64,000 bases of DNA, taken from contig NZ_FRCH01000001.1 of the NCBI RefSeq assembly GCF_900142825.1, positions 1,550,001 through 1,614,000 of the forward strand. The letters are read 5' to 3'. The stretch's first letter is position 1. The number at the start of each line of letters is the position of its first letter. Below, in pieces: positions 1 through 64,000 of the stretch. The stretch is from Rhodanobacter sp. OK091. Its GTDB lineage: Bacteria; Pseudomonadota; Gammaproteobacteria; Xanthomonadales; Rhodanobacteraceae. Made by a program: the position numbers and the translations under genes. The notes beneath the pieces are model-generated. The model saw only the letters and a list, made by a program, of their open reading frames with translations. It was not told the DNA's origin and searched no databases.

Positions 1-1
1 G

Positions 2-499
2 GTGAAGCTGTTCCAGACCGCACGCCGATTCGAGCTGACCCTGCAGCCGCAGCTGATCCTGCTGCAGAAGACCTTGCTCAACATCGAGGGCGTCGGGCGC
101 ATGCTCGATCCGGAGATCGACATCTGGGCAGTGGCACATCCCGTGCTCAAGCGCATCCTGCGCGAGCGTTACAGCCCGCTGCGCACCTTGCGTGACGTGC
201 GCAAGCGCCTGCCCGAATGGCTGCACAACGCGCCGCAATTCCCCGAACTGGTACGCGATGCGTTGCGCCAGATCGCGCGCGGCGAACAGCGCAGCGTGAG
301 CGATCCGCTCGCACTTCAAATGAGTCGGGACAACGCACAGCGCCAGCACCGGCTGCTTGCCTGCAGCCTGCTCGGTGCAGCGCTGCTGATCGCCGCCACA
401 TTGCTGTGGACGCTGACCCCGCAGCACGGCATCTGGCCGCCTTTGTGTGCGGCGATCGCCGGCGCGCTGGCCTTCGCGGTCGGCTGGCCGCGCCGCTGA
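2..499 (+). CDS. ubiB: UbiB-family protein kinase-like, C-terminal part
   Basis: This is the C-terminal 165 residues of a gene cut by the window edge, so the first codon here is internal. The stretch with LFQTARRF, then QLILLQKTLLNIEGVGR and a D-x-W motif resembles the end of UbiB, the atypical ABC1/ADCK kinase-like ATPase needed for ubiquinone biosynthesis. The last ~45 residues form two hydrophobic segments (about residues 118-138 and 145-163), matching the two C-terminal membrane helices of UbiB. The nucleotide-binding core lies upstream of the window. truC starts 22 bp downstream on the same strand. Identity is by family resemblance. Confidence 0.85.
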   Translation: MKLFQTARRFELTLQPQLILLQKTLLNIEGVGRMLDPEIDIWAVAHPVLKRILRERYSPLRTLRDVRKRLPEWLHNAPQFPELVRDALRQIARGEQRSVSDPLALQMSRDNAQRQHRLLACSLLGAALLIAATLLWTLTPQHGIWPPLCAAIAGALAFAVGWPRR

Positions 500-521
500 T
501 CACCGTCTTTGAACAATACGC

Positions 522-1214
522 ATGCTTGAAATTCTCCACCAGGACGACGCGCTGATCGCAGTGAACAAGCCGGCGGGCCTCGCCGTGCATCGCTCGAAGA
601 TGGTCGGCAATACCGAGGAATTCCTGATCGACCAGCTGCGCGAACAGATCGGCGACAGCGTGTATCTGGCGCACCGGCTCGATCGCGCCACCAGCGGCGT
701 GCTGCTGGTGGCGCGCAGCAAAGAGGTCGCCGCCGCGCTGGGCGAGCAGTTCATGGGTCGCGCGGTGCGCAAGCAATACCTGGTGGTCGTACGCGGCTGG
801 CCCGACCCGCTGGAAGACGTGATCGACTACCCACTGCCCGGCTCGCGCGAAACCGGCCCGCGCCGCGAAGCGCGCACGCATTACCAGCGGCTGGCCACGA
901 TCGAGGTACCGATCGAGCTCGGCCGTTATCCGCAGCAGCGCTACGCGCTGGTGCAGGCCGAGCCCGAGAGCGGCCGCTTCCGCCAAATCCGCAAGCACCT
1001 GGCGCACATCCACCACCCGGTCATCGGCGACTGTCAGCATGGCCGTGGTGATCACAACCGGCTGTACAAGCAGCACTTCGGCTGTCACCGCATGCTGCTG
1101 CATGCGTGGCGGTTGCGCTTTGCGCATCCGCTCAACGGCGCCGTGATGGAGGTTGAGGCTCCGCTGGACGTGGCCTACGCCGGGCTGCTTCAACGCTTCG
1201 GCTGGACCTTTTGA
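522..1214 (+). CDS. truC: tRNA pseudouridine(65) synthase TruC
   Basis: This 230-residue RluA-family pseudouridine synthase carries the catalytic signature HRLDRATSG at residues 51-59, with Asp54 the expected nucleophile. The N-terminal VNKPAGLAVHRS stretch and the short length without an S4 domain fit TruC, which converts U65 of tRNAs to pseudouridine, better than RluC or RluD. The stop codon is followed at once by a repeat block of the GAGTGAGAAACGAG family. The assignment to TruC rather than another short RluA paralogue is from family knowledge and was not tested by alignment. Confidence 0.88.
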   Translation: MLEILHQDDALIAVNKPAGLAVHRSKMVGNTEEFLIDQLREQIGDSVYLAHRLDRATSGVLLVARSKEVAAALGEQFMGRAVRKQYLVVVRGWPDPLEDVIDYPLPGSRETGPRREARTHYQRLATIEVPIELGRYPQQRYALVQAEPESGRFRQIRKHLAHIHHPVIGDCQHGRGDHNRLYKQHFGCHRMLLHAWRLRFAHPLNGAVMEVEAPLDVAYAGLLQRFGWTF

Positions 1215-1337
1215 GGAGCGAGTGATGGAGCGAGGAGTGAGAAACGAGTGGAAAAGCAATCCGTGCCGCTTTTGACTTTCTCTCGTTTCTCACTCCTCGC
1301 TTCACCTACTCACTTCTCGCCCTCTACACTGGCCCAC
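1215..1337. repeat. ORF-less copy of the GAGTGAGAAACGAG inverted-repeat family (copy 1)
   Basis: The whole truC-arfB gap is one repeat block. AGCGAGGAGTGAGAAACGAG at 1229-1248 is repeated as a perfect 20-bp inverse complement at 1282-1301, leaving a 33-nt loop. The right arm shares TCTCTCGTTTCTCACTCCTC with the right terminal repeat of the four-helix-bundle element at 18095-18582. The block begins directly after the truC stop codon. It could fold into a strong RNA hairpin and act as a terminator or processing site. It contains no gene of its own. Confidence 0.8.
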
Positions 1338-1760
1338 ATGTTGATCGTCAGCCCCAGCATCACCCTGCCCGAGTCCGAACTGGTCGAGCGATTCCTGCGT
1401 GCCGACGGTCCGGGTGGGCAACATGTGAACCGCACCGAGAGCGCGGTGGAATTGCGTTTCGACGTGATCAACTCGCCATCGCTGCCGGAGGAAATCCGGG
1501 CACGCCTGCTGGCCCGACGCGACCGCCGGCTGACCAGCGAGGGCGTGCTGGTGATACAGGCACGCCGCTTCCGCGACCAGGCGCGCAATCGCGACGACGT
1601 GCGCGAACGGCTGGTCGAGATCATCCGTGGCGTGCTGGTGCCGCCGAAAAAGCGCGTCGCCACCAAACCGACCCGTGCCTCGAAGGAGCGCCGCCTGGTC
1701 GGCAAGCAGCAGCGCGGCAGGATCAAGCAGGCCCGTTCGCGCAAACCGGATCTCGAATGA
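1338..1760 (+). CDS. arfB: Alternative ribosome-rescue factor / peptidyl-tRNA hydrolase ArfB
   Basis: This 140-residue protein is a class-I release-factor-like domain with the GGQ motif (DGPGGQHVNRTESAVELRF, about residues 27-45) that hydrolyses peptidyl-tRNA. The basic tail (KKRVATKPTRASKERRLVGKQQRGRIKQARSRK) is what ArfB/YaeJ inserts into the empty mRNA channel to rescue stalled ribosomes. I chose the ATG at 1338. An in-frame GTG at 1248 would add 30 residues, but they would be encoded entirely by the upstream repeat. A TACACT hexamer lies about 8 nt before the ATG, so the message could be leaderless. The stop overlaps the next start (ATGA). Confidence 0.93.
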   Translation: MLIVSPSITLPESELVERFLRADGPGGQHVNRTESAVELRFDVINSPSLPEEIRARLLARRDRRLTSEGVLVIQARRFRDQARNRDDVRERLVEIIRGVLVPPKKRVATKPTRASKERRLVGKQQRGRIKQARSRKPDLE

Positions 1761-2353
1761 AGGGATATCTTCCGACGCCGGCGCAGCTGCCGCCGCACAT
1801 GCCGCAGCTGCGCGATGGCTGGCGTCGCCGGATCTGCCGTGCTGTGTTGCGATTGTGCGGCTGGAGCTTCGTCGGCACCTTTCCCGATGTGCCAAAGGCG
1901 GTACTGATCGCTGCACCGCATTCCTCATGGTGGGATGGCGTCTGGGGCCTGCTCTTGAAAGTGGGCGTCGGTGCCGATGTGCATTTCATGGGCAAGCAGG
2001 AATTGTTTCGCGGCCCACTCGGTAACCTGCTGCGTCGCCTGGGTGGCATGCCCATCGATCGCGGCGCCGCGAAAGGCGTGGTCGAACAGATGATCGACCG
2101 GTTCCGCCAGCGCGACACCTTATGGCTGGGCATCGCGCCGGAAGGCACGCGCAAGCCGGTCAAACGCTGGAAGAGCGGCTTCTGGCACATTGCCCATGAT
2201 GCCGGTGTGCCGATCGTGGCGGCGTATTTCAACTATCCCGACAAGACCATCGGCATCGGCCCTTTATTCGATACCAGCGCCGACATGGAAGCGGACCTCG
2301 CCCGTCTGCGGGCGTTCTACGCGCCGTTCAGAGGCAAGCACCGCAACGTCTAG
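1757..2353 (+). CDS. PlsC-like lysophospholipid acyltransferase family protein
   Basis: This 198-residue protein has the acyltransferase block I HSSWWD (His55-x4-Asp60), the GKQELFRGPLG segment, a PIDRG block and APEGTR near residue 122. These are the four blocks of the glycerophospholipid acyltransferase family, which move an acyl chain to a lysolipid at the inner membrane. It is shorter than PlsC (about 240 residues) and has no clear N-terminal membrane anchor. That resembles small cytosolic or peripheral members whose substrate is not settled. It overlaps arfB by four bases (ATGA), which suggests translational coupling. Confidence 0.85.
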   Translation: MKGYLPTPAQLPPHMPQLRDGWRRRICRAVLRLCGWSFVGTFPDVPKAVLIAAPHSSWWDGVWGLLLKVGVGADVHFMGKQELFRGPLGNLLRRLGGMPIDRGAAKGVVEQMIDRFRQRDTLWLGIAPEGTRKPVKRWKSGFWHIAHDAGVPIVAAYFNYPDKTIGIGPLFDTSADMEADLARLRAFYAPFRGKHRNV

Positions 2354-2570
2354 GCCGGCCACTTTTATGGCCCATCGCGCAGCTCTGATCAAAGAGCGGG
2401 CGTTGTTCGGTCTCACCCGCCATAAGCGCCGCACTTGCTCTTTCCGGTCACTTCCTGACCCATTGCGCCCCCCGTTCAGCCGATTTGCACCGAGTAGCCC
2501 GAAGTCCCAGCCGCACCGTTGTGCCGGCCTAGCATATTTGGCATAGTGCATGCTTGTTCTGAGAACGTCA

Positions 2571-2592
2571 AAATGTGATTGATCTCACATTT
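2571..2592. promoter_or_regulatory. Near-consensus CRP/Clp binding site
   Basis: TGTGA-TTGATC-TCACA lies within 8-bp perfect inverted half-sites (AAATGTGA / TCACATTT). This is close to the textbook CRP operator and is also the type of site used by Clp, the Xanthomonad CRP homologue reported to respond to c-di-GMP. Its centre is about 60 bp upstream of the epimerase start, in the 288-bp gap before the polysaccharide-type operon. A TAGCAT hexamer at 2530-2535 and a small palindrome GTTCTGAGAAC at 2556-2566 lie just upstream. Binding is inferred, not shown. Confidence 0.7.
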
Positions 2593-2641
2593 ATGATCAA
2601 AACATCGATCGTGTTCCGGAACTCACAGGGGAAATTTCGAC

Positions 2642-3658
2642 ATGCACGTTCTGATCACTGGCGGAGCCGGTTTCATCGGCTCCCATCTCGTGTCGCTGCA
2701 TCTTGCCCGGGGGGACAAGGTCCACGTTGTGGATGATCTGTCGACCGGCTCGCGCTCCAATCTGGCGCCCTTCGAGTCAAACCCGTCTTTCCGCTTCGAC
2801 GAGGCGGACGTGCTGACCTGGCCACTGCTGCAACAGGCTGCGTCCTGGGCGGACCGCATCTACCATCTGGCCGCCGTCGTCGGTGTGTATCGTGTGATCG
2901 CCGAGCCGACGCGGGTGCTAGCCACCAATATTGCAGCCTGTGAGCGACTGTTCCGCACCGTCGCTGCCGGCGGCTGGCTGCCGCAAGTGATCGTTGCCTC
3001 CAGCTCCGAGGTCTACGGCCACCAGCACGAGGATATCCTGACCGAGACACTGGATCTGAGCGTGTCCACTCGTGTCGGCACACGCTGGAACTATTCGGTC
3101 AGCAAGATCGCGGACGAAGCGCTGGCACTGTCCTATGCGCAGAAATTCGGCATCCCGGTACTGGTCGCGCGCTTCTTCAACACCATCGGACCGCGTCAGG
3201 TCGGCCGCTACGGCATGGTCGTGCCGCGCTTCGTGGACCAGGCGGTGCGGGGCGAGCCGATCACCGTTTACGGCGACGGCGAACAGACCCGCTCGTTTTG
3301 CGATGTGCGTGACAACGTGGTCGCCATGGATATGCTCGCCTCGCGCGAGAACCAGGATGCGCTGGTCGCAAACATCGGCAACGACCGCGAAATCAGCATG
3401 AACGACCTGGCCAAGCTTGTCTGCGAGCGTGCCGGTAGCGACTCGAAAATCTGCCATGTGCCTTACTTGAAGGCCTACGGCGAGGATTTCGAGGACATCA
3501 AGCGGCGAAGGCCTTCGCTGGAACGCCTGCGCACGCTCACGGACTTCAAGCATCGCTACACGCTGGAAGACACCCTCGACGAACTCATCCTCGCACGCCG
3601 AACCGCCTTGGCAGGGACTGAACATGGCCACCGCACCCTGGTTTGTCATCAGTCCTAA
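2642..3658 (+). CDS. NAD-dependent nucleotide-sugar epimerase/dehydratase
   Basis: This 338-residue extended short-chain dehydrogenase has the Rossmann motif TGGAGFIG at residues 6-13, the acidic DD pair at 31-32, the catalytic SSEVYG segment around 121-126 and the Y151-x3-K155 pair. The family epimerises, dehydrates or decarboxylates NDP-sugars, for example UDP-glucose 4-epimerase or UDP-xylose synthase. The sequence alone does not say which. It opens a four-gene same-strand cluster, so it probably makes the activated sugar for the downstream synthase. AGGGG sits about 10 nt before the ATG. Its 3' end overlaps the GT2 gene by 35 bp. Confidence 0.88.
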   Translation: MHVLITGGAGFIGSHLVSLHLARGDKVHVVDDLSTGSRSNLAPFESNPSFRFDEADVLTWPLLQQAASWADRIYHLAAVVGVYRVIAEPTRVLATNIAACERLFRTVAAGGWLPQVIVASSSEVYGHQHEDILTETLDLSVSTRVGTRWNYSVSKIADEALALSYAQKFGIPVLVARFFNTIGPRQVGRYGMVVPRFVDQAVRGEPITVYGDGEQTRSFCDVRDNVVAMDMLASRENQDALVANIGNDREISMNDLAKLVCERAGSDSKICHVPYLKAYGEDFEDIKRRRPSLERLRTLTDFKHRYTLEDTLDELILARRTALAGTEHGHRTLVCHQS

Positions 3659-5015
3659 CGCGCTGCTCAGCGTTATCGGATTGCTGCGCGGTCCTGACCG
3701 GACCGTACCCACACCCACCCACGACTGGCGCACAGCCGTGGTGGACGTGGTCATTCCGGCCTATCGCGAGGCGGAGAACATCACCCACTGCCTCGTCTCC
3801 GTGGCGCGGCAGACGCTCAAGCCGCGCAACATCATCGTGGTCGACGACGGCAGTACCGACGCCACAGCGAGCTGCGCCGAGCAAGTAGCGCAGCGGCTGG
3901 GGCTCGATGTCCAGGTGATCCGGCGCCAGTCGTCGATCGGCAAAACACCCACGATCAAGCGGCAGGCGCGCGAGTTCGACGCGGACGTGGAGTTCATCCT
4001 CGACGGCGACACCTTCCTGGAGTCGCCCGACTACATCGCCCGCTGCGTCGAGGAACTCTACAAGGGCGCCGGTATCGCCTCGGTCTGCGGCCGCGTGCTG
4101 CCGATGCGCCTGGTGGATCGCCGCAACCTGGCGGAGACGCCGGAGTACGGCACCGTGCTGGCCGGCGCGCCGTTCGTCGACCCCAAGGCCTCGCGCAGCC
4201 GACTGCAGCTGATGTGGTGGGGCCTTACCAACATGTATCGCGATTGCCTGTATCGCTTCCTGCAAGGCTTCGTGTTCCACGGCCAGGTGGTCTTCTTCGG
4301 CGGCATCACCAACCCGGTGGGTTGCGCGGTGGCTTACCGTCGCGAATACGTCAAGGACTTGTTCGATCGCTACGAGCCGCAGTTCGGCGACAACCTGACC
4401 AACTCCGAAGACATCTTCATCGGCTTCGCCCTGATCAATCAGGGCTACCGCAACGCCCAACTGCTGGACGTGACGGCGCGCTCGGAGGAGCCGCTGGCCA
4501 CGCAATTGCCGCGCCAGGTCTCGCTGTGGTCGTCTTCGTTCCTGCAGAGTTGCTACTACTTCGATGCGCTGGTCCGCAGCCCGTTCAAGGCGTTCTCACG
4601 CCTGCGCCGGCGCCGAGAGGAGCAGCACGGCGACTACGGACAGCACATCAAGGAAATGCGCAAGGTCCAGGAGCAGTACCGGCAAGCCTTCGGCGAGGAA
4701 GTCACGAAACGTTATGGGCGCCCGCTAGGCTGGATCATCTTCATGTCGGCGATCGAGAAGATCGGCTTTCCCACAGCCCTGATCGTGATGGCCTTGCTGC
4801 GCTGGTGGGAGCCTCTGCTGATTACCTTGCTGGCGGAATCGGCGCTGTCGCTGATCGTGCTCACCGTGATCTCCCGCGGCGAGCGCTGGAAGGTGCTGGG
4901 CAAGGGCCTGCTGGTGACGCCGCTGCGCTACTTCCTGATGCTGACCGAGATCCGCACGATCGGCCAGTTCGCCATCGACCTCTGGATTACGGGGAACCGC
5001 AAATGGCGCAAATGA
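3624..5015 (+). CDS. Membrane glycosyltransferase family 2 (polysaccharide synthase-like)
   Basis: This 463-residue protein has a GT-A fold with VVDDGSTDAT (residues 72-81), the metal-binding DGD at 127-129 and the catalytic-base motif NSED at 260-263. The usual processive-synthase QxxRW is degenerate here (RQVSLW, about 297-302). The C-terminal ~95 residues contain membrane segments (about 370-415, then a further amphipathic/hydrophobic stretch), so the enzyme is an inner-membrane synthase. Neighbours, and resemblance to the YaiP/PgaC class, suggest it polymerises and perhaps extrudes a glycan. The start lies inside the epimerase gene and the stop overlaps the barrel gene (ATGA at 5012). Confidence 0.85.
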   Translation: MATAPWFVISPNALLSVIGLLRGPDRTVPTPTHDWRTAVVDVVIPAYREAENITHCLVSVARQTLKPRNIIVVDDGSTDATASCAEQVAQRLGLDVQVIRRQSSIGKTPTIKRQAREFDADVEFILDGDTFLESPDYIARCVEELYKGAGIASVCGRVLPMRLVDRRNLAETPEYGTVLAGAPFVDPKASRSRLQLMWWGLTNMYRDCLYRFLQGFVFHGQVVFFGGITNPVGCAVAYRREYVKDLFDRYEPQFGDNLTNSEDIFIGFALINQGYRNAQLLDVTARSEEPLATQLPRQVSLWSSSFLQSCYYFDALVRSPFKAFSRLRRRREEQHGDYGQHIKEMRKVQEQYRQAFGEEVTKRYGRPLGWIIFMSAIEKIGFPTALIVMALLRWWEPLLITLLAESALSLIVLTVISRGERWKVLGKGLLVTPLRYFLMLTEIRTIGQFAIDLWITGNRKWRK

Positions 5016-6421
5016 AATCACTGGCCTGGCTGGTCGGCGCGCTGCTGGCGGCACCAGCCGGCGTGTGGGCACAGACCCCCGCTATGCAGGCCCTGGATGC
5101 GCAGGCCCGGACGCTGATGTGGACCGGCCACGCCGATGCCGCCACGCGGACGATGCGCGAGTATGTCGCTCAGCACCCGGCTGATCAGGCTGCCGTGCTC
5201 GATCTGGCGCGCTACTTGACCTGGAGCGGCGACTACGCCGGAGCCAAGAGCGTGCTGGACACCCACCCGGACGCTGCCCGCAGCAGTGAGGGCCAGGTCG
5301 TGCTCGCGTCGGTGCTGGCCTGGGGCGGCTGGGTCCGCACGGCGCAGCAGGTCAATGCGGCGCCGCTGGCCGCCAACCCGAACGGCCTGCTGCCCAACTA
5401 CGCTCAAGCTATCGCCTTGCGGCAGTCGGCGCGACCGCGCGAAGCGCTGCCCTACGTCGCGGCGGTCAAGCGCGCCAGGCCGGACGGCAAGGACGCGCGC
5501 GACCTTGAGCGTGCGGTTCGCATCCACACCGATTCTTTCGTTGCGCTGGACTATCAGCACGGCTCCGACTCGGACGACCTGGAGCGCTCACAACCCACGC
5601 TGCGCGCAGAGCTTGCGCAAGGCGAGGCGCTGCGTTGGACGGCCGAGTTCGGCCGCTGGGACTACCGAGCCCCGCTGAGCAGCCCGTTCGCCAGCATCAC
5701 CGGCGCCCGTTCGCTCACCGAGGACCGCGGGCTGGTCGGGCTACGCTACGCCCCGTCGCTGTACACCACGCTCAGCGCGGCCGTCGGCCGCTCTTCGATC
5801 GACGGTGCTGGTGGCACCACCTTGTGGCGGCTTGGCGTGGATCAACGTTTCAGCGATACGTTCCGTGCCGACCTGATGGCCGACCATGATCGCGTCGCCG
5901 CCTCGCCGCGCTCGCTCTCGCTGGGGCTGGACCGCACCAGTGTCACCGGCCACGCGCAGTGGACACCGGACTTCAACTGGACCGGCGACCTGTGGCTGCG
6001 TCGCGATCATTTCAGCGACAGCAACGACAGCACGGACTTGAACGCCGCGCTGCGTCGCGCGGTCGTGCGCCAGCCCGGCATCATGCTCGACCTCGGCGCC
6101 AGCGCGGAGCACCTGTCGTTCGATCACAACCCTGGCCACGGCTACTACGCGCCGGACAACTACCGGCGCTATGCGCTGACCGCAAACCTCTATGTGGGGC
6201 TCAGCGAAAACGCCGGACTTTCGGTGCAGGCGGGCCTGGGCCGGCAACGCGACGAGACCTTCACCGCATGGCGCCGCGCCAACGACATCAGCGCATCGCT
6301 GGTGGTCGGCATCTTCTCGCCGTGGCAGCTGAGCGTGAACGCCGGATACAGCGAACGGGTGCTCAACACGGGTGCGTACGAGGGACGCAGCTGGGGCATC
6401 ACGCTGACTCGCCGTTTCTGA
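5003..6421 (+). CDS. TPR-containing YaiO-like outer-membrane beta-barrel protein
   Basis: This 472-residue exported protein has a signal peptide (MAQMKSLAWLVGALLAAPAG, cleavage near VWA-Q). Then come about 170 residues of helical TPR-like repeats (ARTLMWTGHADAATRTMREY, ARYLTWSGDYAGAKSVL). The C-terminal half is aromatic and alternating, typical of a beta-barrel, and ends in LTRRF, an outer-membrane C-terminal Phe signature. The TPR-plus-barrel order is that of exopolysaccharide export porins (PgaA, PelB, BcsC) and of YaiO proteins. I chose ATG 5003 because GGGGAA lies 6 nt upstream. ATG 5012, overlapping the previous stop, is equally possible. Confidence 0.8.
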   Translation: MAQMKSLAWLVGALLAAPAGVWAQTPAMQALDAQARTLMWTGHADAATRTMREYVAQHPADQAAVLDLARYLTWSGDYAGAKSVLDTHPDAARSSEGQVVLASVLAWGGWVRTAQQVNAAPLAANPNGLLPNYAQAIALRQSARPREALPYVAAVKRARPDGKDARDLERAVRIHTDSFVALDYQHGSDSDDLERSQPTLRAELAQGEALRWTAEFGRWDYRAPLSSPFASITGARSLTEDRGLVGLRYAPSLYTTLSAAVGRSSIDGAGGTTLWRLGVDQRFSDTFRADLMADHDRVAASPRSLSLGLDRTSVTGHAQWTPDFNWTGDLWLRRDHFSDSNDSTDLNAALRRAVVRQPGIMLDLGASAEHLSFDHNPGHGYYAPDNYRRYALTANLYVGLSENAGLSVQAGLGRQRDETFTAWRRANDISASLVVGIFSPWQLSVNAGYSERVLNTGAYEGRSWGITLTRRF

Positions 6422-6445
6422 GGCGCCTGCGCGCGACGGGCAGGC

Positions 6446-8407
6446 ATGGACGCTGGCAAACAGCCGTTGCGCACCGACATCCAGGCCTTGCGCGGGGTGG
6501 CGGTGCTGCTGGTAATCCTGCAGCACGCCCGCGCCGGCTTCATCGGCGCCGGCTGGCTGGGCGTCGACATCTTCTTCGTGATTTCCGGTTTCCTGATCAC
6601 GGGGATGCTGGCCAAGGACATCGGCCGCGGCCAGTTCCGCTTCTCCACGTTCTATTTCCGCCGCGCCAAGCGCCTGCTACCGGCCGCCTATGTCACGTTT
6701 GCGGTGACCGCGGCAGCCTCATTCCTCGTGCTCGATGCCAGTGAGTGGCGGGATTTCACGCGACAGCTCGCCGGCGCGCTCAGCTTCACCGCCAATTTCG
6801 TGCTGCTGCAGCAGACCGGCTACTTCGCGGGCGCCGCAGCGCTCAAGCCGTTGCTGCACGTGTGGTCGCTAGCTGTCGAGGAGCAGTACTACCTGCTGAT
6901 GCCCGCGGCGCTGCTGCTGGTGCCGCGACGCTGGTGGTTCGCCGGCAGTCTGGTAGTGCTGGCGGCCAGCTTCGCGCTGTGCGTTGCGCTGACCTACTCT
7001 CGACCCGATGCGGCGTTCTACCTGCTGCCTACGCGTGCCTGGGAACTGGCGATCGGCTCGTTCGCGGCGCTGATCGGCGCGCGAGGCCAGCGGCTAAAGA
7101 CGTGGATTGCGCGGCTGTTCCTGCCGGCGCTCGCGGCTTTGTTCGTGGTCCCGATCTGGCCGCTGCCCACGCCCAACTTCGCCAATATCGCGATCGTCTG
7201 CGTGGCGACGCTGGTGGTGATCTTGCGCCGACACGACGAACTGCAGGACCGGCCGATCCCGAACGCGTTGGCCACGGTGGGTGACGCCTCGTACTCGCTA
7301 TACCTGGTGCACTGGCCGATCTTCGCACTGATCAACAACGTCTATGCCGGCGACCCTTCCTTCGGCTCGCCTGGTCCGGCAGTACTGGCAGGCGCGGTCG
7401 CACTGGCGCTACTACTGGGCTTCGCCCTGTACCGCGGTATCGAACTGCCGGTGCGCCGGCTCGAACTGCGTTCGCCATGGCGCTGGACGCTGGCCACACT
7501 CGCCGCATCACTGTGCCTGGCCCTGGTGCCCTTCACCATCGCCGCGCGGACCAGTACCCGCGAGGCGAGCGGACCGGCCATCGACTATGCATGGTTGCGC
7601 CGCGACAACGTCGGCTTCGACCCGATCTGCGAGGGCTATCAACACCTCGAGTACACCATGCGCTGCAGTAACGCGGCCCATCCGACCACCATGGTTTGGG
7701 GCGATTCCTTCGCCATGCATCTGGTGCCGGGGCTGGCGGCGACGATGCCTGGCGGCGTATTGCAGGCCACCAAGAGTGCTTGCGGTCCGCTGCCGGGGCT
7801 GGCCCAGATCTATGGGAGATACACCCGCGAATTCGCCGAGCGTTGCCTGACCTTCAATGGCTCGGTGATCACGTACCTCGCGGCGCATCCTGAGATCCGT
7901 ATCGTGGTGATGTCCAGCCCGTTCTACGAGTACTTCGACCCGGCCCGGCGCGTGCTGCACAGAGTCGACGGGCAGGTGAAGGTGGAGCAACCGGATGCCG
8001 GACTCACCCTGGACACGATGGTCGCCACGATCGCCAAGATCCGGGCGCTGGGGCGGCGCGTGGTCATCGTCGCACCGCCGCCGAGTACCGGCTTCGACTA
8101 CACCCATTGCCTGGAACGCAAGGCGCGCAGCCGCAAACTGTTGGGCGGGTTCATCGACTGCGATATCCCACTGGCGCAATACCATGCCAGCAAACGCGAG
8201 GTGCTGGCCTTCCTGCAACAGGTTCGCACACGGGCCGACGTAGAGGTGGTGTCCTTCGACGCGTTCCTGTGCGACGCCAAGAAGTGCCGGACCGAACTGG
8301 ATGGCACCTTTCTGTACCGCGACGAGGGACATTTGTCGTACGACGGCTCGATCGTGCTCGCCCGGGCGATGCACCTGGATGTGTTGATCGCCGCGACGGC
8401 ACGCTAG
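6446..8407 (+). CDS. OafA/YrhL-like acyltransferase with SGNH domain
   Basis: This 653-residue protein begins with an acyltransferase-3 membrane domain (RTDIQALRGVAVLLVILQHA, GVDIFFVISGFLITGM, FYFRRAKRLLPA, LKPLLHVWSLAVEEQYYLL) of about ten helices up to residue ~365. A periplasmic SGNH-hydrolase-like domain follows, with block I WGDSF near residue 418 and the D-x-x-H pair in DEGHLSYDG near the end. Such proteins O-acetylate extracytoplasmic sugars of LPS or exopolysaccharide. It is the last gene of the cluster, 24 bp after the barrel gene, so it most likely decorates the polymer made by the GT2. Confidence 0.9.
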   Translation: MDAGKQPLRTDIQALRGVAVLLVILQHARAGFIGAGWLGVDIFFVISGFLITGMLAKDIGRGQFRFSTFYFRRAKRLLPAAYVTFAVTAAASFLVLDASEWRDFTRQLAGALSFTANFVLLQQTGYFAGAAALKPLLHVWSLAVEEQYYLLMPAALLLVPRRWWFAGSLVVLAASFALCVALTYSRPDAAFYLLPTRAWELAIGSFAALIGARGQRLKTWIARLFLPALAALFVVPIWPLPTPNFANIAIVCVATLVVILRRHDELQDRPIPNALATVGDASYSLYLVHWPIFALINNVYAGDPSFGSPGPAVLAGAVALALLLGFALYRGIELPVRRLELRSPWRWTLATLAASLCLALVPFTIAARTSTREASGPAIDYAWLRRDNVGFDPICEGYQHLEYTMRCSNAAHPTTMVWGDSFAMHLVPGLAATMPGGVLQATKSACGPLPGLAQIYGRYTREFAERCLTFNGSVITYLAAHPEIRIVVMSSPFYEYFDPARRVLHRVDGQVKVEQPDAGLTLDTMVATIAKIRALGRRVVIVAPPPSTGFDYTHCLERKARSRKLLGGFIDCDIPLAQYHASKREVLAFLQQVRTRADVEVVSFDAFLCDAKKCRTELDGTFLYRDEGHLSYDGSIVLARAMHLDVLIAATAR

Positions 8408-8420
8408 GCACGGCCTCCGC

Positions 8421-9467
8421 TCAGCGCGCCGAATGGCCCGACTCGTCGTAGTCGCGATGGGTCAGCAGGCCGGGGCGAATCAGGTCGATGAAGGCGCGCG
8501 CCTCGGCGCTGAGGAACTTGCCCTTGCGCATGACCACCCCGTAGCTGCGCTGCGGGAAGAACTGTTTCATGTTGCGCACGGCCAGGCGGCCATGGTCGGC
8601 CGCGGTAATGCAGATGCCGGTGACGATCGAGATGCCCATGCCCATCGCCACGTACTCCTTGATCACGTCCCAGCCGCCGACTTCGATCGCCACGTGGTAC
8701 GGCACCTGGCGCTGCTGGAATACCAGGTCGACCAGCCGATAGGTGGACAGGCGCTGCGGCGGCAGGATCAGCCCGTACGGCGACAAGTCCTCCAGCCTGA
8801 TCTTTTCCTTCGCCGCCAGCGGATGATCTGGCGGCATGATCAGCATCGGGTCGTAGTGATGCACCGGCGCCCAGGCGATGTCGTTCGGCACATCCAGCAT
8901 CGAGCCGACGGCGAAGTCGGCCTCGTCCGCACGCAGCAAGGCCATGCCGTCCTTGCCGGTGACATTGGCCAGTTGCAGCTGCACCGCAGGAAACAGCTCG
9001 CGATAGCGACGCACCAGCTCGGGCAACAGGTACTGGATGGTCGAAGCACCGGCGGCGATCGTCAGCCGGCCGCCTTGCAGGCCCGTCACCCTGGCCTGGA
9101 AATCGCGATCCAGCGTGTCCCAGCCCTCGACCAGCGGCCGCGCCAGTTCGTACAGCGCCTCACCGGCATCGGTGAGGTTGATGCGGCGGCGCTTGCGCTC
9201 GAGCAGGCTCACGCCGAGTTCCCGCTCCAGCGCCTGCAACTGCAGGCTGATGGTGGGCTGCGACAGGAACAGCGCCTCGGCGGCACGGGTCAGCGTGCCC
9301 AGTTTCACCACGCTGACAAAGGCGCGCAGCTGCTTATGGCGGTTGCCCTTGTAGTAGTAGCGGCCACCGCTTTCCGTGGCTGGCTTACCGCCGGCGCGTT
9401 CTTTTGCTGCGCCGCGTCGTATTTTTTTTGGCTTGTTCAGCGGGCCCGCCGGCTTTTTCATGGCCAA
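8421..9467 (-). CDS. LysR-family transcriptional regulator, divergent from aceBA
   Basis: This 348-residue LysR regulator has its winged helix-turn-helix at about residues 45-105 (KLGTLTRAAEALFLSQPTIS) and a CysB-like effector domain behind it. It is longer than usual because of a Lys/Arg-rich N-terminal extension of about 40 residues (KKPAGPLNKPKKIRRGAAK). An ATG two codons in would shorten it slightly. It is transcribed away from malate synthase, and the 116-bp shared region holds the palindrome CTATGCTCATAG. Control of the glyoxylate shunt is therefore likely, but is inferred from position. Confidence 0.87.
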   Translation of the reverse strand: MAMKKPAGPLNKPKKIRRGAAKERAGGKPATESGGRYYYKGNRHKQLRAFVSVVKLGTLTRAAEALFLSQPTISLQLQALERELGVSLLERKRRRINLTDAGEALYELARPLVEGWDTLDRDFQARVTGLQGGRLTIAAGASTIQYLLPELVRRYRELFPAVQLQLANVTGKDGMALLRADEADFAVGSMLDVPNDIAWAPVHHYDPMLIMPPDHPLAAKEKIRLEDLSPYGLILPPQRLSTYRLVDLVFQQRQVPYHVAIEVGGWDVIKEYVAMGMGISIVTGICITAADHGRLAVRNMKQFFPQRSYGVVMRKGKFLSAEARAFIDLIRPGLLTHRDYDESGHSAR

Positions 9468-9494
9468 TTTTCAATATGTTGGAGTATGTATTGC

Positions 9495-9540
9495 CTATGC
9501 TCATAGTAGCGATTGAAACATTCACTTTGTCAAATACATG
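9495..9540 (+). promoter_or_regulatory. Candidate aceBA promoter with LysR-type palindrome
   Basis: CTATG-CT-CATAG at 9495-9506 is a short perfect palindrome of the LysR type. It is followed by TTGAAA (9513-9518) and TACATG (9535-9540) at 16-bp spacing, a weak sigma70-like pair pointing towards aceB. The region lies between the divergent LysR gene and malate synthase. The assignment is by eye. Confidence 0.4.
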
Positions 9541-9583
9541 ATTCGTGACTAGCTTCGAGCCATCCACGACACGGAGCGAGCTC

Positions 9584-11197
9584 ATGGCAGTACCGCAGGA
9601 ACGACTCGATATCGGCGCTGTTGAAATCCATGCCGACCACACCGGCTACGAAAGCATTCTGAGCCCCGCGGCACTGGGCTTTCTGACCCAGTTGCACCGT
9701 CGCTTCGACGCCACTCGGCGGCGCCTGCTGCGAGCTCGGCACGAGCGCCAGGCGAACTACGATGCGGGCGGTCTGCCGGATTTTCGCGCCGACACGCTGG
9801 CGATCCGTGAGTCGGACTGGACCGTGGCGCCGATCCCGGCCGCGCTGCAGGACCGCCGCGTCGAGATCACCGGCCCGGTCGAACGCAAGATGATCATCAA
9901 TGCGCTGAACTCCGGCGCGAAGGTGTTCATGGCCGACTTCGAGGATTCTTCGGCACCCACCTTCGCCAACCAGCTCGACGGCCAGATCAACCTGCGCGAT
10001 GCGGTGAACGGCACGATCGAGTACCGCTCGCCCGAAGGCAAAAGCTATCGCCTCAACGACAAGCCGGCGGTGCTGGTGGTGCGTCCGCGCGGCTGGCATC
10101 TGGACGACAAGCACTTCCATGTGGACGGCGAACCGATGGCCGGTGCGCTGGTCGACTTCGGCCTGTTCGTGTTGCACAACGCCCGCGCCCTGCACAACCG
10201 CCAGCGCGGCCCGTACTTCTATCTGCCCAAGCTCGAAGCGATGGAAGAAGCCGCGCTGTGGGACGAGGTGATGGCCGCCGCTGAGGATGAGCTGCAGCTG
10301 CCGGTGGGCACGATGAAGGCCACCGTGCTGATCGAGACGCTGCCGGCGGCGTTCCAGATGCACGAAATTCTGCACGCACTGCGCCGCCGTGTGGTCGGAC
10401 TCAACTGCGGCCGCTGGGATTACATCTTTTCCTATTTGAAAACCCTGAGAGGTCATCGCGACCGGCTGCTGCCGGAGCGCGGTCAGGTGCAGATGACCGC
10501 GCCGTTCCTGAAAGCCTATTCGGAGCTGCTGATCCAGACCTGCCATCACCGTGGCGCGTTCGCGATGGGCGGCATGGCCGCGCAGATTCCGATCAAGGGC
10601 GATGACGCCGCCAACGAAGCCGCGCTGGCCAAGGTGCGTGCCGACAAGCTGCGCGAAGTGCGTGCCGGCCACGACGGCACCTGGGTCGCGCATCCCGCCC
10701 TGGTACCCATCGCGCAGGAAATTTTCGACCAGTACATGCCGGGACCGAACCAGCTCGGCGTGTTGCGCGAGGACGTCGAGGTGACTCGCGACCAATTGCT
10801 CGCCGCGCCGAGCGGCACGATCAGCCGCGCCGGCTTCGACAACAACGTCGAGGTCTGCCTGCGCTATACCGCCGCGTGGCTGGACGGTCTTGGATGCGTA
10901 CCCATCCATCATCTGATGGAGGACGCCGCTACCGCCGAAATCGCCCGCGCGCAGCTGTGGCAGTGGCTGCACCACGCCGATGCGCCGAGCGGGAGCGTTC
11001 TCGAGTTTTCCGATCATGCACCGATCGACTTCGCCTTGTTCGACCACGCGGTGGCGACGCACACCCATCGTCTGCGCGACAGCCAGCACCCTGGCGCCGC
11101 CCGCGCCGACGCTGCCGCCACCCTGCTCACGGCGATGACCCACGCCGAGCAGCTTGGCGACTTCCTCACCCTGCCCGCCTACGACCAGCTCGCCTGA
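9584..11197 (+). CDS. aceB: Malate synthase A
   Basis: This 537-residue protein matches malate synthase A in length (E. coli about 533). It condenses glyoxylate with acetyl-CoA to malate in the glyoxylate shunt. Recognisable family segments are [43 protein letters not shown] and [13 protein letters not shown] chose ATG 9584 with GGAGCGAG just upstream; an in-frame GTG at 9545 would add 13 unlikely residues. Isocitrate lyase follows after 46 bp, so the two shunt enzymes form an aceBA operon read away from the LysR gene. Confidence 0.97.
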
Positions 11198-11243
11198 TAC
11201 CACTCGATCCCGAGTTATCGACTTTCGCTTACGGAGTCACGCC

Positions 11244-12539
<1,296 letters not shown>

Positions 12540-12642
12540 GGCGAGAAACGAGTGGGGAGGAGTGAGAAGAAACGAGAGCAAGCGCCGCCAAGCCGCAATC
12601 CGCACTTCTCTCGTCACTCACTCCTCTTCACTCACTCCTGTT
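12540..12642. repeat. ORF-less copy of the GAGTGAGAAACGAG inverted-repeat family (copy 2)
   Basis: The entire gap between the convergent aceA and comM stops is repeat sequence. The right 31 nt (12608-12638) differ at only two positions from the right terminal repeat (18552-18582) of the element in nrdAB. The left side opens with GCGAGAAACGAG and contains GAGGAGTGAG at 12557-12566. This side also resembles the sequence at the 3' end of the four-helix-bundle gene. About 30 nt of unrelated core separate the arms and include GCAATCCG, which copy 1 also has. The block may serve as a bidirectional terminator. Confidence 0.8.
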
Positions 12643-14142
12643 TCAAAACCGGCGGTATTGCAGCGCTTCGGCCAAATGCTCGCGCTCCAGCAAGGCCGCG
12701 CCACCATCGAGGTCGGCGATCGTACGCGCGACCCGCAATATGCGGTGATACGCACGCGCAGACAAACCCAACCGCTCCAGCGCAGCTTCGAACCAACGCC
12801 GTTCGGCCGAGCCCAGGGCGCAATCACGTTCCAGTTCGCGCGTGCTGATTTCCGCGTTCGGCCGGCCAGCTCGCATCAACGAATGCCGGCGTGCCTCGAG
12901 CACGCGTGCACGCACCGTGGCCGAATCCTCATCTCGTCCGCTGCGCGGCGAGCCCAGATCGGCCAGCGGCACCTGGGGCACTTCCACACAAAGATCGATG
13001 CGATCGAGCAGCGGCCCGGAAATGCGCGAGCGGTAACGCTGGATCTGATCCGGCGTGCATTGGCAACGCTGACTGGGATCGCCGGCGTAACCGCACGGGC
13101 ACGGATTCATCGCCGCCACCAGCTGGAACTGCGCAGGGAACGTCGACTGCCGCGCCGCCCGCGAGATCATGATGTGGCCAGATTCCATCGGCTCGCGCAG
13201 TACTTCCAGCACGTGCCGGCTGAACTCCGGCAACTCGTCCAGGAACAGCACGCCGTTATGTGCCAGCGAGATCTCGCCCGGACGCGGATACGAACCACCA
13301 CCCACCAACGCCACCGCCGACGCGGTGTGGTGCGGCGAGCGGAATGGCCGCCGTCGCCAGCGCGCCAGATCGGTGGTCTGCCCAGCCACCGACCAGACGG
13401 CGCAGGTTTCCAGTGCCTCCGACTCGGACAGCGGCGGCAGAATACCCGGCAGACGTTCGGCCAGCATGGTCTTGCCGGTGCCCGGCGGCCCTATCAGCAA
13501 CAGATGGTGGCCGCCTACGGCGGTGATCTCCAACGCACGGCGCGCCTGCAGCTGGCCACGTACATCGCTCAGGTCGGGACCGTCCTCGGCGCCGCCATTG
13601 CTGGGAATGCCCACCGGGGTGGACAGCTCATGCGCGCCGCGCAGCCAGCCGCATACCTCGGCCAGCGTATCGGCAACCCGGACATCCACATCGGGTACCA
13701 GCGCAGCTTCGGCGGCATTTTCGCGCGGTACAACCACGCGTCGGCCGCGCGCTCGCGCGCGCAGCAGCGCCGGCAGCACACCGGAGACGCGGCGCAGGAT
13801 GCCGGTCAGGGCCAGTTCGCCGAGAAATTCGCAGTCGTCCAGTTTCTCGCGCGGCACCTGACCACTGGCGGCGAGAATACCCAGCGCGATCGGCAAATCG
13901 AATCGACCACCATCCTTGGGCAGCTCGGCCGGCGCCAGATTCACGGTGACGCGGCGGTTGGGATATTCAAAAGCGGTGTTCTGGATCGCCACACGCACGC
14001 GATCGCGCGCCTCGCGCACCGCCGCCTCGGGCAGGCCGACGATATTGGTGGCGGGCAGACCGCCGGACAGATGCACTTCGACCATCACCTGCGGTGCGGC
14101 GATCCCTTCCTGGGCGCGACTGAGGGTGACGGCAAGACTCAT
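12643..14142 (-). CDS. comM: YifB-family Mg-chelatase-like AAA+ ATPase ComM
   Basis: This 499-residue protein starts with the Lon-protease-like N-domain (MSLAVTLSRAQEGIAAPQVM, LPATNIVGLPEAAVREA). It continues with an AAA+ Mg-chelatase-like core carrying Walker A GPPGTGKTM and Walker B GVLFLDELPE. A Cys-rich segment CPCGYAGDPSQRCQC follows, then the chelatase-type C-domain. ComM is a hexameric helicase that drives branch migration during natural transformation. I chose the ATG at 14142; an upstream ATG would add 22 non-conserved residues. It converges with aceA across repeat copy 2. Confidence 0.94.
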   Translation of the reverse strand: MSLAVTLSRAQEGIAAPQVMVEVHLSGGLPATNIVGLPEAAVREARDRVRVAIQNTAFEYPNRRVTVNLAPAELPKDGGRFDLPIALGILAASGQVPREKLDDCEFLGELALTGILRRVSGVLPALLRARARGRRVVVPRENAAEAALVPDVDVRVADTLAEVCGWLRGAHELSTPVGIPSNGGAEDGPDLSDVRGQLQARRALEITAVGGHHLLLIGPPGTGKTMLAERLPGILPPLSESEALETCAVWSVAGQTTDLARWRRRPFRSPHHTASAVALVGGGSYPRPGEISLAHNGVLFLDELPEFSRHVLEVLREPMESGHIMISRAARQSTFPAQFQLVAAMNPCPCGYAGDPSQRCQCTPDQIQRYRSRISGPLLDRIDLCVEVPQVPLADLGSPRSGRDEDSATVRARVLEARRHSLMRAGRPNAEISTRELERDCALGSAERRWFEAALERLGLSARAYHRILRVARTIADLDGGAALLEREHLAEALQYRRF

Positions 14143-14220
14143 GCGGCCGCTGGCCGATGGCGCACGGGAAAGGAGTCGCTGATATGCACGGACATCGAGC
14201 GACTCCACCTGCAGTGCTGA

Positions 14221-14273
14221 TAAATAACCGCCCCCGATCGTTTCTCGGGGTGAGGGTGACAGATCGGGGGCGG
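14221..14273 (-). terminator. Intrinsic terminator downstream of ubiK
   Basis: CCGCCCCCGATC (14228-14239) pairs perfectly with GATCGGGGGCGG (14262-14273), a 12-bp stem. Read on the minus strand it is followed by TTATTTATC. It lies between the ubiK stop and the comM start, so it most likely ends ubiK transcription. Confidence 0.7.
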
Positions 14274-14294
14274 CTCCCGGGAGGTTGGTTGTTG

Positions 14295-14552
14295 CTAGCC
14301 CCCGCGTGAAGCTACGGCGGCCTCGAGTTCGGCCACACGCCTTTCCAATTCGTCGACCTTGGCGCGGGTGCGCGCCAGTACCTGTGTCTGGACTTCGAAT
14401 TCTTCGCGGGTGACCAGATCGAGGCGGCGCAATCCCTGCGCCAAAACGTCCTGGAAATTGGCTCGCAAATCCTGTTGCGCCTGTGCCAATCCTGGCGGTA
14501 CCAACGACACAAGTCGCAGGGCAATCTGATCGATATCCTGCCTATCCATCAT
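14295..14552 (-). CDS. ubiK: Ubiquinone biosynthesis accessory factor UbiK (YqiC family)
   Basis: This 85-residue protein has the BMFP domain of YqiC/UbiK: an N-terminal amphipathic helix (MDRQDIDQIALRLVSLVPPG), the conserved LDLVTREEFEVQTQVLARTR and a C-terminal trimeric coiled coil (LERRVAELEAAV). UbiK binds UbiJ and lipid and assists the later, O2-dependent steps of ubiquinone synthesis. I chose the first of two adjacent ATGs, with GAGG about 8 nt upstream. It is divergent from the P-II gene. Confidence 0.9.
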   Translation of the reverse strand: MMDRQDIDQIALRLVSLVPPGLAQAQQDLRANFQDVLAQGLRRLDLVTREEFEVQTQVLARTRAKVDELERRVAELEAAVASRGG

Positions 14553-14595
14553 GGATAGCGCCTCAAGCTCGTCGGCATGAAGTTTAGGTGAATGA

Positions 14596-15090
<495 letters not shown>

Positions 15091-15201
15091 GCCACCGGGG
15101 ATCCTCGCAGGATCCGCCGTATTCCGGCTGCCACCAAAAAAAGTGCATCCCCGCCAAGCCCGCGCCGCTGCTTGCGGCGTACGACTTATCCCCCGACTTA
15201 C

Positions 15202-15249
15202 ACACAAACTATTGGGTTGACCATGCTCATGGCACCCGATATGTTGTGT
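15202..15249 (+). promoter_or_regulatory. nrdAB promoter with two NrdR-like boxes
   Basis: TTGACC (15217-15222), 17 nt, TATGTT (15240-15245) form a good sigma70 promoter whose start would fall at about 15252, where the riboswitch begins. Two 16-nt sequences resemble NrdR boxes: ACACAAACTATTGGGT at 15202-15217 and ACCCGATATGTTGTGT at 15234-15249. They begin exactly 32 bp apart, about three helical turns, the usual NrdR arrangement. They overlap the -35 and -10 boxes, as expected for repression by the ATP/dATP-sensing NrdR. Confidence 0.6.
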
Positions 15250-15440
15250 CCGTCGGTGCCCGTCCAGACGCGATCGTCGGTCGGGCTTAAAAGGGAATCC
15301 GGTGTAATTCCGGAACTGCCCCGCAGCGGTAAAGCGGAAACGAAAGCACCCACATGCACTGGCCCTCGGCGGCTGGGAAGCGGGCGCAAGTAGGAGGATC
15401 GCGAGATCCATGTCCGCAAGTCCGAAGACCTGCCGGCACA
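15250..15440 (+). ncRNA. Cobalamin (B12) riboswitch upstream of nrdA
   Basis: The leader contains the conserved core words of the cobalamin riboswitch in order. These are TTAAAAGGGAATCCGGTG (about 15287-15304), AATTCCGGAACTGCCCCGCA followed by GCGGTAA, and the B12 box AAGTCCGAAGACCTGCCGGC at 15418-15437. The boundaries are approximate. An inverted GGGA/TCCC pair lies just downstream in the 165-nt stretch before the nrdA start and could form the expression platform. In bacteria that also have a B12-dependent class II reductase, this switch turns off the B12-independent nrdAB when cobalamin is present. The rest of the 515-bp glnB-nrdA gap holds only the promoter region. Confidence 0.93.
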
Positions 15441-15605
15441 TCGGGACGAACGTATCCCGGTGCGTAGTGACGGCTTCCGCGGGGAGGCACGTCGCGGTGC
15501 AGTGAGCCCCATGGCGCCTGCATTGCGGGCCGTCCCCGGAATCCATCGCTTCAGGCCCTGCGCGCGGGAGCAGGTGTTTGATGTCCATGCCGGGAGCCAC
15601 CAGCC

Positions 15606-18089
15606 ATGCAGCACCTCGATACCGCAGCCCGCGAGCGCGCCACCGCGCGCGTCGATTCACCCGCCACCGGAGCGGCCGCACCGTCCGCACCTGAAACCGC
15701 TTTCACCCTGACCCCGTCGCACAGTCCGTCCCAGATGCACGTGACCAAGCGCAACGGCGGCCGGGAAATCGTCGACGTCAACAAGATCGTGCGCGCGGTG
15801 ACCCGCAGCAGCGAAGGCCTGCATGGTGTCGACCCCCTGCGCGTGGCGCTGAAGACGATTGGTGGCCTGTACGACGGCGCCACCACGCAGGAGCTGGATC
15901 AGCTGTCGATCCGCACTGCCGCTGCGCTGACCGCCGAGGAACCCGAATACGGCCAGCTCGCTGCGCGCCTGCTCGGCGCCTACATCGACAAGGAAGTGAG
16001 CGGTCAGGAGATCCAGAGCTTTTCGCAATCGATCGCGCGCGGCGCGGAACTGGGCATCCTCAATGCGCGCCTGCGCGACTTTGTCGCCACCAACGCGCGC
16101 AAATTGAACGATGCGATCGATCCGCTCGCCACGCGCCGCTTCGAATACTTCGGCTTGCGCACGGTGTACGACCGCTACTTGCTGCGCCATCCGCAGCAGC
16201 GCTTCGTGATCGAGACGCCGCAGCATTTTTTCATGCGCATCGCCTGCGCGCTCGGCGGCAACGAGATCGGCGAGACACTTGAACTCTATCGGCTGCTGTC
16301 ATCGCTCGAATACATCGCCAGCTCGCCGACGCTATTCAACGCCGGCACCCGCCACGAGCAGCTCAGTTCGTGCTACCTGCTCGATTCGCCGGTGGACTCG
16401 CTGGAGTCGATCTACGACAAGTACGCCGACGTCGCCAAGCTCAGCAAGTTCGCCGGCGGCATCGGCCTGGCCTATTCGCGCGTGCGTTCGCGTGGCTCGC
16501 TGATCAAGGGCACCAACGGACATTCGAATGGCCTGCTGCCGTGGCTGAAGACGCTGGATGCGTCGGTCGCCGCAGTGAACCAGGGCGGCAAGCGCAAGGG
16601 CGCGGCCTGCGTCTACCTGGAATCGTGGCATGCCGACATCGAGGATTTCCTCGAACTGCGCGACAACACCGGCGATGACGCGCGCCGCGCGCACAACCTC
16701 AACATCGCGAACTGGATCCCCGACGAGTTCATGCGCCGGGTCGAGAGCGATGGCGACTGGTCGCTGTTCGATCCGAAGGTCATGCCGCAGCTGGTCGACA
16801 GCTGGGGCGAGACATTCGATCGGCTTTACCGCGAGGCGGAGGCCGACGGCTTGGCCGTGAAGACGGTGAAAGCGCGCGAACTGTACGCCCGCATGATGCG
16901 CACGCTGGCGCAGACCGGCAACGGCTGGATGACGTTCAAGGATCGCTGCAATGCCACCAGCAACCAGACTGCCCATGCCGACAACGTGATCCACCTGTCG
17001 AACCTGTGCACCGAGATCCTCGAAGTGAGCTCGGCCAGCGAGACGGCTGTTTGCAACCTCGGCTCGGTGAATCTGGCACGGCATGTGGTCCACGCCGCCG
17101 ATGGAAGCCACGCATTCGATTTCGAGCAGCTCGCCTCGACCGTGCGCACCGCGGTGCGCCAGCTCAACCGGGTGATCGACCTGAACTTCTATCCGATCGA
17201 CACCGCACGCACCGCGAACATGAAGTGGCGCCCGGTCGGTCTCGGTGTGATGGGCTTGCAGGACGTGTTCTTCAAATTGCGCCTGCCGTTCGATTCGACG
17301 GAAGCGCTGGCGCTGTCCAGCCGCATCGCCGAAGAGATCTATTTCCACGCCTTGTCGATGTCGACCGAGCTGGCCGAGGTCGAAGGCGCGCACCCCGGTT
17401 TCGCGGAAAGCCGCGCGGCGAACGGCGAGCTGCAGTTCGACTACTGGTCGAACGTCGCACCGCAAGACAACGCACGCTGGGACGCCTTGCGCGAACGGAT
17501 CAAGCAGCACGGCCTGCGCAACTCGCTGCTGATCGCGATCGCACCGACCGCCACGATCGCCTCGATCGCCGGCTGCTACGAATGCATCGAGCCGCAGGTC
17601 AGCAACCTGTTCAAGCGCGAAACGCTGTCCGGCGACTTTCTGCAAGTGAACCGCTACCTCGCCGACGAACTGAAAACGCTGGGACTGTGGACGCAGGAAA
17701 TCCGCGACGCGATCAAGCTGGCCGAAGGCTCGATCCAGAGCATCCACGCGATTCCGGAACGGCTGCGCACGATTTACCGCACGGTGTGGGAACTGCCGCA
17801 GAAGGCACTGATCGAACTGGCCGCCGCGCGCGGTGCGTACATCGACCAGAGCCAGTCGCTGAACCTGTTCATGGAGAATCCGAACATCGGCCAGCTCAGC
17901 TCGATGTACATGTATGCCTGGAAGGCTGGCATCAAGACCACTTATTACCTGCGCTCGCGTCCAGCCACGAAAATCACCAAGACCACGGTATCGGCAGACA
18001 GGACCGTACTCGTCGTGGATCAGGCACAAGCCAATGCGGCCGTGTTCTGCTCGCTGGAGAATCCCGAGTATTGCGAGGCTTGCCAGTAG
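15606..18089 (+). CDS. nrdA: Class Ia ribonucleoside-diphosphate reductase, alpha subunit
   Basis: This 827-residue large subunit reduces NDPs to dNDPs. An ATP-cone lies near the N-terminus (VTKRNGGREIVDVNKIVRAV). The active-site loop NLCTEI carries the Asn-Cys-Glu triad, with the partner redox cysteine in SSCYLLD. The C-terminus ends in CEACQ, the mobile redox CxxC. The ~45 residues before the ATP-cone are low in conservation, and an internal ATG lies at the VTKR segment, so the start is uncertain. The promoter carries NrdR-like boxes and a B12 riboswitch. nrdB follows only after a 488-bp inserted element. Confidence 0.96.
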   Translation: MQHLDTAARERATARVDSPATGAAAPSAPETAFTLTPSHSPSQMHVTKRNGGREIVDVNKIVRAVTRSSEGLHGVDPLRVALKTIGGLYDGATTQELDQLSIRTAAALTAEEPEYGQLAARLLGAYIDKEVSGQEIQSFSQSIARGAELGILNARLRDFVATNARKLNDAIDPLATRRFEYFGLRTVYDRYLLRHPQQRFVIETPQHFFMRIACALGGNEIGETLELYRLLSSLEYIASSPTLFNAGTRHEQLSSCYLLDSPVDSLESIYDKYADVAKLSKFAGGIGLAYSRVRSRGSLIKGTNGHSNGLLPWLKTLDASVAAVNQGGKRKGAACVYLESWHADIEDFLELRDNTGDDARRAHNLNIANWIPDEFMRRVESDGDWSLFDPKVMPQLVDSWGETFDRLYREAEADGLAVKTVKARELYARMMRTLAQTGNGWMTFKDRCNATSNQTAHADNVIHLSNLCTEILEVSSASETAVCNLGSVNLARHVVHAADGSHAFDFEQLASTVRTAVRQLNRVIDLNFYPIDTARTANMKWRPVGLGVMGLQDVFFKLRLPFDSTEALALSSRIAEEIYFHALSMSTELAEVEGAHPGFAESRAANGELQFDYWSNVAPQDNARWDALRERIKQHGLRNSLLIAIAPTATIASIAGCYECIEPQVSNLFKRETLSGDFLQVNRYLADELKTLGLWTQEIRDAIKLAEGSIQSIHAIPERLRTIYRTVWELPQKALIELAAARGAYIDQSQSLNLFMENPNIGQLSSMYMYAWKAGIKTTYYLRSRPATKITKTTVSADRTVLVVDQAQANAAVFCSLENPEYCEACQ

Positions 18090-18094
18090 AGCGA

Positions 18095-18582
18095 GGAGTG
18101 AGTGTGGAGGAGTGAGAAACGAGAGGAGGCAACGACAGTCCTTCGAACCCCTCTCTCCACTCACTCTTCTTCATTCGTTTCTCGCCTTGCGGCGCATGGC
18201 AGTGCACATGCGACTGACCTGATCGAGGGCAGAGCGGACAGCCTCCGTTTCGCTTTCGGGAAACCAGCCCAGCTGTTCGCACAAGGTGACTTGCGTTTCC
18301 AGCTCGGCGACAGAGCCTTGGGCAATGGCAAGGAACTGGGCCTTCTCCCGTTTCGATTCTCGCGTCCAGCCCTCGGCGATGTTGCTTGGGACGGAAACCG
18401 CAGCCCGCGTAAGCTGGCTTCGCATCCCATACATCTCTTCCCGCGGGAGCAGGGCCGTCAGCCGATAAATCTCCCGCGCCACTTCCATTGCCCGGTTCCA
18501 CACCACTGCTTCTCGATAATGCATAGGACCTCCCTGTCATGAGTGCATCTTCTCTCGTTTCTCACTCCTCTTCACTCACTCC
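18095..18582. mobile_element. Putative four-helix-bundle element with 31-bp terminal inverted repeats
   Basis: The 31 nt at 18095-18125 and the inverse complement of 18552-18582 agree at 29 positions; both contain GAGGAGTGAGAAACGAGAG. They bound 488 bp that separate nrdA from nrdB and contain one gene, on the opposite strand, for a four-helix-bundle protein. Further inverted copies of the same words lie just inside the left end (18160-18187). The arrangement recalls 23S rRNA intervening sequences, where an ORF of this same protein family sits inside a stem made by complementary ends. No transposase or clear target duplication is visible. Mobility is inferred from the two ORF-less relatives at 1215-1337 and 12540-12642. 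Confidence 0.6.
18171..18524 (-). CDS. Four-helix bundle protein (23S rRNA intervening-sequence / Avd-like family)
   Basis: This 117-residue protein has the family signature: N-terminal YREAVVWNRAMEVAREIYRL, central RAAVSVPSNIAEGWTRES, and FLAIAQGSVAELETQ before the last helix. The family (PF05635/TIGR02436 type) comprises basic pentameric helical bundles first seen in 23S rRNA intervening sequences. They are related to Avd of diversity-generating retroelements, and no enzymatic role is known. GGGAGG lies 5 nt before the ATG. The last residues (RKARNE) are encoded by the GAGAAACGA repeat word itself. The gene is antisense to nrdAB, and its start lies 14 bp from the nrdB start on the other strand. 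Confidence 0.9.
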   Translation of the reverse strand: MHYREAVVWNRAMEVAREIYRLTALLPREEMYGMRSQLTRAAVSVPSNIAEGWTRESKREKAQFLAIAQGSVAELETQVTLCEQLGWFPESETEAVRSALDQVSRMCTAMRRKARNE

Positions 18583-19582
18583 TCACCTGCTCGACCCCGG
18601 CTTCGAGCTGACACTCCGTCCGATGCGCTATCCCGGCTTCTACGAGATGTATCGCAATGCGATCAAGAACACTTGGACGGTCGAGGAAGTGGATTTCTCG
18701 ATGGACACGCGCGACCTCAATGCGAAGATGTCGTCGGCCGACCGCCATCTGATCCAGCGGCTGGTTGCGTTCTTCGCTACCGGCGACACCATCGTGTCGA
18801 ACAATCTGGTGCTGAACCTGTACCAGCACATCAACGCGCCGGAAGCGCGCATGTATCTTTCGCGCCAGTTGTACGAAGAAGCGTTGCACGTGCAGTTCTA
18901 CCTCACCTTGCTCGATACCTATATTCCCGATCCGGCCGAGCGCAACGGCGCGTTCGCGGCGATCGAGACGATCCCGTCGATCCGGCAGAAGGGGGCGTTC
19001 TGCTTCAAGTGGATCGATTCGATCCAGGGCCTGCGCCGGTTGGAAACCCGCGAACAGCGCCGCCAGTTCCTGCTCAACCTGATCTGTTTCGCCGCCTGCA
19101 TCGAAGGGCTGTTCTTCTACGCCGCGTTCGCCTACGTCTACTACCTGCGCTCACGCGGCCTGCTGCACGGCCTCGCGGCCGGCACCAACTGGGTGTTCCG
19201 CGACGAGAGCGGACACATGGCATTCGCGTTCGAGGTGGTTCGCACCGTGCGCGAACAGGAACCGGATCTTTTCGACGACACCATGCGCGCGCAGGTCGAG
19301 GAAATGATGGAAGACGCGATCGCCTGCGAAACCCAGTTCGCCGAGGACGTACTCGCCGGCGGCGTGGTCGGCATGTCGGTGAAAGACATGCGCCAGTACC
19401 TGGAATACTGCGCCGATCAGCGCCTGGCCCAGCTCGACATGCCGAAGAAATACGGCGCCAAGAATCCATTCGACTTCATGGACCTGCAGGACGTGCAGGA
19501 AGTGGCCAATTTCTTCGAGCGCCGTGTCTCGGCGTATCAGGTCGGCGTGCAGGGCGAGGTGGCATTCGACATGGCGTTCTGA
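18539..19582 (+). CDS. nrdB: Class Ia ribonucleoside-diphosphate reductase, beta subunit
   Basis: This 347-residue R2 subunit carries the diiron/tyrosyl-radical site of class Ia reductase. Iron-ligand helices are visible in YEEALHVQFY and AIETIPSIRQ, and in FRDESGHMAFAFEVV for the second half. Conserved R2 sequence begins at LLDPGFELTLRPMRYPGFY, residue 17. Residues 1-16 (MSASSLVSHSSSLTPH) are encoded by the inserted element, residues 5-15 directly by its right terminal repeat, so the original N-terminus has been replaced. No better in-frame start exists before the conserved core. A weak AGGA lies 10 nt upstream. Transcription must read through the element from nrdA, or start within it. Confidence 0.95.
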   Translation: MSASSLVSHSSSLTPHLLDPGFELTLRPMRYPGFYEMYRNAIKNTWTVEEVDFSMDTRDLNAKMSSADRHLIQRLVAFFATGDTIVSNNLVLNLYQHINAPEARMYLSRQLYEEALHVQFYLTLLDTYIPDPAERNGAFAAIETIPSIRQKGAFCFKWIDSIQGLRRLETREQRRQFLLNLICFAACIEGLFFYAAFAYVYYLRSRGLLHGLAAGTNWVFRDESGHMAFAFEVVRTVREQEPDLFDDTMRAQVEEMMEDAIACETQFAEDVLAGGVVGMSVKDMRQYLEYCADQRLAQLDMPKKYGAKNPFDFMDLQDVQEVANFFERRVSAYQVGVQGEVAFDMAF

Positions 19583-19667
19583 GTTCAGCATCACCGGCAG
19601 GCGCGCTGGTTCACGGAATACGGTGCCGCTCCTGACCCATCATGCCATCGCGGTCGGGGCCATTCGG

Positions 19668-19691
19668 TTGTCATAAAAACTGGTCTAGAAT
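19668..19691 (+). promoter_or_regulatory. Possible Pho-box-like promoter of the Oar-like receptor
   Basis: TTGTCATAAAAACTGGTC resembles the two CTGTCAT direct repeats spaced by AAAA in PhoB sites, but the second half is shifted by one base and poorly matched. TAGAAT at 19686-19691 could be the -10. It lies about 160 bp before the receptor start. This is a weak call. Confidence 0.25.
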
Positions 19692-19845
19692 CCCGGCTTG
19701 GCTCGAAGGTCCCCGGCTGTTTCACCGCTGTTGTCCGTCGACCGCCAACGGGAATGCATCGACGATCCGGTCAAGGGGGCAACACGCCGGATGGGTTTCT
19801 CGTGCGAGGGAGCATCCCGTACCGTCACCACATCAAGGATCCTCG

Positions 19846-22800
19846 ATGACACATTCAATCCGCATGCGGGCACTTCCGATCGCCATCACTGCGCTGCTCG
19901 CCGTGGCGCCTCTCGCAGCACAGAACGTCACCACATCCGGCGTCAACGGCCGCGTGCTGGACGCCCAGGGCCAGCCGGTCGCCGGCGCCACGGTGACCAT
20001 CCTGCACGAGCCTTCCGGCACCACCAAGGCGGTGACCACCGATGCCGACGGCCGTTACGCGGCGCAAGGTCTGCGCGTCGGCGGTCCGTTCGATATCAGC
20101 GTCAGCAAGCCCGGCATGGCTGCCGTCGAACAGGGCAATGTCTACCTGCAGCTGGGTCAGCCCTCCTCGATCAACCTGAGCATGGGCACCGGCGCGCAGA
20201 ACGCGAAGGAACTGGCCGGCGTCACCGTGAGCGCCTCGTCGCTGGCGCAGACGTTCTCCTCGGACAACAAGGGGCTGTCGACCAACATCTCGCAGCGGCA
20301 GCTGCAGGCCACGCCGCAAGGCAACCGCTCGATCGATGATGTGGCGCGACTGGACCCGCGCATCACCGTGCTCGACCAGGGCGTTGGCTCGATCTCCGCC
20401 AACGGCATGAACAACCGCTACAACAACATCAGCGTCGATGGCGTGACCCAGGGCGATCCGTTCGGCCTCAACGCCAACGGCCTGCCCTACCAGAAGGCGC
20501 CCATTTCGCCGGAGACGATCGCCGAGTACAACATCTCCACCGCCAACTTCGACGTCATTTCCGACACCGTCGGCGCCGACGTCAACGCGGTGACCAAGTC
20601 GGGCACCAACCAGTACCACGGCTCGGTGTACTACGCGTATCGCAATGCCCGCAAGCTGGTCGGCGACGCCGGCTGGCTGCCCAGCAGCGACCACGGCTAC
20701 ACGTACCACGGCTACGGCAAGGATTGGACAGGCGGCTTCAACGTCGGCGGACCGATCATCAAGGACAAGCTGTTCTTCTTCGTCTCCGCCGAACACGAGA
20801 AGACCACCGGCATCGGCGCCGATTCGGCCAACGGCCTGGATTATTCGCTGGGCCAGGGACCCTCGACCAGCAACAAGGTGTCGCCGGGCGACTTGCAGAA
20901 AGTGATCGACGCGGCCAAGCAGCTCGGCCTCACCCCCGGCAACTTCGGCGGGCCCACCGGGCTAACCTACGACGACAAGCGCTACCTCGGCAAGATCGAC
21001 TGGAACATCAGCAACGACCATCGCGCCAGCTTTACCTACCAGAACACCAAGGAGCTGCTGCCCGCGGTGGGCGGCAACAGTCCGAGCAGCGTGGGCCTGA
21101 CCAGCTACACGTATACCAAGACGATCACCACCAACAACTACGTAGCCCACGTATTCGACGACTGGACCGACAGCTTCTCCACCGAGGCCAAGATCGGCTT
21201 CCAGAAGTACGTGCAGGACACCGCCGCGCCGTGGCGGCAGCCGGCCGTCAACGTGAACTTGTCGGCAGACGGCAAGGGTCCGTCGATCAACCTCGGCGAG
21301 GAACAGTTCCGCCACTACAACCACATCGATACCAAGAAGCTCAGCTTCTTCCTCGCCGGCACGTATATCCTCGGCGACCACACGATCAAGGGCGGCATCG
21401 ACTACCAGCGCAACAAGATCAACAACCTGTTCGGCCAGACCGAATTCGGCCAGTACAACTTCTGGGGCATCAGCAACTTCCTGGCCGGCAACTACAACAA
21501 GTACGTGCTGTATCACCCCGCGCCGGGTTACGTGCTCGCCGATATCGCCGGCAAATGGACCTACAGCCAGTACAGCCCGTTCCTGCAGGACACTTGGCAG
21601 GTCAACGACAAGCTGTCGGTGCAGTACGGCGTGCGCGTGGACATTCCGCATTCCAGTGCCCAGCCGGCGTACAACGCACGCTTCGCACAAGCGTTCGGCT
21701 ATCCGAACAACTACACGGTAGGTTCGAGCAACCGCGTGGTCGAACCGCGGCTGTCGTTCAACTATTTGTTCGACAGCAGCTACAAGACCCAGCTGCGCGG
21801 CGGTGTCGGCCTGTTCCAGACCTCGCCGCCGACGGTGTGGATGACCAACCCGTTCCAGAACAACGGCGTCACGCTGACCTCGTACACCTCGTTCAATCCG
21901 GCCAGCGCCCCGTTCAGTCCGGACCCGTTGAACCAGAACATCCCCGCGGGTGGCGGCGCCGGCTCGATCGACACCATCGCCAAGAATTTCCGCCTGCCGA
22001 CCGTGTGGAAGGCCAGTCTGGCGCTGGACCGCGAACTGCCGTGGTGGGGTCTGATCGCTTCGGCCGAGTACGAGCACATCAAGGTACGCGACGGCATTCT
22101 GTACCAGGCGATCAACTTCGGCGCGCCGACCGGCACGCTGCCGGATGGCCGCCTGCAGTTCTGGAAGACGCCGGGCGAGGCGCCCAAGACGGCCGATGCG
22201 CTGGCCAACCAGAACCGCGCGTTCAGCACCGCGTCGACCCTGCTCACCAACACCCACAAGGGCAAGTCGGACAGCTTCACGCTGGCGCTGAGCAAGCCGT
22301 TCTCGGACAGCCTCTCGGGCAATGTCAGCCTGACCTTCAACCACGCCACCGATGTCGATCCGGGCACCGACACCATCGCCTACAACGGTTACCAGCGCGT
22401 GGCGCGGCTGAATCCGAACGCCGACGTCGCGGCGACCTCGAACTACAGCATCGCCAAGAGCTTCAAGGCCGCGCTGACCTGGCAGCACAATTTCTTCGGC
22501 GACTACCGCAGCCAGGTGTCGATGTTCTACAACGGGCGCACCGGCAATCCCTACACCTGGGTGTTCAGCAACGATGCCAACGGCGACAGCATCGCCGGCT
22601 GGGACCCGGCCTACATTCCGTCGGCCAACGACCCGAAGGTGGCCTATGCTGCTGGCACCAGCGCGCAGGTGATCCAGCAGTTCCAGAACTTCCTGGCCAG
22701 CGACTCCTACCTGCGCGACCACCGCGGACAAGTTGCCAGCCGCAACGGCGACCGCACCGGGTGGGTCAACACGCTGGACATGAGTTTCTCGCAGGAGGTG

Positions 22801-23091
22801 CCCGGCATCTTCAAGGGCAACAAGGGCGAGTTGCGGCTGGACGTGTACAACTTCCTCAACCTGATGAACAAGGACTGGGGCCGATCGAGCAACACCGGCA
22901 TCTACCCCACGCGCACGCTGGCCAGCTACGGCGGCGTGAATGCAAAGGGACAGTACGTCTACTCGCTGCCCACCGACAAGAACGGCAACTACCAGCCGCA
23001 GCAACTGCAAGTCTATGACGGCGGTTTCTACGACCCCAGCCGCGTGGTATCACGCTGGTCGGCGATGCTGACGCTGCGATATACGTTCTGA
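19846..23091 (+). CDS. Oar-like TonB-dependent outer-membrane receptor with carboxypeptidase-regulatory-like domain
   Basis: This 1081-residue protein has a signal peptide (MRALPIAITALLAVAPLAAQ). A carboxypeptidase-regulatory-like beta-sandwich follows at about residues 27-105 (SGVNGRVLDAQGQPVAGATVT). Then come a plug domain (IDDVARLDPRITVLDQ, EYNISTANFDVISDTVGADV) and a long 22-strand barrel ending in MLTLRYTF. This order is that of Oar/TonB-dependent receptors of Xanthomonads and myxobacteria, thought to take up or display peptides or glycans; the substrate is unknown. I chose ATG 19846, with AAGGA upstream. It stands alone, with a long hairpin after the gene. Confidence 0.9.
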   Translation: MTHSIRMRALPIAITALLAVAPLAAQNVTTSGVNGRVLDAQGQPVAGATVTILHEPSGTTKAVTTDADGRYAAQGLRVGGPFDISVSKPGMAAVEQGNVYLQLGQPSSINLSMGTGAQNAKELAGVTVSASSLAQTFSSDNKGLSTNISQRQLQATPQGNRSIDDVARLDPRITVLDQGVGSISANGMNNRYNNISVDGVTQGDPFGLNANGLPYQKAPISPETIAEYNISTANFDVISDTVGADVNAVTKSGTNQYHGSVYYAYRNARKLVGDAGWLPSSDHGYTYHGYGKDWTGGFNVGGPIIKDKLFFFVSAEHEKTTGIGADSANGLDYSLGQGPSTSNKVSPGDLQKVIDAAKQLGLTPGNFGGPTGLTYDDKRYLGKIDWNISNDHRASFTYQNTKELLPAVGGNSPSSVGLTSYTYTKTITTNNYVAHVFDDWTDSFSTEAKIGFQKYVQDTAAPWRQPAVNVNLSADGKGPSINLGEEQFRHYNHIDTKKLSFFLAGTYILGDHTIKGGIDYQRNKINNLFGQTEFGQYNFWGISNFLAGNYNKYVLYHPAPGYVLADIAGKWTYSQYSPFLQDTWQVNDKLSVQYGVRVDIPHSSAQPAYNARFAQAFGYPNNYTVGSSNRVVEPRLSFNYLFDSSYKTQLRGGVGLFQTSPPTVWMTNPFQNNGVTLTSYTSFNPASAPFSPDPLNQNIPAGGGAGSIDTIAKNFRLPTVWKASLALDRELPWWGLIASAEYEHIKVRDGILYQAINFGAPTGTLPDGRLQFWKTPGEAPKTADALANQNRAFSTASTLLTNTHKGKSDSFTLALSKPFSDSLSGNVSLTFNHATDVDPGTDTIAYNGYQRVARLNPNADVAATSNYSIAKSFKAALTWQHNFFGDYRSQVSMFYNGRTGNPYTWVFSNDANGDSIAGWDPAYIPSANDPKVAYAAGTSAQVIQQFQNFLASDSYLRDHRGQVASRNGDRTGWVNTLDMSFSQEVPGIFKGNKGELRLDVYNFLNLMNKDWGRSSNTGIYPTRTLASYGGVNAKGQYVYSLPTDKNGNYQPQQLQVYDGGFYDPSRVVSRWSAMLTLRYTF

Positions 23092-23136
23092 TCGGTCCGT
23101 TCACCTCGTTCCGACCGTCTGTTGATTTTCAAGATT

Positions 23137-23177
23137 GGCACTCAAGCCCCTGATCGGACATCAGGGGCTTGAGTGCC
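23137..23177. terminator. 18-bp perfect hairpin between convergent genes
   Basis: GGCACTCAAGCCCCTGAT and its exact inverse complement flank a 5-nt loop (CGGAC), midway between two convergent genes. There is no strong U-run on either strand, so it may be a bidirectional terminator or an mRNA 3'-end stabiliser. Confidence 0.6.
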
Positions 23178-23225
23178 TGTGCCAAAGGCCAGCTGAAACG
23201 AGGCTACGGATCCCGATCAATACCG

Positions 23226-24089
23226 TCAGAACGTGTACTTCAGCGATGCGCCAGCGCCGTAATCCGGGCTGCCGTTGGCGAAGCCGCCGAGCGCATAAGC
23301 TTGCACGCGCAGGCTGTCGCTGAGCTTGTGGTTCCAGTAGCCGGTGAGCTCGCTCTGCGGGGCGCCGCCGTCGGCGATCCGCTCGCGGTAGTAGTAGTAC
23401 GCGCCGATGCTGTCACTGGTGCTCAGCTTGTAGTCGGCGCCGATGTTCGCGTTGAAGCCGTTCTTCAGCTTGATGTACTGCGAGCTGCCGTACTTCATCC
23501 AGCCCACGCCGCCGAACGCCGTCCAGGCGCCGCTTACCTTGTAGGTATCCAGCGACAGACCATAGTCGTTCTTGCCGGTACCCAGGCCCTCGTTCTCGTC
23601 GGCGGTACCGAACTTCACCTTGCCGGTGAGATCCAGGCCGAACGTGCGGTCGGCACTGCCGAACAGCTCGTAGCCGGCCGACGCGGTGATGTCGCCCAGG
23701 CCCGAGGCCGAACCACTAGTCGTCGCCGTCGTGCCGCCGGTGGACGAACCGCCGCAGGCATGGATCGCGCCGCCGACTGCACGGCCCACGCCGCGGCACA
23801 GCGGATTGTTGTTCTTCACCTTGCCCACGCCGGGAATCACGTTGCCGGGACCGGTAATGTTGATGTACGGCACGGTGAGCTTGAACGTCCAGCGATCGCT
23901 CTGGTACGCCGCGGTCACCGGCACCGACCAGATATCGGTCGTGGTGTCGGTGCCGTACTTGCCGCTGCTGTAATCGGCACCGGCGGAAAGGCTGAACTGG
24001 TCGCTGTCGGGCGTGGTGGCGGCATGGGCCGCCGGTGCACCGATCAGCAGCAAGCCGCCGACGATCATCCAGTGTTGTGGGTTGCGCAT
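23226..24089 (-). CDS. Outer-membrane beta-barrel protein of unknown substrate
   Basis: This 287-residue protein has a signal peptide (MIVGGLLLIGAPAAHA-ATT). The rest is built of alternating amphipathic strands with Gly/Tyr/Trp richness and ends in GAGASLKYTF, the C-terminal Phe barrel signature. About residues 100-130 form a Gly/Thr/Ser-rich loop with two Cys (PLCRGV, HACGG) that may form a disulfide. It resembles small proteobacterial outer-membrane transporter/channel proteins of no fixed function. It is last in a same-strand series: S8 protease, 26-residue peptide, secreted protein, this barrel. The gap to the upstream gene is 92 bp. Confidence 0.7.
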   Translation of the reverse strand: MRNPQHWMIVGGLLLIGAPAAHAATTPDSDQFSLSAGADYSSGKYGTDTTTDIWSVPVTAAYQSDRWTFKLTVPYINITGPGNVIPGVGKVKNNNPLCRGVGRAVGGAIHACGGSSTGGTTATTSGSASGLGDITASAGYELFGSADRTFGLDLTGKVKFGTADENEGLGTGKNDYGLSLDTYKVSGAWTAFGGVGWMKYGSSQYIKLKNGFNANIGADYKLSTSDSIGAYYYYRERIADGGAPQSELTGYWNHKLSDSLRVQAYALGGFANGSPDYGAGASLKYTF

Positions 24090-24181
24090 GTAAGAGGTTC
24101 CTTGCAGATGTAGGGAATGCCAGCAGGCCCGGCATCACACCGGGCCTGCATGAGGGCTACCGCGTAGCGCGGAGGCTGGGC

Positions 24182-24949
24182 TCAGCCGCCCGGGCGGCCG
24201 GCGCGGCTGGGGTGATCCGGAATCTGCGGACGATCAGGCAGTGTGGGCTTGCCCGCAAAGTCCGGCTTGCCTGCGAAATCGGGCTTGCCCGGGTGGTCGG
24301 TCGCGCTCGGACGATCGGTCATGTGGCTCTGGCCAAACACGACCTTTTCAACCGAGGCGTTTGCATGCGCATGCGCGCTGGCGGAAGCGGCGCCGGCGGC
24401 CTTCGGCGAACGCATCACGTCACCCAGCTTGAAACCCATGCTGTTGGCGATCTGGCCCCAGCCTTCGCCGGCGGCGCGCAGGGCCAGCACACCCTTGAGG
24501 TCTATGCTGGTGCCGTCGGCCAGCACCAGCGTGCCGCCGTTGAGCGCAGCCTCAAGTTCGGTCGCGGTCGGATCGGTAATGCCGGCCTGGGCCAGACTGG
24601 CCTCGGCCAGCGACAGCGCGATCTTCACGTTGCCGTAGCCCATCTGGCCGGTGGCGGGCGTGAACGTCGTTGTGGTGGTGGTGCTCGGCGTGGTGGCCGT
24701 AGCAGTGGTGGTCTCCGTCAGCGTGATCGCGGTGCCGTCGCGCAACCCGGTGACCAGCGCCTGCGAGTTCGTGTCCGAACCGGCGAAGCTGATGAACTCG
24801 GTGCTCAGCCGGGTCGATTCATGCGTGCTGGTGCCCGTGGAAACGGAAGTGCCGGACGAAGTGGCGGTCTGCGCCATGGCCGGCGTAGCGGCCAACCCGG
24901 CCAACACGGCGGCGCAAACGAGCGTGAGTGTGAGGTGTCGGATTTTCAT
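24182..24949 (-). CDS. Secreted Thr/Ser-rich protein of unknown function
   Basis: This 255-residue protein has a clear signal peptide (MKIRHLTLTLVCAAVLAGLA, cleavage after AMA). A Thr-rich stretch (about residues 78-96) follows, then a compact domain with MGYGNVKIALSLAEASLAQ, GITDPTATELEAAL and GEGWGQIANSMGFKLGDVM. The tail is Pro/Asp/Gly-rich with short FAGKPD repeats. I do not recognise the family. The SLAEASLAQAGI and GWGQIA blocks look like a conserved domain of exported proteins in beta- and gammaproteobacteria. It lies between the 26-residue peptide gene and the barrel gene. Confidence 0.65.
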   Translation of the reverse strand: MKIRHLTLTLVCAAVLAGLAATPAMAQTATSSGTSVSTGTSTHESTRLSTEFISFAGSDTNSQALVTGLRDGTAITLTETTTATATTPSTTTTTTFTPATGQMGYGNVKIALSLAEASLAQAGITDPTATELEAALNGGTLVLADGTSIDLKGVLALRAAGEGWGQIANSMGFKLGDVMRSPKAAGAASASAHAHANASVEKVVFGQSHMTDRPSATDHPGKPDFAGKPDFAGKPTLPDRPQIPDHPSRAGRPGG

Positions 24950-24981
24950 TGCTCTCTCCTATGGGATGCCACAAAGGCGGA

Positions 24982-25062
24982 TTACTGAGAAACGGACATC
25001 ACGGTCATCGTCAAGGCAAAGGCACCTGCGATCAGGGTCATGTCGAGAGTCGTGTTTCGCAT
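24982..25062 (-). CDS. 26-residue hydrophobic peptide
   Basis: The reading frame encodes MRNTTLDMTLIAGAFALTMT followed by VMSVSQ and a TAA stop. AGAAGG stands about 7 nt before the ATG, a good ribosome site. Residues 9-24 are hydrophobic enough for one membrane helix. It lies in the 213-bp gap between the S8 protease and the secreted protein, on their strand, with 32 bp to the next gene. It is unrecognised and could be a small membrane regulator. A non-coding gap with a chance frame is the alternative. Confidence 0.45.
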   Translation of the reverse strand: MRNTTLDMTLIAGAFALTMTVMSVSQ

Positions 25063-25162
25063 GAGGACGCCTTCTGCCTGCGGTGGATCCGAGGCTTGCC
25101 AGTTCCATTACGCCCGGGCCCCCAGGATCCTTCCCTGCGGTCGAGTCGCGTTCGGAATGCGT

Positions 25163-26428
25163 TCAGGGAGAAAGCAGGCCGTAGCCGTAGCGCGTATCGC
25201 GGCCTGGAGGCCCGAGGTCGCGGGCCATGGTGGCCAGGCGCTGCACGATCTGCGCAGCCGCGCCCTGGCGTGGCGCATCCAGCAACTGGGCTGCCCTTCG
25301 CGCCACGATCGGCGCCGCGAACGACGTGCCGCGCAACGCATCGCTGCCGCGTCCGGCCACGCCGGATGCGCAGAAAGCCACCTGGCTGCCGCTGCCGGAC
25401 TCGGGCAGCACGCGATCGTGCTCATCGACCCCGCTGACGCCGATCACACCGGAGTAGGCCGCCGGGAACAAAGGCGGCGCCGCAGGTCCGTCGTTGCCGA
25501 CCGCGCTGACCAGCACGTGGCCACGCGCGACCATTGCCTGCACTGCGCGCGCAAGCACCGGATTGTCCGGGCCGACCAGGCTGATGTTGATCACCGGCAC
25601 GCGTTCGCGCGCCATCCACGCGAGCGCTTCCACCAGGCTCGACGTGGCGCCGCCGACTTTATCGGCGCACCACAGGTCGGCTGCGTAAAGCGTGTCGGGA
25701 TCGCCATCGACGAGGCGTGCGGCCACCGCGGTGCCATGCTTCGACACTGTCGATGTCTTGCAGCCATGTTGCTCGATACGTGCGCGTGCCAGTGCCGGGT
25801 CGGCCAGATCCACGCCACCATCGATCAGTCCGACACGTCGCGGCATGGCGCTGGATGGCCCGGCCGGCGACGTATTGCCTTGGCGGAGATCGCCGTCGCC
25901 CGCGGACAGGTAGAGATGCTGGTAGGCGAAGGTGACCTTCGGCGCCGCCTGCTGCAGTGTCTGCAGCGCTTCGATCTCGCTGCGTCCACGCGTGTCGTGC
26001 AGGACCACCACGTCCAGTCCCAGCGTCGCATCCGCCGGCGCCTGACTGTCTGCGGTGAACCCCTGTGCCTGCACTGCATGAAGTTGCCCGCCCGAAAGAC
26101 CCAGCGCAAGGAATTCACCACGCAGAACAGGCTCGCCGTGAGGATCCACCGTCACACGCTTGGGCTCTTCGCGCAGCAAGGTATTGATCTGCGACTGTCG
26201 CGTGGCGGCCGGCGTCTCATGCACCCGGTCCTCGATGTGTTGCATCGCCGCGGCGGGAAGCGTAACGGGCACGCGGGGCGTGGCGGGCATGCCTCCACGG
26301 GGAACGTGCACGTCGGGCAACCCCCGCGGCGGACCGCGCAGCTGTGCCCGCGCAGGCGCCGTACCACCCACCGCAAGCGCGATGGACAGCAAGGAAATCA
26401 GCACGGAAATCGGGCGCTGCATCGGCAT
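25163..26428 (-). CDS. Secreted S8-family (subtilisin-like) serine peptidase
   Basis: This 421-residue exported protease has a signal peptide (MPMQRPISVLISLLSIALAV, cleavage near ARA-Q). An N-terminal region of ~180 residues may be a propeptide. The catalytic triad is in order: Asp in VGLIDGGVD, His in SKHGTAVA, Ser in GTSFAAP, with the oxyanion Asn in SAVGNDG. It is transcribed divergently from the ECF sigma gene across 107 bp. A palindromic AATGCTAGCATT lies 30-41 bp upstream of its ATG. The arrangement suggests that the sigma/anti-sigma pair controls this secreted protease and the genes behind it. Confidence 0.88.
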   Translation of the reverse strand: MPMQRPISVLISLLSIALAVGGTAPARAQLRGPPRGLPDVHVPRGGMPATPRVPVTLPAAAMQHIEDRVHETPAATRQSQINTLLREEPKRVTVDPHGEPVLRGEFLALGLSGGQLHAVQAQGFTADSQAPADATLGLDVVVLHDTRGRSEIEALQTLQQAAPKVTFAYQHLYLSAGDGDLRQGNTSPAGPSSAMPRRVGLIDGGVDLADPALARARIEQHGCKTSTVSKHGTAVAARLVDGDPDTLYAADLWCADKVGGATSSLVEALAWMARERVPVINISLVGPDNPVLARAVQAMVARGHVLVSAVGNDGPAAPPLFPAAYSGVIGVSGVDEHDRVLPESGSGSQVAFCASGVAGRGSDALRGTSFAAPIVARRAAQLLDAPRQGAAAQIVQRLATMARDLGPPGRDTRYGYGLLSP

Positions 26429-26457
26429 GGCGGAACCGGCCGGTAATCGGAGGTCAG

Positions 26458-26469
26458 AATGCTAGCATT
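26458..26469 (-). promoter_or_regulatory. Palindromic TAGCAT promoter element of the S8 protease gene
   Basis: AATGCTAGCATT is a perfect 12-bp palindrome. On the minus strand it presents TAGCAT as a possible -10, about 30 nt before the protease ATG. The same TAGCAT hexamer recurs upstream of several other genes in the window. No convincing -35 was found. Confidence 0.35.
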
Positions 26470-26535
26470 GGCTGACTTTACGCTCCCGAACCGCGCCGTG
26501 ACTCGCGAGGGAAGGAATCGTCCTCTTCAAACGTA

Positions 26536-27039
26536 GTGAAAAGGCAATACGTGGATCCGAGCCAAGTTGTGCGCGAAGGATTGATCCCGCTACTGCCGCG
26601 TCTGCGCCGTCTCGCGAGGGCGTTGGCGGGACAGGCCGATGATGCCGATGACCTGGTGCAAATCGTGCTGGAGCGTGCCATGACTCGGGCGGCGCAATGG
26701 CGACCGGACGCTGCATTGGACAAGTGGGTGTTTGCGATCGCGCGCAACGCCTGGCGGGACGAGCTGCGCGCCCGCGGAAGATCGCAACGCCTGTTCGCGG
26801 GCGAGGAAGCCGGTGCCATGGCTGCCGACGGAAACACCGGGCCCGCACAGAAACTGGAGCTGGCAGCGGCGCTGGCTTCCCTGCCGCCAGATCATCGTGA
26901 AGTGGTAGCCCTGGTGCTGGTCGAGGGTTTGTCGTACGGCGAGGCCGCCGAGCTGTTGCAGGTACCTGTGGGAACCGTCACCAGCCGTCTGGCGCGTGCT
27001 CGCTCCACTTTGCAGTCTTATCTTGGAAACGACACATGA
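26536..27039 (+). CDS. ECF-family RNA polymerase sigma factor
   Basis: This 167-residue protein has sigma region 2 (LARALAGQADDADDLVQIVL, DKWVFAIARNAWRDELR) and region 4 (LPPDHREVVALVLVEGLSYGEAAELL, then PVGTVTSRLARAR) joined by a short linker. It has no sigma region 3, as expected for an ECF factor. The start is a GTG at 26536; another GTG five codons in is possible. Its stop overlaps the anti-sigma start (ATGA), and the S8 protease gene is divergent. Confidence 0.92.
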   Translation: MKRQYVDPSQVVREGLIPLLPRLRRLARALAGQADDADDLVQIVLERAMTRAAQWRPDAALDKWVFAIARNAWRDELRARGRSQRLFAGEEAGAMAADGNTGPAQKLELAAALASLPPDHREVVALVLVEGLSYGEAAELLQVPVGTVTSRLARARSTLQSYLGNDT

Positions 27040-27788
27040 ACCTGATCGACAACGACACATTGCAGGCTTACGTGGACGGCGAGCTGGACGCGACAACCAC
27101 CGCGCGAATCGACGCCGCGCTGGTGCACGACGATCTGCTTCGACGCCGCGTGCAGCAGGCGCGCGCCCTGCGCGCGCAGCTGAAGGCCGCGTTAGACCCG
27201 GTGCTCGACGAGCCGGTGCCGGCGCGCCTGTCCGCACTGTTGCAGTCGGCACGTCCTCCGCAACCGTCGATGCCGATAAAGCCATTGGCCCAGTCTGCAG
27301 GCCGACGGGGATTTGGCGCGGGCCGGCGCCACACGTCCCGGCGCTGGCTGCTGCCGATCGCAGCAGCGACCGCGTCACTCGCCGTGTTGGCCGTGACGCT
27401 GTGGTGGCATGCCGGAGGATTGGTAGGCGTGCACGACGACCGGCAATATGCTGCGGCTGCCTTGTCCGATGCGCTTGACCGAGCGCTGGCCAGTGAACCC
27501 GATCCGCACGCTCCAATCAGCATCGGCCTGAGTTTCCGCAGTGCCGACGGACGCATTTGCCGCACATTCATCAACCGCGCCAAGCCGATAGCCGGCCTGG
27601 CTTGCCATGATGATGCGGGGTGGTGGTTGCCCGTGCTCAGTGCAGGCAGAGAATCCGAAAACGGCGAACTGCGACAAGCCGCCAGTGCCATGCCCCCCGC
27701 CGTCCAGGCAGCGGTCGACGCGCGCATCCGCGGCGAAGCCTTCGATGCTCAGCAAGAGCGCGCGGCGCGCGATGCCGGCTGGCGCTAG
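27036..27788 (+). CDS. Anti-sigma factor, transmembrane
   Basis: This 250-residue protein starts with an anti-sigma-like helical domain (DNDTLQAYVDGELDATTTAR, then IDAALVHDDLLRRRV). The H-x3-C-x2-C zinc motif of ZAS anti-sigmas is absent. A single membrane helix lies at residues 104-123 (WLLPIAAATASLAVLAVTLW). A periplasmic domain of ~125 residues contains two Cys (GRICRTF, AGLACHDD) that could form a disulfide or sense redox state. It overlaps the sigma gene by four bases, and it should hold the sigma at the inner membrane until an envelope signal arrives. Confidence 0.85.
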   Translation: MNLIDNDTLQAYVDGELDATTTARIDAALVHDDLLRRRVQQARALRAQLKAALDPVLDEPVPARLSALLQSARPPQPSMPIKPLAQSAGRRGFGAGRRHTSRRWLLPIAAATASLAVLAVTLWWHAGGLVGVHDDRQYAAAALSDALDRALASEPDPHAPISIGLSFRSADGRICRTFINRAKPIAGLACHDDAGWWLPVLSAGRESENGELRQAASAMPPAVQAAVDARIRGEAFDAQQERAARDAGWR

Positions 27789-27864
27789 GTATGCTCTGAC
27801 CCTCAACGCAGAGGTTGAGAAAACAACCGGCGTTTGAAGCGGGCGCGGGGTTACCGGCGGCCCA

Positions 27865-27912
27865 TTGACTACAGGTGTAGTCAAGGCGTACCGTGACTAC
27901 ACCTGTAGTCAC
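27865..27912. promoter_or_regulatory. Pair of BlaI-type operators
   Basis: Two 20-bp dyads, TTGACTACAGGTGTAGTCAA at 27865-27884 and GTGACTACACCTGTAGTCAC at 27893-27912, share the TACA-N2-TGTA core of BlaI/MecI operators. Their centres are 28 bp apart. The asymmetric central pair is GG in one and CC in the other, so the sites face opposite ways. They lie 15-62 bp before the blaI-like ATG, fitting autorepression of the regulator/M56 operon. Confidence 0.8.
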
Positions 27913-27926
27913 GAAACATTCCGGCC

Positions 27927-28313
27927 ATGTCCAAACCTTCCATTGGCGATCAGGAGCTGGCGCTCCTTCATTATCTGGCCGAACACGGCGGTGCCTCCGT
28001 CGGCGAGGTGGCCAGCGGCTTCGGCGAACCACGTGGCCTGGCCCGCTCCACCGTGCTGACCATGATGGAACGCCTGCGCGGCAAGGGTTATCTGAAACGC
28101 CGGCAGCTGCGCGGCATGTTCCGCTACAGCACAGCGACCGGGCCGAAAGAGGCGATGCGCAGCGCCGTGGGCAGCTTCGTCGAAAAGACGCTGAGTGGTT
28201 CGGTCTCGCCGTTCGTGGCCTGGATGTCGGAGCATGCCGAAGTCAGCGAGACAGAGCTGGCCGAGCTCGAGGCGCTGGTCGCGCAGTTGCAGACCCGGCG
28301 CAAGGAGTCCTGA
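27927..28313 (+). CDS. BlaI/MecI/CopY-family transcriptional repressor
   Basis: This 128-residue protein has the winged helix of the family (SIGDQELALLHYLAEHGGASV, LARSTVLTMMERLRGKGYLK) and a C-terminal helical dimerisation region. In the classic system a membrane M56 sensor protease triggers cleavage of the repressor. Here the M56 gene starts 1 bp after this stop (TGATATG), so the two are coupled. Two TACA-N2-TGTA operators precede it. The inducing signal is unknown, and no beta-lactamase gene is adjacent. Confidence 0.92.
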   Translation: MSKPSIGDQELALLHYLAEHGGASVGEVASGFGEPRGLARSTVLTMMERLRGKGYLKRRQLRGMFRYSTATGPKEAMRSAVGSFVEKTLSGSVSPFVAWMSEHAEVSETELAELEALVAQLQTRRKES

Positions 28314-28314
28314 T

Positions 28315-30180
28315 ATGGCCTCGCTGACTGTCCTGCTCGATACCTTGCTCATCCGGCTGGCCTGGACATCGGCCCAGGCCGTGTTGCTGATCGGCGGCGT
28401 CTGGCTGATCGGACGCCTGCTGCCGCAACTGCCGTCCGCATTGCGCTGCACGCTGTGGTGGCTGGTGGGCCTGCAGCTGATTCTCGGGCTGTGCTGGAGC
28501 TCGCCGCTGCAACTGCGCGTGCTGACTCCGCCTGCGCAGGTCGCGACCGTGGCTTTGGACCATACCGTCTCGCCGGTGGCCATCACTGATGCCGCGCCCG
28601 TGATCCACTTGGCGTCCGTACCGGCCCAGCCGGTGCCTGCCGCGTGGCATGCGCACTGGCGGCTGATCCTGATTTCGCTATGGCTGGCCGCCGTGCTCAC
28701 GCAACTGCTTATCGCGAGCAGGCAGTGGCACAGCGCGCGCCGCGTGTTGCGGGACTCGCGCCCGCTGAAGGACAACGCGCTGCGGGCCGTATGCGCGGAA
28801 CAGATGCAGAACCTGGGACTGCGCCGCCAACCGGAGCTGCGTGTTTCCGCCGCGATCAGCTCACCGCAGATCACCGGTCTGTGGCACCCGATCGTGTTGC
28901 TGCCGGCCGAGCAACGACTCACCCTGAGCGAGTCGGCGATGGCGATGGCTCACGAGCTGGCGCATCTGCGCCGCGGCGATCTGTGGCTGGGCTGGGTCCC
29001 CGCCATCGCGCAGCGGCTGTTCTTCTTTCATCCACTGGTGGCCTGGGCGGTGCGTGAGTACGCACTGAGCCGCGAGGCCGCCTGCGATGCACAGGTGCTG
29101 CAGCAGACCGGCACGATGCCCCAGGCCTACGGCCATCTGCTGCTGCGTCTGGGCGTTGCCCATCCGATGCATTCCGGTCTGGCCGGAGCTTCGCCGTCGT
29201 TCCACAATCTCAAGAGGCGACTGACCATGTTGCAGCAGTCCGACAACCTGTCCCGGCAGCGCATACGCGCATGGCCATTGATCATCGTAATCGTGCTGGC
29301 CGGCGTGCTGCCTTATCGCGTCACGGCGAGCGCGCCACCGGCAAGCGCGCCGCAGACAGCGGCGACAACGCACGCAACACCTGACGATCCCACGCCGACG
29401 CCATCATCTCCTCTGCCATCGCCGCCGCCACCGCCTCCTGCCCCGTTGCCACCTCCGCCGCCGCTTGCTATCACTCCGCCACCGCCTCCCCCTCCGCCAC
29501 CGCCGCCGCCGAATCCCGGAAACCGCTTTTCGGCGCGGCATGTCGATATCGACACCCATTCGAATGCCCGCGAAGGCTTCGCCCTGATCGACAGTGATGC
29601 CGTCACCATCAGCGGTTCGGAGAGCGATCTCAAGACGGTGGAACAACTGCGCAAGGCCAACACGCCGATGCTGTGGTTCCGCCGTGGCGACAAGGCCTAT
29701 CTGATCCGCGATGCAAACTACATCCAGCGCGCCAAGGCGATCTATGCGCCGGTGTCCGCGCTGGGCAAGCAACAGGGCGAATTGGGTGGCGAACAGGGCC
29801 GGCTCGGTGGCTTGCAGGGCGGGCTCGGTGCCCGCCAGGGGGCGCTGGGATCGCAGCAAGGGCAGCTCGCCAGCCAGCGGGCAAAGCTGGCCAGTGAACA
29901 GGCTGAGCTCAGCGGACAAGCCCACGACGACAAGCGCCAGCTAGAGCTCGAAACCAGGCAGGCCACGCTGCAGACCCGGGAAGATGAACTAGGCCGGCAA
30001 CAGGACGATCTTGGCCAGCAGCAGGAAGCACTGGGCAAGCAGCAGGAGGCACTGGGCGCCAGGCAGGAAGCCCTCGGCAAACGCCAGGAGCAGGCCACCG
30101 AGCAGGCCAACCAGCAGATCGGCAAACTACTCGACGAGGCGCTGGCCCAGGGCGTCGCGCAAGCTGTCAATCCCCGCTGA
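28315..30180 (+). CDS. BlaR1-like M56 metallopeptidase with polyproline linker and Leu-heptad tail
   Basis: This 621-residue protein begins with membrane helices and a gluzincin domain with MAHELAHLRRGD (HExxH at about 213-217), followed by a further helix near residue 325. It lacks the penicillin-binding sensor domain of BlaR1. Instead there is a polyproline stretch (about 359-401), a small domain of ~75 residues (RFSARHVDIDTHSNAREGFA) and two runs of seven-residue units. These are of the form LG-x-x-Q-x-x, about eight units from residue 482 and seven more after a short break, as in LGRQQDDLGQQQEALGKQQE. The repeats look like a periplasmic coiled coil. An intrinsic terminator follows. Confidence 0.85.
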   Translation: MASLTVLLDTLLIRLAWTSAQAVLLIGGVWLIGRLLPQLPSALRCTLWWLVGLQLILGLCWSSPLQLRVLTPPAQVATVALDHTVSPVAITDAAPVIHLASVPAQPVPAAWHAHWRLILISLWLAAVLTQLLIASRQWHSARRVLRDSRPLKDNALRAVCAEQMQNLGLRRQPELRVSAAISSPQITGLWHPIVLLPAEQRLTLSESAMAMAHELAHLRRGDLWLGWVPAIAQRLFFFHPLVAWAVREYALSREAACDAQVLQQTGTMPQAYGHLLLRLGVAHPMHSGLAGASPSFHNLKRRLTMLQQSDNLSRQRIRAWPLIIVIVLAGVLPYRVTASAPPASAPQTAATTHATPDDPTPTPSSPLPSPPPPPPAPLPPPPPLAITPPPPPPPPPPPPNPGNRFSARHVDIDTHSNAREGFALIDSDAVTISGSESDLKTVEQLRKANTPMLWFRRGDKAYLIRDANYIQRAKAIYAPVSALGKQQGELGGEQGRLGGLQGGLGARQGALGSQQGQLASQRAKLASEQAELSGQAHDDKRQLELETRQATLQTREDELGRQQDDLGQQQEALGKQQEALGARQEALGKRQEQATEQANQQIGKLLDEALAQGVAQAVNPR

Positions 30181-30191
30181 CCGACGGGATG

Positions 30192-30228
30192 GCCCGGTCG
30201 GCCGGTGACGCCTGACCGGGCAGTTTTT
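30192..30228 (+). terminator. Rho-independent terminator after the M56 gene
   Basis: GCCCGGTC (30192-30199) pairs with GACCGGGC (30214-30221), followed by AGTTTTT, just after the M56 stop. A second palindrome, CCGCTCTTCC-GT-GGAAGAGCGG at 30300-30321, lies 8 bp beyond the end of the convergent peptidase gene. Confidence 0.8.
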
Positions 30229-30328
30229 ATCGCGTACCGCGGGTGGCCGCAGGATCGGACAAACCCGATGCCCGCATCACACTCCGGGCTTGCAACACTC
30301 CGCTCTTCCGTGGAAGAGCGGATGTATC

Positions 30329-32674
30329 TCAGTCCTTCGGCACCTTCATCGCGTATTCCTGCGGCGGCGTATCGCCGGCAAGATTGCGCACGAAGTAGTC
30401 CCAGCGTCGGCGAGTCACATACGGTGACGCCTTGCCGTAACCGTGGTGGGCATTGGGAATCAGCAGGAGGTCGAAATCCTTGTTGGCCTTGATCAACGCA
30501 TCGACCACCAGCAAGGTGCTCGAGGTCGGCACGTTGTCGTCCATGGTGCCGTGGGTCAGCATCAAGTGGCCTTTGAGGTTCTTCGCCATGCGCTGGTTGG
30601 CCTGGTCGTCATAGTTGCTGCTGCCGTCCTTGTTGGTCACCAGCAGGCCCTGCCACTTCTCGGCCCAGTCGTCCTCGTAGTTGCGGTTGTCGTGGTTGCC
30701 GCTCTCGGCCCAGCCGACCTTGAAGAAATCGGGATAGCGGAACATCGCATCGGCGGTGGTATTGCCGCCGCCGGAGTGGCCCCACATGCCGACGCGGTCG
30801 AGATCGATCCACGAGTAGCGCTTGCCCAGCTCCTTCAGCCCGGCGATCTGATCAGGCAGCGTGTTGTCGCCGATGTTGCCGAAGTAGGCATCGTGAAACG
30901 CCTTCGAACGCCACGGCGTGCCCATGCCGTCGATCGCCACGACGATGAAACCGAGTTCCGCCAGCCCCTGGTGATCGACACGTGACGGCATGAAACTGCG
31001 ACTGCCGACCGAACCGGTCTGCGGACCGGGGTAGACGTAGTCGACGATCGGATACTTCTTCGACGCATCGAAGTTCGTCGGCTTGAACATCAGGCCGTAC
31101 AGCTCGGTCTTGCCATCGCGCGCCTTCACCGTGAACGGCGTCGGCGCGATCCAGCCGCTGGCGACGAGCCGGCTGATGTCGGCCTTGGCCACCTGCGCCA
31201 CGGTTTGCCCATCCTGCGCATGGCGCAACACGGTCACCGGCGGCTCCGTCGGGGTGGAATACGCATCGACGAATAGACGTCCGTCCGGCGACAGCGCCAC
31301 CGTGTGATCGGCCGGTTCCGGAGTCAGCAGAGTCGGCTTGCCGCCATCGAGGCCGACCTTGTAGAACTGCTGGTAGTAGGGGTTCACGCCCGGCTCGCGA
31401 CCCACGCCGCGGAACCACAGCGTGCGTGTCTTCGGATCCACCTTCAGCACCTGGGTGACGTTGCCTTCGCCGGTGGTGATGGCGCGCTTGAGCTTGCCGC
31501 TGTCCAGGTCGTACAGGTACAGCTGGCCCCAGTTGGTACGCTCGGAGAACCAGATCGCCTCGTGGCTTTCGGGCAGGTAGAACCAGTTGACCTGGTCGTT
31601 GCCGCTTTCGTAGTAGGTCTTGACGCTCTCCTCGAATACGGTGCGTACCGCGCCGCTCGCCGCATCGGCGATGCGGAACCATTCGTGCTTGTGGTCGCGC
31701 GAGGTGGAAACGAAGGCCAGCGTCTTGCCGTCCGGCGCCCACTTCACATCGTCCCAGCCGCCGTCCGGGCCGCAGCTGACGTCATCGCACAAGGTGGAGC
31801 GATGCTGGTCCGCCGGCATCTTCAGCCGCACCACTTGATGATTCGGCACGTCGATGATGACGCGCTCGATCATGGTCACATCCTTGTCGCCGACCAGCGG
31901 ATACTTCCACGCCTCCAGCTTCGGGTGACCGACGTTGGTACTGATCATGTACATGTCGCCGGTCTTGCGCTGATCCTGCTGGAACGTGGCGATCTGCTTA
32001 GAATCCGGCGACCACTCCAGGATCGCGCTGTCGGTGTGCTTCCAGCCCGCGTTGTCGGTGGCGTAGCCGAAGTTCTCCACGCCATCGGTGGTGAGCTGCG
32101 TCTCCTTGCCGGTAGCGACATCGCGCAGCCACAGGTTCCAGTTGCGGATGAACGCTTCGCTTTTCTTGTCCGGTGACAGCACGCCGGGTTCGTGGCCATG
32201 GTCCGCCTTGCCGTCCGTCTTCGCGCCGCTGCCAGCCACGCAGGTGACGGCGGCTTGCAGGTTGCACAGGTAATGAGCTTCCCTGATGGCAACGTTGATG
32301 CGGCCATCCGGCATCACGCTGTAGTCGGTGATCGGCAGTTTCTTCGCGTCGACCGGCTTGCCGGTCACCTTGCCCAGCGCGGCGGCGAGCTTGACCTGAT
32401 CGAACAGCGGCGTGACCTTGCCGCTGGCCGCGTCCATCTGCACGAAATGGTCGCCGTTGCTGTCGTGGTCGCGATACCAGAAATGGCCGTCGTCCAGCCA
32501 GCTCACCTTCTGCACCGCGTGATCGACCAGCGGCGCGGTGTTGTACATGGCGAAGCGCTCCGCGCGCGCGTAGTCCTCCGTCCCCAGAGTGCGCCCTTGC
32601 GCGGCCGCGGCCGTCGACAGCAAGCCCAACATCATGGCGCCGAACAGACGCGATTTGCCGATCACCACATACAT
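30329..32674 (-). CDS. S9-family prolyl oligopeptidase (dipeptidyl-peptidase IV-like)
   Basis: This 781-residue exported enzyme has a signal peptide (MYVVIGKSRLFGAMMLGLLS, cleavage near AAA-Q). An N-terminal beta-propeller (DPPIV-N, to about residue 500) follows, then a C-terminal alpha/beta-hydrolase with nucleophile Ser in GMWGHSGGG, Asp in TMDDNVP and His in AHHGYGK. DPP4-like enzymes cleave X-Pro dipeptides in the periplasm and are typical of Xanthomonads. I chose ATG 32674, with GGAGG 7 nt upstream; an earlier ATG adds 18 residues that disrupt the signal peptide. ATGCTA at 32741-32746 (TAGCAT on this strand) may be its -10. Confidence 0.92.
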   Translation of the reverse strand: MYVVIGKSRLFGAMMLGLLSTAAAAQGRTLGTEDYARAERFAMYNTAPLVDHAVQKVSWLDDGHFWYRDHDSNGDHFVQMDAASGKVTPLFDQVKLAAALGKVTGKPVDAKKLPITDYSVMPDGRINVAIREAHYLCNLQAAVTCVAGSGAKTDGKADHGHEPGVLSPDKKSEAFIRNWNLWLRDVATGKETQLTTDGVENFGYATDNAGWKHTDSAILEWSPDSKQIATFQQDQRKTGDMYMISTNVGHPKLEAWKYPLVGDKDVTMIERVIIDVPNHQVVRLKMPADQHRSTLCDDVSCGPDGGWDDVKWAPDGKTLAFVSTSRDHKHEWFRIADAASGAVRTVFEESVKTYYESGNDQVNWFYLPESHEAIWFSERTNWGQLYLYDLDSGKLKRAITTGEGNVTQVLKVDPKTRTLWFRGVGREPGVNPYYQQFYKVGLDGGKPTLLTPEPADHTVALSPDGRLFVDAYSTPTEPPVTVLRHAQDGQTVAQVAKADISRLVASGWIAPTPFTVKARDGKTELYGLMFKPTNFDASKKYPIVDYVYPGPQTGSVGSRSFMPSRVDHQGLAELGFIVVAIDGMGTPWRSKAFHDAYFGNIGDNTLPDQIAGLKELGKRYSWIDLDRVGMWGHSGGGNTTADAMFRYPDFFKVGWAESGNHDNRNYEDDWAEKWQGLLVTNKDGSSNYDDQANQRMAKNLKGHLMLTHGTMDDNVPTSSTLLVVDALIKANKDFDLLLIPNAHHGYGKASPYVTRRRWDYFVRNLAGDTPPQEYAMKVPKD

Positions 32675-32886
32675 ATCCTGACCTCCAAAAAAACCGGGGG
32701 ACGCAACCGCTGGCGGCCACGCTGACACATAAACTGCCCGATGCTAGCGCGATATCGCGCCGCTCTCCCTGTGCCAAAGGTCCATGTCGCCATGCAGCCT
32801 GCCGGTTTGCGGCAAACTACGCGCCTGTGCCGGATATCGCCCCGAAGGCGTACCGCCCGCCGCCCTCCCCCTTGCCAAGTGATCCC

Positions 32887-33279
32887 ATGACGACCGCACC
32901 GATCGAAGCACGCCTGCTGGAAATGGTTTTCCCCGACCACACCAATCACCTAGGCACGCTGTTCGGCGGCCAGGCGCTGGCGTGGATGGACAAGGCCGCC
33001 TTCATCGTCGCTTCGCGCTATGCGCGGCGCACCGTGGTCACCGCGCGTTCGGAGGAAGTGAACTTCCGCGTGCCGGTGCGCACCGGCCAGCTGGTGGAAC
33101 TGGTGGCCAGCGTGGTCAAGGTCGGCCGCAGCTCGATGCACGTCGAAGTGGAGATGACTGCCGAGGATCCGCTCACCGGCGACCGTCGCGTCTGTACCAC
33201 CGGCCGCTTCGTGATGATCGCGCTGGACTCCAACGGCTCGCCCACGCCGATCCCGGCGCTACCGCCTGCAAGCGGCTGA
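32887..33279 (+). CDS. YciA-like acyl-CoA thioesterase
   Basis: This 130-residue hotdog-fold protein has the family core NHLGTLFGGQALAWMDKAAFI and the second half VNFRVPVRTGQLVELVASVV, GRSSMHVEVEM. The family hydrolyses acyl-CoAs in the cytoplasm. I chose the ATG at 32887; an upstream in-frame GTG would add 20 Pro-rich residues with no family resemblance. It lies 79 bp before the GST gene on the same strand. Confidence 0.9.
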   Translation: MTTAPIEARLLEMVFPDHTNHLGTLFGGQALAWMDKAAFIVASRYARRTVVTARSEEVNFRVPVRTGQLVELVASVVKVGRSSMHVEVEMTAEDPLTGDRRVCTTGRFVMIALDSNGSPTPIPALPPASG

Positions 33280-33358
33280 GCAAACCGCGCCTGCCGCTGC
33301 TTGACGCGCATGCGGCAGCCATCGCACGCTGCGGCTCCTGTCCCGTGGAGTCGCCGTC

Positions 33359-34111
33359 ATGCCGCAGCGTCTCAGAGTCATCGGCAATTACATTTCGCCG
33401 TATGTGCGCAAAGTGCTGGTCTGTCTGGAGCTGAAAGGGCTCGACTACGAGGTCGATCCGATCGCGCCATTTGTCGGCAACGATGAATTCTCCAGGCTCA
33501 GTCCGCTTCGTCGCATTCCGGTGCTGATCGATGACCGCTTCGTGCTGAACGATTCCTCGGTGATCTGCCAGTACCTGGACGACCGCCACCCCACTCCGGC
33601 GTTGTATCCGGCCGATATCGCCGACCGCGCGCAGGCACGCTGGCTGGAGGAATACGCCGACACGCGGCTGGCCAGCGGGCTGATCTGGAAGCTGTTCTAT
33701 CAGCTGGCGATCAGGCGCCACGTCTTCGGCGAGGCCACCGACGAAGCGGTGGTGCAGCAGGCGCGCGACGCGGAGATACCCGCCGCGCTCGACTATCTGG
33801 AAAAACAGCTGCCGGACGACGGCTTCCTGTTCGGCCCGCTGTCGATCGCCGACATCAGCATCGCCAGCTTCTTCCGCACCGCCTCGTTCGTGCGCTACGC
33901 GATCGACGCCACACGCTGGCCGCGCAGTGCCGCTCTCGTCGCGCAGGTGCAGGCGCTGCCGGTGTTCCAGAAACTCGCCCGCTACGAGGACTGCATGCTG
34001 CGCCTGCCGCTGGCCGAGCAGCGCGGCGCACTGATCAGCGCCGGCGCCCCGCTGACCAGCGACACACTGGGAACCAGCGCGCCGCGGCACTTCATACCGC
34101 GCGAGTCGTAG
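33359..34111 (+). CDS. Glutathione S-transferase family protein
   Basis: This 250-residue protein has an N-terminal thioredoxin-like GST domain (IGNYISPYVRKVLVCLELKG, PVLIDDRFVLNDSSVICQYL) and an all-helical C-domain with PLSIADISIASFF. The DSSVICQYL motif binds the gamma-glutamyl part of glutathione. No Cys or Ser stands at the classic active-site position except the SPY motif, so the chemistry (transferase or reductase) is open. It converges with a LysR gene across a perfect 27-bp palindrome that probably terminates both. Confidence 0.88.
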   Translation: MPQRLRVIGNYISPYVRKVLVCLELKGLDYEVDPIAPFVGNDEFSRLSPLRRIPVLIDDRFVLNDSSVICQYLDDRHPTPALYPADIADRAQARWLEEYADTRLASGLIWKLFYQLAIRRHVFGEATDEAVVQQARDAEIPAALDYLEKQLPDDGFLFGPLSIADISIASFFRTASFVRYAIDATRWPRSAALVAQVQALPVFQKLARYEDCMLRLPLAEQRGALISAGAPLTSDTLGTSAPRHFIPRES

Positions 34112-34128
34112 ACGTTCCCTCCCACCTG

Positions 34129-34203
34129 TGTAGGAGCGCGCTTGCGCGCGATGCTTTTTTACGTAACGTGGCGAAGAGCATCGCGCGCAAGCGCGCTCCT
34201 ACA
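34129..34203. repeat. REP-like 27-bp perfect inverted repeat
   Basis: The 27 nt at 34129-34155 (TGTAGGAGCGCGCTTGCGCG...) recur as an exact inverse complement at 34177-34203, with a 21-nt loop. The core TGTAGGAGCGCGCTTGCGCG is of the GTAGGAGCG REP type scattered through Xanthomonad and Pseudomonas genomes. It sits between convergent genes and contains TTTTTT in the loop, so it likely serves as a bidirectional terminator. Only this copy is in the window. Confidence 0.85.
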
Positions 34204-34232
34204 TAACAACAGCTCGGCCCGACGCGGCAGCC

Positions 34233-35132
34233 TCACCGCTGATCCGCAGTGAGCTCCACCAGCCAGTCGACGAACACGCGCAGCCGCGCCGGCATCTGTC
34301 GCTGCGGCGGGTACAGCACCGTCATCGGCAGCGCCGGCGGCGGCGTGGTCGGCAGCAGTTCGACCATCGTGCCGCGAGCCAGCTCCCGCTCGATCCGGTA
34401 ACGCGAGAACTGCGCGATGCCGAGGCCGGCGATGCAGCAGCCTAGATAGGCGTCGGCACCATTCACCGTGATCCGCCCGGGCAGGCTCACCTGGCGCCGC
34501 CGGCGCCCCACCATGAACTCCAGCGGTTCGGCGCGGCGGGTGGTCGGCGAGGCCCAGTTCACCGCGAGATGTCCATCATGCAGCGCAGCCAGCGAGTCGG
34601 GCCGGCCATGCCGGCGCAGGTAGTCGGCGCTGGCCACGGTGATCTGCTGCAAGGTCGCCACGCGCCGCCCGACCATGCCGATATCGCCAGGCTCGCCGAC
34701 CCGCACCGCGCAGTCGACGCCTTCGCGCACCAGATCGACGAAACGATCGCCGGTGCCGATGTCCAGCTCGATCTGCGGAAAGCGCGCGCAGAACGCCGGC
34801 AGCGCCGGGATCACCAGCAGCCGTGCCAGCGCGGCCGACAAGTCGACGCGCAAGCGCCCTTTCGGCTGTACCGCGGCTTCGCGAAAATCCGTTTCCACCT
34901 CGTCCATGTCGGCCAGCAGGCGCACGCAGTGGCCGTAATACACCTCGCCGTCGCGCGTGGTGCTGACCCGCCGGGTGGTCCGCTGCAGCAGCTGCGCGCC
35001 GAGCCGCGTTTCCAGCCGCTTGATCGCGTGGGTAACGGTGGCGCGCGGCAGGTTCAGATCGTCCGCGGCGGCGGTGAAGCTGCCCAGCTCGACGATCCGC
35101 GTATACAGCCGCATGGCTTCGAGACGATCCAT
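34233..35132 (-). CDS. LysR-family transcriptional regulator
   Basis: This 299-residue regulator has an N-terminal winged helix (MDRLEAMRLYTRIVELGSFT, AAADDLNLPRATVTHAIKRL) and a full effector-binding domain ending in FVDWLVELTADQR. The MDRLEAM opening is typical of LysR proteins that sit beside oxidoreductase genes. I chose the ATG at 35132; upstream residues would run through the shared promoter. It is divergent from the aldo-keto reductase gene, and the dyad ATAGTGATGCTCATTAT lies between them, 20-36 bp above this start. Confidence 0.9.
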   Translation of the reverse strand: MDRLEAMRLYTRIVELGSFTAAADDLNLPRATVTHAIKRLETRLGAQLLQRTTRRVSTTRDGEVYYGHCVRLLADMDEVETDFREAAVQPKGRLRVDLSAALARLLVIPALPAFCARFPQIELDIGTGDRFVDLVREGVDCAVRVGEPGDIGMVGRRVATLQQITVASADYLRRHGRPDSLAALHDGHLAVNWASPTTRRAEPLEFMVGRRRRQVSLPGRITVNGADAYLGCCIAGLGIAQFSRYRIERELARGTMVELLPTTPPPALPMTVLYPPQRQMPARLRVFVDWLVELTADQR

Positions 35133-35151
35133 GATTGTTTCCACTGATTGA

Positions 35152-35168
35152 ATAGTGATGCTCATTAT
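35152..35168. promoter_or_regulatory. LysR-type operator between LysR and aldo-keto reductase genes
   Basis: ATAGTGA-TGC-TCATTAT is a near-perfect dyad (one mismatch) in the AT-rich centre of the 103-bp divergent gap, the usual place for a LysR site that serves both genes. Confidence 0.5.
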
Positions 35169-35235
35169 TGAGTATTTATCCGAATACCGGCATGGCGCAC
35201 CATGCTTTCCGTCCCTCACCACCGGAACCACGACC

Positions 35236-36228
35236 ATGCAGACCCGCACCCTCGGCCGCCACGGCCCGAACGTTTCCGCCCTCGGCCTCGGCTGCATGGG
35301 CATGAGTGACTTCTACGGCCAGCGCGACGACACTGAATCGATCGCCACCATCCAGCACGCACTGGACCGCGGCCTCACTCTGCTCGATACCGCCGACGTC
35401 TACGGTCCGCACACTAACGAGGTGCTGGTCGGCCAGGCGATCAAGGGGCGCCGCGAGCAGGCTTTCATCGCCACCAAGTTCGGCATCGTGCGGGACCCGA
35501 ACGACCCGTTGAAGCGCGGTGCCAACGGTCGCCCGGACTACGTTCGCGCCTCCTGCGACGCCAGTCTGAAACGGCTGGGCATCGACACCATCGACCTGTA
35601 CTACCAGCACCGCGTCGACTCGAACGTGCCGATCGAGGAGACCGTGGGCGCGATGGCCGAGCTGGTGGCCGCAGGCAAGGTGCGTTACCTGGGCTTGTCC
35701 GAGGCTTCCGGCGCGACCTTGGAGCGCGCCTGCAAGGTGCACCCGATTGCGGCGCTGCAGAGTGAATTCTCGCTGTGGACGCGTGACCCGCAAGGCAACG
35801 GCATGCTGGAATCCTGCCGCCGCAACGGGGTCAGCCTGGTCGCCTATTCGCCGCTGGGCCGCGGCTTCCTCACCGGCGCGATCCGCTCGCCGAACGATTT
35901 CGAAGCCGATGACTACCGCCGCAACAGCCCACGCTTCCAGGGTGAGAACTTCACCCGCAACCTGCATCTGGTCGAACAGGTCAAGGCGCTGGCCGCCGAC
36001 AAGGGATGCTCTCCGGCGCAGCTGGCACTGGCCTGGGTGCTGGCGCAGGGTGACGATGTGCTGGCCATTCCCGGCACCAAGAAGCGCTCGCGGCTGGACG
36101 AGAACCTCGGCGCGCTCGACGTGCAGCTCGGCGCTACCGAGCTGGCCGCGATCGATGCGGTGTTCCCGCCCGACGCGGCCGCCGGCGAGCGCTATGCCGG
36201 CGCGATGATGCAGCTGGTCAACGCGTAA
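35236..36228 (+). CDS. Aldo/keto reductase
   Basis: This 330-residue TIM-barrel oxidoreductase has the aldo-keto reductase motifs [12 protein letters not shown] and DTADVYG (catalytic Asp and Tyr). The catalytic Lys is in FIATKFG, the active-site His in YYQHRVD, and the NADPH-binding [15 protein letters not shown] is near the C-terminus. It belongs to the AKR11/13-like YakC group. I chose the ATG at 35236. It is divergent from a LysR gene that probably regulates it, mirroring the second LysR/AKR pair near 61.6 kb. An 18-bp hairpin follows the gene. Confidence 0.93.
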
Positions 36229-36243
36229 CCTGCGCGTCTCTGT

Positions 36244-36282
36244 CGGCATGGTTATGCGGGACTTTCCCGCATAACCATGCCG
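36244..36282. terminator. 18-bp perfect hairpin after the aldo-keto reductase gene
   Basis: CGGCATGGTTATGCGGGA and its exact inverse complement are separated by only three bases (CTT), 15 bp after the stop. No U-run follows, so it may stabilise the 3' end rather than terminate directly. Confidence 0.5.
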
Positions 36283-36343
36283 TTGCACGACGGTCTCCGC
36301 GCCAGCCGCCAGCACAACCGGCAGAGCGGCTAAAATGCGCGGC

Positions 36344-37168
36344 ATGAACACCCCAGAACATTCTCCGCTCGGCAAGGACACCATTTACGCCGATCGCTAC
36401 GACCCGTCCTTGCTGTTTGCGATACCGCGTACCGACAAACGCGCGGAAATCGGCGTGGCCGAACCGCTGCCGTTCCACGGCGTCGACATCTGGAACGCTT
36501 ACGAGCTGTCGTGGCTCGATCTGCGCGGCAAGCCGGTGGTGGCGCTGGCGGAGTTCCGCGTGCCGGCCGCGTCGCCGAACATCATCGAATCGAAATCGTT
36601 CAAGCTGTATTTGAACAGTTTTGCGCAGGAACGCATCGCCGATGTCGCCACGCTGACGACCACACTGATGCACGACCTGTCCGCCGCGGCCGGTGCAGTC
36701 ATCGGCGTCCAACTCAGCGAAGCGGATGCCGCCGCATTGCCGGTCATCGATCTGGACGGCCATCTACTCGACCGCCAGGACATCGAGATCGACCACTACG
36801 GCCCGCCGGAAGCCGATTTTCTGCAAACGGATATCGGCGCCACTCCGGTGGCGGAAACCCTGGTCTCGCATTTGCTGCGCTCGAACTGCCCGGTCACCGG
36901 CCAGCCGGACTGGGGCAGCGTGCAGATCGCCTATCGCGGCGCACCGATCGACCACGCCGGCCTGCTGCGCTACCTGGTCTCGTTCCGCGAACACAACGAG
37001 TTTCACGAGCAATGCGTGGAGCGCATCTTCGTAGACCTGCTGCAGCGCTGCGCGCCGCAGCAGTTGAGCGTGTACGCGCGCTACACCCGCCGCGGCGGAC
37101 TGGATATCAACCCATTCCGCAGCAGTGCGCCGGCCACGCCGAGCAACTTGCGCACGGTTCGCCAGTAA
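36344..37168 (+). CDS. queF: NADPH-dependent 7-cyano-7-deazaguanine (preQ0) reductase
   Basis: This 274-residue protein is the long, two-domain form of QueF (E. coli about 282), which reduces preQ0 to preQ1 in queuosine synthesis. It shows the NADPH motif [12 protein letters not shown], the catalytic Cys in [12 protein letters not shown] and the [13 protein letters not shown] substrate segment. I chose ATG 36344; a second ATG nine bases upstream is possible. TAAAAT at 36331-36336 is only 7 nt before the ATG, so a leaderless transcript is conceivable. No preQ1 riboswitch was recognised upstream. Confidence 0.96.
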
Positions 37169-37364
37169 GCATCCGATGCCCCTGAGGCAGGCGGCTTTAT
37201 CTTTGCGTCATGGCCACGTGAAAGTTCAGTCGATGCCGCGCTCCCCGGTAATCAACGCTTCAGATCGGCGGCGCTAGCATCTGCGTTCTGACCAAGGTGC
37301 CTGGACGGCGCTGCGGCAACAGCCATGGAGTGGTACCCGCCACGTCATCGACCCGGAGCTCACC

Positions 37365-37949
37365 ATGACACGTTCCATCCGTACTACCGCCTTATACAGC
37401 GCCAGTCTTGCCGGCCTGCTGTTGCTCAGCGCCTGCGGCAAGAACGAACCGGCCACACCTGCCAGCACACCGCCCCCCGCCAGCTCCGCCGCCAAGACTC
37501 CCGCGCCTGCGCCCGCCACAAGCGGTATGACAGCGCCTGCCCATAGCAGCACTTCGGCCAGCGTGACGCCCACTGCCGCCCCGATGGCTGCAGCGCCGGC
37601 AGAGACCCCGTTGACGGTGGCCAAGCTGACCCTCGGCAACGATGTGAATGCGCAGCATCAGGTGACTCGCGCCAGCAGCAGTTTTGCCCCCGACAACAAG
37701 ATGATCTACGCCAGTGTCACCACTGAAGGCCGTAGCGGCGGGGCCACGCTCAACGCCAAATGGAGCTATCTGGAGGGTCAGGGCCAGCTGGTCAGCAACA
37801 TCAGCCAGTCGATCGCCACCGACGGTCCCGCTGTCACCACGTTCAAGGTCCAGAACCCCGACCTGTGGCCCGAAGGCAAATACAGGGTCGAGATTTCGCT
37901 CGACGGCAAACCGGTGACCAAGCAGGATTTCGACATCAAAAAAAGCTGA
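37365..37949 (+). CDS. Putative lipoprotein with Pro/Ala/Thr-rich linker
   Basis: This 194-residue protein has a lipoprotein signal ending in LLLLSACGKNE (lipobox LSAC, Cys about 24). A low-complexity Pro/Ala/Ser/Thr stretch of ~55 residues follows, then a small globular domain (TVAKLTLGNDVNAQHQVTRA, WPEGKYRVEISLDGKPV). The last part resembles an immunoglobulin-like or DUF-type periplasmic domain; I do not recognise the family. TAGCAT at 37275-37280 may be its -10 box. A strong terminator follows the stop. Confidence 0.75.
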   Translation: MTRSIRTTALYSASLAGLLLLSACGKNEPATPASTPPPASSAAKTPAPAPATSGMTAPAHSSTSASVTPTAAPMAAAPAETPLTVAKLTLGNDVNAQHQVTRASSSFAPDNKMIYASVTTEGRSGGATLNAKWSYLEGQGQLVSNISQSIATDGPAVTTFKVQNPDLWPEGKYRVEISLDGKPVTKQDFDIKKS

Positions 37950-37970
37950 TCGGTCAGCTCCAGTGGACTA

Positions 37971-37999
37971 AAAAGGCGCCCTGCGGGGCGCCTTTTTTT
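37971..37999 (+). terminator. Rho-independent terminator after the lipoprotein gene
   Basis: GGCGCCC-TGCG-GGGCGCC is preceded by an A-run and followed by seven T, so it can work on both strands. Confidence 0.9.
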
Positions 38000-38057
38000 A
38001 TAACGGCCCGGCACCCGTCCGATGTCGCTTGGGAATGCCGGTGAAGAACCCATCGAA

Positions 38058-38134
38058 TGGTGCGCCCGGCGGGATTCGAACCCACGACCCCTGCCTTCGG
38101 AGGGCAGTACTCTATCCAGCTGAGCTACGGGCGC
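38058..38134 (-). tRNA. tRNA-Arg (anticodon CCG)
   Basis: The minus strand folds as a complete 77-nt tRNA. It has acceptor GCGCCCG/CGGGCGC, D-arm GCTCAGCTGGATAGAGT, anticodon arm CTGCC-CTCCGAA-GGCAG with anticodon CCG (reads CGG, Arg), T-arm GTGGGTTCGAATCCC and an encoded CCA end. No integrase or duplicated 3' end is seen nearby. Confidence 0.97.
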
Positions 38135-38261
38135 ATGTATGACCACGCGCGATGCTGAAGCCGGAAGGCCGGCACCGCGGGGAGCGCAGTATAGCCGAGA
38201 TGGCAAGGTGCGCATGTGGGCGGCGACACGATAGTCCCTCGCGAGCACCCGCCCCTCACCC

Positions 38262-38291
38262 CAACCCTCTCCCCGCAGGGGGAGAGGGAGG
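38262..38291. repeat. Dispersed CCCTCTCCCC/GGGGAGAGGG hairpin repeat
   Basis: CCCTCTCCCC-GCA-GGGGGAGAGGG lies within the CCTCACCCCAACCCTCTCCC motif common in proteobacterial intergenic DNA. It is 14 bp past the end of the M61 gene and may help terminate it. Confidence 0.7.
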
Positions 38292-38301
38292 AGTTGCGGT
38301 T

Positions 38302-40200
38302 TCAGCGAGCCTTGAGCAGCGTGGTCAGCGTATCGGGCTTGCCGGTGTCGCGGATCAGGTGCGGGTACTTCAGACCGTCGTGGTAGTCGATGCGGATGGT
38401 CTTGTACTCGTCGAAGTCCTTCACCAGCAGCTCGACCGGCTGGCTCTTGTCCTTCGCCGAGGCGGTCACCGCCTCCTTGAGCGCGTCGGCATCGTAGTCG
38501 CGACCATTGACGGCGACCACCGTCATGCTCGGCGACAGGCCGGCCTTGAACGCCGGGCCGTCCCACAGCACGTCATTGATGCTGCCGGCCTTGCCGATGG
38601 AGACGCCCAGCGAATAGGTGAGATCGACAGTATGTCGGCGCGTCTCGATCGCCTTCACCGCGTCGGACGGCTTGTCGGTATAGACCAGCTTCCAGCCGTG
38701 CGACTCGATGCCGCCGATCAGCGGACCATGGCCATCGAGGCGCGTGCGCAGATACTTCGCCCAGTCGTATGGCGCGATGCCGTTGAGTGTCTTGACGACG
38801 TCCTCGAAGGTGTAGGTGTTGACATCCCACTTGCCGCTCTCCATGCCGAAGAACGCCTTGCCGAAATCGTCGATGGTCTTCTTGCCGCCGCTCAGCTCAC
38901 GCAGCTGACTGTCGACCTCGAGCCAGATCATCTGGCCGGCCGAGTAATAGTCCTCGCTGGCCTGGTAGTTGCGATACGGCAACGGGCGACGCTGCGCGAT
39001 GATCGGGTCGTTGGTGGTGTCCTGCACGTTGCGGAAGCTGGCCAGGCCGGGACGGCCCTTGTCGTAGGTGGCGGCGGTGAAAGCCCACATGTCATGCGCC
39101 TGCTCGGTATCCCACAGGCCTGAACGCGCGGCCATCACCTGGCCCCAGAACTGGGTCTGGCCTTCGTAGACCCACAGCAAGGTGTCGCTCATCGGCACGT
39201 TGAAGTTCGGCGTGGCCAGATCCGCGCCACGGCGGTATTTGCCGTCCCAGGAATGGTTGAACTCGTGCGAGAACAGGTCGCGGCCCAGCGCGTTCTTCTT
39301 CCACTCGGTGAAGAAGTCGGCCGACGTGCCGTCTTCGCTGGAGCGGTGATGCTCCAGGCCATTGCCGCTCATCTTGTCACTGAGCGAGACGAGGAAGTCG
39401 TAGTGGTCGTAGTGATGCGCGCCGTACATCTTGTACATCTGCTGGACCAGGTTCTGGAACGGCTTGATCTGCTCCGGCTTGATCTCCAGGTACTTCGGGT
39501 CATCGGCGACGATGGCCATGTGCACCGGCGCCTTGGCGCCCGGATCCAGATCGATGCGCTTGAAGAACTTGCCGGCGTAGATCGGCGAATCGACCAGGTC
39601 ATCGTAATTGATCGCCTTGAAATTCAGCGTGTCGCCGTCCTTCGAAGCCACCTCCAGCGCGGTGCCAGCCTGCCAGCCGACGGGCAGTTTCACGCTGGCT
39701 TCGGTGTTGATCTGGCGCGCGAAGTAGCCGGCCGGATACATCGTCACCGAGTTCCATTGCAGGTTGAGCATTTCGGGTGTCATCACCACGCGGCCCTGGC
39801 GCTGGTCCTGGGACGAAAGGAACTGGAACTCCACCTCCACGCCGCTGGCGCCCTGCGGCACGTCGACGTGGAACGCGTAGACATTGAGGGGATCGCGCGT
39901 CCACGGCAGCACCTGGCCGTTCGCCTTCACCACCAGTCCGGCCATCTTGTCGATCGTACCGTTCGGCGAGTGGTTGCCCGGCAGCCACTGCGGGTACAGC
40001 AAGGTCAGCGGACCGGCCTGCGCGGGGATCACCTCATGCACGCGGAAGATGCGATGGGCCACATCGGTGGCGTCCACGTTGATCTTCAATGTGCCCTGGT
40101 AGGGCACATCCTGCGGCGCCGGGACATCGGCAAGCGCGCTGAAACTGGCCAGCCCGAAGGCGGCGGCGGCGAGGGCGGAAGCAAGGCGGGTGACTTTCAA
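38302..40200 (-). CDS. M61-family glycyl aminopeptidase with PDZ domain
   Basis: This 632-residue exported metallopeptidase has a signal peptide (KVTRLASALAAAAFGLASFS, cleavage near ALA-D). An N-terminal beta domain and a gluzincin catalytic domain follow, with SHEFNHSWDGKYRR (HExxH) and downstream WVYEGQTQFWG supplying the third ligand. A PDZ domain lies at about residues 520-625 (SLGVSIGKAGSINDVLWDGP, AFKAGLSPSMTVVAVNG). M61 enzymes remove N-terminal Gly or Ala. I propose a TTG start at 40200 with GGAG 7 nt upstream, because the ATG-initiated longer frame adds 19 residues that are not signal-like. Its promoter may include ATGCTA at 40342-40347. Confidence 0.9.
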   Translation of the reverse strand: MKVTRLASALAAAAFGLASFSALADVPAPQDVPYQGTLKINVDATDVAHRIFRVHEVIPAQAGPLTLLYPQWLPGNHSPNGTIDKMAGLVVKANGQVLPWTRDPLNVYAFHVDVPQGASGVEVEFQFLSSQDQRQGRVVMTPEMLNLQWNSVTMYPAGYFARQINTEASVKLPVGWQAGTALEVASKDGDTLNFKAINYDDLVDSPIYAGKFFKRIDLDPGAKAPVHMAIVADDPKYLEIKPEQIKPFQNLVQQMYKMYGAHHYDHYDFLVSLSDKMSGNGLEHHRSSEDGTSADFFTEWKKNALGRDLFSHEFNHSWDGKYRRGADLATPNFNVPMSDTLLWVYEGQTQFWGQVMAARSGLWDTEQAHDMWAFTAATYDKGRPGLASFRNVQDTTNDPIIAQRRPLPYRNYQASEDYYSAGQMIWLEVDSQLRELSGGKKTIDDFGKAFFGMESGKWDVNTYTFEDVVKTLNGIAPYDWAKYLRTRLDGHGPLIGGIESHGWKLVYTDKPSDAVKAIETRRHTVDLTYSLGVSIGKAGSINDVLWDGPAFKAGLSPSMTVVAVNGRDYDADALKEAVTASAKDKSQPVELLVKDFDEYKTIRIDYHDGLKYPHLIRDTGKPDTLTTLLKAR

Positions 40201-40510
40201 TGTGTTCTCCGGGTGGGAAGGTGGGGAGTGCGTTGCCCTGCCGCACGAACCGAACAACCCACGGTGCGCAACGGATAAAACCAGACGGGCTCCGGGATTT
40301 CATGCCGACAAAGGTGGCAGTCGCATGAATCCAGGCGGCCGATGCTAGACCGGCAACCCCGCGCTTAACCCATGCCGAAGGTCATGACCATGGGTTGCCG
40401 GCGCCCGATCCGGTCGTTGCACCCTGGTCATGGCATCCATCTTGCTCGAATCGGGTTGAAGTCGGCCAAGTTGAAGTCGGACCGACAACCGCTCCACTCC
40501 CGAGACCCGC
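40201..40510. other. 310-bp divergent intergenic region
   Basis: This gap separates the M61 gene from the diguanylate cyclase gene. It holds a TAGCAT hexamer on the minus strand (40342-40347) and a direct repeat TTGAAGTCGG (at about 40457 and 40471) upstream of the cyclase. No gene, tRNA or convincing -35/-10 pair was found. Confidence 0.5.
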
Positions 40511-41626
40511 ATGCACTTTCTGTTTCCCGAGCACCGAAGGCACGCCAGCGACCCTGATCAGCGCCGCGAGTACTCCCACTATCTCGCGCGCCAGATGGGG
40601 CCGATGATCCACGCGCTGATGCTGATGGCCACGTTGGCGTATGGGGTGGCGGTCTTCGCCAGCGTGCTGGTCCGCAGCTCGCCGCTGCCCTTGCTGCTGC
40701 GGTTGTCGCTGTTGTTGCCGCTGCTGCTGGTAGCCATGGCCGCCAAACATGTACGGCGCCCGCAAGCGCTCAGCGTGCTGGCGCTGCTGTGCGTACTGCT
40801 GCTGGAGATCGGCATCAACCTGAACAGTTTCGGGCACCTGCCGGGGCAGCCGTTGGTGATGCCCGGCCTGCTGCTGCCGGTGGCATCGTCGGTCATCTGG
40901 CTCGGCCGCTGGGATTTCGCCTTGGCCATGGCGATGTGCGCGCTCGGGCCGCTACCGATGCTGTTGCTCGGCAACGCCGATGGCGTGGTGATTTTTCAGT
41001 ACTTCGTCTACATGGCGGTCGCGATTTCGCTGTCGACGGTGCTGCGCGCGTTCATGGCCCGCACGCTGTTCGCGCAGTTCCGGCTGGAGGGCCAGCTGCG
41101 CGAGCAGACCTATACCGACGGCCTGACCGGCCTGCTGCTGCGCAATCGTTTTCTCGAACTGGCACGGCTAGCGCTGAGCGACATCCACCGCCAGCAGAAA
41201 CCGGCATGCATGCTGTTTCTGGATGCCGACCACTTCAAGCAGCTCAATGACGATTACGGTCACGCGGCAGGTGACGCGGCACTGATCGCGCTGGCCGCCG
41301 CGATACGCGGGCAGATGCGCCCGAACGATCTGATCGGCCGCATCGGCGGCGAGGAGTTCGCGATCCTGCTGCCCGGCCTCGACCTGGAGCAAGCCGGCCT
41401 ACGCGCCGAGCAGCTGCGCCTGGCCGTGCGCGCGATCCTGCGCCCTGACGGCCCGCTGACCGTCAGCATCGGCGTCGCCGAATGCGACCACGCCGACGAA
41501 AATATCGACAGCCTGCTGGCGCGCGCCGATCAGGCCATGCGCCAGGCCAAGCGCGACGGCCGCGACCAGATCATCAGCGCGCCAAGCAGGCTGCTGATCG
41601 ACGAGCCTCACACGGCGTCGGCCTGA
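40511..41626 (+). CDS. Membrane diguanylate cyclase (GGDEF protein)
   Basis: This 371-residue protein has about six hydrophobic segments in residues 30-185 and a GGDEF domain from about 200 (YTDGLTGLLLRNRFLELARL). The active-site loop reads GRIGGEEFAILLPG, an active GGEEF version, preceded by the FLDADHFKQLNDDYGH metal-binding segment. It should make c-di-GMP at the inner membrane. No RxxD inhibitory site is evident just before the loop (RGQMRPNDLIGRIGG). The 3' end overlaps the convergent permease gene by 19 bp. Confidence 0.92.
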   Translation: MHFLFPEHRRHASDPDQRREYSHYLARQMGPMIHALMLMATLAYGVAVFASVLVRSSPLPLLLRLSLLLPLLLVAMAAKHVRRPQALSVLALLCVLLLEIGINLNSFGHLPGQPLVMPGLLLPVASSVIWLGRWDFALAMAMCALGPLPMLLLGNADGVVIFQYFVYMAVAISLSTVLRAFMARTLFAQFRLEGQLREQTYTDGLTGLLLRNRFLELARLALSDIHRQQKPACMLFLDADHFKQLNDDYGHAAGDAALIALAAAIRGQMRPNDLIGRIGGEEFAILLPGLDLEQAGLRAEQLRLAVRAILRPDGPLTVSIGVAECDHADENIDSLLARADQAMRQAKRDGRDQIISAPSRLLIDEPHTASA

Positions 41627-43119
41627 GCCAGCTTGCTGTGCCGGATGCCGTAGCCGAAATAGATCAGGCAGCCCAGCGCCATCCAGATGATGAAGCGCTC
41701 GTAGGTGATCCACGGCAATCCATAAATCAGCACGGCGGAAAACACGATGCCCAGCGGCGCGGTGAACCACACCGCCGGCGTGCGGAAGTTGCGCTGCAGG
41801 TCGGGGCGGCGCACGCGCAGCAGCATGATCGAGCCGCAGATGATGATGAACGCGCTGAGCGTGCCGATGTTGACCAGCTCGGCCACTTCGCCGATCGGCA
41901 GCAAGCCGGCGATGAGGGCCGTGAACAGTCCGAGAATCATGGTCGGCCGCGCCGGCGTGCCGAAGCGCGGACTGACCTTGGCGAACCATGTCGGCAACAA
42001 CCCGTCGCGCGCCAGCGCAAACCAGATCCGCGCCGCGCCCAGCATGAAGGCGAACAGCACGCTGGTGACGCCGATCACCGCGGCTGCCGCGATGATGATG
42101 CTGAGCCAGTGCAACCCGATCGATTCGAACGCATCGGACACCGACGCATCGCCACCGAGATGGCTGTACGGCGAGATGCCGGTCAGCACCAGCGACACCG
42201 CGATGTACAACACCATCGCGATCGCCAGCGACAGCACGACCGCACGCGGCAAATCGCGCTGCGGGTGTTTCGCCTCTTCCGCCGCCGTGGTCAGCGTGTC
42301 GTAACCGAACACCGCGAAGAACACCACGCTGGCGCCGGTCAGCACGCCTTGCCAGCCGAAGTGGCCGAGCCCGGTGGTGGCATCCACGATGCGCGCGGGA
42401 ATGAACGGATGCCAGTTCGCCGTATTGATGTAGAACACGCCCACCAGCACCACCAGCAGCACGCCGATCACCTTGATCGTCACCACCGCCGTGTTGAAGC
42501 GCGCGCCCCATTCGGTGCGCACGGTCAGCAGTACCGCTACCGCCACCGACACGCCGGCGGCGATCACGTTGAAACGGTGGCCATCGCTGGGTGCGGCGAT
42601 CGCGGTCGCACCGTGCGTACCGAAGATCTGCTGCAGGTAGTACTGCATGGTCTGCGCGCTCATGCTCTGCTGCGCCCACTCCGGTAGATGCACGCCGGCT
42701 GAGTTGAGCAGCACCTGCACATAGCCGGACCAGCCGATCGCCACCACCGCGACCACCAGCGCGTATTCCAGCAGCAGATCCCAGCCGATGATCCAGGCCA
42801 CGAATTCGCCGAGCACCGCGTAGCCGTAGGTATAGGCGCTGCCGGTGACCGGGATCAATCCGGCGAACTCGGCATAGCACAGCGCCGCGCAAGCACTGCC
42901 CAGGCCCGCGATGATGAAGCTGAGCGCCACCGCCGGCCCCGCATTGGTGGCCGCCTGCTGGCCCGCCAGCACGAAGATGCCGACCCCGATGATGCCGCCG
43001 ATGCCGATAGCGGTGAGCTGCCACAACCCCAGCACGCGGCGGAAATCGCCGCGCGAGCCCACCTCCGCCTGCAGTTGCTCGACCGACTTGTGCCGCACCA
43101 GCTTGCTGAAGAAACTCAT
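41608..43119 (-). CDS. APC-superfamily cationic amino-acid permease
   Basis: This 503-residue integral membrane protein has about 12-14 helices. It carries the APC signature near the N-terminus (LTAIGIGGIIGVGIFVLAGQ), a second-helix block GSACAALCYAEFAGLIPVTG, and FFAVFGYDTLTTAAEEAKHP, typical of the CAT/YfnA-type amino-acid transporters. The substrate is probably a cationic or neutral amino acid. I chose the ATG at 43119. It converges on the diguanylate cyclase gene with a 19-bp overlap and follows the fatty-acid hydroxylase gene on the same strand. Confidence 0.93.
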   Translation of the reverse strand: MSFFSKLVRHKSVEQLQAEVGSRGDFRRVLGLWQLTAIGIGGIIGVGIFVLAGQQAATNAGPAVALSFIIAGLGSACAALCYAEFAGLIPVTGSAYTYGYAVLGEFVAWIIGWDLLLEYALVVAVVAIGWSGYVQVLLNSAGVHLPEWAQQSMSAQTMQYYLQQIFGTHGATAIAAPSDGHRFNVIAAGVSVAVAVLLTVRTEWGARFNTAVVTIKVIGVLLVVLVGVFYINTANWHPFIPARIVDATTGLGHFGWQGVLTGASVVFFAVFGYDTLTTAAEEAKHPQRDLPRAVVLSLAIAMVLYIAVSLVLTGISPYSHLGGDASVSDAFESIGLHWLSIIIAAAAVIGVTSVLFAFMLGAARIWFALARDGLLPTWFAKVSPRFGTPARPTMILGLFTALIAGLLPIGEVAELVNIGTLSAFIIICGSIMLLRVRRPDLQRNFRTPAVWFTAPLGIVFSAVLIYGLPWITYERFIIWMALGCLIYFGYGIRHSKLAQADAV

Positions 43120-43216
43120 CGCATGACCCCTGACCCCGGAAAGCAAGCGGCGATCATAGCGAATGCGCCAGGACACACGCAGCGCAGTGCAACACAGCAA
43201 CAGGATTTTGCAGGAT

Positions 43217-43257
43217 CGGCTTCAGCCGCGAAGCTCTTCAGTTCGCGGCTGAAGCCG
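43217..43257. repeat. REP-like palindrome overlapping the hydroxylase stop codon
   Basis: CGGCTTCAGCCGCGAA (43217-43232) and its exact inverse complement (43242-43257) form a 16-bp stem with a 9-nt loop. The hydroxylase stop codon (43238-43240) is in the loop, so one arm encodes the last residues of that protein (AASAAN). The CGGCTTCAGCCGCG word is a common Xanthomonad REP core. Confidence 0.8.
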
Positions 43258-44500
43258 CTCTCGCCATGGAAGACGACTGACTCACCCACAGCAACGCCAG
43301 CGCGCTGAACCCGAACACCGCCGCGATAGCGAGTGCAAAATGGCCGTCCAGACGGGCGATGCCAAACCAGCGGCCAATCAGCAGCGGCACCAGCGCCGTC
43401 GCCAGCACGCGCGCACCTTCCAGCCATAGCGCCCAGAGCCTTCGTTCCATCAGTGCACCGAGCACGCTGAGGCCCACCACCAGATAGAGCGCGTAAGCCA
43501 GCAGCGCCGGCAGGCTGGCGGTGCCGGCCATGCCCAGGAACTGCGTGGTCATCCCCAGCAGCAGCGCAAACTGCACCAAGGCATAGATCATCAACGCTTT
43601 CGGCACCGGCGGATCGAAGCGTTCGCCGGGCATGACGAAGGCCGGCTTCGGATAGCGCATAGCCACATCGGCCGGTCGCCAGCCCGGCGGCTTCAGCCAT
43701 AGCAGCAGCTTGTCGCGCCAGCGCTGCGCGTGCCACGCATCCACGGCCGTGTGCCAGTACACCTCGACATTCGCCCACAGCGGGTTCCAGCTGCGCAGTG
43801 GCGAGCGCGTGCCGTATACCGGCGGGTCGCTGTCGTCTTCCTCGACGAAGCTGCCGAACAGCCGGTCCCACACGATCAGGATGCCGCCGTAGTTGCGGTC
43901 CAGGTAGCGGTCGTTCACCGCGTGATGCGCACGATGATTGGACGGCGAGCAGAACACCCGGTCGAACCAGCCGAGCCGGCCGATCTGTTCGGTGTGCACC
44001 CAGAATTGATACAGCAGGTCGATCAGCGCCACGATCACGAACACCTTGAACGGCACGCCGAGCACGGCCATCGGCAGATAGAACAGCCAGCTCAGCAGCA
44101 CGCCGCTGCCGGTCTGGCGCAGCGCGGTGGACAGGTTGTAGTGCTCGCTCTGGTGATGCACCACGTGCGCGGCCCACAAGATGTTCACCCGATGCCCGCA
44201 GCGGTGCAGCCAGTAGTAGCAGAAGTCGTACAGCAGCAACGCGCCGGCCCATACCCACCAGCGGTCCGCCGGCAGCGCGAACAGCGCCAGATGCTCGACG
44301 CACCACGCGTAGATGCCCAGCGTCAGCAGCTTGCTGAAAACGCCCACGATCTGCGAGATCACGCCCAGCCCGATGCTGTTCATCGCGTCGTTGCTGGCGT
44401 ACGCGTGTCGGCCACGCAGCCGTGCCACCAGCAGTTCCATCCCGATCAAAAGGAAGAACACCGGCGTCGCCCAGGTGATGATGAGTTCCTGCGTATTCAC
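43238..44500 (-). CDS. Sterol desaturase/fatty-acid hydroxylase family protein (alkylglycerol monooxygenase-like)
   Basis: This 420-residue membrane protein has the three diiron histidine clusters of the superfamily: WLHRCGHR, HVVHHQSEHYN and HRAHHAVND. They are set between helices in the first ~210 residues, followed by another set of helices to the C-terminus. The long two-part layout and the NYGGILIVWDRLFGSF segment resemble TMEM195/alkylglycerol monooxygenase, which cleaves ether lipids, more than short hydroxylases. It starts with GTG at 44500, overlapping the lysoplasmalogenase stop (GTGA), so the two are translated together. The last six residues are encoded by a REP-like repeat. Confidence 0.85.
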   Translation of the reverse strand: MNTQELIITWATPVFFLLIGMELLVARLRGRHAYASNDAMNSIGLGVISQIVGVFSKLLTLGIYAWCVEHLALFALPADRWWVWAGALLLYDFCYYWLHRCGHRVNILWAAHVVHHQSEHYNLSTALRQTGSGVLLSWLFYLPMAVLGVPFKVFVIVALIDLLYQFWVHTEQIGRLGWFDRVFCSPSNHRAHHAVNDRYLDRNYGGILIVWDRLFGSFVEEDDSDPPVYGTRSPLRSWNPLWANVEVYWHTAVDAWHAQRWRDKLLLWLKPPGWRPADVAMRYPKPAFVMPGERFDPPVPKALMIYALVQFALLLGMTTQFLGMAGTASLPALLAYALYLVVGLSVLGALMERRLWALWLEGARVLATALVPLLIGRWFGIARLDGHFALAIAAVFGFSALALLWVSQSSSMARAASAAN

Positions 44501-45237
44501 AGCGCGGCGCCTGCCTCGATCACGGTGTCGTCGCGCTGCACCGAGCGCGCGATCCACCACAAGGCCAGATAATACGTCGACAGCACCCACAAGCTGGCCA
44601 GCGGCAGGGCGGCATGGAAGCGGTTCCACGCCAGCAAGGTATCGCTGAGCATGAACAGCAGTGCGCCGACGGCGGCCCGGCGCGCGCTGTCATGCGCCAC
44701 CAATGTCCGTGCCCGCCCCAGCGCCTGCCCGCCCATGCTGGCCAGCACCACCACGTAGACGATCACCGGCACGCGCAACGCAGCACCGATCGAATCCCAC
44801 AACAGGTACAGGTTGATCGCGCCATACGCGAAGCTGGCGAGCAGCCACCCCGGGCGTGCGCCAAAACGGCTGTCATCGAGAAAGGCAGCGATGAAACACA
44901 GGTGACCGCACAGGAACGCGACGAGTCCCGGCACAAACAGATCCTGCGGCAGCATCAGCAACACGTCGCCCAGCAGCGAACAGGCGATGCCGGCCAGAAT
45001 CCAGCGTCGGTAGCGCATCGACAGCGCGGGACGCGCGTGCCATGCCAATAGGAAGATCAGCACCGTGGCCAACGGTTTGCACAGCCAATGCAGCAGCCGC
45101 CAGCCATCGGCGGCAGGACCGGCCAGGATCGCGCCGAGAATCGCCCCCGCGGCCGCCACCGTCACGCCCATGGCCAGATAGGGATGCAGGTACGGGCGGT
45201 GCACCGTCGAGCCGACCGATGGGCGAGAACTGGACAT
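44497..45237 (-). CDS. YhhN/TMEM86-family lysoplasmalogenase-like protein
   Basis: This 246-residue protein has about eight membrane helices and the YhhN signatures CKPLATVLIFLLAW, SLLGDVLLMLP, GHLCFIAAFL and FMLSDTLLAW. The conserved acidic residues (two Asp) lie in the helices. Members such as TMEM86B hydrolyse the vinyl-ether bond of lysoplasmalogens. I chose the ATG at 45237. The stop overlaps the GTG start of the alkylglycerol-monooxygenase-like gene, putting two ether-lipid-type enzymes in one unit. Confidence 0.87.
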   Translation of the reverse strand: MSSSRPSVGSTVHRPYLHPYLAMGVTVAAAGAILGAILAGPAADGWRLLHWLCKPLATVLIFLLAWHARPALSMRYRRWILAGIACSLLGDVLLMLPQDLFVPGLVAFLCGHLCFIAAFLDDSRFGARPGWLLASFAYGAINLYLLWDSIGAALRVPVIVYVVVLASMGGQALGRARTLVAHDSARRAAVGALLFMLSDTLLAWNRFHAALPLASLWVLSTYYLALWWIARSVQRDDTVIEAGAAL

Positions 45238-45319
45238 GCATGACCCCTGTGGCAACGGACCCGCGATCATAGTCACGACGTGACAGCAATTCACAGCTGC
45301 CACGACGACGTGTCCCCGG

Positions 45320-45363
45320 AAACAGATGCGGCGCGACCCTTCCGGGCCGCGCCGCATCTGTTT
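45320..45363. terminator. 16-bp perfect hairpin after the TonB receptor gene
   Basis: AAACAGATGCGGCGCG (45320-45335) pairs perfectly with 45348-45363. A-runs and T-runs at its base allow bidirectional function. It separates the receptor gene from the lysoplasmalogenase gene on the same strand. Confidence 0.75.
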
Positions 45364-45375
45364 CAAACGGTTCGC

Positions 45376-47694
45376 TCAGAGCTTCACATTGATATTGAAG
45401 AACCACTGCCGCGGCGCACCGGCCATCAAGGTCTGGTTCTGGCCGGTCGGGTCGGAGGCGACATAGCCATTCGTTCCGGTGGTGGCGAAGTAATGTTTGT
45501 TGGTCAGGTTGGTCACGTTGAGGCCTAGGCTGACGTCCTTCAGCACCGAGACCGCGCCGAGGTCGTAGTTCACGCCGGCATTGAGCAGCCAGTACGACGC
45601 CACCGCCGAGTCATTGATGTAGGTGATGTAGCGGCGACCGGTGTACTTGGCGTCGAGATTGGCGCTCCACGCACCCGAGGTATAGCTCACGTCGCTGGTC
45701 AGCATCCAGGTCGGAATGCCCACCACGTACTTGCCGGCGGTGGCCACTACGCCGTTGTTGAGGTAGTCGTCCTGATACTTCGAGTTGGCATACGACAGCG
45801 AGTTGAGCCAGCGCACATGCTCGATGGGTTTCCAGATCAACGCCAGATCGAGACCGGTGCTTTTCACCGAACCGACGTTGTTGAGGATCGCCGAACAGGT
45901 GACCACGGCCGGACACGGCGAGACCGACAGCAGGCGGTTGCTGAAGCGGGTGAAGTAGGCGTCCGCCGAAGCTTCGAAGGTATCGCCATGCACGCGGTAA
46001 CCGAGTTCGAAGGTTTGCGATTCCTCAGGTTTCAAAGTGCTCTTGCTCGCATTGAACGAGGCCTGCGACTGGCTGAACGGCAAGATGCCGTAGGCCGCCA
46101 GGTTCTTGCTGTAGGACGCGTAGATGTCCTGGCTGCTGTCGAGCTTGTAGTCGACGCCGGCCTGCGGCAGGAACCCTTCGTTGGCCTTCACGCGGCCGGC
46201 AGCGAGTGCGCTGGGCACCAGCGACTCGGCGGTCGTGGTCGTGCTCAACGACTTGGCGCCGAAATTCACGGTGAGACGATCATCCAGCAGATGGATGGTG
46301 TCTTCCGCGTAGGCCATGCGCGTCCTGGTGTCGTAGTTCTGGAAGAAGCCGCGCAGGAACGGCGCCTCGCTCGCGTAGAAATTGCTGAGATAGTTGTACT
46401 GGCCGGACAGTTTGAAATAGTTGCGTTCCTGGTTGTCGTTGGCGTTTTCGCCCCATGCGCCCAGTTCGATCTCGTTGCTGCCCAGTGTGAACTGCAGCGA
46501 GCCGGTGACGCCGGTACGGTCGAGGCCGTAATCGGTCGTGCGCATCGCGATCGGCACGGTGGCCGACGATGCCACATAAGGCGTCGCCCACTGCCCCTCG
46601 CCGCGATCGCCGTGGTAGTAGCTGCCCAGGTTCAACGTGGCGCCACCGCCCAGATTGAACGAGCCGCTGAGACCGGTCAGATTGTCGCGGCGGATACCGC
46701 CACCGGCGTAATAAGTCGCATCGACCAGGTCGTAACCCGCCGGCAGTTTGGACAGCTCGGCCGGATACGCGCCGTGGCCGTTGTAGGCATTGGCGATCTG
46801 CACCGCCTCGGCCCAGTTCGGCTGCAGATAATCCCAGTTCCAGCCCAGCGCCTTCTGGCTGACCAGGGAAAGATCCATGTAGTCGTATTCCTTGCGCCGG
46901 GAGCTGTCGACGAACAAGCTGATGCGATTGCCGTCGCCCCACTGGTACACACCCTTCACATTGATCTGGTCGGACTTCTGATCGCCGTAGCCTTTCCACT
47001 TGTTGGTGTCGGCATGGTCGTAGGACGCATACATCGAGAAGCCGTGGTAATCGCCCGAGTCCGCCCGCACGAAGGTGCGATGCGTGCCATCGGAGCCGAT
47101 CGACTGATTGATGCGCGCACCGGCCACATTGTCGGGATCGGCCGAGAAGAACTGGATGGTGCCGCCCAGGTTGGTGCTGGATGCGGTACCCAGCGCACCG
47201 GCGCCCTGCGCCAGCTCGACGACGCTGATGTTGTCGCTGGTGATCGCGCGGGTGATCTGCAAGCCGTTGGTAACGCCGTAGCTCATGTTGCCGAGCGGGA
47301 TGCCGTCCAGGGTGAAGCCGAGGCGGCTCTGGTCGAAGCCATGCAGCGTGATCTGGGTCGACCATTCATACGCACCCCACGGATCGGCCGCCTGGAAGTT
47401 CACACCCGGCAGCTTGTCGATCGCCTTGAGCGGGCTGCTGCCCGGCGGCAGCGCCTTGATGTCTTCGATGGTGACTTTCTGGATCTGGCGCGTTTCACCG
47501 GTAGCGACTACCGACACGGCTTCCATGGTCTTGGCGTTGCTCGCGCCGGCATCGGGCGTTGCATTCGTGGTTGCCGCGATCGCTGGTGGAGCGCTGGTGT
47601 CGGTCGTGGCGGCAAACAGTGCGCCGCCATGCAGCGCACCGAGGGTGGCCAGCGCGAGCGCGGTTCGGCGAATCGAAACCTTGTGCAGAGACAT
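45376..47694 (-). CDS. TonB-dependent outer-membrane receptor
   Basis: This 772-residue receptor has a signal peptide (RRTALALATLGALHGGALFA). A plug domain begins at AVSVVATGETRQIQKVTIED and includes LPGVNFQ and FTLDGIPLGNMSYG. The 22-strand barrel ends in QWFFNINVKL. The usual TonB box is not obvious, and MEAVSVVATG is the best candidate. The substrate is not evident from sequence; two phosphodiesterase genes lie upstream on the same strand. I chose the ATG at 47694 (GAAGGA upstream). The leader has an 8-bp hairpin, CCACCGAA-ACCCC-TTCGGTGG (about 47751-47771), which may be regulatory. Confidence 0.92.
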   Translation of the reverse strand: MSLHKVSIRRTALALATLGALHGGALFAATTDTSAPPAIAATTNATPDAGASNAKTMEAVSVVATGETRQIQKVTIEDIKALPPGSSPLKAIDKLPGVNFQAADPWGAYEWSTQITLHGFDQSRLGFTLDGIPLGNMSYGVTNGLQITRAITSDNISVVELAQGAGALGTASSTNLGGTIQFFSADPDNVAGARINQSIGSDGTHRTFVRADSGDYHGFSMYASYDHADTNKWKGYGDQKSDQINVKGVYQWGDGNRISLFVDSSRRKEYDYMDLSLVSQKALGWNWDYLQPNWAEAVQIANAYNGHGAYPAELSKLPAGYDLVDATYYAGGGIRRDNLTGLSGSFNLGGGATLNLGSYYHGDRGEGQWATPYVASSATVPIAMRTTDYGLDRTGVTGSLQFTLGSNEIELGAWGENANDNQERNYFKLSGQYNYLSNFYASEAPFLRGFFQNYDTRTRMAYAEDTIHLLDDRLTVNFGAKSLSTTTTAESLVPSALAAGRVKANEGFLPQAGVDYKLDSSQDIYASYSKNLAAYGILPFSQSQASFNASKSTLKPEESQTFELGYRVHGDTFEASADAYFTRFSNRLLSVSPCPAVVTCSAILNNVGSVKSTGLDLALIWKPIEHVRWLNSLSYANSKYQDDYLNNGVVATAGKYVVGIPTWMLTSDVSYTSGAWSANLDAKYTGRRYITYINDSAVASYWLLNAGVNYDLGAVSVLKDVSLGLNVTNLTNKHYFATTGTNGYVASDPTGQNQTLMAGAPRQWFFNINVKL

Positions 47695-47842
47695 GCAGAA
47701 TCCTTCGCGCGGGCATTCGTCGGAAATGCCCGCGTCACGTGTGACAGGGATCCACCGAAACCCCTTCGGTGGGAGTCCGGATAGCATGATTTGCGAATGT
47801 GATGCCGCCGTTACATCCGCATGTACGAATGCGTATGGACGT

Positions 47843-49246
47843 CTATTTCGTGCTGTCGCCCATGCGCGCATGGGCGAGCGGATTCCGGCTTTGCGCGCTG
47901 GTCGCGACGGCCGCGTCCATTTCAAGCAAGGCCTTGCCCTGCGCCTGCGGCAGTTGCACGCCAAGCAGCGCCGCCAGCGTGGGTGCGATATCGCGCATGT
48001 CGATCGAACCGAGATCCCGGGCCGCCGGCACGCCCTTGCCTTCAATCAGGAAGGTCGAGCGCATCTCGGGCAGCGCCGCGTCGTAGCCATGCATGCCGCG
48101 GTAATGCCCGGGCGACAGTACCGGTGCATCAGGCTTGATGCCCATTTCATGGCCCGGCCTGAATTGCACGAACCAGCTGGCCTGCGCCGTACCGCCATGG
48201 GCCACGGCCTGCTCATGATCCAGCACGCTCGCGATGCCGTACTGCGGATCGTCTTGCAGTTGCTTGAGCAAGGCAGCGACTTTCTCCTTGACCGCGGCGT
48301 TCGATGGATCATGCAATACGATCGCCGCGCTGCCGCCATCGTTCCACGGCATCGCCTGCCAGCCGGTCACCTCGCCATCCTTCAGCGTGACCAGGCCTGC
48401 CTTGATGAACGGCAGGTAGAGATTGACGTCCTGCTGCACCGGCGCGAAGCCGTGGTCGGAGACGATCGCCACGATGCCATCGGGATGCACGCGCTGCGCA
48501 GCCGCCACCAGCTCCCCGATCAGCTGGTCGATGCCTTCAAGCGTCTTGCGCGATGCCGGCGTATCCGGCCCGCTGGCATGCTGCTGCGTATCCAGCGCGG
48601 TGAGGTAGGCCGTCATGAAATACGGCTTGCGCGTTTCCAGCAGCTTCACCGCGAAACGCGCACGGTTCTGATCGCCAGGCAGATCCTCGACGATGCCATC
48701 GGCATACGGACCCAGGTCGTGCTCCAGCGACGGCAGCAGGCCCGGTGTGGCCAGCGCCGCGAGCAGCTTGCGGTCATCGGCGGTACCGGTGCGCCAGATC
48801 TGCGGCAGGTTCCAGTCCACCTGCGCGCCCACGCTCACCGGCCAGTGCACATTGGCCGTGCTGAGGCCGGCCGCATGCGCTGCATCCCACAACGTCAGCA
48901 CGCGGATATCGCTGGCGTACCAGTCCCAGCCCTGCTGGTTCTTGTTGGTGGGATCGAAGGTGAGGTTGCCGCCGATGCCGTGCAGGTTCGGCGAGACGCC
49001 GGTGATCAAGGTGGTGTGGCTGGGATAGGTCAGCGTGGGCAGCACGCCGCGCACGTCGCTGGCATACGCGCCACGCTGCAGAAACGCCTCGAGATTCGGC
49101 AGCTTCAGGCCGCGCTGCCGCGCCTGCAGCACGTCGGCCGGGCGCAGGCCGTCGATCGAGATCAGCAAGACCGGCGTAGCGACTGCCTGCGCGGACGACA
49201 ATCCGGCGAGAACGCCCAGGGACAACGCGAGCAGCAGACGACGCAT
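47843..49246 (-). CDS. NPP-family (ectonucleotide pyrophosphatase-like) phosphodiesterase
   Basis: This 467-residue exported enzyme has a signal peptide (MRRLLLALSLGVLAGLSSAQ). It shows the two-zinc alkaline-phosphatase-superfamily site of NPPs: Asp in LLISIDGLRP, nucleophile Thr in TYPSHTTLITG, Asp/His in ALDTQQHASG, Asp-His in SDHGFAP and the late His in GMHGYD. NPPs hydrolyse phosphodiesters such as nucleotides, lysophospholipids or glycerophosphodiesters. A signal-bearing GlpQ-type enzyme is encoded 98 bp upstream and the TonB receptor 148 bp downstream, all on one strand. ATG 49246 was chosen; an earlier ATG adds seven residues. Confidence 0.9.
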   Translation of the reverse strand: MRRLLLALSLGVLAGLSSAQAVATPVLLISIDGLRPADVLQARQRGLKLPNLEAFLQRGAYASDVRGVLPTLTYPSHTTLITGVSPNLHGIGGNLTFDPTNKNQQGWDWYASDIRVLTLWDAAHAAGLSTANVHWPVSVGAQVDWNLPQIWRTGTADDRKLLAALATPGLLPSLEHDLGPYADGIVEDLPGDQNRARFAVKLLETRKPYFMTAYLTALDTQQHASGPDTPASRKTLEGIDQLIGELVAAAQRVHPDGIVAIVSDHGFAPVQQDVNLYLPFIKAGLVTLKDGEVTGWQAMPWNDGGSAAIVLHDPSNAAVKEKVAALLKQLQDDPQYGIASVLDHEQAVAHGGTAQASWFVQFRPGHEMGIKPDAPVLSPGHYRGMHGYDAALPEMRSTFLIEGKGVPAARDLGSIDMRDIAPTLAALLGVQLPQAQGKALLEMDAAVATSAQSRNPLAHARMGDSTK

Positions 49247-49344
49247 GCGGATTCCGGAGAAAGCCAAAGATGCCGCGCATGCTCGGACAGCATCACTGCA
49301 ACCGCGTGACAGGCCCGCGTCGACTCGGTTCGGCGGGTGAACGC

Positions 49345-50505
49345 TTAGCGGGTGAGCGCTTTGCGACCGACCGCCGGATCGTCGGTGAAGAACGCATCGA
49401 TGCCGGCATCGAGATAGGCGTGAATCTCGGCGATCAGGCCCGCTTCGTTGTAGGTCGCCGGGTCGTTGCCGTGGTGAAAATCCTTCGCCAGAAACTGGTT
49501 CTCCGGACGGAACGTATACGGATGCAGTTCCAGTCCCGCCGCATGCGCGTCATGCACCAGAGCGGTCGGGCGGCCCAGACGGCCGTCGGCCGCGAGTGGA
49601 ATGATCGCCGTGATGCTGGGGCCGATCGCATCGGCATAGCGGGCGATTTCGCGCAGCCCGGCCGGCTTCATCATCTCGCCATAGTCGAGCTTGCCGCCTG
49701 CGGCCACCACGTCGTACGGCTGCTGGTCGGCGTCATCGATCAACTGCAGCAGGCGGATGTTCGGATGACGCTGTCGTGCCTGCGCGCCGCCCAGCCGGTC
49801 GTGCAGGTATTCGAGATTGGCAATCTCGAACGACTGGATCTCCACCGGTGCCGTGCGCGTGTAGCTGTGCGCGGCCAACGTGGCCAGCAGCCGGTCTTCC
49901 ATCGGCAGGCCAAGCTTCTGGAAATAGCTGCCGTGCTTGATCTCCGGAATGATGCCGACCGGATGCCCGACCACCGCCGACTCGGCCGCCACGAAATCGA
50001 TGATTTCGTCCAGCGTAGGGATCTGGAACTCGCCGTCGTACTTGGTGCTGCGCAACTGCGGCAGGCGTTCGCGGGCGCGCAGCGTCTTCAGTTCCGCCAG
50101 GGTGAAGTCCTCGGTGAACCAGCCGGTGACTGCCTTGCCGTCGATCGTCTTGGTGGTCTTGCGGCCGGCGAACTCCGGGTGACTTGCCACATCGGTGGTG
50201 CCACCGATCTGGTTCTCGTGACGGGCCACCATCACGGCGTCCTTCGTCATGACCAGGTCCGGTTCGATGAAGTCGGCGCCATCGGCGATCGCCTTGCCGT
50301 ACGAAGCCAGCGTGTGTTCCGGCCGCCATGCCGGCGCGCCGCGATGACCGATTACCAGTACCTTCGCGGCAAGCGGCTTTTCATGAAGGGGAACAGCAAC
50401 GGGCATGGCCTGCATTCCAGCGACGGCGAGGGTGATACAGCACAGGTGAAGCATCGCGACAACTCCGACGGTAAGCACTGCGCTGACGAAATACCTGCCA
50501 CGCAT
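49345..50505 (-). CDS. glpQ: Periplasmic glycerophosphodiester phosphodiesterase
   Basis: This 386-residue protein has an N-terminal signal (MRGRYFVSAVLTVGVVAMLH) and a GDPD TIM barrel. The catalytic residues are in VIGHRGAPAWRPEHTLASY (His, Arg, Glu), FIEPDLVMTKD (Glu, Asp) and MVARHENQ (second His). It releases an alcohol and glycerol-3-phosphate from glycerophosphodiesters, the deacylated phospholipid products. It is somewhat longer than E. coli GlpQ (~358). It is divergent from a second phosphodiesterase gene across 142 bp and heads the same-strand series glpQ, NPP, TonB receptor. Confidence 0.94.
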   Translation of the reverse strand: MRGRYFVSAVLTVGVVAMLHLCCITLAVAGMQAMPVAVPLHEKPLAAKVLVIGHRGAPAWRPEHTLASYGKAIADGADFIEPDLVMTKDAVMVARHENQIGGTTDVASHPEFAGRKTTKTIDGKAVTGWFTEDFTLAELKTLRARERLPQLRSTKYDGEFQIPTLDEIIDFVAAESAVVGHPVGIIPEIKHGSYFQKLGLPMEDRLLATLAAHSYTRTAPVEIQSFEIANLEYLHDRLGGAQARQRHPNIRLLQLIDDADQQPYDVVAAGGKLDYGEMMKPAGLREIARYADAIGPSITAIIPLAADGRLGRPTALVHDAHAAGLELHPYTFRPENQFLAKDFHHGNDPATYNEAGLIAEIHAYLDAGIDAFFTDDPAVGRKALTR

Positions 50506-50647
50506 GACAATCGCATGTTAGCCCTCGCCAGCACTTCCGGAACGAACCGCGCGCACTTCTTATCCGGTCGCGGCTGCAGACACCTTAGACTGCAAACTGC
50601 AACAAGCGGCTGGCAAGATATTGCGTTTACCATCACCCAGGTTGCCC

Positions 50648-52636
50648 ATGACCATCGTGCTTCGCCGCTGCCGCCTGCCGCTGCCCACTCTCCTGATTCT
50701 TGCCCTGCTGGCTTTCCTGCCCTGTGCACCGGCGGCATCCGCCACCGCAGGATCGCAACCGCCGCATCGGGTGATCCTGTTCGTATGGGACGGCATGCGT
50801 CCGGATGCGATCAGTGCCGAGGACACGCCGAACCTGCTGGCACTGGCGCAGCGCGGCAGCCGCTTCGAGGACAACCACGCGACCTACCCCACGTTCACCA
50901 TGGCGAACGCATCGAGTTTCGCCACCGGCGCGTTCCTTGGCCCACTTGGTTTCTATGGCAATCACTTCTGGGCACCGGGTGCCAGCGGCCTCAATGCAAA
51001 GGGTGCGGCAGTGGATTTCCGCAACCCGATCTTTACCGAAGACTATGCCGTGCTGCGCGATCTTGACGCGCACTTCGATCATGAACTGCTGGAACTGCCC
51101 ACGCTGTTCGCCGCGGCGCAGAAGGCCGGCCTGACCACCGCCGCGGTCGGCAAGTCCGGCCCCGCATTCCTGCAGGATTACAAGCAAGGCGGCGTGATCC
51201 TCGACGAGAACACCGCACTGCCGCTGGCGTTCGCCAGGGAACTGCAGCGGGCCGGCTACGCCTTGCCTGTCCATACTGCGAACACATATTCGTCCGCCCA
51301 GCTCAGCCTGCGCGAGGACAACGACTCGCCCACCGAGCAGGGCAAGCCGGTAACGCTGAAGGATGGCGTCACCGCCGATGCCACCGCCGCAGCGGAGACC
51401 ACGCCAGCACCGGCCAACGCCTGGATGATGAAGGTGTACCTGGATGTGATCCTGCCGAAACACCGGCCCGATCTCAGCGTGGTGTGGCTGCGCAATCCGG
51501 ACACCACCCAGCATATGTACGGCGTCGGCTCGCCGGAATTCCATCTCGCATTGAAAGCGCAGGACGAGCTGCTCGGTCAGCTGGAAGCCCGGCTGCAACA
51601 GCTCGGCATGGCACGGGACACCGACATCATCGTGGTGTCCGACCACGGCCACAGCAACATCGCCGGTCCACGCGACCTGTTCCCGCTACGCCAGATCAAT
51701 GACGGTCGCGTCACCGGCGTCGACAACGACTGGGGCTATTCGGTCTCCGGCGGCATCCGCCTTGCCGATCAGCTCACCCGGGCCGGCTTCACCGCGTTCG
51801 ACGGTGTCGGCTGCACCTACGTGCCGGTGCTGACCGGCCTGCGTACCGACGGCAGCTCGCTGCAGCCGACCCGCTACGACGATGACGGCCACCTGTGCGG
51901 CAAACCCGGTCCGTACACCACGCCCAGCTACGTCGTACCCGAACAACTACCGAAGGGTGCGCTGGTACTCGCGCAGAATGGCGGCACCGAATACCTCTAC
52001 CAGCCCGAACACAATGCAGCCCTGATCAAGCGCACGGTGCGCTTCCTGCAGTCGCGCGAATACGTCGGCGCGGTCTTCGTGGCGAAGCGCTACGGCGACA
52101 TCCCCGGCACCTTGCCGGCGGAAAGCGTGCATCTGGAGAACGCCGCGCGCGGGCCGGACATCATCATCAGCTACGCCTGGGATGCCGACGCCGTGATCCA
52201 GGGATTCCGCGGCACCGAATACGCCAGCCAGGCCAACGAGCGCGGCGAACACGGCAGCTTCAGCCCGATCGACGTGCACAACACCTTGCTCGCCGCCGGC
52301 CCGGGTTTCCAGCAGGGCTTCAGCGATCCACTGCCCAGCGGCAACGTGGACGTCGCCCCCACCATCGCCGCCCTGCTCGGACTGTCGCTGCCCAAGGCGC
52401 AGGGCCGCGTGCTGCACGAAGCCCTGGCCGGCACGCGGATGCGCCCGCTGACCGACTACCGCGTCACGCCGACCTCGCTGCAACCGAAAGAGGCCGCCAC
52501 CGGCCTGAGCATGCAGCGCGTCGACGGCAGCCCGCTATCCGCCACCCGCTTCGGCTTCACCGTGCAGCTCAAGCAGCTCAGCGTCGGCGGCAAGAGCTGG
52601 ACCTACTTCGACCAGGCCGGACCGGAGCGTCATTGA
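50648..52636 (+). CDS. Exported NPP/alkaline-phosphatase-superfamily phosphodiesterase
   Basis: This 662-residue protein has a signal peptide (RCRLPLPTLLILALLAFLPC, cleavage near ASA-T). Alkaline-phosphatase-superfamily metal ligands are in VILFVWDGMRPD, TYPTFTMANASS (nucleophile region), NPDTTQHMYG, VVSDHGHSN and GEHGSFSPID. It is about 200 residues longer than the NPP at 47.8 kb and only distantly similar, with inserts after the first block. The exact substrate (phosphodiester or monoester) is open. It is divergent from glpQ. I chose ATG 50648; an in-frame TTG nine codons upstream is unlikely. Confidence 0.85.
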   Translation: MTIVLRRCRLPLPTLLILALLAFLPCAPAASATAGSQPPHRVILFVWDGMRPDAISAEDTPNLLALAQRGSRFEDNHATYPTFTMANASSFATGAFLGPLGFYGNHFWAPGASGLNAKGAAVDFRNPIFTEDYAVLRDLDAHFDHELLELPTLFAAAQKAGLTTAAVGKSGPAFLQDYKQGGVILDENTALPLAFARELQRAGYALPVHTANTYSSAQLSLREDNDSPTEQGKPVTLKDGVTADATAAAETTPAPANAWMMKVYLDVILPKHRPDLSVVWLRNPDTTQHMYGVGSPEFHLALKAQDELLGQLEARLQQLGMARDTDIIVVSDHGHSNIAGPRDLFPLRQINDGRVTGVDNDWGYSVSGGIRLADQLTRAGFTAFDGVGCTYVPVLTGLRTDGSSLQPTRYDDDGHLCGKPGPYTTPSYVVPEQLPKGALVLAQNGGTEYLYQPEHNAALIKRTVRFLQSREYVGAVFVAKRYGDIPGTLPAESVHLENAARGPDIIISYAWDADAVIQGFRGTEYASQANERGEHGSFSPIDVHNTLLAAGPGFQQGFSDPLPSGNVDVAPTIAALLGLSLPKAQGRVLHEALAGTRMRPLTDYRVTPTSLQPKEAATGLSMQRVDGSPLSATRFGFTVQLKQLSVGGKSWTYFDQAGPERH

Positions 52637-52689
52637 GCGCAGCGATCGCGCTCACGGTCGTCGCGTCATAGGTCCGCAGGCCACAGCGG

Positions 52690-53100
52690 CTATTTCTTGG
52701 GTGAATTTCTCTTTGTCGGACGTGACGCCGCTTTGGCCACGCTCTTCTTTGTCACGACGGGCTTGGCACTCTTCGCACCCGACGTCTTCTTGACGTTGCT
52801 CTTACTGGCTGCGACGGCTGGCTTCTTCGCAGCTGGCGCGGCCTTCTTCGAAGTCGGCGCGACTTTGGCAACAGGTTTCTTCGCGGATTTGGCAGCCCGC
52901 TTCGGTTTCTTTGCAATCACCGTCTCAAAAGCCGGACCAGCGCCGATGGCTTCGACACCTTTGTTCAAAAACTTCTCCGGCGCCCAGGCATTCTGAAAAT
53001 GCGCCACCATTTCCCGGAAGACTTCACTCTGCTCCAGCATCAATGAAAACAAGTCATGTTTCTTCGACTTGTCCTTTTTATGCGATTTGTCTTTGCCCAT
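52690..53100 (-). CDS. Small protein with histone-H1-like Lys/Ala/Pro tail
   Basis: This 136-residue protein starts with a very basic segment (MGKDKSHKKDKSKKHDLFSL). A short helical region follows (EQSEVFREMVAHFQNAWAPE), then a ~75-residue tail of KKPxxK, AKKPA and SKKAAPAAKKP units. The tail is typical of bacterial H1-like, PhaM-like or other nucleoid/granule-binding proteins. The N-terminal part is unrecognised. The upstream frame extends far, but ATG 53100 is the natural start. No polyhydroxyalkanoate gene is adjacent, so a role in DNA or granule binding is only suggested. Confidence 0.6.
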   Translation of the reverse strand: MGKDKSHKKDKSKKHDLFSLMLEQSEVFREMVAHFQNAWAPEKFLNKGVEAIGAGPAFETVIAKKPKRAAKSAKKPVAKVAPTSKKAAPAAKKPAVAASKSNVKKTSGAKSAKPVVTKKSVAKAASRPTKRNSPKK

Positions 53101-53335
53101 GATCCAGCCCCGACAGTGGTGAGAATTCAATGTAACCGAGGCACGAGCGCTTTGCCACGAGCCATTAGCGACACTCGCGCCGTGCGAGCCGTTGAACGTT
53201 TCCAGGTGGTGGTGGTGACCACTCAGCTCGCCCGATGCGCTGAAGCATATCGAGGCTAGCGGCGCTAGGGCGCGGCATACCGTGGCATCGACCGGTTGAG
53301 GCCCCCACCGAAAGCGGACATGACTGCCTGCGAGG

Positions 53336-53551
53336 CTATTGGCAGCAAGACCTCTGCTGCTGAATCGGTGGACACGGCATGCTGCCGTACGAGCAGAACA
53401 CGCAGCAATCGCCGGCTTGAGGGCGGAGTAGCTCGCCGCAACCCGTGCACTCGTAGAAAAACTGGCAGGCATCGGTCGGCATGGTTTCAGTGGCCTGGTG
53501 GCCGCAATGCGGACAGGTCAACGTGCTCTGCAGAACCGGTTGAGTCTTCAT
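53336..53551 (-). CDS. GDCCVxC-domain small protein
   Basis: This 71-residue Cys-rich protein reads CPHCGHQ near the start, then ECTGCGELLRPQAGDCCVFC and SYGSMPCPPIQ. The GDCCVxC motif defines a small conserved family, some members of which have selenocysteine at one of these cysteines. Here all positions are Cys. Ten or so cysteines in 71 residues suggest metal or mercury binding or redox work. I chose the ATG at 53551. It lies 80 bp downstream of the small helical protein gene on the same strand. Confidence 0.75.
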   Translation of the reverse strand: MKTQPVLQSTLTCPHCGHQATETMPTDACQFFYECTGCGELLRPQAGDCCVFCSYGSMPCPPIQQQRSCCQ

Positions 53552-53630
53552 GGGGTTTTTACGATGAACCAGGCGAACGACACTCGCGCAAACGAGAACT
53601 CGTGCCAGCTTACATCCGTTCGTGCTTTTT

Positions 53631-53924
53631 CTAGCGTGAGCCGCGCTTGGCGCCATCAGCGCCATACAGCTTGTGATAGAGCTGGCTCACCTGCTGTTCC
53701 AGCTCGCCGCCTTGATGGGATTTGTTGAAGGCGTCGTTGAGTTGTTTCTCGGCGAGATGAACGTGACGCAGGAATCGCCTGGTGTCGTTCGAGAGACCGA
53801 GCTCGGTCATCTGTTGTTCCAGGCTGGCCTCATTATCCGCAGCGAGTGCCTGCGGGTTTCCTGATGCGGTTTCGGTGACCATGGGCGTGTCGGAGCTGAT
53901 GTTCTTGGGGCTGATGTCATTCAT
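53631..53924 (-). CDS. Small helical protein of unknown function
   Basis: This 97-residue acidic protein has a Ser/Thr-rich N-terminus and a helical second half (EASLEQQMTELGLSNDTRRF, LRHVHLAEKQLNDAF). I do not recognise it. An upstream start is possible, but ATG 53924 begins the non-basic part. The 240 bp before the next gene hold nothing recognisable. Confidence 0.4.
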   Translation of the reverse strand: MNDISPKNISSDTPMVTETASGNPQALAADNEASLEQQMTELGLSNDTRRFLRHVHLAEKQLNDAFNKSHQGGELEQQVSQLYHKLYGADGAKRGSR

Positions 53925-54163
53925 GACATTCACCACGCAAGACGCTTGCCAGCACGGCCATGACCTCGGCGCCATGTGGGCTCGCCGGCCCCGCATGCCG
54001 CCCCGACGCCCCTATCCGCACGAAGGGCGACATCAGGCGATACGGCCTGGACGGGATCTGCCGAGCCCGCCTCCGCCAGATGACGACAAAAACTGCCCTT
54101 GTTTGACACCCACGGTCAGGGAAACCCATCCCAGGGGTCATTCCGCGTTTTCCGCCCCGGCCA

Positions 54164-55876
54164 TCACTGGTACACGTGCAACCGGCCGATCGTCCATGCA
54201 TGGTAGGACTCCAGCAGACCCGGCACGGCGCAGTCGTCGTACAAGCCGTTGCAGCGCCGGCGCAACTCGGCCGCCGCGGAGAAGTACGGATCGGTCGGCA
54301 CACCGGCGACCTGCAGCACTACGCTGGGCAGGAACGCGATGTCGAGCATCGGGTAATTGGGGATCGGCGCGCCGGTGAAGTTGCTCTTCAACATGTAGTA
54401 GGTGAGATAGTCGCGGTACGGCCCCAGCGCGGGCGGCAAGCTGCGCGACAGCGCACGTATCTGTCCACCGAAGGACGGCTGATGGTCGCCGAAATGCACC
54501 AGCACGGTCGGCTCCGGGCGATCGAGGAAGTCGTGTTCCAGCCCGCGCATCGCCGTATCCGAATCATGCAGGCGCGACAGATAGGTGTCGAAATTCAGCC
54601 CCGCGTCCTTCGACAGCCCGCGCAGCAGGTTGCGATAGGCCAGCGGCAAGCTGGACATCGGATCATCGTCGTGCGGCCCATGCTGGTTCAACGTCAGGAT
54701 CATGATGAACACCGGCTGCCCCGGCTTCCTGATCTTGTCGTACATACGCTTGGCGGCGGCGAACATCTGCGCGTCGCTTTCCTCCCATTCCTCCAGGCCC
54801 AGCTCGCTGGCGCCGTACAGATGGTCGAAGCCATAGGCCCGATACGCGTTGCTGCCGTTGATGAAGCTCGCTTCGGTCGGATAAATGCCGATGCTGAGGT
54901 AGCCAAGCCGGCGCAGCTGGAGTGCCAGCGCATCGTGGATTTTCGGCGCCAGCACATATGGCGCATACATGCCGCCGGGACCGAAGATGTCCTGCGGCAT
55001 GCCGGTCAACGCGGCGAACTCGCTGACCCAGGTGCCGCCGCCGAAGGTGTGCACGCGCAACACGCCATGCGCGCGCGTGCGCACATCCGGCCGGAACATA
55101 TCCAGGCGGCACGGCGGTACGTTGCAAACGTCGTAGATCGACGGGTCGAACGTGCTCTCCTCCAGCACTTGCACGATGTCCGGATACGGCGGATGCGTGC
55201 TGCCGGGTTCACCCTGCGCGGTATTGCTCCAGTCCTGTTCGGCGACCGTCTCGCTGGCCATCGCCGGCAGCTTGACCGCGGCATCACGGAAGGTGACGAA
55301 GAAATTGGTCAGCTGCGCATCGTCAGACAGCTTCTCCCACACATTGCGCGAATGCACCTGCGCGAACGGCCCCGTCGGCAGCATGCACAGCCAGAACGCC
55401 AGCGTGCCCAGCACGATGCCGCCGAGGCGCACGCCAGCGGCGTGCCGCGGCCGCAGCCCCGCCAGCATGCGCCAGTCCCAGCGCCACGCCAGGTAGAGCA
55501 GCGGCGGCACGAGTACGCACAGGCCGATGCCCAGTGTGTACAGGTGCGGATAATGGGCCAGCGTATCGAGCAGGCTGGTGCGCACGTAGTAGATGAAATC
55601 CGACGGCATCAGTTGCGAATCGAGATAACGCAGCTTTATCGTCGAAATGAATTTCAGCGCCAGAAACAGGCCGCCGCTGACCAGCAACGCCGTGGCGAAA
55701 CGGCCAAACGCAAACAGCAGTACGCCGAACGTGCACAGCATCAGCCCCGCGATGAAGCCTTGCTGCAACAGCAACGGCTCCTGCCATGCGGTGAGCGCGA
55801 TGCAGACGCCGAAGAAAATCAGCGCGCACAGCGATACTGCACTGGTTCGCACAAGACGTAACGAGATTCGAGGCAT
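54164..55876 (-). CDS. LTA-synthase/MdoB-like phosphoglycerol transferase
   Basis: This 570-residue protein has five N-terminal membrane helices (to about residue 170) and a C-terminal sulfatase-type periplasmic domain. Metal/nucleophile segments are VQVLEESTFDPS, GGGTWVSEFAALTGMP (Thr nucleophile), MILTLNQHGPHD and VHFGDHQPSFGG. The class moves phosphoglycerol or phosphoethanolamine from phospholipid head groups to glycans such as osmoregulated periplasmic glucans. The acceptor here is unknown. It starts at the ATG at 55876 and is divergent from the cpdB-like gene. Confidence 0.87.
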   Translation of the reverse strand: MPRISLRLVRTSAVSLCALIFFGVCIALTAWQEPLLLQQGFIAGLMLCTFGVLLFAFGRFATALLVSGGLFLALKFISTIKLRYLDSQLMPSDFIYYVRTSLLDTLAHYPHLYTLGIGLCVLVPPLLYLAWRWDWRMLAGLRPRHAAGVRLGGIVLGTLAFWLCMLPTGPFAQVHSRNVWEKLSDDAQLTNFFVTFRDAAVKLPAMASETVAEQDWSNTAQGEPGSTHPPYPDIVQVLEESTFDPSIYDVCNVPPCRLDMFRPDVRTRAHGVLRVHTFGGGTWVSEFAALTGMPQDIFGPGGMYAPYVLAPKIHDALALQLRRLGYLSIGIYPTEASFINGSNAYRAYGFDHLYGASELGLEEWEESDAQMFAAAKRMYDKIRKPGQPVFIMILTLNQHGPHDDDPMSSLPLAYRNLLRGLSKDAGLNFDTYLSRLHDSDTAMRGLEHDFLDRPEPTVLVHFGDHQPSFGGQIRALSRSLPPALGPYRDYLTYYMLKSNFTGAPIPNYPMLDIAFLPSVVLQVAGVPTDPYFSAAAELRRRCNGLYDDCAVPGLLESYHAWTIGRLHVYQ

Positions 55877-56066
55877 GGGTGGACAGTCCCCCTGAAGGAC
55901 CTTATGTCACTGGAATGACATCTTACGGTCTTGCGCCGGTAGCAGACAGGAAACGTCGCCACGGCGTTCCACTGGCGTTGGGTATCGCCGCCCGGCCGGG
56001 GCGGCAAACGGCCATGGCGATCTGTTAGTTTTCACGGGCTGAACCCGCCCGCTTCACGGACCCGCC

Positions 56067-58094
56067 ATGCCGACACGCCTGCCTCGCTTCGCCACCCTGC
56101 TGCTTGCCCTGACACTGGCCCTGCTGGCCGGCTGCGCCAGCCACTCCTGGAGGGCCGGCAAGACACCCGAGGGCGCCCGCGCGAAGGTGGCGATCCTGGA
56201 GACCACCGACGTCCATGCCAATGTGCTGAGCTACGATTATTACAAGCTGAAGCCGGACGACTCGCTGGGCTACGAACGTACGGCCACGCTGATCCGCCGC
56301 GCCCGCACGGAATTCCCCAATACCTTCCTGTTCGACAGCGGCGACACCATCCAGGGCAGCGTACTGGCCGATTACCAGGCGTTGGCGAAGCCGCTCGGCT
56401 GCGACCAGGAACTGGCGATCTATCGCGCGATGGACGCGATCGGCTACGACGGCGGTACCGCCGGCAATCACGAATTCAACTACGGCCTCGGCTTCCTGTC
56501 GCAGGTCACCGGCACGCCGATGAACGTGGATGGCGCCCACCCGGATCGCTGCGCCGGCCCACACTTCCCGCTGGTGCTGGCCAATGTCTACAGCACCCGC
56601 GATGGCGCGCCGATCTTCAAGCCGTGGACGATCGTCAGCAAGACCATCGACGCGTATACCCCGGATGGCAGCAAGATCCGCGTACCGTTGCGGATCGGCA
56701 TCATCGGCTTCACGCCGCCGCCGATCATGGAATGGGACAAACAGAAGCTGGCCGGCAAAGTCAGCGTCAGCGGCGTGGTCGAGGCAGCGCAGAAGTACCT
56801 GCCGCAACTCCAGGCGCAGCATCCCGACCTGATCGTGGCGATCCTGCATGGTGGCCTGGACACCTCGCCGTACACCCCGCAGATGGAAAACGCCGGCTGG
56901 TACCTGGCCGGGGTACCCGGCATCAACGTGCTGCTGCTCGGCCATTCGCACACCGAATTCCCCGGCCCGCATTACGCCGGCATGAAAGATGTCGACGCAC
57001 GACTTGGTTTCGTCCGTAATGTGCCCGCGGTCATGGGCGGTTTCTTCGGCAAGGATCTGGGCGTGATCCAGCTGGTGCTGAACCGCCAGCAGGATCGCTG
57101 GGTGGTCGATCTGGACAATACGCACAGCGAGGTGCGTCTGATCTGCCCGCTCAAATCAGGCAAGGACAAATCGGGCAGGGAAAAGGGCTCGTGCGTACCG
57201 GCCGATCCCGAAATCGCGCCACTCGTGCAGCAGACGCATGAGGCCGCGATCGCCTACGTCAACACGCCGATCGGCGAAAGCACCGTGCGCATGAGCAGCT
57301 ACTTCGCCGACCAGGGCAACATGACCGCGCTGGCGCCGATCAACGCCGCCCAGGCCGACTACGTGCGCACCGAACTGCCCCGGCTGCATCCGGAACTGGC
57401 CGACGTGCCGGTGCTGTCCGCCGCCGCCGCGTTCCGCACCGGCTTCGGCGGCCCCGATGACTACACCGACGTCGCCGCCGGCCCGCTCACCTTGCGCAGC
57501 GCCGCCGACCTGTACTTCTATCCGAACACGCTGGCTGCGGTGAAATCCGATGGCGCCGGCCTCAAGGCGTGGCTGGAAAAATCCGCCGAACGCTTCAACC
57601 GCATCGACCCGGCGAAGACCGGCGAACAGTCGCTGGTCAACGACCATTTCCCCGGCTTCAACTTCGACCAGATCCAGGGCGGCATCCACTACGTCATCGA
57701 TGTGTCCAAACCGGTTGGCCAACGCATCACCTCGTTGACGTATCGCGGCAAACCGGTCGCCCCAACGGAGCCCTTCATCATTGTCACCAACAACTACCGC
57801 GCCAGCGGCGGCGGCAGTTTTCCGGGCCTCGACGGTCGCAGCATCGTGCTGGCGGCACCGGACGGGACCCGCGAGATCCTGGCCAAGTGGCTGCAGCGCC
57901 GGCACCAGATCGGTACCGGTGATCTCGAACCGACCTCATGGAAGTTCGCGCCGCTGAAGACGCACGGCCCGGTGGTGTTCACCGCAGCCAGCGGCAAGCA
58001 GGACGTGGCGCGCGCGGCCGGCGTCGATCGGATCCATCAAGTGAAGGATCACGGCGACGGCACGGCGACTTACGCGATCGATTTGTCGCACTGA
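56067..58094 (+). CDS. cpdB: Lipoprotein 2',3'-cyclic-nucleotide 2'-phosphodiesterase / 3'-nucleotidase
   Basis: This 675-residue protein has a lipobox (LALTLALLAGCASHS). A calcineurin-like metallophosphatase domain follows with ILETTDVHANV, FDSGDTIQG, GGTAGNHEFNYG, ILHGGLD and GHSHTEF. A 5'-nucleotidase C-terminal domain then carries SAAAAFRTG and IVTNNYRASGGG. That is the CpdB/UshA plan, and the length fits CpdB. It would degrade extracellular nucleotides in the periplasm, here anchored to a membrane as a lipoprotein instead of soluble. It stands alone. Confidence 0.93.
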   Translation: MPTRLPRFATLLLALTLALLAGCASHSWRAGKTPEGARAKVAILETTDVHANVLSYDYYKLKPDDSLGYERTATLIRRARTEFPNTFLFDSGDTIQGSVLADYQALAKPLGCDQELAIYRAMDAIGYDGGTAGNHEFNYGLGFLSQVTGTPMNVDGAHPDRCAGPHFPLVLANVYSTRDGAPIFKPWTIVSKTIDAYTPDGSKIRVPLRIGIIGFTPPPIMEWDKQKLAGKVSVSGVVEAAQKYLPQLQAQHPDLIVAILHGGLDTSPYTPQMENAGWYLAGVPGINVLLLGHSHTEFPGPHYAGMKDVDARLGFVRNVPAVMGGFFGKDLGVIQLVLNRQQDRWVVDLDNTHSEVRLICPLKSGKDKSGREKGSCVPADPEIAPLVQQTHEAAIAYVNTPIGESTVRMSSYFADQGNMTALAPINAAQADYVRTELPRLHPELADVPVLSAAAAFRTGFGGPDDYTDVAAGPLTLRSAADLYFYPNTLAAVKSDGAGLKAWLEKSAERFNRIDPAKTGEQSLVNDHFPGFNFDQIQGGIHYVIDVSKPVGQRITSLTYRGKPVAPTEPFIIVTNNYRASGGGSFPGLDGRSIVLAAPDGTREILAKWLQRRHQIGTGDLEPTSWKFAPLKTHGPVVFTAASGKQDVARAAGVDRIHQVKDHGDGTATYAIDLSH

Positions 58095-58158
58095 TGACGG
58101 TGCATGCACCGCCGTCAGCAGCTCTCCAGGCCGAAGCCATTCGGCGCCCGAAGATCCC

Positions 58159-59211
58159 TCACCCGAGCAGCGACGCATTGTCGATGACGAAGCGGTATTT
58201 CACGTCACTCTTCAACATGCGCTCGTAGGCCTTGTCGATATCCTGCACCGGTATCATCTCGATGTCGGCGACGATGTTCTTCTCGGCGCAGAAATCCAGC
58301 ATTTCCTGGGTCTCGGCGAGGCCGCCTATCATCGAGCCGGCTATCGCGGTCCGCCTGAAGATCAGGTTGCCCACGCTCGGCGAGGGATGCGCATGTTCCG
58401 GCACACCGACCAGCACCAGCGTGCCATCGCGCTTGAGAAGTCTGGTGTAAGCATCGAGGTCGTGGCTGGCCGCAACCGTGTCGAGGATGATGTCGAACGT
58501 GCCCGCCTGTCGGGCCATTTCATCGGCGTCGCGCGATACCACCACTTCGTCCGCACCCAGATCAAGCGCATCCCGCCGCTTGCTTTCCGACGTGGTGAAG
58601 GCGACGGTGTGCGCACCCATGGCGTGCGCGATCTTCACACCCATGTGGCCCAGACCGCCGATGCCGACGATGCCGACTTTCTTGCCCGGTCCGGCCTGCC
58701 AGTGCCGTAGCGGCGAATACGTGGTGATGCCTGCGCACAGCAACGGCGCGACGGCGGCGAGCTGTTCCTGCGGGTGGCGGATTTTCAGCACGAACTTGTC
58801 GCTGACCACGATGCGCTGCGAATAGCCGCCCAGCGTGTGTCCCGGCGCATCCGGTGTCCGGCTGTTGTAGGTGGCCACGAAGGCGTTTTCGCAGTACTGC
58901 TCCAGCCCTTCCGCGCAGGACGGGCAATGCTGGCAGCTGTCGACCAGACAGCCCACGCCCACGGTATCGCCTAGCTTGAATCGCTTGACGTTCGATCCGA
59001 CGGCGCTGACCTGTCCGACGATCTCGTGACCGGGCACACAGGGATACAACGTGCCGGCCCATTCCGAACGCACGGTGTGGAGGTCGGAATGACATACGCC
59101 GCAATAAGCGATATCGATCTGCACATCGTGCCGCCCGGGAGTCCGCCGTTCGATATCCATCGATTCGAGCGGTTTGTCGGCGGCAAGGGCGCCATAGGCT
59201 TTGGTCGTCAT
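58159..59211 (-). CDS. Zinc-dependent alcohol dehydrogenase (YahK/CAD type)
   Basis: This 350-residue medium-chain dehydrogenase has catalytic-zinc residues in AYCGVCHSDLHT and PGHEIVG. The structural-zinc lobe is CQHCPSCAEGLEQYC, and the Rossmann motif is GIGGLGHMGVKIA. The pattern matches NADPH-linked cinnamyl-alcohol/aldehyde reductases such as YahK. It is the last gene of a four-gene minus-strand operon (aldo-keto reductase, CMD protein, cupin, this enzyme) read away from a LysR gene, so it probably reduces an aldehyde in a detoxification response. Confidence 0.93.
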   Translation of the reverse strand: MTTKAYGALAADKPLESMDIERRTPGRHDVQIDIAYCGVCHSDLHTVRSEWAGTLYPCVPGHEIVGQVSAVGSNVKRFKLGDTVGVGCLVDSCQHCPSCAEGLEQYCENAFVATYNSRTPDAPGHTLGGYSQRIVVSDKFVLKIRHPQEQLAAVAPLLCAGITTYSPLRHWQAGPGKKVGIVGIGGLGHMGVKIAHAMGAHTVAFTTSESKRRDALDLGADEVVVSRDADEMARQAGTFDIILDTVAASHDLDAYTRLLKRDGTLVLVGVPEHAHPSPSVGNLIFRRTAIAGSMIGGLAETQEMLDFCAEKNIVADIEMIPVQDIDKAYERMLKSDVKYRFVIDNASLLG

Positions 59212-59292
59212 GCGAATGGATCCTTCGGCTTGTAGATAGAGAATGGTCAACGGTAGCGCACGCCAGTCAGAACGAGAAAGCGAGCGTGCGGC

Positions 59293-59700
59293 TTAGGCCG
59301 GCGGACCGGCCAGGTATTCTTCGTCGGTGACTTTCTGCAGCCACTCCACGGCCTTGCCATCCAGCGCCTCCTGAATGGCGATGTGGGTCATCGCTGTGGT
59401 CGGCGTTGCACCGTGCCAATGCTTGTGGCCCGGCGGGCACCAAATCATGTCGCCCGCATGGATCTCGACGATGGGTCCTCCCTCGCACTGCGTCCAGCCC
59501 TTGCCCGTTGTGACAATCAGCGTCTGCCCCAGCGGATGCGTGTGCCAGGCGCTGCGCGCACCGGGCTCGAAGGTGACGATGCCGCCACCCACACGCGAAC
59601 TGCCGGTGCGTTGGAACGGCATGTCGATGCGCACGTTGCCGGTGAAATACTCGGCAGGTCCCTTGATGGATGGCTGCGAACCGTTTCTGCTGATTTCCAT
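59293..59700 (-). CDS. Cupin-domain protein
   Basis: This 135-residue protein has a single cupin barrel. Motif 1 is in [15 protein letters not shown] (two His) and motif 2 in [15 protein letters not shown]. It is of the YhhW/quercetinase-like small type that often pairs with carboxymuconolactone-decarboxylase proteins. Its substrate is not known. I chose the ATG at 59700; an upstream ATG that would overlap the previous gene adds 23 residues without family resemblance. It is 81 bp before the alcohol dehydrogenase gene. Confidence 0.88.
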
Positions 59701-59765
59701 GGTCGTTCTCAGATGGATGAAGTGAGCGCTAGAGATGAACGAACTCGGCCTCTTTCGCTCATGTG

Positions 59766-60548
59766 TCATCGGTTCTTATCGGCCTGGGTCTCTGCGGCCG
59801 AGGTACCCTCGTTGATCACCCTCAGCGCATTCAAGCTGCGTGGATAACCGATAAAGGGCAAAAGCTGCGTGATCGTGGCGATGAGTACCTGACGGTCGTT
59901 GCCGACGGCCAGGTTCCCCGCGACGTGGCCGGCCAGCTGAGGTTCGCAGCCGCCGAGTGCGGCAAGAGTCGCGAACGTCAGCAGTTCGCGTGTCCGCAAG
60001 TCCAGGCCGTTGCGCGTGTAGTAGTCGCCGAAGCAGTTGGCGGAAAGGAAACGCTGGATGTGCATCTGATCCGCCGGCGACTGCGCGTACATCGCATCGA
60101 TGCGATCGCCGAAGATGCGCTTCTGTGCTTCCAGTCCTTTGTCGGACCGCGTCGCCGCCGTCGTGGTCGCCTGCTCCGGCAGCGGCAAGTCGATGCCGCG
60201 GCTCCGCAGCACCTCATGGGTGGCGTGCAGAAAATCGAACGCCCTGGCCATGCCCACGTACGGCACGGACTGATACAGGATCTCCCTGGCCTCCACCGGT
60301 GTCACGCCGACGTTGAGCGCGCCGTCCAGCATGACGCGGTATTCGTTCACGGCCTGGCAGGCGATCAGGGCCGCCAGTTGCACCATCAGGCGCAAACAGA
60401 CATCCATGCCAGTCGCTTCGATGACCTCGTCGAACGCCCAGTTGTCGAAAATTTCGATCAGCTCGGGGTCGGTGACCTTCAGTGTCGAGACGTGGCCTGG
60501 AAACAGTTGATCGTGATGGCGCCGCGCCGCTTCAGTGATCGTCATCAT
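59766..60548 (-). CDS. Tandem carboxymuconolactone-decarboxylase-family protein
   Basis: This 260-residue protein holds two CMD/AhpD-like helical domains, at about residues 25-110 and 155-245. The second contains [19 protein letters not shown]. The classic CxxC of AhpD is absent, so peroxidase activity is doubtful. Such double-CMD proteins commonly accompany cupin and aldo-keto reductase genes in operons induced by reactive carbonyl compounds. Two ATGs stand together and the first was chosen. It starts 15 bp after the aldo-keto reductase stop. Confidence 0.87.
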
Positions 60549-60562
60549 GTTGCCTCGTTCCA

Positions 60563-62553
<1,991 letters not shown>

Positions 62554-62669
62554 GGCCGCGCCGTGCGGACGAAGAGCCTTATCGAGGTTCCCTTATCTTC
62601 GTTCTCGACCCACTATTACGTATTCCGCCCCGCTACCGAGCGCGGGATTTGCGCCAGTAAGGACTGTTC

Positions 62670-63488
62670 ATGATCCATCACCCATGGCGACGAGCCTTCG
62701 CGCTTGCCGTTTTGCTCTTCGCGACCCAGGCCGCGTTTGCGCAGACACCGAAAACCGTACTGCTGCAGGATCTCACCTGGACCGAGCTGCGCGACCAGAT
62801 CCAGGCCGGCAAGACCACCATCATCATCCCGATCGGCGGTACCGAGCAGAGCGGCCCCGATGTTGCGCTGGGCAAGCACAACGCGCGTGCAGCGTGGTTG
62901 TCGCAGCGGATTGCGGAGGGGCTGGGCAATGCACTCGTCGCACCGGTCATCGCCTATGTTCCGGAAGGCAGCTATGCACCGCCGACGGCGCATATGCGCT
63001 TTCCCGGAACCATCACCATCCCGGACGACGTGTTCGAGAAGATGCTGGAGTCCGCCGCGAATAGTTTTGCCGTGCATGGTTTCCGCAACATCGTCTTCCT
63101 GGGCGACCATGGCGGCTACCAGAAAGATCTCCAGCGAGTAGCCGCCCATCTCAACAAGACCTGGTCCGGCTCGGCGGCACGGGCCTTCGCGCCGCCGGAA
63201 TACTACGCAACCAGCTCGGACGGTTACGCGCAGATCCTGCGTCAGCGGGGTTATCGCGACGATGAAATCGGCACCCATGCGGGCCTTGCCGACACGTCCC
63301 TGCAACTTGCCGTCGCGCCGCAGATGGTCAGGCTGGATCGATTGCACAGCAGCGCGAAGCTCGGGCCCGCGGACGGCGTCTATGGCGGTGACCCGCGCCG
63401 CGCCAGCGCAGCACTGGGCCGGCCGGGTATCGACGCGATCGTGTCGCGCACGGTCGATGCCATCAGGAAGGACACCGCTGGGCGATAA
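62670..63488 (+). CDS. Exported creatininase-family protein
   Basis: This 272-residue protein has a signal peptide (RRAFALAVLLFATQAAFA-QTP) and a creatininase/creatinine-amidohydrolase fold. It shows IIPIGGTEQSGPDVALGKHN (metal-binding Glu, Asp, His), FLGDHGGYQ and the late GTHAGLADTS. Most members are cytosolic amidohydrolases; this one is exported. The relatives MftE and the creatininases have different substrates, so the reaction here is unknown. The gene lies 53 bp before a beta-propeller gene on the same strand, and the two may work together in the periplasm. Confidence 0.85.
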   Translation: MIHHPWRRAFALAVLLFATQAAFAQTPKTVLLQDLTWTELRDQIQAGKTTIIIPIGGTEQSGPDVALGKHNARAAWLSQRIAEGLGNALVAPVIAYVPEGSYAPPTAHMRFPGTITIPDDVFEKMLESAANSFAVHGFRNIVFLGDHGGYQKDLQRVAAHLNKTWSGSAARAFAPPEYYATSSDGYAQILRQRGYRDDEIGTHAGLADTSLQLAVAPQMVRLDRLHSSAKLGPADGVYGGDPRRASAALGRPGIDAIVSRTVDAIRKDTAGR

Positions 63489-63541
63489 TGCGACGCCGAC
63501 ACCCGACTCCTCCCCCCTATTTATCGATAACGAAGATCGCC

Positions 63542-64000
63542 ATGACTCCACGTCCCCCTCGTTTTTTCCGGATCGCCGCGTGTGTTGGCGTCGCTCTGGC
63601 AGGCACATGCATCACTTCCATCGCCACGGCCGCACAGTCCGTGACCACCGTGGCCGGCATGCCCGCCGTGGTGAACGCCAGCAACATGTACAGCGAGGCC
63701 GGCGTCAATCACCTGAGCCCGGCGGTGGTCGACGCGTTGCCGCGGATCTACGTCCCTAACCTGCGTTCGAACACGGTCTCCGTGATCGACCCGGCGAAGT
63801 TCAAGGTGGTCGATACGTTTCCCGTCGGCCACAGCCCGCAGCACGTGGTCCCGGCATGGGATCTGAAGACGCTGTGGGTAACCAACAACGCCGAGGGCCA
63901 TAACGACGGCAGCCTCACTCCGATCGACCCGAAGACCGGCAAGCCGGGCGCGGCGATCGCGGTGGATGATCCCTACAACATGTACTTCACGCCGAACGGC
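63542..64000 (+). CDS. Exported YVTN/YncE-like beta-propeller protein, N-terminal part
   Basis: The frame opens at ATG 63542 and runs off the window after 153 codons. It has a signal peptide (hydrophobic core IAACVGVALAGTCITSIATA) and then YVTN-type blades: PRIYVPNLRSNTVSVIDPAK, FKVVDTFPVGHSPQHVV and KTLWVTNNAEGHNDGSLTPI. Such proteins form seven-bladed propellers in the periplasm or extracellularly and are often linked to quinoprotein or metal-related redox systems. It follows the exported creatininase-family gene by 53 bp. The remaining domains lie outside the window. Confidence 0.85.
   Translation, partial: MTPRPPRFFRIAACVGVALAGTCITSIATAAQSVTTVAGMPAVVNASNMYSEAGVNHLSPAVVDALPRIYVPNLRSNTVSVIDPAKFKVVDTFPVGHSPQHVVPAWDLKTLWVTNNAEGHNDGSLTPIDPKTGKPGAAIAVDDPYNMYFTPNG

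What the first reader, a model, noticed from the sequence alone, without database searches (positions are those of the whole stretch)
18088..18590. A repeat-bounded four-helix-bundle element wedged inside the nrdAB operon
Seen: 31-bp terminal inverted repeats (18095-18125 and 18552-18582, 29 of 31 matching) enclose 488 bp with a single antisense gene for a four-helix-bundle protein, between nrdA and nrdB. Known: proteins of this family (PF05635 type) are encoded inside 23S rRNA intervening sequences, whose complementary ends form an RNA stem, and they are related to Avd of diversity-generating retroelements. Their function is not established. Inference: the same protein family may belong to a mobile, stem-forming element that spreads outside rRNA, here tolerated within an essential operon. 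No transposase or reverse transcriptase is visible, so the mechanism is unknown.
Basis: partly seen in the sequence, partly recalled or inferred. Interest (0 to 1): 0.87.

Follow-up and report, generated by a model that had tools for sequence, protein, structure and literature searches.

The report
Helix-bundle gene with cognate hairpin repeats
A small bacterial gene of unknown function sits inside a hairpin-forming repeat between two essential genes, copies of that hairpin without the gene are scattered through the genome, and in related bacteria the hairpin's repeat unit changes together with the protein, which hints at an unrecognised repeat system run by a protein that is not a transposase.

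Summary
In detail: 36-nt arms (92% complementary) enclose one antisense PF05635 gene between nrdA and nrdB. Their core occurs 47 times in this genome (reversed control 0), at 34 places of which 23 are compact inverted pairs; PF05635 occurs once.

In 233 family genomes, 69 of 90 PF05635 loci have flanking inverted arms (0 of 85 further out), usually of 7-nt period. Arm type needs 10 changes on the protein tree, host genus 33. Genomes tend to hold gene-less hairpins of their own gene's arm type: 7/11, 11/13, 5/7, 18/18 for four types, p 9e-5 to 4e-14; within genera p 0.009 to 0.00005. For the window's own type inside its own genus the match is not significant (4/6 vs 14/39). A gene-less copy shows filled and empty sites.

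Best reading: a REPIN-like two-part system in which one resident PF05635 protein serves cognate hairpins in trans, without a nuclease. The gene keeps to about nine fixed sites. Binding and copying are inferred, not shown.

The parts
18093..18128 (.). left arm of the inverted repeat (heptamer-based, GAGTGAG type)
   Evidence: starts just after the nrdA stop codon
18549..18584 (.). right arm; also encodes NrdB residues SLVSHSSSLTP
18171..18524 (-). PF05635 / TIGR02436 four-helix-bundle gene, 117 aa
18153..18183 (.). partial extra copies of the right-arm sequence at the 3' end of the gene (17 and 16 nt, 88%)
   Evidence: direct repeats D1 and D3 and inverted pair I6
15606..18089 (+). nrdA
18539..19582 (+). 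nrdB, whose first codons (18539-18584) lie in the element
1213..1318 (.). gene-less hairpin of the same type, filled or empty in relatives
12540..12645 (.). gene-less hairpin of the same type, more degenerate

Best explanation
A two-part repeat system. One part is a resident PF05635 gene inside a heptamer-armed hairpin at a fixed home site. The other is a set of short gene-less hairpins with the same arms scattered over the genome. Inferred mechanism: the protein, a four-helix bundle whose relative XCC0516 forms a five-membered ring, recognises the heptamer stem of its own type, as extruded single-stranded DNA or as RNA, and presents it to host replication or repair enzymes (or to a reverse transcriptase acting in trans), so that cognate hairpins are copied to new places while the gene stays put. 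Shown: dispersed repeat, arm anatomy, match of arm type between gene and gene-less hairpins, co-inheritance of arm and protein, purifying selection, filled and empty hairpin sites. Inferred: binding, form of nucleic acid, and any role in copying.
For: 47 core hits in the genome, reversed control 0, one PF05635 gene. Flanking arms in 69/90 family loci against 0/85 further out, and 31/59 against 0/56 in other phyla; lag 7 or 14 best in 84/90 and 48/61. Type match 7/11 vs 24/222, 11/13 vs 10/220, 5/7 vs 4/226, 18/18 vs 31/215; within-genus permutation p 0.009, 0.00005, 0.0003, 0.00005. Arm type 10 changes against host genus 33 on the protein tree. dN/dS 0.06-0.25 in the 36 of 45 pairs that gave a value. 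Filled and empty sites. This genome's one RAYT-family gene has a different repeat.
Against: No binding or movement was measured. Hairpins occur without any PF05635 gene found in 16, 6, 2 and 15 genomes for the four types. Presence of PF05635 regardless of type is not associated with GAGTGAG hairpins (p 0.07 family, 0.22 genus). For the window's own type within its own genus the match is not significant (4/6 vs 14/39, p 0.20). GGGATTC-armed genomes also hold GGGAATN hairpins (9/13, p 1.5e-4; 0.002 within genera). Type, chromosomal site and protein clade are largely confounded. No nuclease or reverse transcriptase lies in the unit. 21 of 90 family loci and 28 of 59 distant ones show no clear arms by the test.
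Confidence: 0.45

Rival explanations
1. Binding without mobility: the protein binds heptamer hairpins, as RNA or DNA, to shape transcript ends, RNA decay or its own expression; the hairpins spread by ordinary duplication and are kept as its target sites.
For: Same type match; hairpins fold very stably as RNA (-63.6 against a shuffled mean of -30.0 kcal/mol at window 1213-1320); gene under purifying selection; the gene does not wander.
Against: Gene-less copies are gained or lost within a well-supported clade, and many genomes keep hairpins with no gene found, which a regulatory need would not predict.
Confidence: 0.3
2. Passenger: an unknown host or transposon activity makes the heptamer hairpins, and PF05635 genes simply lie within such hairpins.
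For: Many genomes hold hairpins without the gene; 21 of 90 loci lack clear arms.
Against: Arms of the resident gene predict the hairpin type, also within genera; arms recur beside PF05635 in other phyla.
Confidence: 0.13
3. Homing unit: the gene-bearing element itself moves between strains into its fixed site, and gene-less hairpins are by-products.
For: About nine shared sites for 90 loci. On the nrdB tree, presence at nrdAB needs 5 changes, 4 forced by supported branches; G172 carries the gene in a 7-member clade whose other 6 members lack it.
Against: Repeated loss from an ancestral state is not excluded; a relic in G169 shows that loss occurs. No homing enzyme was seen in the unit. Exchange of flanking DNA would look the same.
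Confidence: 0.1

Closest known systems
REPIN-RAYT systems (PMC3116915, passages read)
   Same: Dispersed extragenic inverted doublets that form hairpins, tied to a gene that exists as a single non-moving copy; gene-less units outnumber it.
   Different: The partner gene here is a four-helix bundle, not a tyrosine transposase; arms are runs of 7-nt units; this genome's own RAYT-family gene has a different repeat.
23S rRNA intervening sequences with an IVP/S23 gene (PMC4990558, passages; PMC11270868, passages)
   Same: Same protein family; complementary ends that form a stem; one gene inside.
   Different: Not in rRNA; dispersed gene-less copies; translated arm. RNase III processing not tested.
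Heptamer GGGNATC repeats of Xanthomonas and Nostoc (PMC4692102, abstract and passages)
   Same: 7-nt repeats, intergenic, 70 and 75 inverted pairs in two Xanthomonas genomes; GGGAATN and GGGATTC hairpins here look like the same kind.
   Different: There they were read as G-quadruplex repeats; the terms S23, four-helix, helix bundle and xcc0516 do not occur in the main text. The GAGTGAG type is not G-tract based.
Avd of diversity-generating retroelements (PMC10053308, passages)
   Same: The paper proposes homology of Avd (4DWL) with 2GSC, which is this protein's only PDB sequence hit.
   Different: No RT, TR or VR was recognised beside this gene; Avd model 24 bits against a cut-off of 80.

Membership tests
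PF05635 / TIGR02436 (IVP) protein family | Whole-protein score over the curated cut-off | tested here: met
   121 bits against 33.8 and 119.8 against 24; PDB relative 2GSC E 4.4e-25
PF05635 / TIGR02436 (IVP) protein family | Four-helix bundle | tested here: met
   AlphaFold2 model with helices 7-25, 28-54, 58-84, 90-116, mean pLDDT 95.9; five-membered ring not tested
23S rRNA IVS | Lies inside an rRNA gene | tested here: not met
   Between nrdA and nrdB; only a cobalamin riboswitch and a tRNA match Rfam in the window
23S rRNA IVS | Stem cut out by RNase III | not testable with these tools
   needs RNA data
REPIN-RAYT | Dispersed inverted doublets forming hairpins | tested here: met
   23 of 34 places are compact inverted pairs; folds
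REPIN-RAYT | Partner gene is a RAYT (Y1_Tnp, PF01797) | tested here: not met
   The one PF01797 gene has its own 26-nt repeat and no GAGTGAG core at up to 2 mismatches in 3.3 kb; the linked gene is PF05635
Diversity-generating retroelement | Avd over its cut-off | tested here: not met
   24 bits against 80
Diversity-generating retroelement | Neighbouring reverse transcriptase and TR/VR | not tested
   The flanking genes are NrdA and NrdB; the rest of the genome was not searched for an RT
Classical IS / MITE | Transposase inside the full-length unit | tested here: not met
   The only Pfam family in the enclosed 117-aa gene is PF05635
Classical IS / MITE | Target-site duplication | not tested
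   Flanks at the polymorphic site are too diverged to read one

The most novel reading that the evidence does not exclude
PF05635/IVP proteins define a widespread second class of trans-acting hairpin-repeat systems with no transposase: an Avd-like ring recognises heptamer stems and drives their copying. This would explain the orphan heptamer repeats of Xanthomonas and perhaps Nostoc, the mobility suspected for rRNA IVSs, and where retroelement Avd came from.
Probability: 0.35. Interest if true: 0.92.

Novelty: new variant of a known kind. Interest (0 to 1): 0.8.

Why it matters
PF05635 proteins are still described as having no known function (PMC4990558 passage), and the heptamer repeats described in PMC4692102 were reported as generally not associated with mobile elements (passage). 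A pairing between protein type and repeat type gives each a testable partner. If the pairing acts in copying, a bacterial hairpin can be propagated by a protein that is not a nuclease, and Avd of retroelements gains a plausible ancestor. It also shows a repeat arm serving as the start of an essential enzyme, NrdB.

Tried and rejected
Rejected: a one-off insertion into nrdAB (same junction used across genera; same repeat 47 times). Rejected: RAYT-driven GAGTGAG repeats in this genome; not tested in other genomes. Rejected: a chance inverted repeat. Rejected: mere presence of the gene predicting GAGTGAG hairpins (p 0.07 family, 0.22 genus); only matching by arm type is significant.

Weaknesses of the type match: arm types were assigned by eye, after the GAGTGAG, GGGATTC and GGGACTC hairpin searches and before the GGGAATN one; 26 of 90 loci were left untyped. 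A motif-rule typing made gave 7/12 vs 24/221 (p 2e-4) and 9/9 vs 12/224 (p 6e-11) for the first two types, and in the window's genus alone 4/6 vs 14/39 (p 0.20) and 6/6 vs 3/39 (p 1e-5).

Led nowhere or weak: gene-less GTGAATG hairpins in 12 distant genomes, three of them with that arm type: one place in one genome, so generality of the gene-less part outside the family is not shown. The window 12540 site has no clean empty counterpart; in relatives such as G149 the matching pieces lie about 2 kb apart. Inner motif AARGC...GCYYT on both sides: 17/36, 9/15, 5/6 and 1/8 held elements for GAGTGAG, GGGATTC, GGGACTC and GGGAATN, 0 in each set of shuffled cores. Comparison of the model with solved folds could not be run. 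Literature: eight listings, open-licence papers only.

Rows dropped: six loci from the protein tree as short or broken (L046, L222, L223, L225, L230, L231). Weak matches at G013, G114, G035 and the second piece at G094 were not fetched. Loci with short flanks were left out as counted; L068 and L092 were left out.
Full report
What is there. Between nrdA (15606-18089) and nrdB (18539-19582) lie two 36-nt arms, 92% complementary (18093-18128, 18549-18584), enclosing one antisense gene, 18171-18524. The 117-aa product matches PF05635 (E 3.2e-35) and TIGR02436 (E 5.9e-35), and Avd only weakly, below its cut-off. Its only PDB sequence hit is XCC0516, 2GSC, E 4.4e-25, a homopentamer of four-helix bundles according to a passage in PMC4990558. 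The AlphaFold2 model is a confident four-helix monomer (mean pLDDT 95.9); its oligomeric state was not tested. Twelve columns are invariant among 60 aligned relatives, NIAEG among them. The nearest named protein is from Rhodanobacter sp. T12-5, 95% identity.

The arms are a dispersed repeat. The core GTGAGAAACGAGAG has 47 hits at up to one mismatch in the 4.42-Mb genome and none for the reversed control; PF05635 has one. The 47 hits lie at 34 places, of which 23 are compact inverted pairs at the score used; one of the other 11 is the PF05635 element itself, whose far arm lies outside the 150 nt looked at. Two gene-less copies lie in the window, 1213-1318 and 12540-12645; as RNA they fold at -63.6 and -46.6 kcal/mol against shuffled means of -30.0 and -27.0. 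The genome's one RAYT-family gene has its own 26-nt repeat, and no GAGTGAG core in its 3.3-kb locus.

The anatomy is general. PF05635 is found in 78 of 233 family genomes, mostly once. I read 90 loci. Clear flanking inverted arms are present in 69 of 90; the same test 700 nt further out gave 0 of 85. For the close loci L062-L080 without L071 it was 16 of 17 against 0 of 15 (several are the same genomes again), and for distant loci 31 of 59 against 0 of 56. The best lag is 7 or 14 in 84 of 90 family loci and 48 of 61 distant ones; strong runs at lag 7 occur in 52 of 90 and 22 of 61, against 0 of 85 and 2 of 57 further out. The units differ: GAGTGAG-like, GGGATTC, GGGAATN, GGGACYC, GGGAACN, GGGCGAG, GGAGATC, GGTGAGC and others. 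Twenty of the distant loci have no Rfam match, so they are not in rRNA genes within the DNA held.

Arms follow the protein. On a tree of 84 proteins, arm type (63 typed rows, 9 types) needs 10 changes, host genus on the same rows 33; with about 105 columns many forks are unsure. By similarity of both flanks the 90 loci fall into groups of 35, 13, 10, 9, 6, 6, 4, 2 and 2, plus three alone. Most groups have one arm type, so type, site and protein clade are confounded. The group of 35, with GGGAATN and GGGATTC arms, is the informative exception: the ratio of GGGATTC to GGGAATN hairpins in the genome differs with the resident gene's arm type (Mann-Whitney p 5.6e-5), although 5 of 13 GGGATTC-armed genomes hold more GGGAATN hairpins.

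Gene-less hairpins match the resident gene. Strict two-arm patterns with at most 70 nt between the arms, which leaves out gene-bearing units, matched in 31, 21, 9 and 49 of 233 genomes for GAGTGAG, GGGATTC, GGGACTC and GGGAATN, with reversed controls at 0 in all rows shown. Genomes whose PF05635 gene has that arm type against the rest: 7/11 vs 24/222 (p 8.7e-5), 11/13 vs 10/220 (1.2e-11), 5/7 vs 4/226 (4.7e-7), 18/18 vs 31/215 (3.5e-14). Of twelve cross-type cells one is significant: GGGATTC-armed genomes with GGGAATN hairpins, 9/13, p 1.5e-4. Permutation within genera gives 0.009, 0.00005, 0.0003 and 0.00005 for the matching cells and 0.002 for that cross cell. Against the reading: hairpins without any PF05635 gene found occur in 16, 6, 2 and 15 genomes; presence of the gene regardless of type is not associated with GAGTGAG hairpins (p 0.07); and for the window's own type in its own genus the match is 4/6 vs 14/39, p 0.20. 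The evidence is thus weakest for the very type in the window and strongest for the sister types.

Insertion. At window 1213-1318, of 20 relatives read, seven have the hairpin (G158, G177, G155, G172, G163, G159, G160), two decayed forms (G187, G192), seven a short gap (G152, G183, G154, G165, G164, G166, G161), three other sequence (G181, G190, G157) and one an unrelated palindrome (G170). In the seven empty relatives the upstream protein runs on (for example RFGWPRPPFNGGVPAPTCHPDAG in G152); in six filled relatives it ends GVSEEE or a close variant, which the arm encodes; in the window genome it stops at RFGWTF. So the hairpin altered a coding end. By the nrdB tree, filled G172 and G163 sit in a supported clade with empty G161, G164, G165 and G154. 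The direction, gain or loss, was not decided.

The nrdAB site. In 30 genus junctions, 6 carry the gene, one (G169) keeps only its first codons and the right arm, and 23 carry neither. NrdB begins with arm-encoded residues (MSASSLVSHSSSLTP and kin) at the five gene-bearing sites the script resolved and at the relic; G186 was not resolved by it. At 22 of the 23 others NrdB begins MSAQPxRNAHIL or a close variant, at one MTHPNNHIL. Read outward the right arm has no stop in any frame; read inward it has one in each. Presence at nrdAB needs 5 changes on the nrdB tree, 4 forced by supported branches, so transfer or repeated loss has occurred. The gene is under purifying selection: dN/dS 0.06-0.25 in the 36 of 45 pairs that gave a value, with dS above 1 in many.

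Reading. One resident, conserved gene at a fixed site, cognate hairpins in trans, and orphan hairpins in other genomes: this is the pattern described for REPINs and RAYTs, but the partner is not a transposase. It works like a REPIN system without being one by membership. I put most weight on the protein recognising its hairpin and promoting its copying through host enzymes, and a large share on binding for another purpose. Nothing here measures binding or movement.

What is in print. Heptamer repeats of type GGGNATC, with 70 and 75 inverted pairs in two Xanthomonas genomes, were described as G-quadruplex repeats (PMC4692102, abstract and passages). IVS mobility has been suggested (PMC4990558 passages), and PF05635 frames are scattered over rRNA insertion sites of CPR bacteria (PMC11270868 passages). 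In the eight listings I saw no title or abstract start that links PF05635 to dispersed repeats; only open-licence papers are held, and most listed papers were not opened.

Noticed in passing
L241, L242, L247, L248, L250, L251, L256, L258, L259, L261 (nrdA-nrdB junctions of relatives): An antisense small gene that looks like a GIY-YIG protein (name recalled, no family search) lies at the same junction, bounded by CGTCATCCCAGCGAAAGCTGGGATCCAG-type palindromes. It may be a second gene-plus-palindrome unit using the same site.
   Followed up: partly
L238, L240, L243, L244, L245, L249, L250, L251 (nrdA-nrdB junctions): A small forward gene between nrdA and nrdB, beginning MKRYRNLDG..., KTSC-like by recall.
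   Followed up: no
window 15237-15451: Cobalamin riboswitch (109.5 bits) just upstream of nrdA, so this class I reductase operon may be B12-controlled.
   Followed up: no
L289 (G170), region matching window 1213-1318: An unrelated palindrome (AGCGGCTTCAGCCGCGA...) lies where the GAGTGAG hairpin lies in other relatives: different repeat families use one intergenic place.
   Followed up: no
L032:1128-1976: The genome's one RAYT-family gene lies between its own 26-nt inverted repeat, 92% complementary.
   Followed up: partly
L258 (G169), nrdA-nrdB junction: Relic of the PF05635 unit: start codons of the gene and the right arm remain, and the arm still encodes the start of NrdB.
   Followed up: yes
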